64,000 nucleotides of DNA from Niabella aurantiaca DSM 17617. Its GTDB lineage: Bacteria > Bacteroidota > Bacteroidia > Chitinophagales > Chitinophagaceae. Of this stretch, positions 1 through 64,000 are shown piece after piece. The translations under genes were made by a program, and so were the position numbers. Every line of letters starts with the position of its first letter. The stretch's first letter is position 1. The stretch is from NCBI RefSeq assembly GCF_000374125.1, contig NZ_KB893629.1, positions 1 to 64,000 of the forward strand. Direction: 5' to 3'. The notes below the pieces were generated by a model that was not told where the DNA came from, did not search any database, and saw only the letters and a program-made list of their open reading frames with translations.

Positions 1-285
1 CCTATGATAGTGATAAGGCTGACAAAGAGCTTAGAAAACAGCAGGTGGAACTGATCGCGCCACATCGTTCTAACAGAAAGGCCAAACCCACCCAGGACGG
101 ACGACCCTTGCGGCGCTATCGAAATCGCTGGAAAGTGGAGAGATTGTTTGCCTGGATTCACAATTATCGAAGATGTTATGTGCGTTACGAATATCATGAT
201 ACCAACTTCCTGGCCTTTGTTCAAATAGCTTGCATTATGATCATTATGAAAAAATACTTTTGAGATGGCTTCTAATAAAACCACG
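1..285 (+). mobile_element. Right end of an IS5-like insertion sequence
   Basis: The transposase stops at 263 and the element should end a few bases later. The sequence after the stop, about 264-276 (gatggcttctaat), is where the terminal inverted repeat is expected; the left copy lies outside the window, so the exact boundary is a guess. Beyond it, up to the next gene at 485, I see only AT-rich DNA and one small hairpin (arms 364-369 and 376-381). Confidence 0.5.
3..263 (+). CDS. IS5-family transposase, C-terminal part (cut by window edge)
   Basis: The reading frame is open from the first bases of the window and ends at a stop at 261-263, so only the last 86 residues are present. The order YDSD, then ELIAPHRSNRK, then RRYRNRWKVERLFAW, then an RYEY motif is the usual end of the DDE transposase of IS5-type elements. 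The KVERLFAW segment carries the last catalytic Glu of the DDE triad. The N-terminal Asp residues lie outside the window. It would catalyse cut-and-paste movement of its own element. No ATG start is needed because the 5' end is missing. Whether the copy is intact cannot be judged. Confidence 0.85.
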   Translation, partial: YDSDKADKELRKQQVELIAPHRSNRKAKPTQDGRPLRRYRNRWKVERLFAWIHNYRRCYVRYEYHDTNFLAFVQIACIMIIMKKYF

Positions 286-484
286 GTTTCTCACGAAAAT
301 AAGTAAGTGGCGATTATCGTTTATAAAAGGAAAGATCAATGAAGGATTTGAGCAGGGAACCGGACGCTTAGCCGCAAGCGTTAAGCCTGGACGCGCATTG
401 CCGGCTACGGTTGCCCGACGTTTCCTTTTTAATTAATGTGTATCTTTCGTATAAAATATTGTCAGGACCAGCTCAACAATCAAA

Positions 485-3211
485 ATGCGCCGGCTTTTTG
501 CAACCATACTTATTGTGATCCTTACCGCTCCCTGCATGGGGCAGGGCGGCTTTAAGGCCTTTATCAGCAGTGTGGATTCAATGAACCGCCACCATGCCCG
601 CGAGAAGATCTTTATCCATTATGACCGGCCGCATTATAACCTGGGCGATACATTATGGGCAAGGGGCTATATTGCAGTTGCCTGGAACCATTCGCTCAAC
701 GATAGCAGCCGGCTGGTGTACCTGGAAATTATTGATCCCAAAGGAAAAATAGTGCATCGCAGCAGCGCTTCCTGTTTGTTGGGACAGTTTGATGCTTCGA
801 TATCGCTGAAAGAAGACATGTACACAGAGGGCACTTACCTGCTGCGGGCGTATACCCGATGGATGCTGAACTTTGGCGATAGCCTGTTTTACCAAAGTTA
901 TTTTAAGATCCTTGATTTTAAAAGTCCTAAATGGCAGACCACCATTAAAAAGCTCAGCATTACAGATACCCACCTGCAATTGCAGGCGCAGCTAAAACAA
1001 CTTCATAGCTCCCTGCAGCCCATACAGCCGGTAGAAGCGATCATCCGTTCAAAACGGAAAAAAATAGCCACGCTTTCGGGCTTCAGCGATATAGAAGGGA
1101 ATTTTGCTATTGATACCTTGTTCCCCAAAATATTGAATAAAAAAGAGCTCTCTTTGGAACTGCTGAAGGAAGGCCGTTCCCTGATCACCATACCGCTTAC
1201 GATGACCTCTTTACAACCCGCCGACCTGCAATTCCTGCCAGAGGGCGGCAGCTTTATAGCCGGATGCCGCCAGCGGCTGGGGTTTAAAGCCACCGATCCC
1301 TATGGTAAGGGCATGGATGTAAAAGGCCTGATCAAAAACAGTAAGGGCGCAACAGTTACCGGATTTACCTCTGTCTACAAGGGAATGGGAAGTGTTATAT
1401 TCACGCCCCAAACAGGAGAGCAGTATACCGCTGTGTTGGAAAACGGCTTGCAGTTTGAACTGCCGCAGGCGGGTACGGCCGGTCTCTGTCTTTCAGTGAC
1501 AGAGCATACAGACAGCCTGCTGGTGCAGGTGCGGAGCACCGTAGCATATGGCGACCCCACTTTATACCTTGCGGCTGCTACAAGAGGGGTTGCTTATGTA
1601 AGAGGAAAAATCGAATTGAAAAAGGGGCTGTACAGATTGATGCTGGCAAAAAGCAATTTTCCTTCCGGCGTGGTGCGCTTTACTATTTATGATCCACAAA
1701 TGCGGCCGCTGAATGAACGGGCCGCGTTTATCTGGCACAGCGACGATCTGAAGCTGGATATGGTTTCGGATAAGCCGGAATACATCACCCGGGACAGCGT
1801 CGGGCTATCCATCCGGATCAAGGGCTATGATCCGGCAGACAGTATCGCTTTTTTTTCATTGGCAGTCATCGACAGCAGCCAGGTGCCTTACAATGTATAC
1901 CGGGAAAACATCGTTAGCTATATGCTGCTAAGCTCCGATCTGAAAGGTGAAGTGGAAGATCCGTATTACTATTTTAAAGACCCTGTGCCGGGCGCTATGG
2001 AAGCCCTGATGCTGACCCAGGGGTGGGTACAATACAGGTGGCAGCCTTCGTCTTTTAAATTCAGCCCTGAAAAAGAAGTCTCCGTAAGCGGCCGGGTCAT
2101 TAATTTAGGGGATAAAGGATTGACAGGGATCAATCTTTTGTTGAAAGGGAAATCCGGAGTAGCGGGAGCGGATTTTGTAAAATATGCTACCACCGACCAG
2201 GAAGGCCGTTTTGTGTTCAACAACTTTCCACCATTGAAAGACAGTGCCGGGTTCGCCATAAAAGCATTTGAAAGAAAAGCCAACACGTTTATGAAAAGTA
2301 TCGGCGCTATTAAGATCGACGAGCTGCCCGGTTACGAACAAATGGAGGACCGGCGTTATGTAAAAGAGAACCTGGCACTGGATACTGCTGTAAAAACCTA
2401 TATTCAAAAACAGGTTCAGCTGAAACGGGGGAAAGAATACCTGGAGGAGGTGGTGGTCAAAGCAAAGGGGAAGATCCCCGGTTCGCATCTACTAAGACCG
2501 GCCGATTATGTGTTTACCGGTTTTGAAGACGATGAAACATTTAGCGAATTTTTTTTTGGGAAGGTCTTCCCCGGGTTGCGTGATAAAAACCCATCAGGGA
2601 ATGGGTTAATGGTCGCCTTTTTCGCAGATGGGGTCTTTGCCGGTTTTGACTGGTGCAGGTTTAATGATCCGGCTTATGATTTACATTATTCGGCAAGCAA
2701 AAACAGTTTTCTTTTTTTCTACTCGATGAAAAACGACATCAAAGCGGTAGAAGCACTCACAGACCGTAAATCGGTAATGGTCTATCAAAACAAATACGAC
2801 TGGCACGAACTGGTTGTTCCGGGCGCTACAAAAGATTGGGTCAATCTGCCCAACTTTAACAAGATGAAATACTATGTCGTTGAAGTAACCACCTATACCG
2901 GTAAAGGCCCCGGCATGTACCGGTCCAATCCATATAAGGGCGGAGAAGAATATTATTTTCCCTTAATTCCTGTAATAGCCAAAGAGTTTTACCAGCCCAG
3001 GTACAGCGTTCCCCTGAAAGAAGATGAACTGCCGCAGTTGCCGGCCACAGTGTACTGGAAGAACTACCTCATGCCGGACAACAAGGGTATATTGAAGGCC
3101 GGTTTTTATACTTCGGACAGCGACAAAAACTATCTGGTTGTTGTGCAGGGTATGAATGCGAATGGTAAATTGGCCTTTTTGCAACAGGTATTGCCGGTTA
3201 AGAAGCAATAG
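485..3211 (+). CDS. Large secreted MG2/TonB-plug-like surface protein
   Basis: The 908-residue product starts with a signal peptide (MRRLFATILIVILTAPCMGQ). Residues about 40-135 look like the macroglobulin MG2 fold of bacterial alpha-2-macroglobulins: KIFIHYDRPHYNLGDTLWAR, then a TEGTYLLRAYTRWM segment. Residues about 533-600 (VSGRVINLGDKGLTG and a later TTDQEGRF) form a carboxypeptidase-D-like regulatory beta sandwich. LEEVVVKAKGK near residue 652 resembles the start of a TonB-receptor plug, but no beta-barrel receptor follows. Proteins of this layout are common in Bacteroidota and have no firm function; they probably work in the periplasm or on the cell surface. The ATG at 485 is the first one before the signal peptide. 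It is a single gene with a separate promoter for the gene after it. Confidence 0.8.
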   Translation: MRRLFATILIVILTAPCMGQGGFKAFISSVDSMNRHHAREKIFIHYDRPHYNLGDTLWARGYIAVAWNHSLNDSSRLVYLEIIDPKGKIVHRSSASCLLGQFDASISLKEDMYTEGTYLLRAYTRWMLNFGDSLFYQSYFKILDFKSPKWQTTIKKLSITDTHLQLQAQLKQLHSSLQPIQPVEAIIRSKRKKIATLSGFSDIEGNFAIDTLFPKILNKKELSLELLKEGRSLITIPLTMTSLQPADLQFLPEGGSFIAGCRQRLGFKATDPYGKGMDVKGLIKNSKGATVTGFTSVYKGMGSVIFTPQTGEQYTAVLENGLQFELPQAGTAGLCLSVTEHTDSLLVQVRSTVAYGDPTLYLAAATRGVAYVRGKIELKKGLYRLMLAKSNFPSGVVRFTIYDPQMRPLNERAAFIWHSDDLKLDMVSDKPEYITRDSVGLSIRIKGYDPADSIAFFSLAVIDSSQVPYNVYRENIVSYMLLSSDLKGEVEDPYYYFKDPVPGAMEALMLTQGWVQYRWQPSSFKFSPEKEVSVSGRVINLGDKGLTGINLLLKGKSGVAGADFVKYATTDQEGRFVFNNFPPLKDSAGFAIKAFERKANTFMKSIGAIKIDELPGYEQMEDRRYVKENLALDTAVKTYIQKQVQLKRGKEYLEEVVVKAKGKIPGSHLLRPADYVFTGFEDDETFSEFFFGKVFPGLRDKNPSGNGLMVAFFADGVFAGFDWCRFNDPAYDLHYSASKNSFLFFYSMKNDIKAVEALTDRKSVMVYQNKYDWHELVVPGATKDWVNLPNFNKMKYYVVEVTTYTGKGPGMYRSNPYKGGEEYYFPLIPVIAKEFYQPRYSVPLKEDELPQLPATVYWKNYLMPDNKGILKAGFYTSDSDKNYLVVVQGMNANGKLAFLQQVLPVKKQ

Positions 3212-3298
3212 CTTATCGGACGCTGACGGCCAATCGCCGGCTGCCGATAACTAAAGGCTGAGCACTCAGATCTCGGTGCTTCATTCAAAAACTTCGCC

Positions 3299-3306
3299 TA
3301 CATTTG
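3299..3306 (+). promoter_or_regulatory. Bacteroidota -7 promoter element (TACATTTG)
   Basis: This is an exact TAnnTTTG match, 17 bases before the ATG at 3324. It decides the start of the downstream lipoprotein gene, because an alternative ATG at 3276 lies upstream of the expected transcript start. Confidence 0.55.
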
Positions 3307-3323
3307 CAGCAACTGGAAATAGC

Positions 3324-4355
3324 ATGCTGACACGGACCGCAATTTTTGTTTTTATGCTCCTGCTTTGTTTCCCCGCCTGTAAAAACGACCGCCCCCCGCG
3401 GAAAACAGCGCGGGCATTTTACTACTGGAAAAGTGTTTTTGCACCCACAGCTTTTGAAAAGCGCCGGGCCGACAGCCTAGGCATTATGACACTGTACCTG
3501 AAACTCTTTGATGTGGTCTGGAATAAAACCACACGGGCTGCCGAGCCGGCAGCCAAATTGCTGGTGCGCGATACGGCCTGGCTGCTGCAAAAAAACATCG
3601 TGCCGGTAGTGTTCATTACCAATGAGTGCCTGTATGGGCAGGACAGCGCGCAAACCCAGCTTCTGGCAATGCGCATAGCCAGGCTTGCCAACAAGCTTGC
3701 CGCACAAAACGGGTTTGGGGAGTACCGGCAACTGCAGATCGACTGTGACTGGTCCGCAACAACACGGGAACGGTATTTTCAGCTGTTGCGCGCCATAAAA
3801 GCAATGAATGGGAACCGGGCGATCACCGCTACCATCCGTCTGCACCAGGTCAAGTATCAGGGATCTTCGGGCATACCGCCGGTAGACAGGGGCTTGCTGA
3901 TGTGCTATAATATGGGCGATCTGCAACAGGAACATACCCGTAACTCCATTATCGATGCCGGGGAGTTTCAGCGCTATGTCCGGCGTCTTTCAACCTATCC
4001 GCTGCCATTGGATGCCGGTTTGCCGCTGTTCTCATGGACCGTAGTCTTTGACCAGGGAAGGTATGCCGGGCTGATCCGGAATATGCCGGCAATACCGGGC
4101 TCCAACGCGTTTGAGCCATCCGGTACCGGCTACCGGGCGCTGAAGGACACGCTGCTGGGTGGACGGCAGGTGAAGCGAGGGCAGGTGCTGCGGCCCGAGA
4201 ACAGCGACTTTTCAACAGTGATGGCGGTGGGCAGGTCGTTATCGGGGAAGATCCGTAACCAGGAGCTGACCGTAGCGCTCTATCATCTGGATTCTTTAAC
4301 TTTAAATAAATATTCGTTTTATGAATTGGAAGACATCTTTAGCAGCCTGCATTAG
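3324..4355 (+). CDS. Lipoprotein of unknown function, TIM-barrel-like
   Basis: From the ATG at 3324 the protein has 343 residues and begins with a lipoprotein signal (MLTRTAIFVFMLLLCFPAC) with the lipid-bearing Cys at residue 19. The rest alternates strands and helices: LYLKLFDVVWN, VPVVFITNECL, LQIDCDWSA, ITATIRLHQVKYQ, GLLMCYNMGD. This pattern, with acidic residues at strand ends, suggests a TIM barrel related to glycosidase-like proteins such as DUF3142, but I cannot name the family with confidence. It would be anchored in the periplasm or outer membrane. The last 35 bases overlap the next gene, so the two are translated from one transcript and probably act together. Confidence 0.75.
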   Translation: MLTRTAIFVFMLLLCFPACKNDRPPRKTARAFYYWKSVFAPTAFEKRRADSLGIMTLYLKLFDVVWNKTTRAAEPAAKLLVRDTAWLLQKNIVPVVFITNECLYGQDSAQTQLLAMRIARLANKLAAQNGFGEYRQLQIDCDWSATTRERYFQLLRAIKAMNGNRAITATIRLHQVKYQGSSGIPPVDRGLLMCYNMGDLQQEHTRNSIIDAGEFQRYVRRLSTYPLPLDAGLPLFSWTVVFDQGRYAGLIRNMPAIPGSNAFEPSGTGYRALKDTLLGGRQVKRGQVLRPENSDFSTVMAVGRSLSGKIRNQELTVALYHLDSLTLNKYSFYELEDIFSSLH

Positions 4356-6660
4356 CGGTTTATTGCTGATGATCCCCAATAATATTTTTAGCTGTGCAGA
4401 TGTTGACGACAGTTATAGTTCCTTTGTATCGTTCTTCAACCGGTATGCTTCGGAAACACCCGCCTATGCACCTTTTTATTTTTCCGACCTGCAATTTTTA
4501 AGGGATGACGAAGAGCGGCCTGCCACGGCAGCGGCCATTGTAAAGGAATGGAGTGCGTTTACCGGCGACCAGGTTTCGCCGGAAGATGCCCATGCCTTTG
4601 TGATGCGGTACGACCGGAAAGACCTGGCCGGGCTTTATGATCATATAGAGAAGGGCCAACCCCTGATGATCCCCGACTCGGTGAAAAGCAACGGGATGAC
4701 CCGGTTCTTCCTGGAAAAGAAAAACCTGGAGGCCCTGGGCTACCTGATGTATGCCAAGCAGGTAGAGCCTTATGTTACCCGCGAATACAATAGCTGGGAT
4801 GCAACACCCAGGGATAGCATCCGTATGAACGGGCTGCTGAAGAACGGATTGCAGTTATATAAAGCTGCCAAAGATCCGTGGTTCCGGTTAAAATACGGGT
4901 ATCAGGTAGTGCGGCTGGCACATTATAATCATCGGTATGCGGATGCGATCCGGTATTATGATGAGCTGGTAAGCGGCAACCCGGCTCCGGGTGTGCTGCA
5001 ATCGCTGAGCCTGGGATTAAAGGCCGGTGCACTTTATCAGCTTAACCGGAAACCGGAGGCAGCGTATATCTTTTCGCAGATTTTTAATGCAACCGATATA
5101 AAAAAGATCGCAAACTTTAACAGCTTTGCATGGGCTGTTCCGGAAGAGGCGCAATTCCGGAAAACCTATCTTTCACTTTGCAGGAACAATAGGGAAAAGG
5201 CGGGAATGCTGGCCCTGTACAGCCTGAATAATGATGCCCCCGATGTGGCTGTTTTATCGGAGATCCACCGGCTGCACCCGGGTATGGCCGTCATGCCCAC
5301 GCTGGTGGTCCGGGAGGTCAATAAGATTGAGATGGGCTACCAGCCCACATTCAGAGGGCCGGCAGTAAAAAAGGGGATCCGCGTAGCTCCGGGTGCATTG
5401 TCCTCAAAAGAAACAGCGGAGCTGGCGTCTTTTGTAGCAACCCTGGAGGCCATTGCTGCAGACCGGAAGTACCAGGAAACTGCATTGTACCCCATAGCTG
5501 CGGCCTATATATCCTGTATGCTGAAGGATTATAAAAAGGCCAATGCATTGCTGGCAACCGCAAAGGAAATGAAGCGTTCCCGGCGGCTGGAAGACCAGTG
5601 GATGCTGACCCGCCTGCTGGTATCCATCAATGAAAGTCCCCGGATGGATGCGGCGGCAGAACAGAAAATATTACCGGCATTGCAGTGGCTATGGAAGAGG
5701 GCGAATGAGGAAAAGAAGCGCACGGAAAGCTACCCGGAACAAAATCAGTGGACCAGTTTTTTTAAGAATATAATGGTCGACGTAATGGCTGCCCGCTATA
5801 CCGACCAGGGAAACCATAACCGGATGATCCTGGCCTATGGTGCTGCAGACAAAACAGGCTGGACCTATCCTTCGGCCATTAATTATGTACGGGATTCCTT
5901 CAGCGTCCGGCAGGCAGAAACCCTCTATGGTTTTCTTACCGGGAAAGGATTTACGCCTTTTGAGTCATTCCTGTTGCAGGTCAATACCCTCGACCGGAAG
6001 GGTGTGGCGGATTATATAGGTACCGCCTACCTGCGGGCATATGACTATGATAAAGCCATCAGCTGGTTCGGCAAAGAAGAGCAGAAGTCCATCGAAAAAG
6101 ATCCGTTTAAAGAACTGCTGTTTGACCGGGAAGAACGGTTGCCCGGAGACGCGGTAACCACCACGAAAGAGACGTATGCAAAAACCATGAAGGCCTTGCT
6201 GGCAAAACCCGGTGATCCCCGGGCCCTGTACCAGCTGGGGCTGGGCTATTACAATATTACATATTACGGGTATGCATGGGAACTGACCACTTATTACAGA
6301 AGCGGCTCCGATGGGTATATGCTTCCACCGCGGGTCACTGCCTTTGAGAAAGATTATTATGGATGCTATAAAGCGAAAAGTTATTTTGAGAAAGCGCTGC
6401 GATCCGCAACAGATCCCGAATTGAAAGCAAAATGCCTGTTTATGATGGCAAAATGCCGGCAGAAGGAACTGCAAAAACCCCAGTATGCAGATGTGAACTA
6501 TAACTATGATCTTTATGATCAAAAGATAAAAAAATATTACAGCGAATTCAAAGCAAATCCCTTTTTCTCGCAGTATCAAAAGGAATATTCCGGTACAGAA
6601 TTTTACAACGAAACACTTACAAGGTGCTCCTATCTGCAGGATTTTGTAAATAAGAAATAA
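4321..6660 (+). CDS. Secreted helical-repeat (TPR-like) protein, unknown function
   Basis: The product has 779 residues with a signal peptide ending near FSC at residue 25; the site is a poor lipobox, so lipidation is uncertain. The remainder is almost all alpha-helical with repeated pairs of helices (for example ADAIRYYDELVSGNPAPGVL and YDKAISWFGKEEQ), like TPR proteins that act as scaffolds. Tyr and Lys are frequent near the C-terminus. It begins inside the preceding lipoprotein gene, and the 35-base overlap points to translational coupling. I do not recognise a catalytic motif. A role as the protein-binding partner of the lipoprotein is an inference from position only. Confidence 0.75.
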   Translation: MNWKTSLAACISGLLLMIPNNIFSCADVDDSYSSFVSFFNRYASETPAYAPFYFSDLQFLRDDEERPATAAAIVKEWSAFTGDQVSPEDAHAFVMRYDRKDLAGLYDHIEKGQPLMIPDSVKSNGMTRFFLEKKNLEALGYLMYAKQVEPYVTREYNSWDATPRDSIRMNGLLKNGLQLYKAAKDPWFRLKYGYQVVRLAHYNHRYADAIRYYDELVSGNPAPGVLQSLSLGLKAGALYQLNRKPEAAYIFSQIFNATDIKKIANFNSFAWAVPEEAQFRKTYLSLCRNNREKAGMLALYSLNNDAPDVAVLSEIHRLHPGMAVMPTLVVREVNKIEMGYQPTFRGPAVKKGIRVAPGALSSKETAELASFVATLEAIAADRKYQETALYPIAAAYISCMLKDYKKANALLATAKEMKRSRRLEDQWMLTRLLVSINESPRMDAAAEQKILPALQWLWKRANEEKKRTESYPEQNQWTSFFKNIMVDVMAARYTDQGNHNRMILAYGAADKTGWTYPSAINYVRDSFSVRQAETLYGFLTGKGFTPFESFLLQVNTLDRKGVADYIGTAYLRAYDYDKAISWFGKEEQKSIEKDPFKELLFDREERLPGDAVTTTKETYAKTMKALLAKPGDPRALYQLGLGYYNITYYGYAWELTTYYRSGSDGYMLPPRVTAFEKDYYGCYKAKSYFEKALRSATDPELKAKCLFMMAKCRQKELQKPQYADVNYNYDLYDQKIKKYYSEFKANPFFSQYQKEYSGTEFYNETLTRCSYLQDFVNKK

Positions 6661-6685
6661 GCGGTTTTATCGGCGGGAGCCATAG

Positions 6686-6710
6686 AAGCGCTGAATTATT
6701 TTCAGCGTTT
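6686..6710. terminator. Hairpin terminator between convergent genes
   Basis: The arms at 6689-6695 (cgctgaa) and 6701-6707 (ttcagcg) pair over a 5-base loop, with flanking A and T runs on both sides. It lies after the helical-repeat gene and after the end of the minus-strand helix-hairpin-helix gene, so it could serve both. Confidence 0.45.
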
Positions 6711-6800
6711 CCGGTGTGTGTTTTTGCCTGGCTTTTAAGACAGCTGTAGATTATAGAAGCATACAGTATTCAGTATTTCCGTGCCTCAGAGCATTATCTT

Positions 6801-7736
6801 TTATTTCTCCGTGGCCTCCATCCGGATATACGGTTCCAGCTTTTCAAACACATCTTTTGTTTGTGCCACCAGTGCCTGCAGTGCTTCTGAAGAAGTGAGG
6901 GGCGTTGCCCTTCGTTGTTTTACGATCAGGTAAGCCAGCTTGCTGCTGATATAGGGATGCGCGTTCAGTTCCTCGTATGAGGCAGTATTGATGTCTATCT
7001 TTTTTATACGGGGTTCATGAAGTAAAAGATAGGGCCTTATTTTTTGGAACGTAGAATCGGGCACCCCATAAGTTTCTCCAACCTGCCGGATGCTGTAAAA
7101 ACCGCCCAGTTTCTCCCGGTAGTGCACGATCCTTGCAGCCAGCTTGCTGCCGATGCCATAAAGTGCTTTATAAGCGCTTGTATCAGCAGTATTGATGTCT
7201 ATAGGCTGCTGTGCTTTGCGCGGATAAATTCGGACAGCAGACGCTGAAAAGGATGGCGCATGGCGGGGCTGCGCAGCAATAACGATGTAAGGACGCAGTC
7301 TTTCGAATGCTTCCTTGCGCAATCCGTAGATCTTCAGCAGGTCTTCTGTTTTGCGAAAACGTCCCCCTTTGTTTCTGTAGTTGATAATGGTCCGGATCGT
7401 ACGTTTACGAAGCCCCAGCTGCCGCCATCCGTTTTCATCCAGTGTATTGGGATCAAAGTTGAAAAGAGTGGCTTTTATGGCAGGTGCTGATGGTGTATTA
7501 GGTCTGTTGTGCCGGTCATAAGTGATCTGTGCCTGGCCGGTTTCTGCCTGTTCATTAACGGAAGGCGGTTCTGTTGGATGAATGGTATCGATGGGTAAGG
7601 TGTTGTTTTTTTCATTCGATAGTCTGTCTTTTTTTGTTGTATCCACAAAGGGAAATACAGCAAAGAGCAGGATCGCGATCATCAATACGATCAGGCCCAG
7701 CAGCTCTTTTTTGGTGAACCTCAGGTATTCTTTCAT
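6801..7736 (-). CDS. Membrane-anchored ComEA-like protein with three helix-hairpin-helix units
   Basis: The 311-residue protein has one N-terminal membrane helix (about residues 11-30), a low-complexity linker to about 90, then three helix-hairpin-helix repeats at about 94-150, 178-237 and 246-300. Each starts with the ComEA-type DINTA pattern (FDPNTL, IDINTADTSAYKALYGIG, IDINTASYEELNAH). ComEA binds double-stranded DNA at the outside of the inner membrane during natural transformation. The anchor and the fold fit that role, but ComEA of model species is shorter and usually has two hairpins. Whether this organism takes up DNA is not shown here. No other competence gene is in the window. Confidence 0.8.
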   Translation of the reverse strand: MKEYLRFTKKELLGLIVLMIAILLFAVFPFVDTTKKDRLSNEKNNTLPIDTIHPTEPPSVNEQAETGQAQITYDRHNRPNTPSAPAIKATLFNFDPNTLDENGWRQLGLRKRTIRTIINYRNKGGRFRKTEDLLKIYGLRKEAFERLRPYIVIAAQPRHAPSFSASAVRIYPRKAQQPIDINTADTSAYKALYGIGSKLAARIVHYREKLGGFYSIRQVGETYGVPDSTFQKIRPYLLLHEPRIKKIDINTASYEELNAHPYISSKLAYLIVKQRRATPLTSSEALQALVAQTKDVFEKLEPYIRMEATEK

Positions 7737-8229
7737 AGATGAATTTTTTTAGCATTGGTTAGAGAAAAGGTGTTGGTTAAAAATAAAAAAAAATAAGTTC
7801 ACAAAAAAAAAACCACTAAAATTTGGTTTATTGTCTTCCGGAAGGCTATCTTTACCATCAGCTATTGCATTGTAAACCTACTTTGAACTATTAAAAAACT
7901 ACTAAATAATTTCTCAGCACTGTGATAGCTTGAAATGAAGAAGGCCCTTTAGTAAATGTTTTTCTTCATTATGGTTTTGTGAATGTGTCGCACCAAAGCG
8001 CTGTGTTTTTTGGATTGCTCAAAACCAGCTAACATGGGTACATAGGTCATAAGATTATTACAGCTGCATTCTGTTATCAGAATTACTGTAAAGATGTGTT
8101 GCATCGGGCATACGATATGTTGCTGATCGGCGGTATATAGCGTATGTTCCCTGATGAGCAACGGGTTTCTTTTGTTTTCAATGATGCCCGGGGCCGGTAT
8201 GCCCCGGGATATAAAAAAATATATCTATT
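7737..8229. other. Intergenic region, 493 bases, with a candidate promoter
   Basis: No convincing gene is seen. A candidate promoter for the adhesin gene has TTTG at 7822-7825 and TATCTTTA at 7847-7854 (one mismatch to TAnnTTTG) with 21 bases between, the usual Bacteroidota spacing. It would give a leader of about 370 bases. A minus-strand 70-codon frame at 7949-8161 shows no protein-like features. Confidence 0.4.
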
Positions 8230-11200
8230 ATGAGAACCAATCAACCTCTTGGAACTGTCCTTAAAAAGGCTACCCTATGCCTTTTGTTATTAAGTCTTTT
8301 TCTTGTTCACTCCCAAAATGCGCGTGCGCAGACTAATACTTACGTGCCATTGAAAGGGCCTGGTGGAGCGGGTTTTACTGTGGCCTCAAGTACGGTTCCT
8401 GTTTTTGGAACGGATGTATTTGATTCAAAAGATAATGCGATCAATTCGTCTGTAGACGATCCGGCAACCTGGAGTTATCTTGCTTCGTTGGGCGGTTCTG
8501 CCTGGATAGAAGTAAAGAAAAACAGCGGCTCATATGCGGCAGGGTCCTATGCAGGATTTGTTTTTTCCACCGGAGGATTACTGGAGGCGCTGAGCACCAC
8601 CAAAATTGAAACGTTCATTACAGGATCAACCGGTCCCGAAGAAACTTACACCCCCGATAACAGCCTGCTTTCTGCATCCTTGCTGAGCAGTACGTCAGCA
8701 AAGGTTGGGTTTGTTACTAAAAAAGCATTTGACAGGGTCCGGATTACTTTTACCGTGCCTGTTGGTTTAGCGGGGTCCAGGAGTGTATATTATGCGGAAG
8801 TATTAACGCCGGAGCAACCTGCGGCGGCGCCGGTATGTAATGCAATTACAGCCGTGCAACAAACCGCTTACCCGGCAGTAGTATCATCCGGAACGGGCGG
8901 GCTTGCAACGGTAAATGCACTGCAAAGCGTCTTTAGCAATATAGAAAGTGTAGTTGATAAAACAAAACCAGGTCCGGCGACGATCAACGGAACAGTTTTG
9001 GTGGGCGTAGGCGACTCTGCTTATATTTCTGTCAGGGAAGCCGGTCTGGGCAACTTTCATCCTGCCGGTTATTTTGCCGGTTTTGAAATTGCAGATGGCG
9101 GTGGTAATCTTGCGCAGATAGGATTATTGAAAAATACAATTGTTGCAACCTATTTGGATGGGGCTTTTCAGGAATCTGTTTCTTCCGATAATTTATTGCT
9201 CTCTGCTCCTGTGCTTGCTGGCGGCGGAAAAACAACGGTAGGATTTATTACCACAAAGTCGTTTAATGAGATCCGGTTTATCCGGAAAAATATTGTGGGA
9301 ATCAGTCTTCTGAGCTCGTTAAATGTGTACAATGCCGTGATAAAGCGGTTCTGTAATGGTCCAACACTTGCATGTAATACACTTACGCCCATATCTTCTG
9401 AGGAGCACCCGGTTTATATTGATGCCGGTAAGACCGGTACCGATGGAGTGGCTGATGTGAACCTATTATCGAACAAGGCAAATTATGATAAGATTATTGA
9501 CGGCAACAATCAGACATTTACTACGATTGATTTTAGCCTGATCGGTCTTAACGCGCATAAAATAGCGGTTGCCAATGCGCTGGATACTTACGGAGCAGGA
9601 ACCTATGTAGGCTTTGATATCCGGATGCGGACACTGGCAGATATCAATATTTTAAGCAACATACAGATCAATCTCTACAAAAGAGGGGTAACGGCACCTG
9701 TTCAAACCGCCACGGGTCTTTCCTTGCTGGCGGGTGTGAAGACTGATCTGCTGGCTGGCCAGGCCTATACACGCATGCCGATGGGGATGATAGCAAGAAC
9801 AGATTTTGATGAAGTGCAGATCGTGATCTCGAAGCCTGTGAATATTTCCCTGTTGGGGAGCATGGATATCTTTGATTTTGTAATACAGAACAATTGCGAA
9901 AAAGTAATTACCTGTAGCAATACAACCACATTGATTACATCAGGAAGTCCCACCGGTTATGATGTGGTAATTGATGGTACGCATACCGGGTTTAACGGTT
10001 TGGTATCTGCTGCCGGATCGATTGAAAATCCATGGAATATCATCAATGGCGATGTGAATGATTTTGCCCGTATCAGCCTGGCTGCGGATGTTGCTGCTAC
10101 CGGCTCTATTACTGTGGCCGCTGGCAAAACGGTGTTCCCCAAGGGTATTTTTGCGGGCTTCCTTGTTAAGGAGAATGTAGGCGGGCTGTCGCCGCTGGTA
10201 TTGGCCAACCTGCTTAAACTGATGAAGGTTACCCTTTATTACAGGAACCCTGCAACAGGCGTACGCACCGAGGTGGGTGTTGGCGGCACCGGTCAGCTGA
10301 TAGGACTTACAGCGGTATTGCCGCTGTTGGGCAATGATCATGGTACTAAACTGATAGGTTTCGTAAGTCCGGCGGCATTTAACGAAATTGAAATTTCCAC
10401 TACCGGATTGGCTGAAGTGGGCTTGCCGCGCGCCTTGGATATTTATGGCTTTGCGATTGATACCCGGTATTCCAACGGTGAGGGTGGAGGTTTGAGCTGC
10501 CCGTTCTTCAAGACCAACCCGGATATCAATTATACAACGATCAATAAACCGGTAGAGGGCTCTGTGGCTACCAATGATATGGTACCTGGCGGAACAACCT
10601 ACAGCAATCCTACGCCGGTGAACGGTGCTGATGGCCTGCCCAACCCTGCCGGAGCTACCCTCACCTTAGATCAGGATGCTCTCGGAGGCTACACATTTGT
10701 AACCCCAACGCCCGGAACCTACAGCTACAATATTACAGCTACCAGCGGAACCAACTCGGAAGTGCAGGACCTGACCATTATTGTTTCGGATCCCGGAACT
10801 ACCACCAACCTGCCGGTTGCCAATACAGACATTGCGGTGACCAATGCAGGCGCACCGGTAACCGTAACAATCCTGGCAAACGATCATGCCGGCAACCAGG
10901 GCGGCACGCTAGGTACACCGGAAGTATTTAAACAGGGCTCCAATGGTACCGCCACAATGAATGGCAGCCAGCTGGTTTATACCCCGTCGGACGGATTTAT
11001 GGGTAAAGATACCGTTGTGTATAAAGTTTGTGAAACCCCGGGTACCAACCTCTGCGCGTATGCTTATGTATTTGTTGAAGTAAAACCCGGACAGATCAAT
11101 ACCACCAGCGCTACGGATGATTTTAATATGACGAATGCCGGTACTGCGGTGAGCGGCAATGTAAAGGATAATGATATCGATGCAGAAGGAGATCCACAGA

Positions 11201-11832
11201 CCGTAACGGCACAGGAAATAGTGAATGACCCTGTACTTGGTAATTTCGTACTGACCTCAGATGGCAGGTACACCTTTACCCCCAAGGCCAGTTTCTCCGG
11301 AACAGCACAGTTTAAATATGAGATTCATGATAACAAGGGCGCCAGTGCTACAGGAACTTTATATGTGTACACAAAAGGATCTGCAACGGATCTGACAGTG
11401 ATCCTGGCGGCGGAACCCAACCAGGTAGAAGGGACAAAGGCCATTGATTTAAGAATTACCGTGTACACTACAAATGCTGAGCCCACCAATGGCAGCGACG
11501 TTTATGTACGGATTCCTAAATCTCCCAACTTTACGCTGAATACTTATGCGCCGGCGTTGACTGATCTGAACGGGCAACCGGTTCAGAATGCCGATTGGGA
11601 ATTTGCAGGGATGGATGGAAATCAGCTGAATTATCTGTTCAAACTTGGAGGCACCAATCTGAAAAAAGTGATCAATGGTTCTTCTGCCTCAACCTTTGGC
11701 TGCACGGTTACATTTAACGGAGGAAGCAATGCCGGTGTGGAAAAGATCGGTGCGAACATTTTCGGAGGCTCCGGCGGTGACGGTACTTCCGCTAATAACA
11801 GCGATACGGAAACGATCAGGTACAATCCATGA
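8230..11832 (+). CDS. Large secreted repeat adhesin with cadherin/Ig-like domains
   Basis: The 1200-residue protein begins with a signal peptide ending at ARAQ (residues about 31-34). Four related modules of about 170-190 residues follow (about 35-195, 200-375, 378-560, 562-755); each carries an AGxYxGF motif and a closing VGFVTxKAFxxIxI-like strand. Three Ig/cadherin-like domains follow at about 758-860, 862-955 and 958-1050; the ANDHAGN and DNDIDAEGDPQ loops are typical calcium-binding turns of this class. The last 150 residues resemble the first domain of the next gene product. No type IX secretion C-terminal domain is visible, and the protein ends in a Gly/Asn-rich stretch. It is probably a surface adhesin or biofilm protein; the ligand is unknown. 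Confidence 0.8.
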   Translation: MRTNQPLGTVLKKATLCLLLLSLFLVHSQNARAQTNTYVPLKGPGGAGFTVASSTVPVFGTDVFDSKDNAINSSVDDPATWSYLASLGGSAWIEVKKNSGSYAAGSYAGFVFSTGGLLEALSTTKIETFITGSTGPEETYTPDNSLLSASLLSSTSAKVGFVTKKAFDRVRITFTVPVGLAGSRSVYYAEVLTPEQPAAAPVCNAITAVQQTAYPAVVSSGTGGLATVNALQSVFSNIESVVDKTKPGPATINGTVLVGVGDSAYISVREAGLGNFHPAGYFAGFEIADGGGNLAQIGLLKNTIVATYLDGAFQESVSSDNLLLSAPVLAGGGKTTVGFITTKSFNEIRFIRKNIVGISLLSSLNVYNAVIKRFCNGPTLACNTLTPISSEEHPVYIDAGKTGTDGVADVNLLSNKANYDKIIDGNNQTFTTIDFSLIGLNAHKIAVANALDTYGAGTYVGFDIRMRTLADINILSNIQINLYKRGVTAPVQTATGLSLLAGVKTDLLAGQAYTRMPMGMIARTDFDEVQIVISKPVNISLLGSMDIFDFVIQNNCEKVITCSNTTTLITSGSPTGYDVVIDGTHTGFNGLVSAAGSIENPWNIINGDVNDFARISLAADVAATGSITVAAGKTVFPKGIFAGFLVKENVGGLSPLVLANLLKLMKVTLYYRNPATGVRTEVGVGGTGQLIGLTAVLPLLGNDHGTKLIGFVSPAAFNEIEISTTGLAEVGLPRALDIYGFAIDTRYSNGEGGGLSCPFFKTNPDINYTTINKPVEGSVATNDMVPGGTTYSNPTPVNGADGLPNPAGATLTLDQDALGGYTFVTPTPGTYSYNITATSGTNSEVQDLTIIVSDPGTTTNLPVANTDIAVTNAGAPVTVTILANDHAGNQGGTLGTPEVFKQGSNGTATMNGSQLVYTPSDGFMGKDTVVYKVCETPGTNLCAYAYVFVEVKPGQINTTSATDDFNMTNAGTAVSGNVKDNDIDAEGDPQTVTAQEIVNDPVLGNFVLTSDGRYTFTPKASFSGTAQFKYEIHDNKGASATGTLYVYTKGSATDLTVILAAEPNQVEGTKAIDLRITVYTTNAEPTNGSDVYVRIPKSPNFTLNTYAPALTDLNGQPVQNADWEFAGMDGNQLNYLFKLGGTNLKKVINGSSASTFGCTVTFNGGSNAGVEKIGANIFGGSGGDGTSANNSDTETIRYNP

Positions 11833-11906
11833 TTTTGATAAGTGCATGTCATAGCGTAAATCAATGTATAGAAAGGCAAATAATGGAAGAAGTGAAAACA
11901 AAAAAA

Positions 11907-12929
11907 ATGAAATTTAATATGAAAAAAATCTACACCTTTATCTTTACCCTGACGTTGTTCAATATAGCATTAGCCCAAACTATTGCAGACCCAGGCGTCA
12001 ACGGAGCAAAAACCCTCCCCGAGCCGGGGCTGGTTAATGGTCAGGGTACGTTTAGTTTCAATTTTCAGAATAATGGCGACCGTCAGCTGGACCTGGCTCC
12101 GGTACCAACGACCATCAAGATAACCCTTAACAAGCTTGACCCCATACTTAATGCAGGTGCCCTTCAGGTAAGCGGGGCCGGAGCCGATTATTTTAATTGG
12201 ACCTACAATTCCGGTACCCATACGATTACCGGTACTCAAAATAAAGTGATACCTGCGGCGGCAAGTCCACAACAAGGTGTAGGAGGTCCCGTCATTTTTG
12301 AGGTGATCTTTACAGCGGAATCAACACAGGCGGAAGCTACTGCAGGTACCGGTAACGGCGGAAATGTAAATGTTCAGCCGGGTGCGGGCGGAAATGGTGA
12401 CGCTAACAACGATAATACCTCTGGGTATACTTATACGAGCGGCTTCCTGCCTGTCGGATTTGGGTTCACTACTGCCAGCTTTAGCGGCGGAAAATTAAAG
12501 GTGGAATGGGAAACCGTTTCAGAAAAGGATAACGAATCCTTTGTAATCGAAGCTTCTACCGATGGTGAAAAATTTGTGGCCCTGGACAAAGTGAGCACCC
12601 AGGCACCGGACGGCAATTCAGACGCTAAGATCAAGTACACATACAGCAGGGACTGGCAGGAAATAGCCAAGCAGTTTGGTTTCTCCCCGATCCAGCTGGC
12701 TATTATGGCGTTGCTGCTGATTTCTTCCCTTGTAGCTGCCAAACGCGCCAAAAAAGGAGCCATGTTCCTTTCCCTGGCATTGTTGGTTACTGTGGGGATC
12801 GGCTGCCGCAAGGAAAATAAGGAGCTGGATGTGGATGAGTACCCGACCGTGTTTGTTAAGATCGGCCAGATCAACAAAGACGGCACAACCACCAACTATT
12901 CAAAAATTGTAAAGGTAACAGCAGAGTAA
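11907..12929 (+). CDS. Secreted beta-domain protein with C-terminal transmembrane hairpin
   Basis: I place the start at the ATG at 11907 (MKFNMKKIYTFIF), with 11919 equally possible; an earlier ATG at 11829 overlaps the stop of the adhesin gene and would add a poor leader. The product has about 340 residues: a signal peptide ending at ALAQ, a beta domain like the C-terminal domain of the adhesin, a Gly/Asn-rich linker, and the LPVGFGFTTASF segment with KVEWETVSEKDN that in Bacteroidota often precedes a sorting signal. Instead of such a signal there are two membrane helices (about 262-278 and 287-302) joined by the basic turn KRAKKG, and a tail of about 40 residues. It probably anchors or partners the adhesin. 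Confidence 0.75.
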   Translation: MKFNMKKIYTFIFTLTLFNIALAQTIADPGVNGAKTLPEPGLVNGQGTFSFNFQNNGDRQLDLAPVPTTIKITLNKLDPILNAGALQVSGAGADYFNWTYNSGTHTITGTQNKVIPAAASPQQGVGGPVIFEVIFTAESTQAEATAGTGNGGNVNVQPGAGGNGDANNDNTSGYTYTSGFLPVGFGFTTASFSGGKLKVEWETVSEKDNESFVIEASTDGEKFVALDKVSTQAPDGNSDAKIKYTYSRDWQEIAKQFGFSPIQLAIMALLLISSLVAAKRAKKGAMFLSLALLVTVGIGCRKENKELDVDEYPTVFVKIGQINKDGTTTNYSKIVKVTAE

Positions 12930-12974
12930 ATGTGTCTTTTTTGATACAACTGCTCTTTCCGTAATATTACCGGC

Positions 12975-13014
12975 ACAGGCCCGGAGTCCGCTTTAAACCG
13001 GGTTCCGGGCCTGT
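12975..13014 (+). terminator. Hairpin terminator after the adhesin pair
   Basis: A perfect 11-base stem (12975-12985, acaggcccgga, with 13004-13014) closes an 18-base loop. The T-run after it is short, so it may act as a weak terminator or an RNA end. It separates the adhesin pair from rpoB. Confidence 0.5.
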
Positions 13015-13463
13015 TTACCGGATGATCTTTCCGGCCCGCCCGCCGGTTGCGGGCAGTCGTGGCCTCCGGAGAAATAAAATAGTGGCGCCGGTGCCCGGTG
13101 CGCTTCCCCGCGCGGCACATAATATATTTATTATCAATAATCTATCATTTTTAAAAGAAATGCCCCGGGCCTCAGGCTAAGCGTTCAGGATCGGGCTGAT
13201 AAGGTCGCCTCAGAACAGATCGTCGCAACGTTTTTTTTGATAAATTTTCAGAAACGTCCGTATCTGGCAATATTCTTGTGAGAAGTTTTCTTCTTTTCAA
13301 AGTTTTCCGTAACTTTGCCTTCCTTTTATTTTGGCCAATAAAAATTTGATTAAACAAAATAGGTTCATGTAATTGAATTTCAATGGATTTCTTTTAGCGA
13401 TAAAAGTAATCCTGATTTTGTTTTGTATATAATCAATTATTAAAAAAACCGGGTTTATAACAT
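13015..13463 (+). promoter_or_regulatory. rpoB upstream region with -7 element at 13310-13317
   Basis: This 449-base stretch holds no gene. TAACTTTG at 13310-13317 is an exact TAnnTTTG match; a TTTTC at about 13286-13290 stands at the expected -33 distance. The resulting leader to the rpoB ATG would be about 140 bases, AT-rich and without a clear hairpin. Normally rpoB is transcribed with rplJL, so a promoter of its own fits the altered gene order here. Confidence 0.5.
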
Positions 13464-16400
13464 ATGTCATCTACAAAAGTGAATTCAAGAGTAAATTTCG
13501 GAAAGATCAAGCATTTAGCTGAAACACCGGATCTTCTGGAAGTACAGATTCAATCCTTTAAGGAGTTTTTCCAATTAGAGACCACACCAGACAAACGCAA
13601 CATTGAGGGCCTGTTCCGGGTATTTAAGGATAACTTCCCCATTACCGATACCCGTAACATTTTTGTGCTGGAGTTTCTGGATTACTTTATCGATCCGCCC
13701 CGTTACTCCATTGATGAATGTATGGAGCGCGGCCTGACCTACGCGGTTCCCTTAAAGGCCAAGTTGCGGCTGAGTTGTAATGATGAAGAGCACGTAGATT
13801 TTCAAACCATTGTACAGGACGTATTCCTGGGTAATATTCCTTATATGACCCCCCGCGGTACCTTTGTGATCAATGGTGCCGAGCGTGTGGTCGTTTCCCA
13901 GTTGCACCGCTCACCTGGTGTATTCTTTGGTCAATCAGTGCACCCCAACGGAACCAAGATCTACTCTGCCCGTGTGATCCCCTTTAAAGGATCCTGGATG
14001 GAGTTTGCAACGGATATTAACAATGTAATGTATGCGTACATCGACCGGAAGAAAAAGTTCCCGGTAACTACGCTCCTGCGCTCCATCGGGTATGAAACCG
14101 ATAAGGATATCCTCGAACTGTTCGGGATGGCTGATGAGGTTCCCGGTGACCGTAAATCACTGGAAAAACAATTAGGCAAGCGTCTTGCCGCCCGTGTGTT
14201 GCGTACCTGGGTGGAAGATTTTGTGGATGAAGATACCGGCGAAGTGGTTTCCATCGAGCGGAACGAGATCGTAATGGAGCGCGACGTGGTATTGGATGAA
14301 GAGGCGATCGACATCATTGCCGATATGGATGTGAAGAGCGTTTTTGTTCAAAGGGAAGATGTGGGGGGCGATTATGCCATTATTTATAATACCTTAAATA
14401 AGGATACTTCCAACAGCGAGCTGGAAGCCGTTCAGTTCATTTACCGCCAGTTAAGAGGTGCCGACGCACCCGATAATGAAACCGCCCGCGGGATCATTGA
14501 CAAGTTATTCTTTAGCGATAAACGGTATGACCTGGGCGAAGTAGGACGTTACAAGATCAACCGCAAACTGAATATCGATGCGCCGGTAACACAAAAGACC
14601 CTTACCAAGGAAGATATCATTGAAATCATCAAATACCTGGTGCGTTTAACGAACGGTAAAGCGGAGATCGATGACATCGACCACCTGAGCAACCGTCGTG
14701 TACGTACTGTAGGGGAGCAATTATATGCTCAGTTTGGCGTAGGGCTGGCCCGTATGGCCCGTACGATACGCGAACGTATGAACGTACGGGACAACGAGGT
14801 ATTTACACCGGTTGACCTGATCAACGCGCGGACCCTGTCTTCTGTGATCAACTCCTTCTTTGGAACTTCACAGTTGTCGCAGTTCCTGGATCAGACCAAC
14901 CCCTTATCGGAGATCACGCACAAACGCCGGATCTCTGCGCTGGGGCCAGGCGGTCTGAGCCGTGAGCGCGCCGGGTTTGAGGTGCGTGACGTACACTACT
15001 CGCACTATGGCCGTCTTTGTACCATTGAAACACCGGAAGGACCTAACATTGGTCTGATCTCTACGCTTTGCGTGCATGCGAAGATCAATGAAATGGGCTT
15101 TATTGAAACACCGTACCGGAAGGTAACCGATGGTAAGGTGAATATGAAGGAGTTGGAACTGCTGAGTGCTGAAGAAGAAGACACAGCGAAGATTGCGCAG
15201 GCAAGTGCGAAGCTGGATGAGCAGGGTAATTTTGTGAACGAGCGTGTGGCCAGCCGCGAAACAGGTGATTTCCCGATCCTCGATAAAAGCGAGGTAGAAT
15301 ATATGGACGTAGCGCCGAACCAGATCGTAGGATTGAGCGCTTCGCTGATCCCGTTCCTCGAGCACGATGATGCCAACCGTGCCCTGATGGGATCGAACAT
15401 GCAACGCCAGGCTGTTCCGCTGCTGCGCCCCGATGAACCGATCGTGGGTACCGGTCTGGAAGGCAAGGCTGCAAGAGATTCAAGGATCCAGATCCATGCC
15501 GAAGGGAACGGGGTAGTTGAGTTTGTAGATGCCAACGAGATCCATGTACGCTACGACCGGGATGTGAACGAAAAGCTGGTAAGCTTTGAAGAAGACCTTA
15601 AAGTGTATAAACTGACCAAGTTTATCAAGACCAACCATGAAACCTGTATGAACCTGAACCCGGCCGTTATGAAAGGGCAGAAGGTAAAAACGGGCGACTT
15701 CCTTACCAACGGTTATGCCACCCGGAATGGTGAACTGGCCCTGGGTAAGAACCTGAAGGTGGCCTTCATGCCCTGGAAAGGTTACAACTTTGAGGATGCC
15801 ATTGTGATCAGCGAGCGGGTAGTAAAAGAAGATATGTTCACTTCCATCCATATTTCAGAATATGAACTGGAAGTACGCGATACCAAATTAGGTGAAGAAG
15901 AGCTGACCTCCGATATCCCGAACGTTTCAGAAGAGGCAACAAAAGATCTGGACGAGAACGGTATCATCCGTATCGGCGCCCAGGTAAAGGAAGGCGATAT
16001 CCTGATCGGTAAGATCACTCCAAAAGGAGAAAGCGACCCGACCCCGGAAGAAAAACTGCTGCGTGCCATCTTTGGTGATAAAGCAGGGGATGCGAAAGAT
16101 GCTTCCTTGAAAGCGCCCAATGGTGTGGAAGGTGTGGTGATCGGTAAAAAACTGTTCCAGCGCGCGAAGAAAGATAAGAATGCCAAGGTTCGTGAAAAAG
16201 CAGCCATCGAAAAGCTGGATAAAGCGCACGAAAAGAACGAGCAGGACCTGCTGAATGTATTGCTGGAAAAACTGGGAACCATCCTGGAAAACCAGGTTTC
16301 TGCAGGGGTGATGAACAGCTTTGACGAAATCGTGATCGGAAGAGGGTCTAAGTTCCATGCCAAAAATCTAAGCTCTTTGGATTATGCGAACATCAATCCG

Positions 16401-17267
16401 CTGAACTGGACCAATGATGAAAAGATCAACGACCAGATCAATACGCTCCTGCACAACTACAACATCAAATTCAATGAAGAATTAGGACGGTACAAACGCG
16501 AAAAATTCAATATTTCCATCGGGGATGAACTGCCTGCAGGAGTATTGAAACTGGCTAAAGTGTACCTGGCGGTGAAACGTAAGTTGAAAGTGGGCGATAA
16601 AATGGCAGGTCGTCACGGGAACAAAGGTATTGTTGCCAAGATCGTTCGCCAGGAAGACATGCCGTTCCTGGAAGATGGAAGCCCGGTTGATATCGTACTA
16701 AACCCGCTTGGGGTACCCAGCCGGATGAACCTGGGACAGATCTACGAAACCGTACTGGGATGGGCTGGTAAAGAGCTGGGTGTAAAATTTGCCACGCCGA
16801 TCTTTGATGGTGCCGAGCCGGAAGAGATTGAGAAATATTGCGCGGATGCGAGCATTCCGAAATTCGGGCACACGTACCTGTACGACGGTGAAACCGGGGA
16901 ACGCTTCCACCAGAAAGCTACTGTGGGTGTGATCTACATGATCAAACTGCACCACATGGTAGATGATAAGATGCACGCACGTTCCATCGGGCCATACAGC
17001 CTGATCACACAACAACCGCTGGGTGGTAAAGCCCAGTTTGGCGGTCAGCGTTTTGGCGAAATGGAGGTATGGGCACTGGAAGCTTACGGAGCATCCAGCA
17101 TCCTGCAGGAGCTGTTAACCATCAAGTCGGATGATATCATAGGCCGTGCAAAAACCTATGAGAGCATTGTGAAAGGCGATAACATTCCAAGAGCGGGCGT
17201 ACCGGAATCGTTCAATGTATTGATACACGAATTAAGAGGATTGGGATTAGACCTGACCTTTGAATAA
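13464..17267 (+). CDS. rpoB: RNA polymerase beta subunit
   Basis: The 1267-residue protein is the beta subunit of RNA polymerase, which forms half of the active-site cleft. The rifampicin-binding region is recognisable ([20 protein letters not shown], then [20 protein letters not shown] near residues 480-503) and has the usual residues, so nothing suggests rifampicin resistance. [11 protein letters not shown] follows near 520. [14 protein letters not shown] near 1045 contains the conserved catalytic-centre lysines. Length and ends match other Bacteroidota. The gene is followed by rpoC after 163 bases, wider than usual. The genes rplK, rplA, rplJ and rplL are not upstream. Confidence 0.98.
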
Positions 17268-17430
17268 AGAAAGTGATTAGTGAAAAGTCAATCGTGCATC
17301 CACTGTTGACTTTCACTATTGATCATCAAATCGGAATCAATAACAAAAGCAAAAAACATAATTAAAATAGAGATCAGGATTTTGAAGGTCTTAAATCTCA
17401 AATCCCGGATCTCAAATCTTCAATAAGATT
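17268..17430. repeat. Phrase-like intergenic repeat between rpoB and rpoC
   Basis: Short words recur with variation: gtgattagtgaaaagtcaat, then ttgactttcactattgat (roughly its inverse), and tcttaaatctcaaatcccgg followed by atctcaaatct. Similar word-like strings occur at other gene gaps in this window (22954-23087, 24913-24972, 34155-34200, 45738-45867, 46030-46085). The stretch must be transcribed, as it lies inside the rpoBC unit. Confidence 0.6.
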
Positions 17431-20400
17431 ATGGCTACTAAAAAAGACAATCGCCCAAAGGCAGCGTTCTCAAAAATTACCATCGGCCTTGCTTCTCCGG
17501 ATACCATCCTGGAAAAAAGTCATGGCGAGGTATTAAAGCCTGAAACTATTAACTACCGTACTTACAAACCTGAGCGTGACGGTTTGTTCTGCGAAAGAAT
17601 ATTTGGCCCGGTAAAGGATTATGAATGTGCCTGCGGAAAGTACAAACGCATCCGTTACAAAGGCATCGTGTGTGATCGTTGTGGTGTAGAGGTTACAGAG
17701 AAAAAAGTGCGCCGTGAGCGGATGGGGCATATAAAACTGGTGGTGCCGGTAGTGCATATCTGGTATTTTAAATCCCTGCCCAATAAGATCGGATACCTGC
17801 TGGGGATGAGCTCCAAAAAACTGGAGACCATCATCTATTACGAAAGATATGTGGTGATCCAGGCAGGTGTGCGCGCTGATAAAGGCCAGAATTACGGAGA
17901 TCTTTTAACCGAAGAGGAGTACCTGGATATCCTGGATACCCTTCCGAAAGATAACCAGTACCTGCCGGATGATGACCCGCAGAAATTTATTGCAAAGATG
18001 GGTGCGGAAGCGGTACATGACCTGTTGCAGCGCATTGATCTGGACCAGTTGTCCTTTGACTTAAGAAACTCCGCGGCTACCGAAACCTCCCAGCAGCGCA
18101 AGGCAGATGCCTTAAAGCGTTTGAGCGTGGTTGAAGCCTTCCGCGATGCCAATACAAGAATTACCAACCGTCCGGAATGGATGATCATGCAGTACATCCC
18201 GGTAATTCCGCCGGAACTGCGCCCGTTGGTACCCCTGGATGGCGGCCGTTTTGCATCTTCGGATCTGAACGATCTGTACCGCCGGGTGATCATCCGGAAC
18301 AACCGTTTGAAGCGCCTGATGGAGATCAAGGCGCCTGAAGTGATCCTCCGGAATGAAAAACGGATGCTCCAGGAAGCGATCGACTCGTTGTTTGATAACT
18401 CAAGAAAATCCAATGCCGTTAAAGCCGAAGGCGGACGGGCATTGAAATCATTGAGTGATGTACTGAAAGGAAAGCAGGGCCGTTTCCGTCAGAACCTGTT
18501 GGGTAAACGTGTAGATTACTCCGGCCGTTCGGTGATCGTGGTAGGTCCTGAAATGAAAATGCATGAGTGCGGTCTGCCAAAAGATATGGCGGCAGAATTA
18601 TTCAAACCGTTCATCATCCGTAAACTGATCGAAAGAGGGATCGTAAAAACGGTAAAATCTGCCCGTAAGCTGGTGGATAAAAAAGAAGCCGTTGTTTGGG
18701 ATATCCTTGAAAATATATTAAAAGGGCATCCGGTTATGCTGAACCGTGCACCAACGCTGCACCGTTTATCCATCCAGGCCTTCCAGCCGAAGCTGATCGA
18801 AGGAAAAGCGATACAGCTGCACCCGTTGGTTACGGCTGCGTTCAACGCCGACTTTGATGGTGACCAGATGGCGGTACACGTGCCCCTGAGCAATGCGGCG
18901 ATCCTGGAAGCCCAGCTGCTGATGCTGGCTTCGCACAATATCCTGAACCCGCAGAATGGTACGCCCATCACCCTGCCTTCACAGGACATGGTACTGGGTC
19001 TGTACTATATCACGAAAGGAAAGAAATCTACCGATACTGAAAAAGTACGCGGAGAGGGAAAAGCCTTTTATTCTGCAGAAGAAGTGATCATCGCTTATAA
19101 CGAAAAGCAGATCGATCTGCATGCCTGGATCAAAGTAAAAGGTATCGTGCGGAACGAGAAGACCGGTGAACTGGAACGGAAATTAATTGAAACCACCGTT
19201 GGACGTGTGATCTTCAACCAGAATGTACCGGAAGAAGTGGGTTTTGTAAATGCCTTGCTCACCAAGAAGAACCTGCGGGAGATCATCGGGGATATCATTG
19301 AGATCACCGACGTTCCCAAAACGGCTAAATTCCTGGATGATATCAAGCAGCTCGGATTCCGTACGGCCTTCCAGGGTGGATTGTCCTTTAGCATCAATGA
19401 CCTGATCATTCCTGAAATTAAACAGGAATTGTTGGATAATGCAAAAGGTGAAGTGGATGAAGTGTGGGATAACTATAACATGGGATTGATCACCAATAAC
19501 GAGCGTTACAACCAGATCGTGGATATCTGGAGCCGTGTGGATACACGTCTTACAGAAACACTGATCCGGGAACTGAGCTCCGATAAACAAGGGTTCAACT
19601 CTGTATACATGATGCTGGATTCCGGGGCCCGTGGTAGCAAGCAGCAGATCAAACAGCTGGCCGGTATCAGGGGATTGATGGCCAAGCCGAGAAAATCAGG
19701 CTCTACCGGGTCTGAAATCATTGAGAACCCGATCCTTTCCAACTTTAAAGGCGGATTGAATGTATTGGATTACTTCATCTCTACCCACGGTGCGCGTAAA
19801 GGACTTGCGGATACGGCCCTGAAAACGGCCGATGCCGGTTACCTGACCCGTCGCCTGGTGGATGTAGCACAGGACGTGGTGATCACCGAAGAAGATTGCG
19901 GCACATTACGTGGTATTTCCATTGCAGCGTTGAAAGACAATGAAGATATCATCGAACCACTGGCAGACCGGATCGAAGGCCGTACTTCACTGCATGATAT
20001 CTATGACCCGCAAACCGACGAACTGTTGCTGGAAGCGGGGACGGAGATCTCTGCGGAAAAAGCCCGTAATATTGAAGCTGCAGGCATCGAATCCATCGAG
20101 ATCCGCTCCGTGCTTACCTGCGAAAGCAAACGGGGCTGCTGCGTGAAATGCTATGGTAAGAACCTGGCTTCGGGCATCCTGGCCCAGAAAGGAGACGCCG
20201 TAGGTATCATTGCTGCGCAGTCCATTGGTGAGCCGGGTACCCAGTTAACACTGCGTACCTTCCACGTAGGTGGTGTGGCGGGTTCTGCTTCCGTAGATTC
20301 TACCTTAATTGCTAAGTTTGACGGTAACATACAGTTTGACGGGGTGCGCTCTGTTATAACAACCAATGCAGAAGGGGATGATGTGCGTGTGGTGATCGGT

Positions 20401-21726
20401 CGTACCGGTGAAGCCCGTATCATCGATACCAAGAATGACCGGTTATTAATTACCAATAATATACCCTATGGATCTACCCTGCTGGTAAAAGACGGCCAGA
20501 AGGTTACCAAAGGAGAGGCGATCTGCTCCTGGGATCCGTACAACAACGTGATCATTGCAGAAGCAGATGGTACGCTGAAGTTTGAAAATGTGATCGAGGG
20601 CATCACGTATCGTGAAGAAGCGGACGAACAAACCGGACACCGTGAGAAAGTGGTTATTGAAACCCGCGATAAAACAAAGATCCCGTCGATTGTTGTTGAG
20701 GGCAAGGAAAACAAATCCTATAACCTGCCAACAGGCAGCCACTTGATGCTGGATGACGGAGATGAAGTGAAAGCGGGCCGGGTACTGGTAAAAATACCGC
20801 GTATCTTAGGAAAGCTGAAAGATATCACAGGGGGTCTGCCGCGTGTAACCGAATTGTTTGAAGCGCGGAACCCAAGCAGCCCGGCTGTTGTTTCTGAAAT
20901 TGACGGGGTGGTTTCCATGGGCGCCATTAAACGCGGTAACCGGGAGATCATTATTGAAGCGAAAGACGGCGTAACCCGTAAATACCTGGTGCCTTTAACA
21001 AGACAGATCCTTGCGCAGGACGGCGACTTTGTAAAAGCGGGAAGCCCGATGAGCGATGGACAGATCTCTCCGCAGGACATTTTGTCCATTCAGGGACCCT
21101 TTGCCGTACAGCAATATGTGGTGAACGAGATCCAGGAGGTGTACCGTTTACAGGGGGTTCGGATCAACGACAAACATATTGAGGTGATCGTGCGCCAGAT
21201 GATGCGTAAAGTAAGCATTGTGGATCCGGGTGATACCCGCTTCCTGGAAGATGACCTGGTGGATAAATTTGAGTTCGTGGATGAGAACGACTTCGTGTAC
21301 GAGAAGAAAGTGATCACCGATCCGGGTGACTCTTCCAAACTGCGTGCCGGACAGATCATCAGCCTGAGGGAATTGCGGGAAGAAAACTCCGTGCTGCGTC
21401 GGAACGACAAGAAAACGGTCGAACACCGCGATGCACAGCCGGCTACTTCGGCTCCCACCTTGCTGGGGATCACCAAGGCTTCTCTTGGAGTACAAAGCTG
21501 GATCTCTGCGGCTTCCTTCCAGGAAACCACCAAAGTATTGTCTTCTGCGGCCATCCATGGTAAAGCAGATGAAATGCTCGGTCTGAAAGAGAACGTGATC
21601 ACAGGTCACCACATCCCTGCCGGTACCGGTTTGCGTGAGTTTGAGAACATGATCGTAGGAAGCAAAGAAGAATACGAACTGTTGCAGACCGCACGTGAGG
21701 CGATGTCTTTTGACGAAGAAGAATAA
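17431..21726 (+). CDS. rpoC: RNA polymerase beta' subunit
   Basis: The 1431-residue beta' subunit carries the catalytic Mg-binding motif NADFDGD near residues 472-478. The N-terminal zinc ribbon is [20 protein letters not shown] near 66-85, and a second Cys cluster is near 893-910 ([15 protein letters not shown]). The bridge-helix region with [18 protein letters not shown] is near 786-803. Length is normal for Bacteroidota. It follows rpoB on the same strand and ends at a strong terminator, so the operon is just rpoBC. Confidence 0.98.
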
Positions 21727-21762
21727 ACGATCTGTCAGGTTTCCAAGACCTAAAAGATTTAT

Positions 21763-21792
21763 AAGAGCGGCTTTTACGGCCGCTCTTTTTTA
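21763..21792 (+). terminator. Rho-independent terminator of rpoBC
   Basis: A 9-base perfect stem (21763-21771, aagagcggc, with 21779-21787) with a 7-base loop is followed by a run of T. It ends the rpoBC transcript. Confidence 0.85.
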
Positions 21793-21943
21793 TGGAATGG
21801 ACAGAAAGCACGGTTGAAAACCGGTATCGGGAGCCTGTAAGCAGAGAAGAAGGGAACTGCGCCAGGGTTAATCGCTCAGTTCCCGACTCAGGGGGCCGTC
21901 AATGCACGGTTGATTATGGATGTTTTGACGACAGCTCGATCGC

Positions 21944-22286
21944 TATTGGAACTTCTTTGAGGTGGATCCGCATCTTTCTGCTGATACGGCCGATCAGCGG
22001 ATCAATGGCATAAAGGAGCCCTTTCTCCCTTTAAAACGATGGATGACCGCCGGCAGCAGGAAAAGCGTTCATCGCCTTACGCTTATGAGGATGTTATTGA
22101 TTACCGGAGCCCGTGAATTTCCCGTTATGGCAAAAACTGGTATTGGATAAGGCGGGCTATTCCATCAGGGACTTTCTGTATGGTTATATTTCTTTTGGGT
22201 CGGTCTTTTATAATAAATACGGGTGTCCTTCCGGTAACAAGGACCTTGGTTTTTTCAGAACCGTAGTTAAAAAAAGAGACGGGTAA
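21944..22286 (+). pseudogene. Decayed coding remnant spread over three frames
   Basis: Three stretches read like protein in successive frames of the plus strand: YWNFFEVDPHLSADTADQR from 21944, then KGALSPFKTMDDRRQQEKR and SSPYAYEDVIDYRSP ending at a stop near 22115, then NFPLWQKLVLDKAGYSIRDF to a stop at 22284-22286. The last joins the second smoothly if one base is shifted at the stop. This suggests one gene broken by at least two frameshifts. I cannot name its family. A GTG at 22113 could still start a 57-residue product, but there is no promoter for it. It lies between the rpoC terminator and the tRNA cluster, just where the gene order is rearranged. Confidence 0.42.
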
Positions 22287-22740
22287 TTTTTTCGGTTATG
22301 CAGCAGGACAAATATGGGGGTCCTTCTTTTTTTGAAAATTGCAGCCATATACACCGTTTGCAGCACGGACCGGGTGCGCCGGAAGTGTGACCGGTCTTGA
22401 GTACCCTTTTGCCGGCTTTGGGAGGGAAATGCCTGTTTCCCGGACTGTTGGCTGCCGGCTCCCGAACCGCGGCCTGGCCTGGAATTCAGGGGCTGCTGCC
22501 GGGCCTGAAGGAATGACGCCCGGAGGCCTGTTTTTGTGCGGATAACGGCGCAAAAGCGGGAATAAACACTGCTAAATAAGGCAGGATCGTCGTTTTATTT
22601 CAGTAATAAAAAAATATAAAAAAAGTGTGCAACAAAATTTATTGGATTGCAAAAAAACCCTACCTTTGCTTTCCAAATTTTTGGGGCGGTTAAGTGATTT
22701 ACAAGGCACCTAACTATCAGAAAATTAGTTCTTTTTACAA
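22287..22740 (+). promoter_or_regulatory. Gene-free stretch ending in the promoter of the tRNA-tuf cluster
   Basis: About 22290-22550 is GC-rich and holds no recognisable gene. The last 200 bases are AT-rich. TACCTTTG at 22661-22668 exactly fits the -7 consensus, with TTATTGG about 16-18 bases upstream. It lies 72 bases before the first tRNA and is the likely promoter for the tRNA-tuf-secE-nusG unit. Confidence 0.55.
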
Positions 22741-22813
22741 GCCGAAGTAGCTCAGTTGGTAGAGCAGCTGATTTGTAATCAGCAGGTCGCGGGTTCGACT
22801 CCCTTCTTCGGCT
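22741..22813 (+). tRNA. tRNA-Thr (anticodon TGT)
   Basis: The cloverleaf is complete: acceptor gccgaag pairs with cttcggc, the anticodon stem is gctga/tcagc with loop tttgtaa, giving anticodon TGT for Thr. The T-loop ttcgact is normal. CCA is not encoded. Confidence 0.95.
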
Positions 22814-22870
22814 CAGTAAAGTTGATAAGTTTGTATGCTGACAGGCATGCGGACGTACAACTTAACAAAC

Positions 22871-22953
<83 letters not shown>

Positions 22954-23087
22954 CAGTTCAATTGAAAATGTGTCCATTTGAAGATTTGAAAATGATACTT
23001 TTCAACCATTAAGAGTTCTTTGAATTTGAATATTTGCGGATGGCTAAGTTTCAAATTAGTTCATGTTCAAATTTTCAAATTAGTTAA
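22954..23087. repeat. Phrase-like repeat between tRNA-Tyr and tRNA-Gly
   Basis: The spacer is a string of variations on aaatttgaa and ttcaaatt: ccatttgaagatttgaaaat, ctttgaatttgaatatttg, agtttcaaattagttcatg, and ttcaaattttcaaattagtt. It is long for a tRNA spacer and lies inside one transcription unit. Confidence 0.55.
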
Positions 23088-23160
23088 GCGGGAGTAGCTC
23101 ATTTGGTAGAGCGATAGCCTTCCAAGCTATAGGTGGCGAGTTCGAGCCTCGTCTCCCGCT
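23088..23160 (+). tRNA. tRNA-Gly (anticodon TCC)
   Basis: Acceptor gcgggag pairs with ctcccgc; the anticodon stem atagc/gctat encloses cttccaa, anticodon TCC. Confidence 0.95.
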
Positions 23161-23239
23161 CCGTTTCGTTTGTAGTTGAGCCTGCCCCGTTGCAGGCGGG
23201 GATTGTGTATCACAATTTCCGGAGCTATCAACTGAGATC

Positions 23240-23311
<72 letters not shown>

Positions 23312-23479
23312 CTTCATAGAAGCAGCCATTCCGGTTCCGGCCGGGATATATGGCTCTTCTTTTGGTATTTTAGATGGGTTGCACCTCTGTAGCAGCGATT
23401 CAACTCAGTATTACAATTCGGCCCCGGCTGGATTTGTGAATAAACAAAAATTTAGTAAAAACAATTAAAAAAGATAACA

Positions 23480-24667
23480 ATGTCAAAAGAGACCTTTAAG
23501 AGGGAGAAACCCCACGTAAACATTGGTACCATTGGCCACGTTGACCATGGTAAGACCACTTTGACTGCCGCTATTACCGATATTCTTTCTAAAAAAGGTT
23601 TAGCACAGGCAAGAAAATATGACGAAATTGATGGTGCACCTGAGGAAAAAGAGAGAGGGATTACAATCAATACCGCTCACGTTGAATATGAAACCGCTAC
23701 TCGTCACTATGCACACGTAGATTGCCCCGGTCACGCTGACTATGTTAAAAATATGATCACTGGTGCTGCCCAGATGGATGGAGCCATCCTGGTTGTGGCG
23801 GCTACCGATGGTCCGATGCCTCAAACAAAAGAGCACATCCTTTTGGCTGCACAGGTAGGTGTACCTAAAATGGTTGTTTTCTTAAATAAAGTGGACCTGG
23901 TTGACGATCCTGAACTGTTGGACCTGGTGGAAATGGAAGTGCGTGATGAATTAACAAAGCGTGGTTTCGACGGCGACAACACCCCCATCATCAAAGGTTC
24001 TGCTACCGGTGCTTTGGCTGGTGACGAAAAATGGGTAAACGCAGTTGTAGAATTGATGGATGCTGTTGACAGCTACATTCCCCTGCCTCCCCGTCCGATT
24101 GATCTGCCGTTCCTGATGAGTGTTGAGGATGTATTCTCTATCACTGGTCGTGGTACTGTTGCAACTGGTCGTATCGAAAGAGGTAAGATCAAAACTGGTG
24201 AGCCGGTTGAGATCGTAGGTCTGATGGAAAAGCCCCTGACTTCTACTGTAACAGGTGTGGAAATGTTCCGTAAGATCCTGGACGAAGGTGAAGCCGGTGA
24301 CAACGCAGGTCTGCTGTTACGTGGTATTGAGAAAACCCAGATCCGTCGTGGTATGGTAATCTGCAAACCCGGATCCATCACTCCGCACACTGAATTCAAA
24401 GCTGAAGTTTATGTACTGAGCAAAGATGAAGGTGGTCGTCACACGCCTTTCTTTAACAAATACCGTCCTCAGTTCTATTTCCGTACTACAGATGTAACCG
24501 GTGAGTGTACATTAGCTGAAGGTACTGAAATGATCATGCCTGGCGATAACACTTCTTTAACTGTAAAACTGATCACTCCGATCGCGATGGAAAAAGGTTT
24601 GAAGTTCGCGATCCGTGAAGGTGGCCGTACAGTAGGTGCAGGTCAGGTAACAGAGATCATCAAATAG
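23480..24667 (+). CDS. tuf: Elongation factor Tu
   Basis: The 395-residue GTPase brings aminoacyl-tRNA to the ribosome. The P-loop GHVDHGKT is at residues 19-26, the switch II motif DCPGHADY near 81-88, and the NKVD motif near 136. The beta-barrel domains 2 and 3 follow with the expected length. It lies in the tRNA-tuf-tRNA-Trp-secE-nusG cluster. Codon use is strongly biased, as expected for a highly expressed gene. Confidence 0.98.
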
Positions 24668-24722
24668 AAGCCGACCTAAACCCTCCCGGAGGGAGGCTTT
24701 GGAAAAGCTTTTTATACTTTTG

Positions 24723-24761
24723 CAAAGTACCTTAGGCGGTAAGCTTGGGTACTTTGTTTTT
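24723..24761 (+). terminator. Hairpin terminator after tuf
   Basis: Arms at 24723-24731 (caaagtacc) and 24748-24756 (ggtactttg) pair perfectly and are followed by TTTTT. It may end or attenuate transcription before tRNA-Trp and secE. Confidence 0.65.
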
Positions 24762-24781
24762 GAAAAAGTTCTTTAAATTAT

Positions 24782-24827
24782 AGCGGCTTCGTTTAGTCCC
24801 TTCCTTGAAGGGATTGGGGAGGCCGCT
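24782..24827. repeat. Compound palindrome between tuf terminator and tRNA-Trp
   Basis: Outer arms agcggc (24782-24787) and gccgct (24822-24827) enclose an inner pair tccctt/aaggga (24797-24802 with 24808-24813). The inner text resembles ccttccttgcggagggatg near 44440, so it may be a copy of a dispersed short palindromic repeat. Confidence 0.4.
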
Positions 24828-24831
24828 TCTT

Positions 24832-24902
24832 ACGGGCATAGTTCAATGGTAGAATAGAGGTCTCCAAAACCTTTGATCAGGGTTCGAATCCTTGTGCCCG
24901 TG
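24832..24902 (+). tRNA. tRNA-Trp (anticodon CCA)
   Basis: Acceptor acgggca pairs with tgcccgt; the anticodon stem gaggt/acctt (with one wobble pair) encloses ctccaaa, anticodon CCA. It sits just before secE, as in most Bacteroidota. Confidence 0.93.
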
Positions 24903-24912
24903 CCAAAATTTT

Positions 24913-24972
24913 TGTTTCATGTTTGATGTTTGATGTTGAAGGACCTCAAACCTCAAACCTCAAACCTTGAGG
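24913..24972. repeat. Phrase-like repeat just before secE
   Basis: The text reads catgtttgatgtttgatgtt, then caaacctcaaacctcaaacc, ending three bases before the secE ATG. Direct copies of tgtttga and of cctcaaa follow each other. It would form the untranslated leader of secE. Confidence 0.6.
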
Positions 24973-25170
24973 ATGAATAAGTTCGCAGATTATGTAAAAA
25001 ACAGCTATAAAGAGCTGGCAGAAAAAGTAACCTGGCCGAGTTGGAGTGAACTGCAACAGTCTACCATGATTGTGCTGGGCGCTACGGTGCTGATCACATT
25101 GATGATCTGGCTGATGGATTTTATTGCCGGAGGCGGGCTCAATTTTTTATACAAAATCCTTTATAGTTAA
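24973..25170 (+). CDS. secE: Preprotein translocase subunit SecE
   Basis: The 65-residue protein has the SecE signature: an amphipathic helix with ELAEKVTWPSWSELQQST and one membrane helix (MIVLGATVLITLMIWLMDFI). It clamps SecY in the inner membrane. A TTG six bases upstream is possible, but the ATG at 24973 gives the standard N-terminus. It is followed by nusG after 3 bases. Confidence 0.96.
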   Translation: MNKFADYVKNSYKELAEKVTWPSWSELQQSTMIVLGATVLITLMIWLMDFIAGGGLNFLYKILYS

Positions 25171-25173
25171 AGC

Positions 25174-25767
25174 ATGGAAGAGGCAAACATAACCGATAAC
25201 ATAACCCCCGATGCACCCCAGCCAGATACCAAGTGGTACGTGTTGCGGGTAGTTAGCGGAAAGGAACGGAAGGTAAAGGAATATCTGGATAAAGAGATCT
25301 CAAGAAGCGAGTTCGAGAAAGTGGTAAAGCAGGTGTTTCTTCCGGTGGAGAAAGTGTATAAGGTACAGAACGGGAAAAAGGTGATGCGGGAGCGGAACTA
25401 CTATCCGGGTTATGTAATGGTGGAGGTGCTGGATGGAAAAATGAGCGATGACCTGAGAGACCTGGTGGTAAATACCAATAGCGTCATCCATTTTCTGGGA
25501 AAAGACAACCCGATCGCGTTACGGAAGGCCGAAGTGAATAAAATGCTTGGCAGAATGGATGAAATGGCCGAAGCCGGCGGCGTAAGCATGGTGGAACCCT
25601 TTATTGTTGGGGAAACCATTAAGATCGTGGAAGGGCCCTTTAATGACTTTAACGGAGTGATCGAGGAAGTAAATGATGAGAAGAAAAAACTGAAAGTGAC
25701 CGTTAAGATCTTCGGCAGATCTACGCCGGTTGAACTTAATTACATGCAGGTTGAAAAGATCGTATAG
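25174..25767 (+). CDS. nusG: Transcription termination/antitermination factor NusG
   Basis: The 197-residue protein has the NGN domain (KWYVLRVVSGKERKVKEYLD) and a C-terminal KOW domain with EGPFNDFNGVIEEVNDEKKK. It binds RNA polymerase and couples it to Rho or the ribosome. The gene normally leads into rplK; here a strong terminator follows at once and no ribosomal protein gene is found. Confidence 0.97.
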   Translation: MEEANITDNITPDAPQPDTKWYVLRVVSGKERKVKEYLDKEISRSEFEKVVKQVFLPVEKVYKVQNGKKVMRERNYYPGYVMVEVLDGKMSDDLRDLVVNTNSVIHFLGKDNPIALRKAEVNKMLGRMDEMAEAGGVSMVEPFIVGETIKIVEGPFNDFNGVIEEVNDEKKKLKVTVKIFGRSTPVELNYMQVEKIV

Positions 25768-25798
25768 GTCTTATAACCGCTGAACCATATTTTTTGAC

Positions 25799-25826
25799 AG
25801 CCCCGAACCTTTCGGGGCTTTTTTTG
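25799..25826 (+). terminator. Rho-independent terminator after nusG
   Basis: A perfect 9-base stem (25799-25807, agccccgaa, with 25811-25819) with a 3-base loop is followed by TTTTTT. It ends the secE-nusG transcript in place of the usual rplK gene. Confidence 0.85.
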
Positions 25827-25926
25827 TGCCTGTTAACGCTTTCATAAGATAGCCATTTGAGATTTTTTTTGTTTCATTCATTGGTATATTGCAAGTTGTT
25901 TTATATTTATTGTAAAAATCTGGGAA

Positions 25927-26538
25927 ATGAAGAATGTGCTCCTTATTGTTAATGCATTGCTGGTGATTGCCGTAGCTTTTTTGTTATACAAACAATTTAG
26001 CCGGAATACCAATACGGACAAGCCGCGGCATGCAGATGGCCTGCTGTCAAAAGGAAAAGACTCTATGCTGAATAAGGCGGCTGTATTTGCTTATATTGAT
26101 ATGGACTCGATCCAGGCGCACTATGAGCTGGCCCGGAATGTAGAGCGGGAGGTAGAAAGGAAAAAGGGCGCCATTACCGCAGAGCTGGATAAGATGGACA
26201 AGTCCTTTAAAGCTAAAGTGGGCGGCTATCAGCAACAAAGCAATACCATGACGGAAGAACAGGCGCTGGCTGCTCGTCAGGATGTGGAAACCACCCAAAC
26301 ACAGATGATGGAAAAACGGCAGGGCCTGATGGATGAATTCAACAATTTTGTGGCCAGCAAAAATATGAGTGTAAAAAAGAAGATCGAGGAATTTCTAAGG
26401 ATCTTTAATGCCGACAAAACCTTTTCTTTCATTTTGGCTTATGAGCCCGGTTTGTTCTATTATAAGGACACTGCTTATGACATTACGCGGGAAGTCGTAA
26501 AGGGACTGAATGAACAATATGCCAGGGAAAAAAAATAG
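25927..26538 (+). CDS. Skp/OmpH-family periplasmic chaperone
   Basis: The 203-residue protein starts with a membrane-spanning signal (VLLIVNALLVIAVAFLLY). The AAVFAYIDMDSIQAHYE segment is the typical start of the OmpH/Skp body, followed by a long charged coiled coil (about residues 75-150) rich in Glu, Lys and Gln, and a C-terminal strand region. Skp holds unfolded outer-membrane proteins in the periplasm. The uncleaved-looking signal suggests it stays tethered. It is a stand-alone gene after the nusG terminator. Confidence 0.8.
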   Translation: MKNVLLIVNALLVIAVAFLLYKQFSRNTNTDKPRHADGLLSKGKDSMLNKAAVFAYIDMDSIQAHYELARNVEREVERKKGAITAELDKMDKSFKAKVGGYQQQSNTMTEEQALAARQDVETTQTQMMEKRQGLMDEFNNFVASKNMSVKKKIEEFLRIFNADKTFSFILAYEPGLFYYKDTAYDITREVVKGLNEQYAREKK

Positions 26539-26747
26539 CCCTGGTACCAGTGCTTTGTGAGCACTGCCTGTTTCCAAAAATATATTTTCTCTTAACGGGT
26601 TGCCCGTACCCTCCGGGCGCGGGATGTTTTGTATGCAATTGCGCACGGTTTAGCCGGCTTTGCGGCAGCCGGTCCTTTGCGATCGCCTTATTTTTTTTTG
26701 CTATTTATTTCCAATAAAATCTTATTTTGAGTGAATAAATAAAAACA

Positions 26748-28271
26748 ATGGCTGAGAAAGTTACGTTTAAACAATCGCTCAATTTATTTGACGGGACAAT
26801 GATTGTAGCCGGATCCATGATTGGTTCCGGTATTTTTATAGTAACCTCAGATATGACCCGGCAGGTAGGGTCTGCCGGCTGGCTGATAGCCCTTTGGGTT
26901 ATCACCGGATTAATGACCGTTTTTGCGGCGATCACCTATGGGGAATTGTCTTCCATGTTCCCTAAGGCTGGCGGGCAATATGTGTACTTAAAAGAAGCGT
27001 ATAACCCCATGCTGGGCTTCCTGTATGGCTGGAGCTTTTTTTCCGTGATCCAGACCGGGACCATTGCCGCTGTGGGCGTTGCATTCAGCAAATTTGCCGG
27101 TTATTTTATTCCGGCGCTGACCATGGATGAAAAGAATCTGCTTTTTGAGTTTGGCTGGATCCGGGTCTTTCCCGCCCAGCTGGTGTCCATTGCGCTGATC
27201 ATTTTTCTGACCTATATCAATACGCGTGGAGTCAAAGACGGGAAAATAATACAGACCATCTTTACAATTATCAAGCTCTTCTCTTTATTTGGCCTTATCG
27301 TATTTGGATTGCTGGTAGCTGCCAAAGCAGATATCTGGAATACGAACTGGGCTACGGGGTTTGATATGAAATTTACAGCGCCGGTTGTTGATGCGGCTAC
27401 CGGAGCCAAGCAGGGCTGGTCGATATTTCAGACCCCGGGCAGCATGATGATGGCACTGGGGCTGATCAGCGCGGCGATGGTTGGATCGGTCTTCAGCAGC
27501 GTGGCCTGGGAGAACGTTACCTTTATTGCGGGCGAAATAAAGAACCCTAAAAGGAACGTGGGACTAAGTCTTTTTTTGGGAACCGTGATCGTAACTGCCG
27601 TTTACCTGCTGGCGAACCTGATGTACCTGGCTGTTTTACCTATGATCCCTCCGGCCTCGGGTGGAGAAGTGGCGTATGCATCCGAAGTAGCAATGCCCAA
27701 TATCGCCTTTGCCGTACAGGACCGGGTGGCAACAGCTGCGGCTTCCTCCATATTTGGCCATTACGGAGCCGCCATCATAGCGGTGATGATCATGATCTCG
27801 ACCTTTGGTTGTAATAATGGTCTTATTTTGTCCGGCGCACGGGTATACTATACCATGGCCAAGGACAAGCTGTTCCTGCCCCAGGCTGGTACATTGAATA
27901 AAAATGCAGTGCCGCAATGGGCGCTGTGGGCACAATGTATCTGGGCAAGCGCATTGTGTCTCAGCGGGAAATATGGTGTTCTGCTGGACTATGTGGTGTT
28001 CATTACAGTTGTGTTTTATATACTGACGATCATCGGTGTTTTTCGCCTGCGCAGGAACCGTCCTGATGCGGAGCGCCCTTATAAAGCGTTTGGCTATCCG
28101 GTGATCCCGATCATCTATCTGCTGATGGCAGGAACTTTAGGGGTGGGTTTGCTGTATTCAAAGACTTTTACTTCATTATTAGGCCTGGTTATTGTTATTA
28201 TTGGAGTGCCGATTTACTACTATAACGCCCGGAAAGCGAATGGCGCCCCGGGAGAGCAAGCCGGACAATAG
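26748..28271 (+). CDS. APC-family amino-acid permease
   Basis: The 507-residue protein has about 12 hydrophobic helices. The first holds the APC signature MIGSGIFIVTSDMTRQVGSA, where the unwound Gly-Ser-Gly turn binds the amino-acid backbone. FSSVAWENVTFIAGEIKNPK is the conserved region of helix 6. The pattern is like the LAT family of L-type amino-acid transporters. The substrate cannot be told. It is followed by a lipoprotein gene on the same strand after about 100 bases. Confidence 0.88.
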   Translation: MAEKVTFKQSLNLFDGTMIVAGSMIGSGIFIVTSDMTRQVGSAGWLIALWVITGLMTVFAAITYGELSSMFPKAGGQYVYLKEAYNPMLGFLYGWSFFSVIQTGTIAAVGVAFSKFAGYFIPALTMDEKNLLFEFGWIRVFPAQLVSIALIIFLTYINTRGVKDGKIIQTIFTIIKLFSLFGLIVFGLLVAAKADIWNTNWATGFDMKFTAPVVDAATGAKQGWSIFQTPGSMMMALGLISAAMVGSVFSSVAWENVTFIAGEIKNPKRNVGLSLFLGTVIVTAVYLLANLMYLAVLPMIPPASGGEVAYASEVAMPNIAFAVQDRVATAAASSIFGHYGAAIIAVMIMISTFGCNNGLILSGARVYYTMAKDKLFLPQAGTLNKNAVPQWALWAQCIWASALCLSGKYGVLLDYVVFITVVFYILTIIGVFRLRRNRPDAERPYKAFGYPVIPIIYLLMAGTLGVGLLYSKTFTSLLGLVIVIIGVPIYYYNARKANGAPGEQAGQ

Positions 28272-28374
28272 ACGCTGCGGCCTCTTTGAGTATGGGCAGC
28301 CACCCGGCGGCAATGCTGTGGCGTCGCTGCCCGGCATTCGGGCAGTTTCATTGAATAACAAAAATAGAATGTAC

Positions 28375-28896
28375 ATGCGCGTTAACATACTATTATGCAC
28401 GGCGGTCCTTTTTTTGCTGGCTGCATGTAAAGACAAGATCACGATGACAGCAAAGCAATTCAGCGATAAAATTGCCACGCTGGAACAGGGCCTGGCCGAG
28501 CCGATCCGGCAAACGGAAAATGCGATCAAGATGTATGCCGACAGTGCAGATTATAAAGGCGTTTCCGCCGCTGCCGCAAAAATGGAGGCGAACATACAGG
28601 AAAAAATAAGCCAGATCGAAAAGATCGATGTTTCCGGATTTACCGGTGGGGAAGATTTTAAAACGGTGGCCGTTAGATATTTTGAATACTTCCGGAGCCT
28701 GTACACTGCCTACAGGGAAATAGGGGATGCGCCCGATGAAGCGGCGCGCATGACCGCAAGCAACCGGATGAACCAGATCCTGGCAGCACAGGAAGAAGTG
28801 ATCCTCCGTTTGCAGGACACACAGGTGCGGTTTGCTGCGGAGAACGGGTTTATTCTTGAAAAAGCACCGGCTGCGCAACCGCCGGCCAATCCATGA
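28375..28896 (+). CDS. Helical lipoprotein of unknown function
   Basis: From the ATG at 28375 the product has 173 residues and begins with a lipoprotein signal MRVNILLCTAVLFLLAAC (an ATG six bases earlier is also possible). The mature part is helical and charged, with two coiled-coil-like stretches, and ends in AAQPPANP. It resembles small helical lipoproteins common in Bacteroidota. No enzyme motif is seen. The frame is open further upstream, but that part overlaps the permease gene and lacks a signal. Confidence 0.7.
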   Translation: MRVNILLCTAVLFLLAACKDKITMTAKQFSDKIATLEQGLAEPIRQTENAIKMYADSADYKGVSAAAAKMEANIQEKISQIEKIDVSGFTGGEDFKTVAVRYFEYFRSLYTAYREIGDAPDEAARMTASNRMNQILAAQEEVILRLQDTQVRFAAENGFILEKAPAAQPPANP

Positions 28897-28933
28897 TCCG
28901 GAAAACCGGATCGTACATACCCCCCGGCTTTTT

Positions 28934-29665
28934 TTATAAACTGCTTCTCATGGTGAGCTGTCTTTTATACAGCTGGATGGTGTTTTCAAGTCCGAGATAA
29001 AGTGCATCGCAAATAAGCGCATGTCCGATGCTGACCTCATCGAGCCAGGGGATCTGCTGACTGAAATAATTCAGGTTCTTCAAATCCAGATCGTGCCCGG
29101 CATTCAGGCCCAGGCCCAGTTCCTTTGCCTTTTCTGCGGCTTTTACATAAGGCGCTATGGCCGATTCCTTATTAACAGGGAAATTCCGTGCATAAGCCTC
29201 TGTGTACAGTTCTATCCGGTCTGTTTTCACGGCAGCAGCCCCTTCTACCATCCGGATATCGGGATCTACAAAAATAGAAACCCTGATCCCGGCTTTTTTG
29301 AAGGTCCGGATAATACCGCTAAGATAATCTTTGTGTTGCAGGGTATCCCATCCATGATCGGATGTCAGCTGCCCGGTAGCATCCGGAACGAGTGTTACCT
29401 GGTCGGGTTTTGTATCCAGCACCAGGTCAATGAACTTTTGTTCCCTGCTGTTCCCTTCGATATTGAACTCCGTAGTAAGCAGGGGTTTTAAATCGTGTAC
29501 ATCCTGGTACCGGATATGCCGCTCATCCGGCCGGGGGTGCACGGTGATGCCGTCGGCCCCAAAGCTTTCCGCATCCAGCGCTATCTTCACGAGATCGGGG
29601 TTATTTCCACCCCTCGAATTGCGCAGGGTGGCGATCTTATTAATGTTTACCGACAACTTTGTCAT
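28934..29665 (-). CDS. pdxJ: Pyridoxine 5'-phosphate synthase
   Basis: The 243-residue enzyme joins 1-deoxy-D-xylulose 5-phosphate and 3-amino-2-oxopropyl phosphate to make pyridoxine 5'-phosphate, the last ring-forming step of vitamin B6 synthesis. [17 protein letters not shown] at the start, the [12 protein letters not shown] phosphate loop near residue 40-52 and [14 protein letters not shown] near 185-198 are family hallmarks. The ATG at 29665 gives the standard N-terminus; the frame is open 41 codons upstream but that part is not family-like. It stands alone on the minus strand. Confidence 0.96.
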
Positions 29666-30251
29666 AATTAACCGATTTAACGAAAGGCGCGCAGCTTTTC
29701 CTGTTTTTATACCTGTATCCGGAAAAAGCAGTGCACGCCTGCCGATAAAAAAGTATAACCGGTGCACTGGTGCAGAAGCTGCTGCCATTGCAATGTACGC
29801 TATTTTACACTTTTGCAGGTGAAATCGTAACTGATGGAACTATACCATTTTTACTTACCAGGTAGCACGAAACACAAGCCATGGCTGGTTATCCTGGTTC
29901 GCGTCTTCACTGTGACCGTCAACTTATGGTTCGGGCCCGCCTGACGACAGACGGGTTGATGGTGCTCCGGCTTTCACTACAGGTACTTCGAACCCCCGTT
30001 CATTGCCGGTACGGGAGGGTGACGCGGTGCGGCTTCCCGTGTGCCCGGTTTTTAGTAACGATGTTTGCCCTGAAAGGACGCTGGACCCGGTCCGTATAAC
30101 CGGGGCTGCCTCCATTTCCTTACTGATCCGGAGATCCTGGATTGTTTCGGCATTTACAAGCGACTTGATCCGGTCCTGTCATCCAGTTGAGGGGAATCCG
30201 TTTTCAGGGTCGTAAAAAGTGTTGTACAGGGGATGAAAAGGGCCTGAGGAG
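29666..30251. other. 586-base region without a recognised gene
   Basis: The stretch upstream of pdxJ contains a small plus-strand frame (29834-29944, 36 codons, [20 protein letters not shown] and a hydrophobic end) preceded by tacacttttg, a spaced variant of the -7 word. After its stop the DNA is GC-richer and reads as broken frames. It may be a decayed gene. Nothing else is seen. Confidence 0.35.
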
Positions 30252-30524
30252 CTAATTGTTCAGCACACCTTCTTCAAGTTCTGAGATCAATAGCTCCCGG
30301 TTGTCTGTAACCCAATCCGGTATCGACATTTTGGTGGTCAATTCCCAATCATTGTCTTCTTTCAGCAACCTGAAAAATAACCGGTTGCCGCGATCATCTG
30401 CGGTATCTACATCAAATACATAGCTGCCGGCGTTGTTATTTTTCCGGTAATTAAATTCTCTTAGTCGGCCATTGATCTTTATCAGGCGGGTGAAGTGTAC
30501 AATTTTATTAAATGAAGTATGCAT
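30252..30524 (-). CDS. Small conserved-looking hypothetical protein
   Basis: The 90-residue protein (start MHTSFNKIVHFTRL) has alternating beta strands (AGSYVFDVDTADDRGNRLFF) and an acidic C-terminal helix (ELLISELEEGVLNN). It has no signal peptide and is likely cytosolic. I do not recognise a family. It lies 29 bases downstream of the UbiA-like gene on the same strand, so the two are probably one transcript. Confidence 0.65.
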   Translation of the reverse strand: MHTSFNKIVHFTRLIKINGRLREFNYRKNNNAGSYVFDVDTADDRGNRLFFRLLKEDNDWELTTKMSIPDWVTDNRELLISELEEGVLNN

Positions 30525-30553
30525 AAGTTATCTCTATCAATTTTTGTGCTAAC

Positions 30554-31423
30554 TTATCGTATGTACAGGGCAAAAACGGTTTTCATAAAATACAATACGG
30601 ATGTCAGCGCCATCAGGCCGTCTAAAATAAAATAAAAAAGGTAATCATTTTTGGATTTTATTGCGGCAGGGTACAAGAGGTATGTGAGCAGCGCGGGCAG
30701 CGAAAGAAAGATGAAATGTATAATATCCTGAGTATAAGTATATAGGATGTAAGAACCTGCAATGTTCAGCAAAATAAACAGGGTAAAAATTATTTTTATT
30801 TTTTCGAGAGGCAGGATGGTCACCAGACTTTTTATGCCGGTTTGCCGGTCAAATTGTTTGTCTCTTATATCAAAGAGGATGCAGATGGCAAAGATCAGGG
30901 CAAACCGGTCGGCAACATAGATGAAGTGCCGCATCTCCCAGCTGATCTGCTGAACAAAAAAGGTCAGTGCCGTGGTTACATAGGTCCACATGGCGGCCAG
31001 CAAAAAGGTTTTTCCGAGGATGTATTTTTGCAGCGACCTGAAGATGCGGTGCGGGAATTTAGGTGCTGTATATAAAAGCGTAAGCCCCACGGCCGGCAGA
31101 ATGTAGAGCCAGAACGGCTTTAACCGGATCAGGAAAACAAACGTACCAATGGCGCTGATGATAAAAAAGCTGGCATGGATCTTTTTGTTTTCCCGGAGCC
31201 AGTCGGTACGGCTGGCAGTAGTTTCTACTTTTTCGTTGGTGAGGTACCAGTGAATGCTGTAGCTGGAAAGTGTGGAAAAGAAAACAAATGCTGCATAATC
31301 GGCAGGTAGTTTTCCAATGTTAAAAAGGGCAACAGTACAAAGGCACATGGCAACCGCACAACATGCGATGAACAGGTTGCTGAAGATGATAAAATCAAAG
31401 AAAACTTTGCTCTTCCCAGTCAT
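30554..31423 (-). CDS. UbiA-prenyltransferase-like membrane protein
   Basis: The 289-residue protein has 7-9 hydrophobic helices. FDIRDKQFDRQTGIKSL near residue 190 resembles the second aspartate-rich motif of UbiA prenyltransferases, which bind isoprenyl diphosphate with Mg. The first NDxxDxxxD motif is not seen at its usual place: the region reads SYSIHWYLTNEKVE. It may therefore be an inactive or specialised relative. The gene is divergent from a LuxE-like acyltransferase and shares its 78-base control region. Confidence 0.7.
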   Translation of the reverse strand: MTGKSKVFFDFIIFSNLFIACCAVAMCLCTVALFNIGKLPADYAAFVFFSTLSSYSIHWYLTNEKVETTASRTDWLRENKKIHASFFIISAIGTFVFLIRLKPFWLYILPAVGLTLLYTAPKFPHRIFRSLQKYILGKTFLLAAMWTYVTTALTFFVQQISWEMRHFIYVADRFALIFAICILFDIRDKQFDRQTGIKSLVTILPLEKIKIIFTLFILLNIAGSYILYTYTQDIIHFIFLSLPALLTYLLYPAAIKSKNDYLFYFILDGLMALTSVLYFMKTVFALYIR

Positions 31424-31442
31424 GAAAATCCGGTTTCAACTG

Positions 31443-31450
31443 CAAACTTA
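31443..31450 (-). promoter_or_regulatory. -7 element of the UbiA-like gene (TAAGTTTG on minus strand)
   Basis: An exact TAnnTTTG match on the minus strand, 20 bases before the ATG at 31423. It is 27 bases from an opposite promoter for the LuxE-like gene. Confidence 0.5.
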
Positions 31451-31477
31451 ATCCTTTATTTATCTGTTCCCTATTTG

Positions 31478-31485
31478 TATTTTTG
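31478..31485 (+). promoter_or_regulatory. -7 element of the LuxE-like gene (TATTTTTG)
   Basis: An exact TAnnTTTG match, 16 bases before the ATG at 31502. It rules out the upstream alternative start at 31475. Confidence 0.5.
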
Positions 31486-31501
31486 CGGCTTATTTTCGAG
31501 A

Positions 31502-32482
31502 ATGGAAACATTGAAAGCGTCTATATTTTCAGTTGATGCTGCTGGGTTTGAATCCACAGTAATGGAGGTGTTTTCCTTTCAATATCAGCATAATAGGATT
31601 TACAGGAGCTACACAGATGCGATTGGTTGCAAGGTTTCCGCCATATCCGGCTTACCGGATATCCCCTTTCTGCCGATCCGCTTTTTTAAAACCCACGCTG
31701 TTTCTTCTACCGTATTTGAGCCGGAGGTGTTTTTTGAAAGCAGTGGTACTACGGAAACTATAAACAGCCGGCACCTGGTAAAAGAAGCGGGTCTGTACAC
31801 CCGGAGCTTTACCAAAGCGTTTGAGCTGTTTTACGGCTCTGCGCATGATTTTTGCATTTTGGGGTTGCTTCCTTCGTACCTGGAGCGCGGCAACTCCTCG
31901 CTGGTCTTTATGGTGGACCAGTTGATCCGAAACAGCGGGCATCCGCAGAGTGGGTTCTATCTTCACGACTTTGCATCTCTGGCCGATACATTGCAGATAT
32001 TGGAAAAGAGCGGTCAAAAAACGTTGCTCATTGGGGTAACGTATGCATTGCTGGATTTTGCCGAACAATATCCAATGCCGCTCCACCATACGATCGTTAT
32101 GGAAACGGGGGGCATGAAAGGGAGGCGGCGGGCATTGATCCGGGAAGAGGTGCACGACCGGTTGAAACAACATTTCCAGGTGCCTGCCGTGCATTCAGAA
32201 TACGGCATGACAGAATTGCTCTCGCAGGCGTACTCAAAAGGCGACGGGATTTTTTTTACTCCTCCCTGGATGAGAACGGTTCTGAGAGAAGAGGAAGATC
32301 CGCTTTCGGTAATTGGCGGGCCGGGTCGCGGAGTGCTCAATATTGTTGACCTGGCAAATCTTTATTCCTGCAGCTTCATTGCCACGGATGATCTGGGGAT
32401 CGTTCATCCCGGGGGTGCCTTTGAAGTATTGGGCAGAAGAGATAACAGCGATATCCGGGGCTGTAGCCTTTTGGCCCTATGA
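31502..32482 (+). CDS. LuxE/acyl-protein synthetase-like acyltransferase
   Basis: The 326-residue protein resembles the adenylate-forming LuxE family. VFFESSGTTET near residues 77-87 is the phosphate-binding loop, HSEYGMTELLSQAY near 230-243 the adenylate-binding motif, and FIATDDLGIVHPGGAFEVLG near the end the hinge region with the conserved Asp. LuxE activates fatty acids as acyl-AMP and passes them to a protein Cys. In Bacteroidota such proteins are annotated as acyltransferases of unknown substrate. The ATG at 31502 follows a promoter at 31478. It is divergent from the UbiA-like gene. Confidence 0.8.
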   Translation: METLKASIFSVDAAGFESTVMEVFSFQYQHNRIYRSYTDAIGCKVSAISGLPDIPFLPIRFFKTHAVSSTVFEPEVFFESSGTTETINSRHLVKEAGLYTRSFTKAFELFYGSAHDFCILGLLPSYLERGNSSLVFMVDQLIRNSGHPQSGFYLHDFASLADTLQILEKSGQKTLLIGVTYALLDFAEQYPMPLHHTIVMETGGMKGRRRALIREEVHDRLKQHFQVPAVHSEYGMTELLSQAYSKGDGIFFTPPWMRTVLREEEDPLSVIGGPGRGVLNIVDLANLYSCSFIATDDLGIVHPGGAFEVLGRRDNSDIRGCSLLAL

Positions 32483-32519
32483 GCGCTTGTTGGCAGCAGT
32501 TCATTGTCCTTTTTCCCTG

Positions 32520-32699
32520 ATGTGCATGCATTTGCGGATGAAGGCCCAGGTAAGCGAGGCCGCCAGGGACTCTGCGGAAAATGAACGTTTGGCAGAAATG
32601 GTAACACTTTCGGAGGTCGTGATCAATAACCGGCTGAACGTGCCCGGTTTTATTGACCGTGTAAAAAGGGATACCCGTTTTTGTTTGCTGACCGGTTGA
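32520..32699 (+). CDS. Possible small protein, 59 residues
   Basis: This frame (MCMHLRMKAQVSEAARDSAE and on to RVKRDTRFCLLTG) has a helix-like, charged composition and fits between the LuxE-like gene and the PBP4 gene on the same strand. There is no recognised family and no promoter or ribosome site. It may be chance. Confidence 0.25.
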   Translation: MCMHLRMKAQVSEAARDSAENERLAEMVTLSEVVINNRLNVPGFIDRVKRDTRFCLLTG

Positions 32700-32768
32700 A
32701 AAATGTTATCATCCCGTTGCGGTTCTTCCTGAATTATGTTGTACTTTCCCCTCTCAATGGTATTTGGT

Positions 32769-34142
32769 ATGCGATTTTTTTCTCTTTTATGGATCATGCT
32801 GGGATGGATGACAGCATCGGGACAGCTGCCTCAAAAACTTTCTGCAGCAATGGATGTATTTAACGCGGATGCGCAGCTGAAATATGCGTTGAGCTCGCTC
32901 TATGTGATCGATGCAGAAACCGGTAAGGTGATCTTTGATCAGAACAGCACCACGGGAATGGCTACCGCGTCAACCGAGAAAATTGTGACCGCAGCCACAG
33001 CTTTTGATCTATTGGGGGCCGGCTACAAATACAAAACCCGCTTCGGCATTGTGAACACTTCCCATGGAAAATGTTTGTATGTGGACCCTTCCGGGGACCC
33101 CAGCCTGGCCAGCTGGCGCTGGGAAGAGACCAAAGATATGGTGTTCCTGGCGCAGCTGAAAGCCGCCTTAAAAACGGCCGGGATTAAACAACTGGCCGCA
33201 GTGATGGTCTATACGGGTAAGTGGGGAGATGAAACGATCCCGGATGGATGGATCTGGCAGGATCTTGGGAACTATTATGGCGCGGGAGCCCAGGCAATTA
33301 ACTGGCGCGAGAATCAATTTGATCTTATACTGAGATCCGGCAGCGCACCGGGCAGCCCGGTCACTGTGGTGACGACGACCCCGTATCTTTATGATTACCG
33401 GATCACCTCCCTGGCTACTGCCGGGGAAAAGAATTCCGGAGATAATAGTATCCTGTATTACCCTTCTATGGGCGGAAAAACGGGCGTTCTGCGTGGAACC
33501 ATCCCGGCGGGGCAAAGCGGGTTTGTGGTTTCGGGCTCTATTTATGACCCGGCCAATCAGTTTGTAAAAACGATCATTAAAAGTCTTAAGGGCACTGTAA
33601 GTTTTTCCAGTGATCAGGTGCGTACCACCGGTAAGGAAGCTACAGCAGTAAAATGGATTTATACCCATAGCTCTCCCGAGCTTTCAAAGATCATTTACTG
33701 GTTCCTGCGGAAGAGTGTGAATCTTTACGGGGAGGCTTTGTTGAAGACGGTAGGATTGCTCCAAAAGGGAACGGCTACCACAGACAACGGAATTGAAACC
33801 ATACAGGAACACTGGAAAGCGAGGGGCGTTGATCCGGATGAACTGCATTTGTACGACGGGTCGGGGTTGTCTCCTCAAAACAGGATCACAACGAGAGCGC
33901 AGGTGACCGTTTTGAGATATGCCCGGCAGCAATCCTGGTTCCCGGATTATTACGAAAGCTTTCCATTGTATAATGATATGAAGATGAAGAGCGGCACCAT
34001 TAACCGGGTAAAAGGATTCTCGGGGTACCAAAAGGCAAAGGACGGGAAGGATTATATTTTTTCGTTCCTCGTCAATAATTACAGCGGGAGCCAGTATGCC
34101 CTGATCCGCAAAATGTACAAGGTACTGGATGAGCTGAAGTAG
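32769..34142 (+). CDS. dacB: D-alanyl-D-alanine carboxypeptidase/endopeptidase (PBP4 type, peptidase S13)
   Basis: The 457-residue protein has a signal peptide (MRFFSLLWIMLGWMTASGQ). The active-site SxxK is STEK at residues 68-71, SxN is SVN in RKSVNLYGEALLKTVG, and the third motif is KSGT in NDMKMKSGTINRVKGFSGY, a KTG variant. DGSGLSPQNRIT is the PBP4 hallmark. It trims or cuts peptidoglycan peptide bridges in the periplasm. The ATG at 32769 is preferred over one 33 bases earlier because it starts the signal peptide. A phrase-like repeat follows its stop. Confidence 0.93.
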   Translation: MRFFSLLWIMLGWMTASGQLPQKLSAAMDVFNADAQLKYALSSLYVIDAETGKVIFDQNSTTGMATASTEKIVTAATAFDLLGAGYKYKTRFGIVNTSHGKCLYVDPSGDPSLASWRWEETKDMVFLAQLKAALKTAGIKQLAAVMVYTGKWGDETIPDGWIWQDLGNYYGAGAQAINWRENQFDLILRSGSAPGSPVTVVTTTPYLYDYRITSLATAGEKNSGDNSILYYPSMGGKTGVLRGTIPAGQSGFVVSGSIYDPANQFVKTIIKSLKGTVSFSSDQVRTTGKEATAVKWIYTHSSPELSKIIYWFLRKSVNLYGEALLKTVGLLQKGTATTDNGIETIQEHWKARGVDPDELHLYDGSGLSPQNRITTRAQVTVLRYARQQSWFPDYYESFPLYNDMKMKSGTINRVKGFSGYQKAKDGKDYIFSFLVNNYSGSQYALIRKMYKVLDELK

Positions 34143-34154
34143 GGGCATCGTTTT

Positions 34155-34200
34155 TAATGAAGAGTGAATAGTTGGTGGTGAATGGTGAATAGTCAATGGG
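34155..34200. repeat. Phrase-like repeat after the PBP4 gene
   Basis: The text reads aatgaagagtgaatagttgg, then tggtgaatggtgaatagtca: four variations on gtgaatag. It is purine-rich, with almost no C. Confidence 0.55.
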
Positions 34201-34246
34201 AAAAATCAATAGCGAAAGGAGACCTGGAAATATAAAAAGTAATCAA

Positions 34247-35236
34247 ATGAAATTTAATCCGTTGAGATATACCGGAATGCAATATCGCCGGTGCGGCGCA
34301 TCGGGTTTAAAGTTGCCGGCTATTTCCCTGGGCCTGTGGCACAACTTTGGCGATGTGGATGATGAAAAAGTGTACCGCAAAACCCTGCACAGCGCGTTTG
34401 ATGCGGGCATCACGCACTTTGACCTGGCCAATAATTATGGCCCGCCCCCCGGCACTGCGGAAACCAATTTTGGCCGGATCCTGCATGCCGATTTTAAACA
34501 GCGCCGGGATGAGCTGATCATTTCCACGAAAGCCGGTTATACGATGTGGGACGGCCCTTACGGGGACTGGGGATCTAAAAAATACCTGGTTTCAAGCCTG
34601 GATCAGAGCCTGAAGCGCATGAAGCTGGAATATGTGGATATTTTTTATCATCACCGGCCTGATCCGGAAACACCACTGGAAGAAACCATGACGGCATTGG
34701 ACCTGATCGTAAGACAGGGAAAGGCGCTGTATGTCGGGATCTCCAACTACCGTAGGGAAGAGGCCGCAAAGGCCTTTAAAATATTAAAAAAACTGGGTAC
34801 CCCTTGCCTGATCCACCAGCCTAAATATTCTATGTTTGAACGTTGGGTGGAGGACGGTTTGCTGGACCTGCTGGAGAAAGACGGCGTTGGCTGTATTCCT
34901 TTTTCGCCGCTGGCTCAGGGACTGCTGACCAGTAAATATCTGAAAGGGATCCCTAAAAACTCAAGAGCCGCCAAAAAACATGGTTTTTTAAAGAAGGAAC
35001 AGATCACGGAACACCGGTTGCGTCAGGTGCAACAACTTCATACACTGGCGGTTGAGCGCGGGCAAAGTCTTGCCCAGATGGCGCTGGCCTGGATACTTAA
35101 AGATGCGCGGATCACCTCCGTTCTGGTGGGCGCCAGCAGCAGTGCGCAGTTGCTGGATTCTGTAGGTTGCCTGGAAAATAGTACCTTTAGTACCGACGAG
35201 TTGACCCAGATAGCACATATTCTGAAAGAACGATAG
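34247..35236 (+). CDS. Aldo/keto reductase, YghZ/L-glyceraldehyde-3-phosphate reductase type
   Basis: The 329-residue TIM-barrel oxidoreductase uses NADPH. The catalytic Asp-Tyr region is THFDLANNYGPPPGTAE, with Asp, Tyr, then Lys in ELIISTKAGYTMW and His in DIFYHHRPDPETPLEETMTA. The C-terminal SVLVGASSSAQL loop binds the cofactor phosphate. The GPPPGTAETNFGRIL segment is typical of the YghZ (Gpr) group, which reduces L-glyceraldehyde 3-phosphate and methylglyoxal. The start at 34247 gives the family N-terminus; an ATG at 34196 lies within the repeat. Substrate is inferred from the family. Confidence 0.9.
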   Translation: MKFNPLRYTGMQYRRCGASGLKLPAISLGLWHNFGDVDDEKVYRKTLHSAFDAGITHFDLANNYGPPPGTAETNFGRILHADFKQRRDELIISTKAGYTMWDGPYGDWGSKKYLVSSLDQSLKRMKLEYVDIFYHHRPDPETPLEETMTALDLIVRQGKALYVGISNYRREEAAKAFKILKKLGTPCLIHQPKYSMFERWVEDGLLDLLEKDGVGCIPFSPLAQGLLTSKYLKGIPKNSRAAKKHGFLKKEQITEHRLRQVQQLHTLAVERGQSLAQMALAWILKDARITSVLVGASSSAQLLDSVGCLENSTFSTDELTQIAHILKER

Positions 35237-35272
35237 CGGCAATCGGCCATTTCATGGTAAAAATCATTTCAG

Positions 35273-36004
35273 ATGAAATCAATATATCAACCTATTTTAT
35301 GGGGCCTGTTTTCCCTGGCCCTGTTTGCCGGTTTTTCCCCGCCGGTTACGAAAACTTCCATAGAAGGCAGCTGGAAATGTACCAAAGGTAATGAAACCTG
35401 GATGCTGATGGCAGCAGACGGATATTGCATGGTTGCTCATTATGACGCTGCCGGAAAAAAGTTCTTTAAAACCTTTGGCGGTTTTCAGAGCGTGGAAAAC
35501 GGGCAACTGCAGCTTGATTACCGCTTTCATTCGGAGGATAAGCGTAAAACAGGAAACCGGGATGTTTTTGTATGGAAAGCAAAAGGCGGCCATATAGAAA
35601 GCAATATATCCGGAGCAATGAATGAATGGGTTAAAGTCGGGGACGCAAACAGCGAAATGACCGGAATCTGGCGCATTACGCAACGAAAGGAAGGAAACGA
35701 TCTCCGGGAGATTCAGCTGGCACCGCGGCGAACCCTGAAATTTCTTACCAATGACCGGTTCCAGTGGGCAGCGATCAATATAGAAACGGGCGAATTTTCC
35801 GGTACTGGCGGTGGCACTTATACGTTTGAAAACGGTGTTTATACCGAAACGATCGTGTTCTTTTCAAGAGACAGCTCAAGGGTAGGTATGTCGCTGAAAT
35901 TTAAGGACCGGCTTGAAGGGAAGAATTGGGTGCATACAGGATTGAGCTCGAAGGGCGCGCCGATCTATGAAGTATGGTCCAAAACCAGTAATAGCGAAAG
36001 GTAG
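35273..36004 (+). CDS. Secreted lipocalin-like protein of unknown function
   Basis: The 243-residue product has a signal peptide (WGLFSLALFAGFSPP). Two similar beta modules follow, each starting with a Gly-Trp pair typical of lipocalin-like proteins: SIEGSWKCTKGNETWMLMAA and MTGIWRITQRKEGNDLREIQ. Such proteins are often labelled as membrane or secreted proteins in Bacteroidota and have no known ligand. It follows the aldo/keto reductase after 36 bases and may share its transcript. Confidence 0.7.
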   Translation: MKSIYQPILWGLFSLALFAGFSPPVTKTSIEGSWKCTKGNETWMLMAADGYCMVAHYDAAGKKFFKTFGGFQSVENGQLQLDYRFHSEDKRKTGNRDVFVWKAKGGHIESNISGAMNEWVKVGDANSEMTGIWRITQRKEGNDLREIQLAPRRTLKFLTNDRFQWAAINIETGEFSGTGGGTYTFENGVYTETIVFFSRDSSRVGMSLKFKDRLEGKNWVHTGLSSKGAPIYEVWSKTSNSER

Positions 36005-36034
36005 GAGAAAAGAAGAAAACCGACAAAAAACAAG

Positions 36035-36042
36035 TATCTTTG
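36035..36042 (+). promoter_or_regulatory. -7 element of the toxin-antitoxin pair (TATCTTTG)
   Basis: An exact TAnnTTTG match only 6 bases before the ATG at 36049 and 15 before the ATG at 36058. The transcript is leaderless from the first or starts with a very short leader for the second. Confidence 0.55.
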
Positions 36043-36048
36043 TGACAA

Positions 36049-36513
36049 ATGGCAGTTATGAAGAAAAGTGTAAAGAAATATCCTATCATAGAAGATTGGC
36101 CGCTTTCTGTTGTTTCCGATATTGAAGCCGTTTACCAGGTACGTCATAAGCCCACAAAAAAGGAGCCCGCTGTAAAAGACTTTACATATCAGCATTTTAA
36201 AAAAATCGCGGACAGGGCACCATTTAGCCTGAATGAATGGGCTGATCTTCTTTATATCAGCGAGCGCTCATTGCACCGGTACGCAAAAGAAGGCAGCGGT
36301 TTTAACGGGCTGCAAATAGAACGGATCTTACTGCTGGCAACGCTTATTGATACCGGAAATGAATTTTTTGGGAAAGAAGGTTTCGGTCAATGGCTGCATA
36401 GCCGTCCCTTTTCACTGAACGGGTCCCAGGTAAAAGATCTGCTTACCACCCATAACGAAATACAGGAGGTTATCGATCTGCTTCATCGCATGGAACACGG
36501 AATTTCTGCCTGA
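36049..36513 (+). CDS. Xre/MbcA/ParS-type antitoxin with DUF2384 domain
   Basis: The protein of 154 residues (151 from the ATG at 36058) has an Xre-like helix-turn-helix (FSLNEWADLLYISERSLHRY, about 62-81) and a C-terminal DUF2384 segment (GFGQWLHSRPFSLNGSQVKD, then HNEIQEVIDLLHRMEHG). Antitoxins of this class bind the RES toxin and repress their own promoter. The stop and the toxin start share one base (TGATG), so translation is coupled. Confidence 0.9.
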   Translation: MAVMKKSVKKYPIIEDWPLSVVSDIEAVYQVRHKPTKKEPAVKDFTYQHFKKIADRAPFSLNEWADLLYISERSLHRYAKEGSGFNGLQIERILLLATLIDTGNEFFGKEGFGQWLHSRPFSLNGSQVKDLLTTHNEIQEVIDLLHRMEHGISA

Positions 36514-36968
36514 TGCTTGTTTATCGCCTGGTGCATGCACCCTACAGGGAAGATATATCCGGTTACGGGGCCTTTTTATACGGAGGGCGCTGGAACTCTA
36601 AGGGAGTGTATGCGCTTTATACATCGGAACATATTTCGCTTGCGGCGTTGGAGATCGTTGTTAATTATGACCGGAGTGCCTCTAAAATGCAACCGGAGTA
36701 TTACCTGCTGACGATGGAAATACCGGAAAGCAGCCTGGTGCAGATCCACCTGAATGTATTGAAAGATAAATGGATCGAGGATTTTGAATATACCCGTTTT
36801 ATGGGTGACCAGTTCCTGCTTCAACAGGCGTATTTTGGCTTACGGATGCCTTCTGCCGTGATCCCTGAAGAATCTAACCTGCTGCTAAATCCGCGGCATC
36901 CGGATTTCGAAAAGGTAAAAATCACAGATTCCCGGCCGTATGGGCTGGATAACCGGCTGTTTGGGTAG
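36513..36968 (+). CDS. RES-domain toxin (NAD-degrading)
   Basis: The 151-residue RES domain protein shows GGRWNSKGVYALYTSEHISL and, later, SAVIPEESNLLLNPRHPDF. Arg26, Tyr36 and Glu47 have the spacing of the Arg-Tyr-Glu active-site set described for RES toxins, and Ser121 fits the further conserved Ser (from memory). Such toxins break down NAD+ and stop growth until the antitoxin binds. Length is normal and the key residues are intact, so the toxin should be active. It is the second gene of a Xre-RES pair lodged next to the arginine operon. Confidence 0.9.
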   Translation: MLVYRLVHAPYREDISGYGAFLYGGRWNSKGVYALYTSEHISLAALEIVVNYDRSASKMQPEYYLLTMEIPESSLVQIHLNVLKDKWIEDFEYTRFMGDQFLLQQAYFGLRMPSAVIPEESNLLLNPRHPDFEKVKITDSRPYGLDNRLFG

Positions 36969-36974
36969 GACACT

Positions 36975-37095
36975 CCTGTATCTGTTTGAAGTTTAAGTTT
37001 TGAGGTTTCTGGTCGGGGCCGCTTTTATGCCTGATGAGCTTTCTTTTGTTTCAGTTACGGAACTTAAACTTCAGGATAAAGTTTAACGTTAGATC
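36975..37095. repeat. Phrase-like repeat after the toxin gene
   Basis: Variations on gtttaagttt, gaagtttaag and aacttaaacttc recur, with partial inverted copies (tttgaagtttaag near 36985, cttaaacttcagg near 37064). The remaining part to the end of argC is without a gene. Confidence 0.4.
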
Positions 37096-37178
37096 CATCT
37101 CATCCCTGGTGCTCCATTGATCATGGACAAAGTCGAATCCGGTTTTAGTTGAAATCTTTAGGCGGAAGCCTGAGAGCT

Positions 37179-38162
37179 TTAAAACGCAGCCGGTTTAAGG
37201 TTTAAACCGGCTCGCTCATCCAGGTCAAAGATCAGGTTCATATTCTGCACCGCCTGTCCGCTGGCTCCCTTTAACAGGTTGTCCGCAGCTGAATGCACTA
37301 CAAGCTTTGTTCCTACTTTTTCCAGCTGAATAACGGCTTTATTGGTATTTACGATCTGCTTCAGGAAGATGGGTACACGGCTCACTATGGTAAACGGATG
37401 TTCCCTGTAAAAGTCTTCGAATAAGATATAGAGCTCTTCTAATGACAGATCGGTGGTGATCGTGGAACTGATGAAGATCCCTCTTGCGAAATCGCCCCGC
37501 CAGGGTACAAAGCTTAAGTCAATTTCTGTTCCCGGCTGCAACAGATCCAATGATTCGCCAATTTCTCCCAGGTGCTGGTGTGTAAGCGTTTTATAGGCCT
37601 GTATATTGTTGGCCCTCCAGCTGAAATGTGAAGTAGCTGCGAGTTTCTGGCCGGCTCCTGTAGAACCGGTGATGCCCGTTGTATAGATCTCTTTAAGGAC
37701 CCCGGTATGGGCCAGGGGCAGCAGTCCAAGCTGGATGGTAGTGGCAAAACATCCGGGATTGGCAATGTTTTGTGCTTTCCGGATCGCCTCACGGTTCAAC
37801 TCGGGAAGTCCGTACACAAATGTGCGGTTCAGCTCCGGCTGATTGCTGTCCTTTCTTAAACGGAAGTCGTTGGCCAGGTCGATGATCCTGATGGAGGGCG
37901 CGATGGGGGTCTCTTTTAAAAATTTAGTGGATTCCCCATGTCCCAAACAGAGAAAAAGCACATCAATATCCTGCAGGATCTCGCTGGTGAATTTAAGATC
38001 CGTATCGCCTACCAGGTCTGCGTGCACATCTGTAACGGATTTTCCGGCATTACTTCGGCTGTGAATAAATGAAACAGTTACAAAGGGGTGATGGATCAAT
38101 AAACGGATTAATTCACCACCAGTATATCCTGCGCCTCCTATTATTCCAGCTTTTATTTTCAT
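37179..38162 (-). CDS. argC: N-acetyl-gamma-glutamyl-phosphate reductase
   Basis: The 327-residue enzyme reduces N-acetylglutamyl phosphate to the semialdehyde in arginine synthesis. The N-terminal NADP-binding loop is IIGGAGYTGGELIRLL. The catalytic Cys lies in IANPGCFATTIQLGLLPL near residue 138. The C-terminal VHSAADNLLKGASGQAVQNM is the usual end. It is the last gene of the GNAT-argG-cupin-argC unit; argB, argD, argF and argH are not in the window. Confidence 0.96.
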   Translation of the reverse strand: MKIKAGIIGGAGYTGGELIRLLIHHPFVTVSFIHSRSNAGKSVTDVHADLVGDTDLKFTSEILQDIDVLFLCLGHGESTKFLKETPIAPSIRIIDLANDFRLRKDSNQPELNRTFVYGLPELNREAIRKAQNIANPGCFATTIQLGLLPLAHTGVLKEIYTTGITGSTGAGQKLAATSHFSWRANNIQAYKTLTHQHLGEIGESLDLLQPGTEIDLSFVPWRGDFARGIFISSTITTDLSLEELYILFEDFYREHPFTIVSRVPIFLKQIVNTNKAVIQLEKVGTKLVVHSAADNLLKGASGQAVQNMNLIFDLDERAGLNLKPAAF

Positions 38163-38196
38163 GCTTGTCTTGTTTTTTATTGTACTTTTTTGGGAA

Positions 38197-38556
38197 TCAC
38201 AAATTTAAGCGATCCTGTTCGGTTAACGGATGAGAAAACACAAGAAATTCCAGCGGTTCTGCTCCTTCGTTGAAGATCCGGTGTGGCTGACCGGGAAAAA
38301 TTTCGATCCCCTGCCCGGCATCGACTGTAAAGAAACGCTGATCCATTTCAAATGTGGCCGCCCCGTTTGTGATATAAAAGAACTGGGTGGCCTTGTTATG
38401 TAAATGCAATTGCTCGCCTGATCCTGGCGGTATCTGTTCCTTTTTGATCGAAAAGAATGGATTGCTACTTAAAACAAATGCCTCGCTGCCTGCTCCCCAT
38501 TGATATGACGACAAGGGAGCCGCACTGCTGACTACTTTATTTTCCTTCGTGGGCAT
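38197..38556 (-). CDS. Small cupin-fold protein inside the arginine operon
   Basis: The 119-residue protein is a single cupin barrel: motif 1 reads QIPPGSGEQLHLHNKATQFF and motif 2 reads GIEIFPGQPHRIFNEG. Metal-binding His residues are present (HLH in motif 1, His in motif 2). Its first 20 bases overlap the end of argG, so it is translationally coupled. A cupin at this place is unusual; it could act as a sugar or amino-acid isomerase, or as a sensor. The substrate is unknown. Confidence 0.8.
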   Translation of the reverse strand: MPTKENKVVSSAAPLSSYQWGAGSEAFVLSSNPFFSIKKEQIPPGSGEQLHLHNKATQFFYITNGAATFEMDQRFFTVDAGQGIEIFPGQPHRIFNEGAEPLEFLVFSHPLTEQDRLNL

Positions 38557-39742
38557 TTTCTTTTATCTGATGATAGATGGATGTCTGGTTTCCAAAGATC
38601 CGTGTAAAGCCTTTTACATCATCACCTGTAAAGCTCCTGTTCGATTCACCATAGCTGCCAAACGCATTATTCATCAGATCATACGGGCTTTCAATGCCCA
38701 GTACCTGGTAACGGTAGGGGTGCAGTTGCAGGAAGACATCCCCGGTCACATTGCGCTGGCTGCTTTGCAGGTAAGCTTCCATATCGCGCATTACCGGGTC
38801 GAGGATCTGCCCTTCGTGCAGCCAGGTACCATAGAATTGCGCTATCTGATCTTTCCACTGCAGCTGCCATTTGCTTAATACATGTTTTTCCAGCGCATGG
38901 TGTGCTTTGATGATCAGGATGGGCGCTGCCGCCTCAAAGCCTACGCGCCCTTTGATGCCGATAATGGTATCGCCTACATGGATATCACGGCCAATGCCAT
39001 AAGGGCCAGCTATTTGCTGCAGGTGGCGGATGGCCTCTGTCGGATGATCGAACGGCTGATCGTTCACCGTTTTTAGTTCCCCCTGCTCAAAAGAAAGTTT
39101 TACAGGCTCTGTTCCTGTCTGGGTCACTTGTGTAGGCCATGCATCGTCCGGTAAGTACCCGTTGGATGTAAGGGTCTCTTTACCTCCGACGCTGGTGCCC
39201 CAAAGTCCTTTATTGATGGAGTAAACCGATTTTTCGAAGTTCATTTCCACGCCTTTGCTTTTTAAATACTCCACTTCCGATGCGCGGCTGAGGTTCATAT
39301 CCCGGATCGGGGTAATGATCTCCAGCTCCGGGGCCATGATGTGGAATACCATGTCGAACCGCACCTGGTCGTTGCCGGCGCCGGTGCTGCCGTGGGCAAT
39401 GGCATCCGCATGGATCTCTTTTGCATAGTTGGCAATGTGCAGGGCCTGGCTTAAACGTTCTGCAGATACGCTCAGCGGGTATGTATTGTTCTTCAGTACA
39501 TTCCCATATATCAGGTAGCGTATAATGGAATCGTAATAGTTTTTAACGGCGTCTACTGTCTTGTGCGATTTTACACCCAGCTTCTTGGCATGTTCCTCTA
39601 TCTTTTTTAATTCGTCCTCACTAAAGCCCCCGGTATTTACAATAATGCTGTGGACCTCATATCCTTTTTCTTCTGTAAAGTATTTTACGCAAAATGAAGT
39701 ATCTAAACCACCACTAAAACCCAGTACAACTTTTTTAGCCAT
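38537..39742 (-). CDS. argG: Argininosuccinate synthase
   Basis: The 401-residue ATP-dependent enzyme joins citrulline and aspartate. The PP-motif FSGGLDTSFCVKYF near residues 9-22 binds ATP, and AHGSTGAGNDQVRFDMVF near 114-131 binds citrulline. Length fits the family. It follows the GNAT acetyltransferase by 12 bases and overlaps the cupin gene by 20 bases, consistent with one mRNA. Confidence 0.96.
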   Translation of the reverse strand: MAKKVVLGFSGGLDTSFCVKYFTEEKGYEVHSIIVNTGGFSEDELKKIEEHAKKLGVKSHKTVDAVKNYYDSIIRYLIYGNVLKNNTYPLSVSAERLSQALHIANYAKEIHADAIAHGSTGAGNDQVRFDMVFHIMAPELEIITPIRDMNLSRASEVEYLKSKGVEMNFEKSVYSINKGLWGTSVGGKETLTSNGYLPDDAWPTQVTQTGTEPVKLSFEQGELKTVNDQPFDHPTEAIRHLQQIAGPYGIGRDIHVGDTIIGIKGRVGFEAAAPILIIKAHHALEKHVLSKWQLQWKDQIAQFYGTWLHEGQILDPVMRDMEAYLQSSQRNVTGDVFLQLHPYRYQVLGIESPYDLMNNAFGSYGESNRSFTGDDVKGFTRIFGNQTSIYHQIKENAHEGK

Positions 39743-39754
39743 CTTTATCTGTTA

Positions 39755-40531
39755 TTATGAATGAAATAAATTAAAAAATGATTTTAAGGTTCCGGAACCG
39801 GTGCCGGTCTTGTCTTTTTTCCGGAATGCCTTTAAGAATTTCCATTGTTTGAAACGCTGAAGCCGCTCCAGCCCCGTTTTATTCTCTTCAAAAAAGGCCT
39901 TGGTCTCTTCCGGCTCGTAGTGGTCTTTGGGGTCATAGAGCATTGCCGTGCACATGCAGTTCTTCCGGTCCTTACCCATAAGGATCTCGTAGTTGACACA
40001 GCTTTTACAGCCTGCCCAGAACTGTTCGTCCTGGGTCAGCTCCGAATAGGTTACCGGTTCATAACCCAGCTCGCTGTTGATCTTCATTACAGCCAGGCCG
40101 GTGGTTAACCCAAAGATCTTGGCTTCGGGGAACATTTTGCGGCTGAGTTTGAAAATGGTCTGTTTGATCTGCTTGGCAACCCCGCTTTTGCGGAAATGAG
40201 GGGCAACAATGAGTCCTGAATTGGCTACATATTCGCCATGGCTCCAGGTTTCAATATAACAGAAACCTACCCATTCCCCGCCTTTTGTAACGGCTATCAC
40301 AGCCTTGCCTTCGTCGATCTTTTTTTCGATATACTCCGGACTTCTTTTGGCGATACCCGTACCCCGGGCTTTTGCAGAAGATTCCATTTCGTCCGTAATG
40401 ATCGTTGAATATTTTTTATCGGTAGTCTCGGCTACCCGTACGATAATTTCCTGATTGTGATTGTCCACGATGTGTAGTTGATGAGATTTGCGGAAGACCA
40501 GTCCTGATAAGTTTTTCCGGGGATATTTCAC
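39755..40531 (-). CDS. GNAT acetyltransferase, probable N-acetylglutamate synthase-like
   Basis: The protein has up to 258 residues. The GNAT core is AVIAVTKGGEWVGFCYIETW followed by an acetyl-CoA loop (PHFRKSGVAKQIKQ). A C-terminal part carries two Cys pairs (GCKSC and NCMC), a possible metal site. In Bacteroidota this family heads arginine operons and is thought to make N-acetylglutamate, but that is inferred from neighbours. Both likely starts are GTG: 40531, which lies at the base of a hairpin, and 40468, which gives the more usual N-terminus close to EIIVRVAETTD. The leader upstream has a 41-codon frame in the same reading frame. Confidence 0.82.
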   Translation of the reverse strand: MKYPRKNLSGLVFRKSHQLHIVDNHNQEIIVRVAETTDKKYSTIITDEMESSAKARGTGIAKRSPEYIEKKIDEGKAVIAVTKGGEWVGFCYIETWSHGEYVANSGLIVAPHFRKSGVAKQIKQTIFKLSRKMFPEAKIFGLTTGLAVMKINSELGYEPVTYSELTQDEQFWAGCKSCVNYEILMGKDRKNCMCTAMLYDPKDHYEPEETKAFFEENKTGLERLQRFKQWKFLKAFRKKDKTGTGSGTLKSFFNLFHS

Positions 40532-40575
40532 TGACAGGGCCCAGGTCAGGGGTTCGTCCTGTCAGCAATCAGGAC
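40531..40575 (-). promoter_or_regulatory. Two mutually exclusive hairpins in the arginine operon leader
   Basis: On the minus strand, hairpin A pairs 40575-40570 (gtcctg) with 40561-40556 (caggac). Hairpin B pairs 40565-40558 (ctgacagg) with 40538-40531 (cctgtcag) perfectly. They share bases 40558-40561, so only one can form. B ends exactly at the GTG at 40531, and the stop codon of the upstream 41-codon frame is inside the loop of A and the arm of B. This is the layout of an attenuator or a translation-control switch. Confidence 0.5.
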
Positions 40576-40687
40576 AGCGCATCGGTCGTGGAAAACATAC
40601 AGCCACGTCAAAACCAACGGCATAGATCCCCGTGGTTATATTTGCATGAAATGCAACGTGTTTTGTATGTTTTAAAAAGTTATTCAT
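40562..40687 (-). CDS. Candidate leader peptide of the arginine operon, 41 residues
   Basis: The frame starts with an ATG at 40687 and ends at UGA at 40562-40564. It reads MNNFLKHTKHVAFHANITTG, IYAVGFDVAVCFPRPMRCPD and a final Cys. The ATG is 27 bases after an exact -7 promoter word, the same arrangement as at other genes in this window, so it should be the first frame on the mRNA. Two Arg codons and two Pro codons precede the stop. It is in frame with the acetyltransferase, with only the UGA between. It may be a regulatory leader peptide, a readthrough N-terminus, or chance. Confidence 0.45.
   Translation of the reverse strand: MNNFLKHTKHVAFHANITTGIYAVGFDVAVCFPRPMRCPDC
40637..40644 (+). promoter_or_regulatory. 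-7 element (TATATTTG) for the 40773 gene
   Basis: An exact match on the plus strand, followed by an inverted repeat ttgcat-gaa-atgcaa (40642-40656). It would give a leader of about 125 bases for the membrane protein at 40773. Confidence 0.4.
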
Positions 40688-40714
40688 TTAAAAACAAATT
40701 GTACTTTCGATTCA

Positions 40715-40747
40715 CAAAAATAATGCAATATTGAATATTGCGCATTA
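40715..40747 (-). promoter_or_regulatory. Promoter and palindromic operator of the arginine operon
   Basis: TATTTTTG on the minus strand (40715-40722) is an exact -7 match. Directly upstream, 40725-40741 is a perfect palindrome (gcaatatt-g-aatattgc), and taatgc (40721-40726) with gcatta (40742-40747) extends it with a 2-base slip. A repressor bound there would block the polymerase. It resembles the length and AT-rich form of ARG boxes but is not an exact match to the known consensus. Confidence 0.5.
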
Positions 40748-40772
40748 AATTTTTTTAATTAAACCGTTTTTT

Positions 40773-41210
40773 ATGGAAACCTTACCAATTGAGAACCAAA
40801 AGGGAACAAACAAACGTTCGGGGTGCCGCCGGTACTTTTTTATGGCGTTGCTGGTGTTTGTACTCCTGGCCGGAGCTTATGTGTACTGGCACTACTACAA
40901 TGTATTCGGGGACGGTGTTAAATCTGGCATTCTAAAAAATGTGGTAAGGAAAGGACAGGTGTTTAAGACGTTTGAAGGTGAACTGATCCAGGCAGGAATT
41001 AAAGGCGCCGTAGGCGGGGGTGCGCAGTCGAATAATTTTGTTTTTTCTATTGAAAGCAAGCAGATCTATGATACGCTGGCCATACACAGCGGCAAACGTT
41101 TTGACCTGCATTACAAAGAGTATCGCGGGGTGCTGCCCTGGCGGGGGAATACGGTTTATATTGTAGACAGTATCATCACCATGACGGACGCGGGCGTTTC
41201 ACCTTTTTAA
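40773..41210 (+). CDS. Single-pass membrane protein of unknown function
   Basis: The 145-residue protein has a short cytosolic N-terminus with basic residues, one membrane helix (about 23-42, FFMALLVFVLLAGAYVYWHY) and an extracytoplasmic domain with SGILKNVVRKGQVFKTFEGE, a pattern I recall as shared among Bacteroidota proteins sometimes mislabelled as 6-phosphogluconate dehydrogenase. It has no dehydrogenase motif. Its last 12 bases overlap the convergent methyltransferase gene. Confidence 0.75.
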   Translation: METLPIENQKGTNKRSGCRRYFFMALLVFVLLAGAYVYWHYYNVFGDGVKSGILKNVVRKGQVFKTFEGELIQAGIKGAVGGGAQSNNFVFSIESKQIYDTLAIHSGKRFDLHYKEYRGVLPWRGNTVYIVDSIITMTDAGVSPF

Positions 41211-41897
41211 CAGGAAAATGACCGGTCTTTTGTGCAGCTCAACCGGTTCGTTTTGCCATTGCAGGATCGTCTTTGTTTTGATCCATTCATTTTCGCCGGT
41301 GATATCGGCAGCAATGCACAGTTTGGTTTGGGGCTGGCATTGTTTTAACAGAGCCGCCAGCAACTGGTTATTGCGATAGGGGGTTTCAATAAAGATCTGT
41401 GTACTGTTTTTGCGCTGCGACTCCTGCTCCAGCTCTTTTATCGCTTTCAGGCGCTGCCCGCTGTCAATAGGCAGGTATCCCACAAAACTGAATTGCTGCC
41501 CGTTTAATCCGCTGGCCATGAGGGAGAGTAATATAGAACTGGGACCCACCAGCGGAACGACCAATGCACCGGCTTCCTGGGCTGCGGCTACCAGCAGCTG
41601 GCCGGGATCTGCTACCCCGGGGCAACCTGCTTCGCTGATAATGCCAATGACCTTTTCTTCTTTTAATTGCTGTTTGAATTGCTGCAAGACCTGTTCTTCG
41701 GCTTTTTGAAGGCCGAACCATGTAAAGGAGTCGATGTTGATCTCCTTTTTCAGCTGTTTAAGATAGCGCCGCGCGGTCCGTTCGTTTTCTACAAAAAGTA
41801 CGGAGCAGGTTTCAATGGCTTCCAGCAAATAAGCGGGTAGAACATTCAGGTTGCTTTCATGCAAGTATGTCGGGATCAGGAATACCTGTGCTGCCAT
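41199..41897 (-). CDS. RsmI-like SAM-dependent methyltransferase (tetrapyrrole methylase fold)
   Basis: The 232-residue protein shows the tetrapyrrole methylase fold: LIPTYLHESNLNVLP at the start, the acidic loop FVENERTARRYLK, GIISEAGCPGVADPGQLLV and VVPLVGPSSILLSLMASGL, which bind SAM. RsmI methylates the ribose of C1402 of 16S rRNA. This protein is shorter than RsmI and lacks its usual C-terminal domain; in Bacteroidota it is a separate subfamily. The target is probable, not proven. Confidence 0.82.
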   Translation of the reverse strand: MAAQVFLIPTYLHESNLNVLPAYLLEAIETCSVLFVENERTARRYLKQLKKEINIDSFTWFGLQKAEEQVLQQFKQQLKEEKVIGIISEAGCPGVADPGQLLVAAAQEAGALVVPLVGPSSILLSLMASGLNGQQFSFVGYLPIDSGQRLKAIKELEQESQRKNSTQIFIETPYRNNQLLAALLKQCQPQTKLCIAADITGENEWIKTKTILQWQNEPVELHKRPVIFLLKR

Positions 41898-41912
41898 GAG
41901 GCAATGTTACGA

Positions 41913-41920
41913 CAAATTTA
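41913..41920 (-). promoter_or_regulatory. -7 element of the RsmI-like gene (TAAATTTG on minus strand)
   Basis: An exact TAnnTTTG match, 16 bases before the ATG at 41897. Confidence 0.45.
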
Positions 41921-41952
41921 TGGCAACGGAAGCGGGAAGAGCAGCAGCACCG

Positions 41953-43293
41953 CTATACGACCCCTTGTGAAAGCATGGCTTCTGCAACTTTTACGAAACC
42001 TCCGATATTGGCTCCTTTTTCATAATTGACGTGCCCATCCTTTTCGTGCCCGTATTTTAAGCAGAGGTGGTGAATATCGCTCATGATCTCCTTCAGTTTA
42101 TTGTCTACCTTGGTCCTTCCCCAGGAGTAGCGCTGGGAGTTCTGCGACATTTCAAGGCCGGAAACGGCCACGCCTCCTGCATTTGCTGCTTTGCCGGGGG
42201 CATACAGTACTTTTGCTTCATGAAAAGCTGCCACAGCCTCCGGGGTACAGGGCATATTGGCCCCTTCCGCCACACAGCTGCAACCATTTTGTATCAGCAT
42301 TTCTGCATCCGATAGATCCAGCTCATTTTGGGTGGCGTTGGGAAGGGCAATATCACATTTGATCCGCCATGGTTTTTCGCCGGGGAAGAAGTCGCAGGAA
42401 TAGCGCTGCGCATATTCTTTGATCCGCCCGCGTTGATGATCTTTAAGGTTCTTGATATATTCCAGTTTTTCCTGGTCAATGCCCACCGGGTCATAGATAA
42501 ATCCTTCAGAGTCGGACATGGTCAATACCTTGGCTCCTTTTTCAATGCATTTTTCTGCGGCAAATTGTGCCACATTGCCCGAGCCGGAAATGAGCACTTT
42601 TTTGCCCAGTAAAGACTCTTCGCGCTCTTTCAGCATTTCTTCCACAAAATAAACAAGACCATAGCCCGTGGCTTCGGGCCTTATCAGGCTGCCGCCCCAT
42701 TCAAATGCCTTGCCTGTAAGCACCCCGTTGAAAGTGCCGGTAATGCGTTTGTATTGGCCAAACAGGTAACCGATCTCGCGTTTGCCCACGCCGATATCAC
42801 CGGCGGGGATATCAATATCGTCCCCAACATGCCGGTAAAGCTCGATCATAAAGCTCTGGCAAAATTTCATGATCTCATTATCGGACTTTCCTTTCGGGTC
42901 AAAATCAGACCCTCCTTTTCCGCCGCCCATGGGCAGGCCGGTGAGGCTGTTCTTAAATACCTGCTCAAATGCCAGGAATTTCAAAACACTGAGTGTCACT
43001 GTTGGATGAAACCGCAGTCCCCCTTTGTAGGGGCCAATGGAGCTGTTCATCTGAACCCGGAAGCCACGGTTTACCTGTACTTCTCCTTTATCATCGATCC
43101 AGGGGACCCGGAAAATAACTACCCGTTCCGGTTCTACGATCCGCTCTAAAATTTTGCTGTCTTTGTATTTTGGCTGCGTTTCAATATAAGGGATGATTGA
43201 TTCTGCAACTTCTGCAACGGCCTGTAAAAATTCCGGCTCACCGGCGTTCCTTACACTTACCTTTTCGATAAAAGGCCTGATTGATTCATTCAT
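41953..43293 (-). CDS. gdhA: NADP-specific glutamate dehydrogenase
   Basis: The 446-residue hexameric enzyme forms glutamate from 2-oxoglutarate and ammonia. GLPMGGGKGGSDFDPKGKSD carries the catalytic Lys near residue 128, PAGDIGVGKREIGYLFGQYK follows, and the nucleotide-binding fold has ISGSGNVAQFAAEKCIEKGA. Length and the lack of an insertion are typical of the small NADP form. It is a single gene with a promoter of its own. Confidence 0.96.
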   Translation of the reverse strand: MNESIRPFIEKVSVRNAGEPEFLQAVAEVAESIIPYIETQPKYKDSKILERIVEPERVVIFRVPWIDDKGEVQVNRGFRVQMNSSIGPYKGGLRFHPTVTLSVLKFLAFEQVFKNSLTGLPMGGGKGGSDFDPKGKSDNEIMKFCQSFMIELYRHVGDDIDIPAGDIGVGKREIGYLFGQYKRITGTFNGVLTGKAFEWGGSLIRPEATGYGLVYFVEEMLKEREESLLGKKVLISGSGNVAQFAAEKCIEKGAKVLTMSDSEGFIYDPVGIDQEKLEYIKNLKDHQRGRIKEYAQRYSCDFFPGEKPWRIKCDIALPNATQNELDLSDAEMLIQNGCSCVAEGANMPCTPEAVAAFHEAKVLYAPGKAANAGGVAVSGLEMSQNSQRYSWGRTKVDNKLKEIMSDIHHLCLKYGHEKDGHVNYEKGANIGGFVKVAEAMLSQGVV

Positions 43294-43334
43294 ATTTTAA
43301 AAATAACTAAGATGGGTTTTAGTTTGGAAAAGTA

Positions 43335-43342
43335 CAAAAATA
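43335..43342 (-). promoter_or_regulatory. -7 element of gdhA (TATTTTTG on minus strand)
   Basis: An exact match, 42 bases before the gdhA ATG at 43293. Confidence 0.5.
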
Positions 43343-43630
43343 TTTTTTTAACATGCATTAGCTTTTTTGAAATACTTGCATCAGATGTGGAAAAATATTA
43401 GCGAATGTTTAGTTTTTTGCTCATTTTGATGCAGTTTTTTATGACCGGAATATTGACAAAAATCAACCCGGTTGTCACGTTCCGGTCTTTATACAACCCG
43501 CCGGCATCCTGCTTGCTGTGCCCAGGCCTGTTTGGTAAGTTCTTTGCGCGGCCCTGTAATTGAGCGGCGCTGCTCAAGGGCACGCTGTAATGGCCCGTAA
43601 AACTGCTTCCTGGCCGGTATCTGCCGGTAG
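43343..43630. other. Gene-free stretch between gdhA and upp
   Basis: The region downstream of upp and upstream of the gdhA promoter contains no gene that I can support. Small frames in it overlap upp in other frames and have no family features. Confidence 0.5.
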
Positions 43631-44281
43631 TCAATACTGTGCCTTGCCTCCAAACGCCAGGTCGCCGGCATCTCCCAGGCCGGGCACAATATATCCCTTG
43701 GCGGTTATTTCGTCATCTATATCCGCGCACCAGAGCTTTAGGGCCGGTTCTTCGCGCAACACGTATTCGATCCCCTCCGTACAGGCAATGGCCACCGCCA
43801 CATAGATCTGTTTGGGCCGGCCAACTGCTCTCAGGAACTGGATGGTCTTTACCAGTGAAGCGCCTGTGGCCAGCATGGGGTCCGACACAATGACGATCCG
43901 GTCCTCCAGTTCGGGGCTGCTTAAATATTCCACGTTGATGGTGAAGCTGCCGTCTTTGTGGTGTTTGCGGTAGGCCGATACAAAGGCATTGTCGGCCTTG
44001 TCTAAATAATTTAAGAGCCCCTGGTGCAAAGGAAGCCCAGCCCGCAGTATGGTAGCCAGCACCGGCTGCTCTTGCAGCACTTTTGCAGCGGAAATGCCCA
44101 GCGGAGTCTGGGTTTCCTGCGTTTTAAACGGCAACTCTTTACTGATCTCGTAGGCAATGACCTCACCAATGCGCTCCAGGTTCCTGCGGAAACGCATACG
44201 GTCATTTTGAACGTCAATGTCTCTCAGTTCGCTCACCCAATTGCTGACCAGGCTATGTTGCTTGCTTAAATTGATGACCAT
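43631..44281 (-). CDS. upp: Uracil phosphoribosyltransferase
   Basis: The 216-residue enzyme makes UMP from uracil and PRPP. The PRPP loop is VIVSDPMLATGASLV near residues 127-141; RAGLPLHQGLLNYL binds substrate, and KGYIVPGLGDAGDLAFGGK at the end closes the uracil pocket. It is a single gene for pyrimidine salvage. The 376 bases upstream have no clear promoter match on this strand. Confidence 0.95.
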   Translation of the reverse strand: MVINLSKQHSLVSNWVSELRDIDVQNDRMRFRRNLERIGEVIAYEISKELPFKTQETQTPLGISAAKVLQEQPVLATILRAGLPLHQGLLNYLDKADNAFVSAYRKHHKDGSFTINVEYLSSPELEDRIVIVSDPMLATGASLVKTIQFLRAVGRPKQIYVAVAIACTEGIEYVLREEPALKLWCADIDDEITAKGYIVPGLGDAGDLAFGGKAQY

Positions 44282-44657
44282 AGTGTTTGTTGTTTATTGT
44301 TGTGCTCCCCGAAGAATAAAAATAAGACAATATTTGAGAATAAAGTTCTGGTATCGGCTGTCAGATTTGAACCTTCGGAAGAGCATTTGAAAATCTAAAG
44401 AATGTGGAAACGGGAGAAATAAGAATCCAACCAGGAGACCTTCCTTGCGGAGGGATGTAAAATATTCAATAAAAAACTTTAAATGTAAAAGGATCGCCCC
44501 CGATGCTGCTCCGGAATTTGTTCTCGCCCGGCGAAATCCGCATCAATATTATAAGAATCGGGGATCCTACGGAACATTGAACTTTAAACCCTGAACAAAC
44601 ATAGGAGCGTTTAACATACAGCAATCCGCTATTTTTGACAAATCTAAAGTTTTTAAT
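44282..44657 (+). promoter_or_regulatory. Divergent control region of upp and anmK
   Basis: The 376-base gap holds TATTTTTG at 44630-44637, an exact -7 match 20 bases before the anmK ATG. Near 44430-44455 is a short stretch (accttccttgcggagggatg) like the palindrome at 24797-24813. No gene is seen. Confidence 0.45.
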
Positions 44658-45740
44658 ATGATCTACAGGGCTATTGGAATCATGAGCGGCAGTTCGCTGG
44701 ACGGGCTGGATATCGTATTTGCGGAATTTCATGAAAACGGCGGGAAATGGCAATTTGAAATCCGGCAGGGTGACTGTCTGGCGTACCCGCCCGAATGGAG
44801 ATCGAAGCTGGAGCAGGCCGTTACGCTGAGTGCCCGGGAATACCAGTTGCTGCATACCGATTACGGACATTATATCGGCACGCGCGTCAATGCATTTATC
44901 GACAGGCATGATCTGCACTATAAGATAGCGGTGATCGGGTCTCACGGGCATACCACTTTTCATATTCCTGAACGCAGGATGACCGGTCAGATCGGCGATG
45001 GTGCTGCAATAGCGGCTGAGACCGGGCTTCCGGTTGTTTCGGATCTCCGGGCAATGGATGTGGCGCTGGGCGGACAGGGCGCTCCTATTGTACCGATCGG
45101 GGAACAGCTACTGTTGAGCGACTATCGCTATTTGCTGAATATAGGAGGCATCGCCAACCTGTCTGTTAAAGGGAATGTTTATAGGGCTTTTGATATTTGT
45201 GCAGCCAACAGGGTATTGAACCTGCTGGCGGGTGAACTGGGAAAAGACTACGATGAAGGCGGCGCACTGGCTGCCGGCGGTGTGGTCCTGGATGCGTTGC
45301 TGGAAGAGTTGAATGCACTGGATTACTACCGGTTAGGAGGACCCAAGTCCCTGGCAAATGATTTTGGAACCGATACCGTTTATCCCATCCTGAAAAAAAA
45401 TGGGGGCCCTGTGGCAGACCAGTTACGGACCTACGTAGAACATATCGTGCAACAAGTGGCCCGTGCCCTGGAAACGGATGCCGGCTATGGCCAGGATGAC
45501 CACCAGTTGCTGGTAACCGGAGGTGGGGCACTCAATGACTTTTTAATCAGCCGGATGAAAGAAGTCCTGAAATTAACGGTGATCGTTCCGGACGAGAAAC
45601 TGGTACTCTATAAAGAGGCCATGATTATGGCATTGATGGCGGTGCTGCGCTGGCGGGAGGAGGTAAATGTGCTGAGCTCGGTAACCGGGGCCAGCCGCGA
45701 TAGTGCGGGAGGAGCGATGTGGCTGGGAACGCAGATGTGA
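44658..45740 (+). CDS. anmK: Anhydro-N-acetylmuramic acid kinase
   Basis: The 360-residue kinase recycles anhydro-MurNAc from peptidoglycan turnover into MurNAc-6-phosphate. GIMSGSSLDGLDIVFAEF near residues 7-24 is the ATP-binding start, IGSHGHTTFHIPE follows, and LLNIGGIANLSVKGN and LLVTGGGALNDFLISRM are hexokinase-fold nucleotide loops. Length is normal. The stop codon at 45738-45740 is at once followed by a purine-rich phrase repeat. Confidence 0.95.
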   Translation: MIYRAIGIMSGSSLDGLDIVFAEFHENGGKWQFEIRQGDCLAYPPEWRSKLEQAVTLSAREYQLLHTDYGHYIGTRVNAFIDRHDLHYKIAVIGSHGHTTFHIPERRMTGQIGDGAAIAAETGLPVVSDLRAMDVALGGQGAPIVPIGEQLLLSDYRYLLNIGGIANLSVKGNVYRAFDICAANRVLNLLAGELGKDYDEGGALAAGGVVLDALLEELNALDYYRLGGPKSLANDFGTDTVYPILKKNGGPVADQLRTYVEHIVQQVARALETDAGYGQDDHQLLVTGGGALNDFLISRMKEVLKLTVIVPDEKLVLYKEAMIMALMAVLRWREEVNVLSSVTGASRDSAGGAMWLGTQM

Positions 45741-46085
45741 AAAGTGACGAGTGAAAGTGAGATGTGGAGGGTGAAAAGCGAAGGGTGAAAAGTGAGATGT
45801 AGAGGGTGAAAAGTGAAAAGTGACGAGTGAAATGTGAAAGGGGAAGAGTGAAGGTTGAAATGAGAGCGAATGGTTTTTGCGATTTGATCATGGAACCAGG
45901 TGTGGCTGATCGTTCAATGCATGGCAGAAACCGCTAAGAGTGGTTAAGCTGCCTGGCGCCGGATATGTGATGCCCGGTTTTCGAGTGAAATCATGCTTCT
46001 GTCTGCCATTTGGATATGTAGAATTCAGGGTTTCATATCTGGTATTTGAATTTTTACTATTTGTTATTTGGTATTTGAGATTTCT
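45738..46085. repeat. Purine-rich phrase repeat and second repeat block upstream of gatC
   Basis: From 45738 to about 45867 the text is built of gtgaaaagtgacgagtgaaa (twice), gagggtgaaaag (twice) and gtgagatgt (twice), nearly without C. The stretch 46030-46085 repeats tatttg and ttggtatttgag words. It supplies TTTG at 46067-46070, 21 bases from the gatC -7 word. The middle part (45870-46020) holds nothing recognised. Confidence 0.6.
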
Positions 46086-46091
46086 ACCCGT

Positions 46092-46099
46092 TATCTTTG
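46092..46099 (+). promoter_or_regulatory. -7 element of gatC (TATCTTTG)
   Basis: An exact match only 4 bases before the gatC ATG, so the mRNA should be leaderless. The surrounding text (tatctttgacaaatgg) is nearly the same as before the Xre-RES pair. Confidence 0.6.
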
Positions 46100-46103
46100 A
46101 CAA

Positions 46104-46394
46104 ATGGAAGTAAACGAGGCTTTAATTGATAAACTGGCCCACCTGTCGAAGCTGAGCTTTTCCCCGGAAGAAAAATTGGAATTCCAGGGTGACCTTGAAA
46201 AAATGATCGGGTTTGTTGAAAAATTGAACGAGCTTGATCTGAAGGAAGTTGATCCGTTGATGCATATGAGCGAAGAGATCAATGTGTTGCGGGATGACCG
46301 GATCAACGGATCCATCAGCCGGGAGGATGCGCTGCTGAATGCCCCTGCTACTGATGGTGTCTTTTTTAAAGTACCCAAAGTGATCCGTAAATAA
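46104..46394 (+). CDS. gatC: Asp/Glu-tRNA amidotransferase subunit C
   Basis: The 96-residue GatC subunit holds the GatAB enzyme together, which converts Glu-tRNA(Gln) and Asp-tRNA(Asn) to the amide forms. Features are [20 protein letters not shown] and [20 protein letters not shown] followed by a LRDDRI segment. The ABC ATPase gene starts with GTG 5 bases after its stop, an operon partner that is not part of the amidation pathway. GatA and GatB are elsewhere. Confidence 0.94.
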
Positions 46395-46399
46395 AGAAG

Positions 46400-47107
46400 G
46401 TGAACCAAGCTATTATTCATATCAACAACCTGCGTAAGAGTTATTTTATGGGCCAGCAGGAACTGCCTGTTTTAAAAGGGATCTCCCTGAATATTGATAA
46501 AAATGAGTACGTGGCGCTGATGGGGCCCTCCGGCAGCGGCAAGAGTACGTTGATGAATATCCTCGGGTGCCTGGACACCCCCACCTCCGGCAATTATGTC
46601 CTGAATGGGAAAGATGTAAGTAAAATGGAGGACAATTCGCTGGCGGAAGTCCGGAATAAAGAGATCGGATTTGTGTTTCAGCAATTTAATTTGTTGCCCC
46701 GTCTTACGGCACTGGAGAACGTTGCATTGCCGCTCATTTATGCCGGCATCCGCAAGAGCGAACGGAATGAAAAAGCCATGCGGATGCTGGAGCTCGTGAG
46801 CCTGACGGACCGCTATCACCATAAACCCAATGAGCTCAGCGGTGGCCAGTGCCAGCGTGTTGCCATTGCCCGTGCATTGGTGAATGACCCGTCCCTGATC
46901 CTGGCGGATGAGCCAACCGGCAACCTGGATTCCAAGACCTCTTACGAGATCATGGATATTTTTAATCGCATTCATCACAATGGGAATACGGTTGTACTGG
47001 TAACGCACGAAGAAGATATTGCCAAGCATGCGCACCGGATTGTACGGTTGCGTGATGGGGTAATTGAGAGTGACCGGGCGATGGCGGGTTCCAGGTTTGA
47101 GGCTTAA
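46400..47107 (+). CDS. ABC transporter ATP-binding protein, LolD/MacB type
   Basis: The 235-residue ATPase has Walker [10 protein letters not shown] near residues 48-56, the Q-loop [12 protein letters not shown], the signature [15 protein letters not shown] and Walker [15 protein letters not shown]. The spacing and the PTGNLDSKT tail are those of the MacB/LolD class, which power permeases of the FtsX/MacB type. The permease is not beside it. The start is GTG, 5 bases after gatC, so translation is probably coupled to gatC. Confidence 0.88.
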
Positions 47108-47169
47108 AGTTTCAAGTTCAATGTTCCTGGTTGGCGCCTGTTCCTTTCCATGTTTTCAAACTTTAACAG

Positions 47170-47730
47170 ATGACTTTTCGCATCTATACAAAGACTGGGG
47201 ATAAGGGGAAAACCGCTCTTATCGGTGGAACCAGGGTTTCTAAAGCGCACCTGCGTATTGAAGCCTACGGTAATGTGGATGAACTGAATTCCTGTATCGG
47301 ATTGTGCGGGGATATGCAGGCAAACCCCGCGGCAGCATCCCTGTTGCAGGAAATACAGGATCGCCTGTTTACGATTGGAGCGGTACTGGCGCAGGATCCG
47401 GATAAACAAACAAAAATGCAACTGCCGGATCTGCGTCCGGAGGACATCGGGTTTCTGGAAACAGCGATCGACCGGATGACCGCTGAATTGCCGGAAATGA
47501 AATCATTCATTTTGCCGGGAGGAAGTGTGGCCATCTCCAGCCTGCATATTGCCCGGTGCGTTTGCCGGCGCGCAGAACGGTCCTGTGTGCGGCTACAGGA
47601 GGAAGAACCGGTAGATGCCATTGTGATCCAATACCTCAACCGTTTGAGCGATTACCTGTTTATCCTGGCCCGGTACACCGGATTTCTGGCGGGAATCGCC
47701 GACAGGCCCTGGCGGCCACGTAACTCCTGA
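47170..47730 (+). CDS. Cob(I)alamin adenosyltransferase, PduO type
   Basis: The 186-residue enzyme transfers the adenosyl group of ATP to cob(I)alamin. The ATP-binding start IYTKTGDKGKTALIGGTRV and the FILPGGSVAISSLHIARCVC and RRAERSCVRL segments, with the conserved Arg, define the PduO/MMAB family. The SDYLFILARYTGF end is typical. No B12 riboswitch is seen upstream. The DNA before it contains a short phrase-like string (aaagtttcaagttcaatgtt). Confidence 0.92.
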   Translation: MTFRIYTKTGDKGKTALIGGTRVSKAHLRIEAYGNVDELNSCIGLCGDMQANPAAASLLQEIQDRLFTIGAVLAQDPDKQTKMQLPDLRPEDIGFLETAIDRMTAELPEMKSFILPGGSVAISSLHIARCVCRRAERSCVRLQEEEPVDAIVIQYLNRLSDYLFILARYTGFLAGIADRPWRPRNS

Positions 47731-47916
47731 TCTTCATCAGGGGGCTTTTTGCTGTACCGTACCGCAACTGCTTTAACAAAAATTTAAAGGAACAGCCCGC
47801 ATCCACCAGGTTGCTGCTGAACGTCTTTTTTGTGGCGTGCTTTGCCCTGTCCGGGCTTGGCATAAATCTTGGAACAGCTAAAGCACAGCAGACTTTTAAA
47901 CCGCAAAAACAGAAAT

Positions 47917-48318
47917 ATGAAAACAATCTCAAAAATTATTCTGGGTATTCTGGTAACGGGTGTATTTTTCCTGGGCGCCTGTTCACGTACAAAGGACGCG
48001 ATCGGTACAGATACCATAGAAAACATGGTGTCCGTTGGTAATTGGAAAAGTGTGATCACTGCAGCCGGCGTGGACCTGGTGCCTACCGGTGGCCGTGCCG
48101 AATTTTCCAAACAGGATCATTTGATCCATTACTACAATGTAAGCGGCGATCAGATCCGGACGGATCAGTTTGCGTTTAACAACGGAACAAAGCGAATGAC
48201 CTGGAACAATGTGGAGTATGAAATAAAGGAAAACTTTGTGTCTTCCTCGAAAACCCTGACACTGATAGACCCGACCTCAAAAAAGATGGTGGTGGCTTTT
48301 TACAGGGACCGGCAATAA
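47917..48318 (+). CDS. Small lipoprotein of unknown function
   Basis: From the ATG at 47917 the product has 133 residues and a lipoprotein signal (MKTISKIILGILVTGVFFLG followed by AC). The mature part is beta-rich (GNWKSVITAAGVDLVPTGGR, then MTWNNVEYEIKENFVSSSKT) and resembles small lipocalin-like proteins. No ligand is known. It ends before a terminator shared with lolD. Confidence 0.75.
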   Translation: MKTISKIILGILVTGVFFLGACSRTKDAIGTDTIENMVSVGNWKSVITAAGVDLVPTGGRAEFSKQDHLIHYYNVSGDQIRTDQFAFNNGTKRMTWNNVEYEIKENFVSSSKTLTLIDPTSKKMVVAFYRDRQ

Positions 48319-48342
48319 GAACGTAAAATACAGATCAATCCG

Positions 48343-48368
48343 AAACGGCTCGTGAAGCCGTTTTTTTT
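48343..48368 (+). terminator. Terminator after the lipoprotein gene
   Basis: Arms aaacggct (48343-48350) and agccgttt (48356-48363) with a 5-base loop are followed by TTTTT. The gene pair is convergent, so it may serve lolD also. Confidence 0.8.
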
Positions 48369-49017
48369 ATACGATCAGGCCGTCCTTCATGTGTAGAGTG
48401 CGGTCGCTTAATTGGGCCAGCTCTTCATTGTGTGTTACGATCAGAAAGGTTTGCTGAAACCGGTCACGCAGATCAAAAAACAGGCGATGCAGTTCCCGTG
48501 CATTGGTGGTATCCAGGTTGCCCGTAGGCTCGTCTGCAAAAATGATATCGGGCTGGTTGATGAGCGCCCGCGCTACCGCTACCCGCTGCTGCTCGCCGCC
48601 GCTGAGTTCATTCGGTTTGTTATCGAGGCGGTGATCAACACCGAGTATAGTCAAAAGCTCCCGGGCTTTCCGGGCGGTTTCCTTTTTCCGGCGCCCGCTT
48701 AGCCAGGCAGGAATGCATACATTTTCGAGCGCTGAAAATTCGGGCAGGAGGTGATGAAACTGAAATACAAAACCGATATGTTTATTGCGGAAGGCGGCCA
48801 GTTGTTTACCGGTGAGCGCGTTTACCGGCGTATCGTTCATGACAACAGATCCGGTATCCGGCTTATCCAGTGTGCCCAATATATGTAAGAGCGTGCTTTT
48901 TCCGCTGCCGGAGGGCCCTACAATGGAAACTACGGCGCCCCTGGTCAGTTCAATGTTTACACCTTTGAGCACCTGCACTGTGCCATAGGCCTTGTGTATA
49001 TTTTTCCCCGAGATCAT
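48367..49017 (-). CDS. lolD: Lipoprotein-releasing ABC transporter ATP-binding protein
   Basis: The 216-residue ATPase has Walker [17 protein letters not shown] near residue 33-48, Q-loop [19 protein letters not shown], signature [17 protein letters not shown] and Walker [29 protein letters not shown] is the LolD version. It drives LolCE to release lipoproteins from the inner membrane. It is a single gene here; LolC/E are elsewhere. Confidence 0.88.
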
Positions 49018-49503
49018 TGTGTTGATATATGACCGTAAATATAACGATTGTGCCGGTAAGGAGGCGGTACTAAAACGGATAATAACGGAGGCCGGTCATC
49101 CTTTTGGTCCGGCTGAGACTTGCCGCACTGCTTGTCATCCGGTGGAATGGTTTGTTCCTGGGGGTGGGGAAGAAAGGCTACCGCTGGAGAGACCGAATTT
49201 TATGCTGCAAAGAAACCAGGTGCGACAGGCAGGCCGCTTCCCGGAACGGGGAAACGGCTCTTCGCCGTCCTGGGCATAGAGCAACGTAAAAATCGTTATT
49301 GTCTGCAGACAAACGACGGACCGGTTGAGCTTCGGGGTGTTTTTTGGTCCTGGCAGTCAGTAAGAAACCCTGTTTTTCCTGTTCTTTTCTGGAAGAAAAT
49401 AAGTATTTTTTAAATTACAGAATACAGTTACTTTTGCAAAAATTTGGAAATATCCTGAACCTTGTTTCAGGTATCCTGTTAATATTAAAAAACCGAATAT
49501 TGT
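49018..49503 (+). promoter_or_regulatory. Gene-free stretch with the promoter of the DUF2795 gene
   Basis: The first 350 bases hold only frames without family features. TACTTTTG at 49429-49436 is an exact -7 match, 67 bases before the ATG at 49504; the leader between is AT-rich. Confidence 0.45.
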
Positions 49504-49725
49504 ATGTTTTGGACACTTGAGTTAGCCTCTTATTTAGAAGATGCCCCTTGGCCAGCCACCAAAGATGAGCTGATCGATTTTGCGATCAGAAGTGGAGCGC
49601 CCATTGAAGTGGTTGAAAATTTACAGGAACTGGAAGATGAAGGAGATGTTTATGAAACGATCGAAGACATCTGGCCCGACTATCCCACCCAGGAAGATTT
49701 TCTGTTCAACGAAGACGAATACTAA
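49504..49725 (+). CDS. Small acidic DUF2795 protein
   Basis: The 73-residue protein has the DUF2795 pattern LASYLEDAPWPATKDELIDF, then GAPIEVVENLQELEDEGDVY. It is strongly acidic. The family is conserved in Bacteroidota and other groups, its role unknown. A hairpin terminator follows. Confidence 0.85.
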   Translation: MFWTLELASYLEDAPWPATKDELIDFAIRSGAPIEVVENLQELEDEGDVYETIEDIWPDYPTQEDFLFNEDEY

Positions 49726-49750
49726 AGATCCCCGAAAGGTAAAAATGCTG

Positions 49751-49780
49751 AAGCTGTTCCCCAAAGGAGCGGCTTTTTTT
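49751..49780 (+). terminator. Terminator after the DUF2795 gene
   Basis: Arms aagctgttcc (49751-49760) and ggagcggctt (49766-49775) pair with two G-U pairs, followed by T's. Confidence 0.65.
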
Positions 49781-49781
49781 A

Positions 49782-51095
49782 TTATTCCAATGGGAGCCCC
49801 TGTTTCATTTTATTTAAGATAACATCCCAACCTTTTCCAACAGACGGAAAGGGCTTACTTTTTTCAATAGCCAGGGCCTGGTATTCGATGGCTTTATCGC
49901 TGATGCCGGTTTTGTAAAGAAGCAAGGCATACAAATGCAGTATCCTGTAATGGGGAAACAGCAGCACGCTTTCTTCAGCCCAGCGCAACGCATGGTTCAT
50001 GTACCTGTTTTGCCGGTCCGCCTTATAAAAAAAATGAGCGGCGGTATAGAGGTAATGAGCATATTCTTTTTTTATATAAGGGGCTATCACTGCTGAAGGC
50101 GGCCGCATCTTTTGCAATGTTTCCGGCAGGCCGGCGATCTGGGCGGTGTCCGCCATGGTGTTTTCTGTTTTGTTTGAAACGAAGGTGAGGTACCGGTCGT
50201 AGAAGGGCGCGGCAACGGCCAGGTAACGGCTGGTATCCTGTGTTTGCCGGTAATAATTCATCATGATAACGCCTTCTATATAGGCTTTACCTTCCTCATC
50301 GGAATACGTGCCCCTGGCGAATCTGCAGATATCGTTTGCATACGCATCATTTCTGTTTTGCGCCGCAACCCGAATGGATTTTTGAAAGATCCGCCGGTTG
50401 ATGCGGACCCGTTGTTCCTGCGGCAATGCGTACCAGGCTTCATTGAACCGGGATGCGTTCCGCATGGCCCTGCAGGTTTTCGAACGATAAATGGGGGCCT
50501 GTTGGGCGAGGAATTGCAACACATGAATGGAGTTCACAGTGTCTTTGGGTAAGAGATTCAGGTACTCGACCAACAGCAGGCCGGTATTTTGCTCCAGGTC
50601 TGTTTTTGCCTGGATGATCTGTTCGAGATCGCCGATGTTTTTTTGGTTCCTGTTAAAATAACTCTTTTCTTTTTGTTCAAGTACCGCAATGCTTTCGGCT
50701 CTTTTTCGTGCTTCTTTAATTACTGCACCGAACCCCTGTCGCCGGTATTTTGAAGAATAGATAAGCTGCTCATTTTTGTCGATAAAGAAAACGCCCGATG
50801 ACTGCTCAATGTTCAGCGACTCTGTAATGTAGGCCCGGTCATTGTGATGAGGCCCGATGCTGAGAGGGATAAACGAACTGCTGATGGCCGCTTTCCGTTC
50901 TTTATTGCTGAAATACCGGTTCATAGAATCATTGCACCCGGTACAATACGCAGATTCAAGCGACAGAAAGATCAGCTTGTTCTTTTGGCGGGCCTCTTTT
51001 AGTGCCGTCTTGTAGGAGCGGTCAGCAAAAGGCCGCTGTGCCTGCAGGCAAAGGGAAAAGAGAAGGATATAAATGGTAAGCACCGTTTTGTACAT
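49782..51095 (-). CDS. Secreted thioredoxin-fold protein
   Basis: From the ATG at 51095 (a TTG lies 6 bases earlier) the product has 437 residues with a signal peptide (TVLTIYILLFSLCLQAQ). The thioredoxin-like part is ARQKNKLIFLSLESAYCTGC near residue 35-55, with a CxxC motif CTGC in place of CGPC. The rest is helical. CTGC suggests a thiol-disulfide role in the periplasm. The MORN/TonB gene precedes it by 11 bases on the same strand. Confidence 0.78.
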   Translation of the reverse strand: MYKTVLTIYILLFSLCLQAQRPFADRSYKTALKEARQKNKLIFLSLESAYCTGCNDSMNRYFSNKERKAAISSSFIPLSIGPHHNDRAYITESLNIEQSSGVFFIDKNEQLIYSSKYRRQGFGAVIKEARKRAESIAVLEQKEKSYFNRNQKNIGDLEQIIQAKTDLEQNTGLLLVEYLNLLPKDTVNSIHVLQFLAQQAPIYRSKTCRAMRNASRFNEAWYALPQEQRVRINRRIFQKSIRVAAQNRNDAYANDICRFARGTYSDEEGKAYIEGVIMMNYYRQTQDTSRYLAVAAPFYDRYLTFVSNKTENTMADTAQIAGLPETLQKMRPPSAVIAPYIKKEYAHYLYTAAHFFYKADRQNRYMNHALRWAEESVLLFPHYRILHLYALLLYKTGISDKAIEYQALAIEKSKPFPSVGKGWDVILNKMKQGLPLE

Positions 51096-51106
51096 GTGCA
51101 AACGGT

Positions 51107-52063
51107 TTATTGTTTTGTTTGTTTAAATACCAGCGGCTGCCGGCGCCGGGCCTTTATATTCCGGTTATGACGGTCGAAGGCAGGAACCCATTTCGGAGAT
51201 CTCCGGATCACATCCTCTGCAATCCTGTCAAAAGCAGGATGGAAAGAACTGGAGGTTGCGACATCTGTAATATCGCCGTTTTCTGTGACGGCAAAGTCGA
51301 CCACGACAATGGCGGCATCGCCGTTCTCGATTTTATATTCCCTGGGAAACTTCAGCTTCCCGGAAAGGTATTGCTTCCAGGCTTCCGGTCCGCCGGGAAA
51401 GCTGGCAGCCTTTTCCCTGGCGGTGGTGTCGGCTACAGGCACTCCTTCTTCTGTATAATATTTTTTGTTAACCAGGCGGCCGTTTTTGTATGTTTCCACA
51501 GCGCTTACCTGACCATTGCGATGGTAGTAGCGCCACTCCCCGTTTTGTTTTGTTCCTGCAGTATAGTTTCCGGTGGCAGCCGTATGCGCATTATCGAACC
51601 AGGAAACCAGACTGCCACTGCCATCGGGGCGATAAACAGCCGAGTCGCTGAGCAGCCCGTTGCTGTGCCATTTCAGGCTGGTGCCAATGGGTTGCCCGTA
51701 GTTGTAGACCGTTGAGTCCCACAGTTGCTGATTCTCCCGCAGTTGTATCCAAAGCCCCTGTTTTTTCTGATCGGTATAACGACCTGCAGATTGCAGGGCT
51801 CCGCTTGGATAGTAGAAGGCAAAACCCCCGTTTTTTATTGTACAGGAGTCGTCCTTGTACAACCCCGTCATCTGTAATTTTTGCTCGCGTATGTAATAGT
51901 CCCTGCGCAGCCATCCGGAGTCCGTTTTTGTAGTGATGCTGTAAAACCGCGCTTCCCGGGGAGCACATGCCTTCCATCTGTAATCGTAATATTTTTCCGT
52001 TTTCTGGGCGTCAGCAATGGAAAAGGCGAGAATGCATAGCAGTAGCAGGAGAGGCTTCCTCAT
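51107..52063 (-). CDS. Secreted MORN-repeat and TonB C-terminal domain protein
   Basis: The 318-residue protein has a signal peptide (PLLLLLCILAFSIADAQ). MORN-like repeats fill residues about 60-215 (GGFAFYYPSGALQSAGRYTD, then GTSLKWHSNGLLSDSAVYRP, then GEWRYYHRNGQVSAVETYKN). The last 90 residues form a TonB C-terminal domain: FPGGPEAWKQYL and VVVDFAVTENGDITDVATSS. TonB domains normally pass energy to outer-membrane receptors, but this protein lacks the N-terminal membrane anchor. It forms an operon with the thioredoxin-like gene. Confidence 0.8.
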   Translation of the reverse strand: MRKPLLLLLCILAFSIADAQKTEKYYDYRWKACAPREARFYSITTKTDSGWLRRDYYIREQKLQMTGLYKDDSCTIKNGGFAFYYPSGALQSAGRYTDQKKQGLWIQLRENQQLWDSTVYNYGQPIGTSLKWHSNGLLSDSAVYRPDGSGSLVSWFDNAHTAATGNYTAGTKQNGEWRYYHRNGQVSAVETYKNGRLVNKKYYTEEGVPVADTTAREKAASFPGGPEAWKQYLSGKLKFPREYKIENGDAAIVVVDFAVTENGDITDVATSSSFHPAFDRIAEDVIRRSPKWVPAFDRHNRNIKARRRQPLVFKQTKQ

Positions 52064-52082
52064 ATTTGCTGGTTATTTCGAA

Positions 52083-52090
52083 CAAATATA
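52083..52090 (-). promoter_or_regulatory. -7 element of the MORN/TonB gene (TATATTTG on minus strand)
   Basis: An exact match, 20 bases before the ATG at 52063. Confidence 0.5.
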
Positions 52091-52384
52091 TGATAAATTG
52101 TATGGATTCCTCCTCATTTGCCAGGACAAATGCGTCTGAATCAGAAGCGCAGCTAAAAGGGACACCGGAACCCGGGAAATATGTAAAAGCGGATTCTAAC
52201 CCGTATAAAAAAATCCCGAAGAGACGTTGAGCGCTATAGACCAGGCACATTATATGTTGGGTCTATGACGCTTCCCGTTCCGGATTTTGGCTAAGAGGCT
52301 ATATTGAAAATCAAGCCTGGGGCACTTATAAAATTCCGATGTGTTGTCCGGTGTGTCCTGCTCCCAGGCTGCGGAGATAAATAA
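52091..52384. other. Gene-free stretch
   Basis: It lies upstream of the MORN/TonB gene and downstream of the FrnE-like gene. I see no coding sequence or repeat in it. Confidence 0.5.
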
Positions 52385-52412
52385 AAAGCTGTAGCAGTTT
52401 TGATACAGCTTT
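52385..52412 (-). terminator. Terminator of the FrnE-like gene
   Basis: On the minus strand the arms at 52404-52412 and 52385-52393 (aaagctgta/tacagcttt) pair over a 10-base loop, followed by TTTTATTT. Confidence 0.6.
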
Positions 52413-52435
52413 AGTGCTCTTAAAAGATGTATTGT

Positions 52436-53143
52436 TTACCCGCAGCTGCCATCGGGCGTACAGGATTCCCCGTCTGAGATCCCGAACGGGGACCCGGGAT
52501 TTTTTGCGCGCCATTCTGCAAATACTTTATCCAGTGTTTGTGTGAATACTTCCGGCGGCTGGGCTCCGGAAACCGCATATTTGCGGTCGAGCACAAAAAA
52601 TGGAACGCCTCTGACGCCGATCTGCTGTGCTTCATTCATATCGCGGTTCACTTTTTCGGCATATATTTCATTGGAGAGCGCTTCCTGTACCTCCTCCGCG
52701 GAAAGACCGATGTCCTTTCCCAGTTCTATTAGAGTGTTCCTATCAGCGATGTCACAGCCTTCGGTAAAATATGCTTTAAAGAGCCGCTCTTCCGCAACAG
52801 TTCCCAGTCCTTTTGTTTTTGCCATTTGAATGACGCGATGGGCATTGAACGAATTAACGGTGACCACTTTTTCAAAATGGTAATCCAATCCTGCTTGTTT
52901 TGCGGATTGCGTCACGTGCTCCAAAAGAGATTTGACCTGGTCCTTGGGCAATCCCTTTCGGGTTACCAGGTATTGCTCATGGTCCAGCTCTTCTTTTTCA
53001 GGAAGTGAAGGATCCAGCTGAAAGCTTTTCCAGATGACCTCTACCTGCGGGTTATCTGCAAATTTTTCCAGCGCTGTTTCAAAATGCCGCTTGCCAATAT
53101 AGCAAAAGGGGCACATCACATCGCTCCATATTTCAACCTGCAT
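52436..53143 (-). CDS. FrnE-like DsbA-family oxidoreductase
   Basis: From the ATG at 53143 the product has 235 residues. VEIWSDVMCPFCYIGKRHFE holds the CPFC active site near residues 11-14. GIRGVPFF-type cis-Pro loop (GVRGVPFFVLDRKYAVSGAQ) and the helical insertion fit the FrnE/DsbA-like group. These reduce or isomerise disulfides in the cytosol. The C-terminus SCTPDGSCG carries two more Cys. A longer start (53173) is possible. It ends at a terminator. Confidence 0.88.
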   Translation of the reverse strand: MQVEIWSDVMCPFCYIGKRHFETALEKFADNPQVEVIWKSFQLDPSLPEKEELDHEQYLVTRKGLPKDQVKSLLEHVTQSAKQAGLDYHFEKVVTVNSFNAHRVIQMAKTKGLGTVAEERLFKAYFTEGCDIADRNTLIELGKDIGLSAEEVQEALSNEIYAEKVNRDMNEAQQIGVRGVPFFVLDRKYAVSGAQPPEVFTQTLDKVFAEWRAKNPGSPFGISDGESCTPDGSCG

Positions 53144-53503
53144 TTTATTTGTATTCGCATTTATTACATTCATAATACAGGTCCCAGCAATTTTTGTGCT
53201 CGAATGCAATGGGGGGCTTATTTATGCCATTCCGTTCGAAAATGGTTTTATTAGCTGTTATAAGGGCGCTGTTGTGCCTATCTGGCAGGTTTTGGAGGAT
53301 CAGGTGGTTGCTGGCCGGCGGCAAATTGAATGAACAGATGGCCACAGATACGCAGGTGTTGGTAAAGGCATTTATGCTTCTGTTTCGGGTATGGCTACTG
53401 AAGCACCGAATTTTTCAGAGCGTCTGCAATTTTGTGGCTGATGTGCAGATCAGGCGGTGGAAAGGAGGAACGATCGGTGCTATGAATCGAAACTTCCGGC
53501 CAG
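53144..53503. other. Gene-free stretch between divergent genes
   Basis: A minus-strand frame of 66 codons (53145-53345) stops one base before the FrnE-like ATG and a plus-strand frame runs 53194-53517. Neither looks like a known protein. No exact -7 match is seen. Confidence 0.35.
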
Positions 53504-56500
53504 GTGCTGCGCTGTGAGCGCATCTTCGCCCTTTATACGGATCCAAAATGTTATATCGCCACCGCGCATTTACGTAAGCCTAAAAAGCCGATTTTTGCTG
53601 AATTAAAACAACCGGCATTGCGTCTATTGAGAAGCATAACATTTTTTTTCTTTCTTCTTTGTATGGCAGGTGGATTGTACGGGCAGGATGTACCTGCTGC
53701 CCGGCCTTTATCGAACCTGCGAACGAAGCGGATCGCCGTGCTTGGAGATAACGTGCAGCTCGACAGTCTGAGCATCATTCCACAAAGCTTCCGGATAGAA
53801 GGCATTGACAGCAGCGCTTACCGGTTGGATTGTGTGAATGCCCTGCTGTACTGGGTACATAAGCCTGCAACAGCTAATGTAACGGTACACTATCGCGTGT
53901 TTGCGATGAAGCTGAACCCGGCGGTACAGCGGATGAATTTTGACAGCCTGGCAATGAATTCTGCTGCGCCCATTTCTTCCCCGGCAACAGCTGCCCGGGA
54001 GCGTGGCCCGCTGCTTAATTTTGGCAACATCAATGCGCAGGGGAGTTTTGGACGGCAAATGGGATTTGGTAATAACCAAAGCCTGGTGCTGAACTCCAAT
54101 TTAAACGTACAGCTGAGCGGTATGCTGGCCGACAGCATCGAGCTGCAGGCCGCTATTACCGACAATAATATCCCCATTCAGCCCGACGGGAATACACAAC
54201 AGCTGAATGAATTTGATGAGGTGTATATCCGGTTTAAAAAGAAAAACTGGCAGCTGAATATAGGAGATATGGACCTCCGGGAGAACCGCAGCTATTTTCT
54301 CAATTTTTATAAACGCCTGCAGGGGGTGTCTTTTCAGACTGAAAATGCGCTTTCAAAAAAAACGACCGCTAATACACTGGTGAGTGGCTCTATTGCTAAA
54401 GGGAAATTCACGCGCAATGTTTTTCAAGGTCTGGAGGGGAACCAGGGACCGTATAAGCTGCAGGGAGCAAACAATGAATTGTTCTTTATTGTGCTGGCCA
54501 ATACCGAACGGGTTTTTATTGACGGGGAGCTCCTGCAACGGGGGGAAGACCAGGATTATGTGATCAACTATAATACCGCAGAGGTTAGCTTTACTCCGCG
54601 CCGCATGATCACCAAAGACAGCCGTATCCAGGTGGAGTTTGAATATGCCGACCGGAATTTTTTGAACACGAATGTGTATGGAATGCAGGAACTGAATTTT
54701 AATGACCGGGTAAAGCTGCGGGTTGGGTTCTTCAACAATAGCGACGCAAAAAACTCTTCCATTAACCAGGTCCTGGATAATCGGCAAAAACAGTTCTTAT
54801 CGCAGATCGGCGACAGTGTTCAAAACGCGCTGTATCCTTCCGCGGTGCTGGATACATTTGCTGCAGGGAAAGTACTGTATGCCCGCACCTACGTGATAAA
54901 GGGGCTGGAGATCGTGGATTCTTTTTACCGGTACACGGTGAATCGTGATTCGGCGCAATACAATGTTTCTTTTACAGAGGTGGGCCCTGGCCGGGGTGAT
55001 TATGTACCGGACAATACCAATGCCAACGGAAAAGTGTTCCGGTACATACCACCGGAGAATGGTCAGAAGCAAGGGAGCTACGCGCCGGTGATGGCACTGA
55101 TAACACCCCGGAAGCAGCAGGTGCTTACGTTGGGAATCGACTACGCCCTTGCCAAACAAACATTGCTGAAAACGGAGGTTGCCGCCAGCAGTTATGATGT
55201 GAACACTTTTTCCAGATTTCATAGCGGGGATGATAAAGGGATTGCGGCAAAGGTGACTCTTTCCAATACGGCCATGGTCAGCAAACGCAGCAAACTGCAG
55301 CTGTTGTCCTCGCTCGACTATGAAATGGTGCAGGCACGGTTTCAGCCCGTAGAGCGTTTGCGCAGTGTGGAATTTACCCGGGACTGGGGACTGCCGTTGG
55401 TTGCGGACCGGGCTGACGAGCACATTATACGTGCATCTGCGGAATTGCTGAGTGAAAAAGGGAACCGGCTGCAGTACCGGTTTACGAACTATAACCGCAG
55501 CGACCGGTATACAGGCTATCAGCATGCTCTCACCCAGTTTACGCAGTGGCGGAACTGGACCTTTAATAATGACGTAACGGCTACTCAATACAATGGCGCG
55601 CTGGACAAAGGGTCTTTTCTCCGCCCTGTGCTGGATATCAGCAAGAAGATGCCGGCGCTTGGAAACTGGAGCATTGGCGCGCGTTATGCGCTGGAACGGA
55701 ATGAGAACCGCAACAAAGCCACGGATACTTTAAATGCCACTGCTTTTTCCTTTAACACGTATACATTCTTTATTAAATCGGACGAGGCAAAACAAAACCG
55801 GTACGGAGTCAGTTTTTATACAAGGGAGGATCAATACCCGGTACAGAGAGATCTGGTAAAAGGCGATCGCAGCTATAATCTGAATTTTAAAGCGGAATTG
55901 TTGTCCAATGAGCACCGGCAGCTTTACCTGAATACGACGCTGCGCAAACTGGACGTGCTGGATGCTGCGGTAAGCCGGCAACCCGAAGAGAACACCCTGC
56001 TTTCGAGGGTGGAATACAATATGAATGAATTTAAGGGATTTCTTACGGGAAATGTATTGTACGAAGCGGGGTCCGGCCAGGAGCAAAAAAGGGAATACGC
56101 TTACCTTGAAGTACCGGCGGGTACCGGTCAATATACATGGATCGATCTGAACCAGGACAGCATTCAGCAGCTGAATGAATTTGAGCTGGCGGCATTCCAG
56201 GATCAGGCCCGGTTTATAAGGATCAACACCCCAACCAATGAGTATATAAAAGCAAACTATAATACCTTCAACTACAGCCTGGGACTGAATCCTAAATTGC
56301 TGTGGAATGAACAGACAGCGGGTGGGTTTCAAAAGTTCCTTTCCCGCTTTAATTGGACCAGCACGTTGCAGGTGTCCCGCAAGGCACAGGCTACCGGCTT
56401 TGTATCGCTCAATCCGTTCCGGTATGCTTTGAATGATACCAATCTTATTGCCATGAGCTCGATCCTGGCAAATACGCTTTCGTTTAACCGGTTGAGCACT

Positions 56501-57112
56501 GTTTGGGGACTGGACATCAGCAACCTGCAGAATACCGGAAAATCGCTGTTGACCTATGGATATGAAAGCAGGAAAACCAGAGAATGGTCGCTGAAGTACC
56601 GGCATTTTTTTGGCAGCAGCCTTACTTTTAACCTGGATCTCCGGACGGGCTTGCAGGCGCTGTATTCGGACAACGCACAGTTTGAAAACCGCAATTATGA
56701 AATTACAAAGAACAGTGCAGGACCTTCACTTTCTTTTATAAGCGGTACTACTTTCCGAGCAACCGCCGGGTATCAATACGAAGCTAAAAAGAACAAACCG
56801 GCTTATGGAGGTGAAAGAGCGGTTTCCAATGCGCTTACTGCTGAAACGAAATACAATATTTTACAGAGTGCCGCTCTTACAGCGCGTTTTACGCTGGACC
56901 AGCTGAATTATAAATCCACAACGGCCAATACCACAACAGTGAGCTATGTCATGCTGGACGGGTTACTGCCCGGTAAGAACTATCTGTGGAATATTATGCT
57001 CACCAAACGGCTGATGAGCAACCTGGAGCTGAGCTTCCAGTATGACGGGCGCAAGCCGGGGGGAACGAAAACCGTTCACACCGGCAAAGCATCCCTGACC
57101 GCTATTTTTTAG
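53504..57112 (+). CDS. Large outer-membrane beta-barrel-type protein
   Basis: The product has up to 1202 residues. Its signal peptide (SITFFFFLLCMAGGLYGQ) begins only at residue about 44, so the real start is probably the in-frame TTG at 53618 or 53627 rather than the ATG at 53504. Residues about 316-385 hold PYKLQGANNELFFIVLANTE, then VFIDGELLQRGEDQDYVINY and VSFTPRRMITKDSRIQVEFE, a segment also found in very large surface proteins of Bacteroidota such as SprA. The C-terminal half is a series of aromatic-ended beta strands typical of a barrel. It is probably an outer-membrane protein; transport role unknown. Confidence 0.8.
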   Translation: MLRCERIFALYTDPKCYIATAHLRKPKKPIFAELKQPALRLLRSITFFFFLLCMAGGLYGQDVPAARPLSNLRTKRIAVLGDNVQLDSLSIIPQSFRIEGIDSSAYRLDCVNALLYWVHKPATANVTVHYRVFAMKLNPAVQRMNFDSLAMNSAAPISSPATAARERGPLLNFGNINAQGSFGRQMGFGNNQSLVLNSNLNVQLSGMLADSIELQAAITDNNIPIQPDGNTQQLNEFDEVYIRFKKKNWQLNIGDMDLRENRSYFLNFYKRLQGVSFQTENALSKKTTANTLVSGSIAKGKFTRNVFQGLEGNQGPYKLQGANNELFFIVLANTERVFIDGELLQRGEDQDYVINYNTAEVSFTPRRMITKDSRIQVEFEYADRNFLNTNVYGMQELNFNDRVKLRVGFFNNSDAKNSSINQVLDNRQKQFLSQIGDSVQNALYPSAVLDTFAAGKVLYARTYVIKGLEIVDSFYRYTVNRDSAQYNVSFTEVGPGRGDYVPDNTNANGKVFRYIPPENGQKQGSYAPVMALITPRKQQVLTLGIDYALAKQTLLKTEVAASSYDVNTFSRFHSGDDKGIAAKVTLSNTAMVSKRSKLQLLSSLDYEMVQARFQPVERLRSVEFTRDWGLPLVADRADEHIIRASAELLSEKGNRLQYRFTNYNRSDRYTGYQHALTQFTQWRNWTFNNDVTATQYNGALDKGSFLRPVLDISKKMPALGNWSIGARYALERNENRNKATDTLNATAFSFNTYTFFIKSDEAKQNRYGVSFYTREDQYPVQRDLVKGDRSYNLNFKAELLSNEHRQLYLNTTLRKLDVLDAAVSRQPEENTLLSRVEYNMNEFKGFLTGNVLYEAGSGQEQKREYAYLEVPAGTGQYTWIDLNQDSIQQLNEFELAAFQDQARFIRINTPTNEYIKANYNTFNYSLGLNPKLLWNEQTAGGFQKFLSRFNWTSTLQVSRKAQATGFVSLNPFRYALNDTNLIAMSSILANTLSFNRLSTVWGLDISNLQNTGKSLLTYGYESRKTREWSLKYRHFFGSSLTFNLDLRTGLQALYSDNAQFENRNYEITKNSAGPSLSFISGTTFRATAGYQYEAKKNKPAYGGERAVSNALTAETKYNILQSAALTARFTLDQLNYKSTTANTTTVSYVMLDGLLPGKNYLWNIMLTKRLMSNLELSFQYDGRKPGGTKTVHTGKASLTAIF

Positions 57113-57151
57113 TATGGATGTGTTGCCGCTTCAAAGAGCCTGCAGCGGAAC

Positions 57152-57616
57152 CTATTGAACCTGTGGCGCCTCCGCAGGTGCTTCCGGGACGGTTGCTGCC
57201 GGCAAAGCCGTTCTTTGGGTAAGCAGGAAGAACAGGTTGCTGATGCAAAACCCCATCCAGTATAAATAGATGCCCAGGTGAAAACGCTCTCCAAGCCAGC
57301 GATGTGAAAGCGCATTGCGAAAATCGGAATAGGTGATATAGAGGCCACCCAGGAAAGCGAAGAGAAAAACAAGGAGCAGGAGCACGCGTTTCCTTCCTTT
57401 AAATCTTTTATCGATCCCATACAATAAAAGCGTTACCAGCGCCAGCAATACCAGGCATACAAGCGCTGCCTGCCACCATACCTTAAAAAAACGGTAGTTC
57501 TTGTAAAAAGTATTGACGCCAACGCGCCCAACCAATGAAATGCCGGATGTTAAAATACCCGACAAAAATGCTATGAGCAGCAGGAGCGCAGATAGGACGT
57601 AATAATTTCTTTTCAT
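57152..57616 (-). CDS. Four-helix membrane protein of unknown function
   Basis: The 154-residue protein has four hydrophobic helices (about 6-25, 49-66, 76-94, 115-133) and a Pro/Ala-rich C-terminus. I do not recognise a family. It starts 17 bases after the DinB-family gene on the same strand and may share its transcript. Confidence 0.65.
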   Translation of the reverse strand: MKRNYYVLSALLLLIAFLSGILTSGISLVGRVGVNTFYKNYRFFKVWWQAALVCLVLLALVTLLLYGIDKRFKGRKRVLLLLVFLFAFLGGLYITYSDFRNALSHRWLGERFHLGIYLYWMGFCISNLFFLLTQRTALPAATVPEAPAEAPQVQ

Positions 57617-57632
57617 TTATATCGGCGTTGTT

Positions 57633-58112
57633 TTAAGGAGTGTCCGTTTCCTGTACCAGCTTTCGGAGCAGAACGATCTGTCCCAGGTGATAGTATATAT
57701 GCTCTATCATGGCATCGATGTTGCGGTGATAGGTTCCGTATTTTGGATCTGTAAATACGGCCTCAAGCTGTGCGTCGGTCATTTGCTCTACATGCCCTGC
57801 AAAGGCCTCCGCATCCGCCCATAATTTATTTAAGCGTTGTTCCCAATCGTCCTGCGACAGGGCCGGAGGTGCATCAAAGCTGTATCGGTCATGAATATCG
57901 AGCACGCGCCCTTCAAACACTTTTAAAATACCGGCAATATAATAGTTAAGATGGAACGCAAGGGCCGCAATGGTGTTGAGCGACCCGATCCGGGTATTTG
58001 CCTGTTGCCAGGTAAGGCCGGATAGCTGCGCCTTTAAATTAGTGGCTGCCACCCAGTCGCCGTTTAGATGCACTTCTCTGAATCGTTTTGCAAGTTGAGT
58101 GGATCGGGTCAT
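57633..58112 (-). CDS. DinB-like family protein
   Basis: The 159-residue four-helix protein has the DinB-like metal site: His in ALAFHLNYYIAGIL near residue 54, and two further His in ATYHR and IEHIYYHLGQIVLLRKL near the end. Such proteins are metal-dependent hydrolases or thiol transferases of mostly unknown substrate. It heads a two-gene unit. Confidence 0.82.
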   Translation of the reverse strand: MTRSTQLAKRFREVHLNGDWVAATNLKAQLSGLTWQQANTRIGSLNTIAALAFHLNYYIAGILKVFEGRVLDIHDRYSFDAPPALSQDDWEQRLNKLWADAEAFAGHVEQMTDAQLEAVFTDPKYGTYHRNIDAMIEHIYYHLGQIVLLRKLVQETDTP

Positions 58113-58622
58113 GATCTGTGATTTTTCTGTGACAACGAATGTAAGGCTTTAATAGATGGCCTTTGTTGATTTCAGCTGCTTTCTTATGCCGTTGTTTTGT
58201 ACAAGATGATACTGTGCGGGTAGATTTCTGAATGTGGAGGTCTTTTCTGGGTATATTATTTTTAATAAAAGCTTTTCCATTTAGCAATAGACCGGATACC
58301 CGACGGATTCCAAACTATTGCAGGGAATACATAAAAGAAAAGATGTATTCCAGGTTTTCTGTCAGCATGCAAAACCGAGGAGTGATGATAAATACACCGG
58401 GTAGCGGCTGTACCAAAGGAAGGCTTTGTCCGGCCCCTAAAAGCATACGGATTGTGTGTCGGATGCCATGAGCATCATGCATTTTTCGCATATGGATCCT
58501 GCATATAAATCTGCTATAAACTTTTTTTCGCTTGAGCTGACCGCTTTGGTGTGACCAGGGATCCGGGCGGCCAGTCGTGATAGAATCTCCACGCGCCGCT
58601 TCAGGAATAATCGAGTCCCTTG
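58113..58622. other. Gene-free stretch of 510 bases
   Basis: Located between the DinB-like gene and the end of the TraB/GumN gene. Small frames do not look like proteins. Nothing recognised. Confidence 0.5.
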
Positions 58623-59504
58623 TTATTCGAAGACCGGCGTTACTGTATAACCGTTGTTTTGCAAAAGACGGATCAGTCCATCCGCTCCTCCCAGGTGGCC
58701 GGCACCCACGGCAAAAAGAGTGGGGTTTTTCTTCATTTTCGCGGGGAGTAGTTGCACCCAGTTTTTATTGCGCTCTTTAAGCAAACGGGTCTGCTGCACT
58801 GTGTTCATAAATTTAGGATCATGCATCAGTTTATTCAGCTGCGGAAGGTCCTCCGTTTTATAAACCTGCACCAGGTCCTTTATATAATAGGGCGCTTCTT
58901 TTATTTCTCTAAGGGTATTGATCAGTTCGTCGATCGTATTCATTGACCGGATCATATTTATCTGGAATGCGACCGATTCCAGGTGATCTATCCGCAATGT
59001 ATCTTCCTGTGCCAGGGCATAGAGCTCTTTTTCCATCATCTTTACTTTAGATGGGTCTGCACAATTGAATGCTTTTGCGGTTAAAACGGAGGTGAGCGCG
59101 AACGGGGACAGCTGATCCAGGACGCCGGATGTGAGCTGGTACTCTTTAAGCAGGCTGTCGAGGGCGGCGCGCTGTCCCGGTTGAGCTTGTTTTAAAATGC
59201 CAGGTACCGGTTGCATCAATTCCATCAGCTTTTCGGAGCCTTCCACATTAGCAATGTCTGCTTCAAATGTTACTGTCCGGACCTCTTTCAGCGTCTTTCT
59301 TAATTTGGAGGATATTTCAAAGTCTTCACCGCAGATCAGGTGCATGGTGCCCAAAAGATATGAGGGCTTTAGAAGATGTGGGGCGCTGATCTTCCAGAGC
59401 ATGGTGTGCGCTTCCTGGGCGCGGACGGCTGTAGCGGATAGCGCCCACATGCAAAAAATAGTGAGGGTTGTTTTGAGCCCCTTTAAATACCTGTATCTGC
59501 ACAT
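58623..59504 (-). CDS. TraB/GumN family protein
   Basis: The 293-residue secreted protein has a signal ending at AVRAQ (residue about 29) and the TraB/GumN hallmarks: LWKISAPHLLKPSYLLGTMH at the start and LFAVGAGHLGGADGLIRLLQ at the end. The Gly-His pairs (GTMH, GAGHLGG) are the conserved residues and suggest a metal-dependent protease fold related to Tiki. It lies upstream of DUF6515 in coordinates but is transcribed after it on the minus strand. Confidence 0.88.
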   Translation of the reverse strand: MCRYRYLKGLKTTLTIFCMWALSATAVRAQEAHTMLWKISAPHLLKPSYLLGTMHLICGEDFEISSKLRKTLKEVRTVTFEADIANVEGSEKLMELMQPVPGILKQAQPGQRAALDSLLKEYQLTSGVLDQLSPFALTSVLTAKAFNCADPSKVKMMEKELYALAQEDTLRIDHLESVAFQINMIRSMNTIDELINTLREIKEAPYYIKDLVQVYKTEDLPQLNKLMHDPKFMNTVQQTRLLKERNKNWVQLLPAKMKKNPTLFAVGAGHLGGADGLIRLLQNNGYTVTPVFE

Positions 59505-59592
59505 ATGAAAATAATTTTGATCCAGACCGGGAGGCCATGAAAAAAGCGGCCCGGCTAAGGGCCACTCTTCTTATTTGCCATTGCATCCTGCT

Positions 59593-60405
59593 TTATTTAG
59601 AACGCACCACCTCATACATTACTTTTCCATCAACCGTGATCTCTTTGTAGTAGGTGCCTGCAGGAGAAAGAAATTGTCTTTTACCTTCGACGGTAACCCG
59701 CTTTGAATTTTTGGGCAACTCCTCAAACTGGTCTCCGACCCGGGGATGGTTATAGTAGGTTGCATCATCGTTTGTGCTGCGCCCCCCGGTGTCCATTCCG
59801 GTTGTTTCCGGCTCCCTTATCCCGTCGTCATCGTCGTCATTCAACGGATATGAATTTTCTTCATCGTAGGGCTGGTCTTTGGTGTTTAAAGTTCCTTCCC
59901 TGCCTACAACCGTATAGACCCGTTCGCCATCTTCATTCAGGTCTGCTTTGTAGTACGTACCACGATATTCGTAATAGGTATTCCCGTCGATCTTCCGCAT
60001 CCGGGCACCATTGGGCAGGCGCTCTGCAGTTGCTCCCAGGGGAGGCGCCACTACTTCATAACCTCCTTTCTCTCTTTCTAAAAAATATAGATTGTTCCGG
60101 TAATAATAAGGCACGCCCCCGTAGTAGACCCGGCGGGCACCGGGTGGAAGCGCGTAAATGGTAGCGCCAACCGGAGGAATGACAATTCCTACCGATACAC
60201 CCACATTGGGGCCATAGCCGTACCGATAATAGGGTGCGGGGAAACCGAAGACCCCACCGATCCCGACTGAAACCCGCGGCGCCCTGTGGTAATGATAGCT
60301 TCTTACCCGGGACGGATAACGGCGGTACTGAGCGAAGCCGTCCACCGCGAGGAACAGGCTGGCGCCCAGCAGGAACATTCCCAGTTTTATGAAATTTTTG
60401 CTCAT
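59593..60405 (-). CDS. DUF6515 family secreted protein
   Basis: The 270-residue protein has a signal peptide (LGMFLLGASLFLAVDGFAQ) and a Tyr/Arg-rich stretch with Gly (PYYRYGYGPNVGVSVGIVIP). The PPVGATIYALPPGARRVYYG and PPLGATAERLPNGARMRKID repeats, each followed by YYxYR-like text, define DUF6515. An acidic spacer (NDDDDDGI) is near residue 190. The family is abundant in Bacteroidota, role unknown. It sits in a run of Tyr-rich secreted proteins on the minus strand. Confidence 0.85.
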   Translation of the reverse strand: MSKNFIKLGMFLLGASLFLAVDGFAQYRRYPSRVRSYHYHRAPRVSVGIGGVFGFPAPYYRYGYGPNVGVSVGIVIPPVGATIYALPPGARRVYYGGVPYYYRNNLYFLEREKGGYEVVAPPLGATAERLPNGARMRKIDGNTYYEYRGTYYKADLNEDGERVYTVVGREGTLNTKDQPYDEENSYPLNDDDDDGIREPETTGMDTGGRSTNDDATYYNHPRVGDQFEELPKNSKRVTVEGKRQFLSPAGTYYKEITVDGKVMYEVVRSK

Positions 60406-60516
60406 TGTTTTTTGTTATATTTATGAGACGACAGAAACCGGCTTAAGGGTGGCACCCGGGCGCCTGGTTCTGTAAAAAAAATGCTAAAAATAAAACCTTC
60501 GTTAAAGCAAAACGAT

Positions 60517-60999
60517 ATGCAATCCAAGGCCCAAACAGTAGCAGATTATCTGAAAGAGATCCCCATGGAGCGGTTACCGGCCATGAAACGGCTAAGATCT
60601 ACGATCCGGAAACACCTGCCCGAGGGGTTTATGGAAGCCATGAGCTACGGAATGATCGGTTATGTAGTTCCGCACCGGATCTATCCGAAAGGATATCACT
60701 GTACCCCTGAGCTGCCGCTGCCGTTTATGAGCATTGCTTCCCAGAAAAACGGTATTGTGCTCTATCATATGGGATTGTACGCCAGCGCCGATCTAATGAA
60801 ATGGTTCTTAAACGAATACAAAAAGGTCTCTGATAAGAAACCGGATATAGGAAAGAGCTGCATCCGGTTTCAAAAACCGGAGCTCATACCTTTTGAGCTG
60901 ATCGGAACACTTGCGCAACAGCTTCCGGTAGCGGACTGGATAGCACTTTATGAAAAGACATTCATTCAAAGCAAAAGCCGCAGGACTTCAGCGAAATGA
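60517..60999 (+). CDS. DUF1801 protein
   Basis: The 160-residue protein has DUF1801 features: VADYLKEIPMERLPAMKRLR at the start and GFMEAMSYGMIGYVVPHRIY followed by PLPFMSIASQKNGIVLYHMG. The fold is a helix-strand mix found in many phyla with no known role. I choose the ATG at 60517; one at 60481 would add 12 poor residues. It is the only plus-strand gene in this minus-strand region. Confidence 0.85.
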   Translation: MQSKAQTVADYLKEIPMERLPAMKRLRSTIRKHLPEGFMEAMSYGMIGYVVPHRIYPKGYHCTPELPLPFMSIASQKNGIVLYHMGLYASADLMKWFLNEYKKVSDKKPDIGKSCIRFQKPELIPFELIGTLAQQLPVADWIALYEKTFIQSKSRRTSAK

Positions 61000-61033
61000 C
61001 CTGCGGCTGTGTTATATTTATTTATCCTGTTGC

Positions 61034-61609
61034 TTATCTCCGGGAGGACCGGTTGTTGTTGCTGGAAGACCGCCTATTATTGCCGGAAGAGCGGCTATTG
61101 TTACTGCCTGACCTGCTCTGGTTGTAGCTTCCCCTTGAAGATGCCGGCGCTTGCCGAACATTTCTTGATGAGGGCGCGGTGTAGGAGCGCTGGGGAGTTG
61201 TGTTCCGCGACCGGACATCTTTGGTCCGGCTGTTAGAATTGCTGCGGCTGGTAACAGGTGTCCGGGTTCTGCTGTTGTTCTGCTGGCGGTAATACTCGGC
61301 ATTCTTGCGGCTGGTATTTACTCGGTTGCGGTCTCTGCTGCTGTACACTTTTCTGCGGTCATCGTACCTGCGGCGGTCGTCATAGCGTCTGCGATCCCTG
61401 TTGCTCCGGTAATACCGATGGTTGTAGTAATAGCCATTATTTCCATAATAGCCCGGCGAATAATAGTAGGGGTAGTAACCATAATACCCGTCATCATAAT
61501 ATCCTCTTGAAGGGTAATAGGTGTCTGCACAGGAACTGAACCCTACTACCATTGCAAGGAGTACCCCTGCTATGATGAGCCTTTTTTTTGTATATATCTG
61601 TGATTTCAT
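61034..61609 (-). CDS. Lipoprotein with Tyr/Gly head and Arg/Ser/Asn tail
   Basis: The 191-residue product has a lipoprotein signal (IIAGVLLAMVVGFSSC). A Tyr/Gly-rich part (GYYDDGYYGYYPYYYSPGYY) is followed by a basic tail rich in Arg, Ser and Asn (RRRYDDRRRYDDRRK, later SSGNNRRSSSNNNRSSRR). The low complexity suggests a surface-exposed, disordered, strongly basic tail. It resembles small proteins common in Chitinophagaceae, role unknown. Confidence 0.7.
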   Translation of the reverse strand: MKSQIYTKKRLIIAGVLLAMVVGFSSCADTYYPSRGYYDDGYYGYYPYYYSPGYYGNNGYYYNHRYYRSNRDRRRYDDRRRYDDRRKVYSSRDRNRVNTSRKNAEYYRQQNNSRTRTPVTSRSNSNSRTKDVRSRNTTPQRSYTAPSSRNVRQAPASSRGSYNQSRSGSNNSRSSGNNRRSSSNNNRSSRR

Positions 61610-61664
61610 TTTTTGAGGATTTTAAAGTGAACGGAATGATCGCGCACCGGATCTTTACCCGTCG

Positions 61665-61892
61665 TTAATACCGGTAGTGTTTTTTTTGCTGTCCGGGGGC
61701 AAAACTCCTGGCCGACTTTGTTCCATAATATTTTTTGGCCTGGCCGGGCGGCATGTGGTAATACCGTTGTTCATGATACCCGTGTGAGGGATAATAATAA
61801 CCGGTGCAGGAACTAAGCCCTGCAACAAAGAGGATTGCCGTTAACAAAAAGGCGAACCCTGATCTTTTCACTATTGTTGTTGTCGTTTTCAT
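61665..61892 (-). CDS. Small Tyr-rich lipoprotein with MPPGQAKKYYG motif
   Basis: The 75-residue product has a lipoprotein signal (AFLLTAILFVAGLSSC) and ends with YYHMPPGQAKKYYGTKSAR and FAPGQQKKHYRY. Similar text is in the protein at 62001. I recall such proteins being labelled quinol oxidase subunit 4 in databases, but nothing here supports that. Confidence 0.7.
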   Translation of the reverse strand: MKTTTTIVKRSGFAFLLTAILFVAGLSSCTGYYYPSHGYHEQRYYHMPPGQAKKYYGTKSARSFAPGQQKKHYRY

Positions 61893-62000
61893 ATCCGGAA
61901 TTTTGATGAGGTATAAGAATCAAACTTTGTACCAATGGCCGGGCCACCCCGTGGGGTGGCGGCCATGAACCGTTTTTAAATCCTGTAAATCATCCGGTTG

Positions 62001-62318
62001 TTACTTTCTGTGATAAGAACGTTTATGATGATCATGCTTCCGATGGCTGTGCTTATAGTATTTCTTAGCATGGCCCGGAGGCATGTGCCGGTAATAGCGG
62101 TGCCCATAATAGCTGGTGTAGCGGTGCCTGGGTACATAATGCCGGTGATAACTGCTTTTGTAGCCTGAAGAGTAATATACTACAGCGGTAGGGCGGTAAT
62201 ACGGGCTTCTTGTGTATGTTTTATAATATTTTTTACTGTGCCTGTAATGTTGCGCATCTGCCCGGGAAGCTCCAAAAATCAAAAGCACGAATGTCAGCAT
62301 GACCAGTTTCATCTTCAT
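62001..62318 (-). CDS. Small Tyr/His/Arg-rich secreted protein with MPPGHAKKYYK motif
   Basis: The 105-residue product has a signal peptide (VMLTFVLLIFGASRADAQ). The mature part is almost only Tyr, His, Arg, Lys and Ser, and carries YYRHMPPGHAKKYYKHSHRK. It is strongly basic. It shares the PPGxAKKYY motif with the lipoprotein at 61665. No function is known. Confidence 0.7.
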   Translation of the reverse strand: MKMKLVMLTFVLLIFGASRADAQHYRHSKKYYKTYTRSPYYRPTAVVYYSSGYKSSYHRHYVPRHRYTSYYGHRYYRHMPPGHAKKYYKHSHRKHDHHKRSYHRK

Positions 62319-62414
62319 AAAGATCTCATTTAGGGATGTTGATTAAAAATGTTTTCATTAAATAAGACGATAAACTTACGCTAACGCCTGTTAATGAAAA
62401 TTAAATATTTGAGA

Positions 62415-64000
62415 TCATTGAAACGACTTTGCGATCCGGGCGAGGTTCAGGCTGCGTGCGGCGGCATTGAAGATCTCCCGGTAAGGACCATTGTGTGTAA
62501 TCAGCTGTTCATGTGTGCCGTTTTCCACTACCTGTCCCTGCTTCAGAACATAAATCATGTCTGCATCTACGATCTGCGAGATGGAATGCGAAATGATGAC
62601 CACGGTACGATTCTGCTTGATGGCATCCAAACTGTTTTTAATTTGCTCCGTTGCAATGGCATCGAGGCTGGCCGTTGGCTCATCAAGGAAAATAACCGGC
62701 GGGTCTTTTAAGAACAGCCGGGCAATGGCAATGCGTTGCTGTTGCCCGCCGCTTAGAGATTGTGCTTCATTTTCATATTGCTGCGGCAGCTCCATGATCT
62801 GGTCATGCAGGTAAGCCTTCTTTGCCGCGCGGATGATTTCTTCTTTTGTTGCATTCATTTTGCCATAGCGGATGTTGTCTTCAATAGAGCCTTTGAAGAT
62901 ATGGTTCTTTTGAAGCACCAGGCCGATCTCGTCCCGCAGCATATGATTGTCATATTCGCGAAGGAGCACGCCATCCAGTAAGATGCTCCCGTTATCGGGT
63001 GCGTAAAATTTGTTCAGCAGGTTCAGGATGGTGCTTTTACCGGCGCCGCTCAGGCCCACCAGCGCTGTTGTTTTCCCGTTTTCTATTTTTAAGCTTACGT
63101 CGTGCAGCGCTTTTGTTCCGTTGGGATAGGTAAAGTTTACATGACGCATTTCAAAGCCGCCTTTGACCACTTCTTCTTTATACGTTCCCCGCTGTTCCGT
63201 TTCTTCCGTGGCATCCAGTATCTGAAAATAAGCTTCCGCATAAACAAAGGCATCATTTACTTCGTCGTAGATCCGGTGCAGCTGGCGGATCGGGGCCGAT
63301 ACATTATTGAATAGCATGATGTGCAACATGATGGCGCCAATGCTGATCTGATGACCAAGAACGAGATAGGTGGTCAAGATGATGATGAGGACCACTCCGA
63401 TCTGTTCAATAAATGATTTGATGCCATCATACCGGAAATTGGTCTTACGTGTATAGAGCTGATCCTGTGTAAGCTGGTCCTGTATCTCCAGTTGCTTTTT
63501 TTCTTCGTAGGATTCCCGCACAAAGCTTTTGATGACCGTGATGGATTCGATCAGGTTCGGCAGGCCGTTGTTCTTGTTTTCCCTTCCCCGGCGCAATTGC
63601 CGGCGCACTCCCTGTAATCTTTTTGCCTGCCGGGCGCTTACATAAAAATAAGCGGGCAGGATCACGGTGGCCACCAGGCCTACATACAGGTTGGCCGCAT
63701 ACATGATGATCAGTGCCAGCAGCGCATTGGAGAATAAGGGTAAAATATCGATAAAAAAATTCTGTACCAGCCGGGTCAAACTTTCCACGCCCCTGTCGAT
63801 CCTCGTTTGCAGCCGGCCCGACTGGTTTTCGGGGGCAGCATAAAACGCCATTCCGTAAGTGAGTATTTTTTCGATGGCCGCCTGCGACAGGCGGTTGCTC
63901 ACCTGGATCCGGATCTTTTCGCCATAAAATTTCTGACCAAACTGGATAAAAATGTTTACCAGTTCCTTCGCAAAAAGAATGATGGAAATATACAACAGCA
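62415..64000 (-). CDS. ABC exporter, MsbA-type fused permease-ATPase (5' end outside window)
   Basis: At least 528 residues are present; the frame is open to the window edge, so the N-terminus is missing. The permease part has membrane helices and the SNRLSQAAIEKILTYGMAFY coupling region. The ATPase has Walker A GLSGAGKST, signature LSGGQQQRIAIARL and Walker B VIFLDEPTASLD. Order and spacing fit MsbA-like homodimeric exporters of lipids or peptides. It is transcribed toward the Tyr-rich secreted proteins. Confidence 0.92.
   Translation of the reverse strand, partial: LLYISIILFAKELVNIFIQFGQKFYGEKIRIQVSNRLSQAAIEKILTYGMAFYAAPENQSGRLQTRIDRGVESLTRLVQNFFIDILPLFSNALLALIIMYAANLYVGLVATVILPAYFYVSARQAKRLQGVRRQLRRGRENKNNGLPNLIESITVIKSFVRESYEEKKQLEIQDQLTQDQLYTRKTNFRYDGIKSFIEQIGVVLIIILTTYLVLGHQISIGAIMLHIMLFNNVSAPIRQLHRIYDEVNDAFVYAEAYFQILDATEETEQRGTYKEEVVKGGFEMRHVNFTYPNGTKALHDVSLKIENGKTTALVGLSGAGKSTILNLLNKFYAPDNGSILLDGVLLREYDNHMLRDEIGLVLQKNHIFKGSIEDNIRYGKMNATKEEIIRAAKKAYLHDQIMELPQQYENEAQSLSGGQQQRIAIARLFLKDPPVIFLDEPTASLDAIATEQIKNSLDAIKQNRTVVIISHSISQIVDADMIYVLKQGQVVENGTHEQLITHNGPYREIFNAAARSLNLARIAKSFQ

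What the first reader, a model, noticed from the sequence alone, without database searches (positions are those of the whole stretch)
40531..40747. Possible new attenuator in the leader of the arginine operon
Seen: on the minus strand an exact -7 promoter word (40715-40722) is followed after 27 bases by an ATG and a 41-codon frame. Its UGA (40562-40564) lies inside two competing hairpins (A: 40575-40570 with 40561-40556; B: 40565-40558 with 40538-40531). B ends on the first base of a GTG start for the acetyltransferase that opens the operon. Inference: a ribosome at the end of the small frame would cover the arm of B and free the start; without it B would close the start. The last codons hold two Arg, so arginine supply could be the signal. 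I know of no described leader of this kind in Bacteroidota.
Basis: partly seen in the sequence, partly recalled or inferred. Interest (0 to 1): 0.8.

Follow-up and report, generated by a model that had tools for sequence, protein, structure and literature searches.

The report
Arginine-sensing leader before arginine genes
Just ahead of the arginine-making genes this bacterium carries a tiny gene ending in arginine codons and a folding RNA switch, a pattern found in many related bacteria that seem to lack the usual arginine repressor, so it is probably how they sense arginine shortage.

Summary
The small frame's UGA sits in the same hairpin in 89 of 109 readable relatives' leaders; the other 20 have other small frames with Arg tails. 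At least 3 Arg in the last nine codons: 79 of 102 distinct leaders, 1.2% of shuffles; rare CGA is 41% of these Arg codons, 7% in the GNAT genes. ArgR was found in 0 of 39 genomes, its own included. In the wider class 30 of 45 loci show such a tail; in six genomes with a strong ArgR hit and this GNAT, argR lies about 0.3 kb away.
GTG 40531 is not the conserved start; GTG 40468 is. The hairpin's loop pairs, with covariation, with a second small hairpin about 24 nt before a weak start codon. No intrinsic terminator was found (0 of 109).
Best reading: a terminator-free, probably translational arginine attenuator doing ArgR's work. Conservation is shown; the arginine response, its direction and its level are inferred.

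The parts
40715..40722 (-). -7 promoter word TATTTTTG (TAnnTTTG type; the consensus is recalled)
   Evidence: Sequence; TAnnTTTG lies in the stretch upstream of the small frame in 79 of 102 leaders, 7.4% of shuffles
40562..40687 (-). leader peptide frame, 41 codons plus UGA
   Evidence: pN/pS 0.24 over 54 leaders; next best match in the own genome E 0.37
40577..40588 (-). stretch with the two Arg codons of the tail, CGA (40588-40586, codon -8) and CGC (40579-40577, codon -5)
40570..40575 (-). GTCCTG: 5' arm of hairpin A; GTCCTGAT 40575-40568 can instead pair with ATCAGGAC 40508-40501
   Evidence: codon choice for CCTG; no covariation of A
   Evidence: R1 model 93.5 bits, E 7e-22
40544..40548 (-). 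P1 loop TGACC, 5' partner of the loop-loop pairing (4 pairs in the window)
40492..40504 (-). hairpin P2 GGACTGGTCTTCC; loop GGTC 40499-40496 pairs with GACC 40547-40544
39755..40468 (-). GNAT N-acetyltransferase gene, conserved start GTG 40468-40466
   Evidence: nearest in-frame start is not ATG in 88 of 109 leaders
38537..39742 (-). argG, argininosuccinate synthase
   Evidence: downstream of GNAT on the same strand in 108 of 110 loci (2 lack it in the stretch held) and in 27 of 27 wider loci
38197..38556 (-). cupin-domain gene inside the operon
37179..38162 (-). argC, N-acetyl-gamma-glutamyl-phosphate reductase
   Evidence: TIGR01850

Best explanation
This is a cis-acting arginine attenuator of the GNAT-argG-argC operon that works through translation of a leader peptide, in lineages where no ArgR was found. 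Ribosomes read a short frame whose last codons include Arg (often CGA) and whose UGA is part of hairpin P1. When arginine is plentiful they finish and leave; P1 forms, its loop docks onto the loop of P2 about 24 nt before the weak GTG/TTG start of the acetyltransferase gene, and this compact fold lowers initiation there. When Arg-tRNA runs short the ribosome halts on the Arg codons at the foot of P1, keeps P1 from forming, and the operon is expressed. Shown here by comparison: the conserved frame, Arg enrichment, P1, P2 and their loop-loop pairing, fixed spacing to the start, weak start codons, no intrinsic terminator found, no ArgR found. Inferred: arginine as the signal, the readout on translation, and the direction (docked P1-P2 = off). 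My odds: arginine-responsive leader-peptide attenuation 0.85; readout on translation 0.55; this direction 0.5.
For: Arg tail: 79 of 102 distinct leaders with at least 3 Arg in the last nine codons of the best frame, shuffles treated alike 1.2%; 30 of 45 wider loci, shuffles 1.9%. CGA 130 of 315 tail Arg codons, 73 of 1015 in GNAT genes, 4 of 153 in ten window genes. Peptide constraint pN/pS 0.24. Structure: 94.3% of cells paired, shuffles 90.4% (0 of 500), slid versions at most 44.2%; the loop-loop helix alone 91.2%, shuffles 83.1%, slid at most 53.5%, one pair showing all four Watson-Crick types (CG 30, GC 17, UA 10, AU 4). P2 to start: median 24 nt, sd 3, n 69; nearest GNAT start GTG 59, TTG 29, ATG 21 of 109, while argG of the same set starts with ATG in 89 of 93 assigned (assigned by a slightly different rule). 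Terminators 0 of 109. ArgR 0 of 39 genomes.
Against: No expression data. Secondary-structure prediction shows no change of access at the acetyltransferase start between ribosome states (means 0.565 to 0.572). In the window and 16 other leaders the last Arg codon is at -5, where a halted ribosome (reach of 13 nt from the A-site codon, as in the toeprints of PMC13009471) would stop about 2 nt short of P1; there it would rather cover arm A and leave P1 free, which suits the opposite direction. In many leaders a starved ribosome would meet earlier Arg codons first (-8 in 45, -6 in 58 of 80), also out of reach of P1. The pair at columns 19/84 is not a standard pair in 23 of 89 leaders, and the number of further pair types is no higher than in shuffles (84 of 500 as high; 246 of 500 for the loop-loop helix alone). 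Rows of A1 and A2 were picked by patterns that demand the P2 word (GG..GG[TC]..) and, for A2, both P1 arms, so those columns are paired by selection; the P1 loop and columns 19/84 were not selected on. The tree-based test was powerless: 2 independent pairs, and control column 111 did as well as the true partner. 11 group-A leaders lack the common P2. The window's tail has only two Arg.
Confidence: 0.6

Rival explanations
1. Opposite direction, in trp style: a ribosome halted on Arg masks arm A (CCUG), so P1 and the docked fold form and this is the ON state; a ribosome that reaches the UGA opens P1 and the operon is off. This resembles Salmonella orf34-speF, where a hairpin downstream of the stop forms at low arginine.
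For: Pro codon at -3 is CCT in 44 of 44 and followed by G in 39 of 44, so CCUG seems kept at the RNA level in those leaders; in the window the -5 Arg codon fits this geometry; PMC6386406 passages.
Against: CCUG is present in only 39 of 80 group-A leaders. The off structure (P1 3' arm with downstream RNA) is predicted above 0.5 in only 19 of 80. After release P1 would form anyway unless the ribosome lingers at the stop.
Confidence: 0.3
2. Transcriptional attenuation through Rho: after the leader is translated, or when it is not, C-rich RNA between P1 and P2 is exposed and Rho ends transcription before the acetyltransferase gene.
For: No intrinsic terminator found; nearly invariant C residues between P1 and P2; Rho does this in orf34-speF (PMC6386406, abstract and passages).
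Against: The tight 24 nt spacing to the start and the weak start codons are not needed for transcriptional control.
Confidence: 0.2
3. P1-P2 is a ligand-binding RNA (riboswitch) for arginine or a related molecule, and the small frame is an additional sensor.
For: P1 is more invariant than a plain stem needs (7 of 8 pairs never vary in 89 distinct leaders, which were however picked by a P1 pattern), with a near-constant ACGA internal loop and a docked second hairpin.
Against: Arg codons at the foot of P1 already explain the signal; groups B, C and other families keep an Arg-tailed frame but not this RNA. No binding data; no Rfam match.
Confidence: 0.08
4. A conserved small protein gene that happens to precede the operon, with no regulatory role.
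For: Strong constraint on the peptide body in 54 leaders.
Against: The body is not kept in other leaders, while the Arg tail, its place about 96 nt before the GNAT start and the RNA fold are.
Confidence: 0.05

Closest known systems
orf34 (SpeFL) leader of Salmonella speF, PMC6386406 (abstract and passages read)
   Same: Small frame with Arg codons, a hairpin just downstream of the stop codon, response to arginine, no intrinsic terminator seen in the leader
   Different: Regulates a polyamine gene; its sensing Arg pair is at codons 12-13, not at the end; no Pfam match for the window peptide; gene 516 nt from the transcript start; no kissing hairpins in the passages I read
rbfL of Staphylococcus aureus, PMC13009471 (abstract and passages read)
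   Same: Leader peptide with rare Arg codons that senses arginine and acts on translation of the next gene
   Different: 8 codons, overlaps the RBS of rbf and represses at low arginine by occlusion; here the frame ends about 96 nt away and a conserved RNA fold lies between
Classical amino acid attenuators (trp, his, leu; recalled)
   Same: Cognate codons in a leader peptide before the operon for that amino acid; rare codons; alternative pairings
   Different: No intrinsic terminator found here; the stop codon is inside the hairpin; loop-loop pairing with a second hairpin at fixed distance from the start codon
Leader-peptide attenuation suspected in Flavobacterium psychrophilum, PMC9723704 (section 19 and passages read)
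   Same: Same phylum, amino acid operons
   Different: Arginine not named in that section; no mechanism worked out there; supplements not read
ArgR repressor (PF01316)
   Same: Controls arginine operons; in six Bacteroidia genomes of the sample argR lies about 0.3 kb from the same GNAT gene
   Different: Protein repressor, not found in this genome or in 38 relatives

Membership tests
Leader-peptide (ribosome-mediated) attenuator | Translated short frame with codons of the operon's own amino acid | tested here: met
   Arg enrichment and CGA bias, coding constraint, arginine operon downstream; translation itself not measured
Leader-peptide (ribosome-mediated) attenuator | RNA structures that a ribosome at those codons would switch | tested here: inconclusive
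   P1, P2 and loop-loop pairing conserved and P1 holds the stop; hairpin A not covarying but its core kept by codon choice; direction unresolved
Classical transcription attenuator (trp/his type) | Intrinsic terminator between leader frame and first gene | tested here: not met
   0 of 109 leaders at -6 kcal/mol, shuffles 5 of 545, positive control found; at -3 kcal/mol 5 weak ones
SpeFL / orf34 (DUF2618, PF10940, named in PMC6386406) | Peptide family match | tested here: not met
   No Pfam match up to E 10 for the window peptide and two of three relatives; the third had one unrelated weak hit
ArgR regulon | ArgR encoded in the genome | tested here: not met
   PF01316: 0 of 39 genomes including the own one, of which 33 are at least 90% complete; controls ring
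Any Rfam 15 RNA family | Match to a covariance model | tested here: not met
   Window: only tRNAs at gathering threshold; L019, L085, L026, L107, L043 up to E 5: one chance miRNA hit away from the leader
Riboswitch | Direct ligand binding | not testable with these tools
   Needs probing or calorimetry

The most novel reading that the evidence does not exclude
Across the class Bacteroidia the job of ArgR was taken over by an arginine leader peptide; in Chitinophagaceae it became a terminator-free switch in which the ribosome at the stop codon opens or closes a kissing pair of hairpins at a fixed distance from a weak start codon, and in one large set of leaders the conserved nascent peptide itself takes part in sensing arginine.
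Probability: 0.25. Interest if true: 0.85.

Novelty: new variant of a known kind. Interest (0 to 1): 0.7.

Why it matters
How Bacteroidota without ArgR control arginine synthesis appears to be an open question: my nine searches of the held library (three of these lists were capped at 15 rows) showed no arginine leader in this phylum in the listings and passages I saw. The comparison gives a concrete, testable answer that applies to many genera (33 of 101 genera sampled in the family carry the R1 element), and a new RNA layout for attenuation without a terminator: stop codon inside a hairpin, kissing loop, fixed spacing to a weak start. It also suggests that a protein regulator and an RNA leader can stand in for each other in front of the same gene.

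Tried and rejected
Rejected: GTG 40531 as the gene start. Hairpin B as a lid on the start. The large fold of the 5' half of the leader seen in the window: its arms are not kept in relatives by eye. Intrinsic terminator (at a laxer -3 kcal/mol five weak ones appear, L028, L032, L079, L112, L115). A stop-adjacent hairpin as a universal feature: held in group B (8 of 11 with z below -1) but not in group C (0 of 9), and weak elsewhere (11 of 30).

Led nowhere: Pfam and PDB searches with the leader peptide; NCBIfam for the acetyltransferase gave one hit far under its cut-off; independent-pairs tests too small, with a control column doing as well; literature searches (listed under why it matters). 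A resemblance of the peptide body to SpeFL was recalled from memory and not borne out by Pfam.

Rows dropped and selection: L021 (N gap) is out of all leader counts. The 110 loci come from two searches and hold some genomes twice (for example L007 and L036), so distinct counts (80 group A, 102 leaders) are given where they matter. A1 holds 68 of 80 distinct group-A leaders, leaving out 11 without the common P2 motif (L022, L023, L030, L080, L087, L092, L100, L102, L112, L113, L115) and L052 (long linker). One search found 143 distinct cores among the loci given; 94 had the common P2 motif; A2 holds 90 of these 94, leaving out L052, L237, L242 and L251, with L039 re-cut by hand. Eight of 60 fetched stretches (L244, L249, L250, L254, L262, L263, L268, L269) gave no new core, being repeats or not matching the pattern. 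In one search one of the 69 P2 calls (linker 12, distance 42; L039) is a false early hit. The small-frame picker chose a wrong frame in L015, L018 and L059; group A was therefore set by the stop-hairpin word. In the wider set 22 of 67 loci gave no GNAT match by tblastn and were read by position, without a shuffle control.

Full report
What is in the window. The window lies in a Niabella genome: a same-genus contig (L007, G010:C5, 2,896,547 bases) has the length and place of the named Niabella pedocola contig (L036). On the minus strand the order is -7 word (40722-40715), a 41-codon frame (40687-40562), hairpin P1 (40565-40531) that begins one base before the UGA, hairpin P2 (40504-40492), GTG 40468, the GNAT acetyltransferase gene, argG, a cupin gene and argC. 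Every coordinate of the finding is correct. The folded leader is more stable than its shuffles (z -3.26).

Where the operon starts. The mechanical ORF of 258 aa begins at GTG 40531. In most relatives the alignable protein begins at a GTG, TTG or ATG followed by GAN AAT or similar, which in the window is GTG 40468. The GTG that overlaps the 3' arm of P1 is in frame in 15 of 80 distinct leaders and open in 3, so it is kept for the hairpin and not as a start.

Conservation of the frame. Of 110 loci with the GNAT gene (30 from genomes of the same family code, 80 from named records, many labelled Chitinophagaceae; some genomes occur twice), one (L021) has an N gap; the other 109 fall into A (89; UGA inside CUGAYAGG), B (11; tails such as RRPRI) and C (9; tails ending VRR). 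Three or more Arg in the last nine codons of the best frame occur in 79 of 102 distinct leaders, against 1.2% of dinucleotide shuffles. CGA is 130 of 315 Arg codons in the tails, 73 of 1015 in the GNAT genes and 4 of 153 in ten genes of the window. The frame body shared by 54 leaders shows pN/pS 0.24; the other two frames give 1.68 and 1.59. The window's own lineage is a poorer case: only two Arg, at -8 and -5, and L018 has one.

Conservation of the RNA. All 80 distinct group-A leaders, picked by the 5' arm word alone, carry the matching 3' arm. On 90 leaders (A2, 89 distinct) P1, its inner helix, P2 and the loop-loop helix pair in 94.3% of cells against 90.4% in shuffles (0 of 500 as high) and at most 44.2% in slid versions. 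A2 rows were picked by patterns that require both P1 arms and the P2 word, so the weight lies on columns that were not selected and on the shuffles, which keep column make-up. P1 itself hardly varies (7 of 8 pairs never); one pair shows CG 74, UA 10, UG 5, and the first inner pair AU 42, GC 26, CG 2, GU 3 with 16 not paired. The loop-loop helix alone pairs in 91.2% of cells against 83.1% in shuffles and at most 53.5% when slid; one of its pairs shows CG 30, GC 17, UA 10, AU 4, GU 2 and 23 not paired. Against this, the number of further pair types is no higher than in shuffles (84 and 246 of 500). In the window the pairing is GACC 40547-40544 with GGTC 40499-40496. On the tree of 68 GNAT proteins the 5' side of that pair changed at least 10 times, but the independent-pairs test had only two pairs on supported branches, and a control column did as well; it decides nothing.

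Distribution. A covariance model (R1) finds one strong copy in the own genome (93.5 bits; the next hit has E 2), 36 of 298 genomes of the order, all 36 of the same family, and 126 of 394 genomes drawn from the family, two of them with two copies. In the larger searches Infernal's stricter filters lose weak matches. The Arg-tailed frame reaches further: 30 of 45 GNAT loci of the class sample have at least 3 Arg in the last nine codons, shuffles 1.9% (two of the 45, L130 and L131, are of the same family), with tails such as VRPVFYIRR, SRRRPYMPRA and VRRRRYFFRV. Of 22 further loci read by position, 6 have at least 3 Arg in the last ten codons; the three loci of code family f75 among them have 0 or 1.

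ArgR. PF01316 was found in 0 of 39 genomes including the own one (33 of them at least 90% complete), with controls ringing, and passes the cut-off in 11 of 247 genomes of the class. Six of the ten with a strong hit (G352, G392, G425, G456, G486, G515) also have this GNAT, and in each the argR hit lies on the same contig and strand 290 to 344 bases upstream of the GNAT match (coordinates); the other four strong ones (G358, G397, G430, G541) are not among the GNAT matches. The eleventh, borderline hit (G481) lies on another contig than its GNAT, and three hits are under the cut-off. In the three of the six that I fetched (L192-L194) a frame of 159 to 200 codons ends 19 to 79 nt before the GNAT start and no Arg-tailed small frame is seen. 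A repressor gene and an Arg leader thus seem to alternate at the same place.

How it may work. No intrinsic terminator was found between stop and GNAT in 109 leaders at -6 kcal/mol, with a positive control found. P2 ends a median of 24 nt (sd 3, n 69 of 80, one a false call) before the GNAT start; UGA to start has median 96, quartiles 95 and 98 (n 80); the nearest in-frame start is GTG in 59, TTG in 29 and ATG in 21 of 109, whereas argG in the same set starts with ATG in 89 of 93 assigned. Fixed spacing and a weak start point to a readout on translation; they do not prove it. Secondary structure alone predicts no change of access at the start, so any block must come from the docked fold or from another step. 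The direction is open: in 61 of 80 group-A leaders the last Arg codon is at -2 to -4, where a halted ribosome would touch the foot of P1, but in the window it is at -5 and would not; there it would instead cover arm A, and in many leaders earlier Arg codons (-8, -6) would be met first.

Known relatives. The nearest described systems that I read are orf34-speF of Salmonella (PMC6386406, abstract and passages) and rbfL of S. aureus (PMC13009471, abstract and passages); both sense arginine through Arg codons of a leader peptide. PMC9723704 (section 19) reports clues for leader-peptide attenuation in a flavobacterium, with pheA and hisG among the structured 5' elements named. The passages that I saw of PMC8632094 and PMC6429828 describe no arginine leader of Bacteroidota. 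No text that I saw describes this element; the library lacks most subscription papers, and no supplements were read.

Verdict. Real, conserved, and probably an arginine attenuator of a terminator-free kind: a new variant of a known kind.

Noticed in passing
40725-40741: Palindrome GCAATATT-C-AATATTGC just upstream of the -7 word; intact in Niabella loci L007, L008 and L011, outermost base changed in L009, L010 and L014, an inner base changed in L012 and L013: possible operator of an unknown regulator.
   Followed up: partly
36049-36968: RES/Xre toxin-antitoxin pair (NF049845 under its cut-off, NF049844 over it) on the plus strand just beyond argC.
   Followed up: no
L027, L105, L107, L109 (group C leaders): A different possible hairpin, CAUAG...CUAUG, about 12 nt after the stop codon of VRR-ended frames (by eye).
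   Followed up: no
L137, L146, L152, L155, L161, L177 after the small-frame stop: Recurring CCTACGYGG word in leaders of other families (by eye).
   Followed up: no
L178, L181, L185: Similar leaders of one other family (code f33) with tails like RPSRRPHGGIC before the same GNAT gene.
   Followed up: no
L030, L257, L258, L267 (group A type without the common P2): P1 loop UUGGC can pair with GCCAA downstream, a changed version of the loop pairing (by eye).
   Followed up: partly
22741-24902: Five tRNA genes on the plus strand.
   Followed up: no
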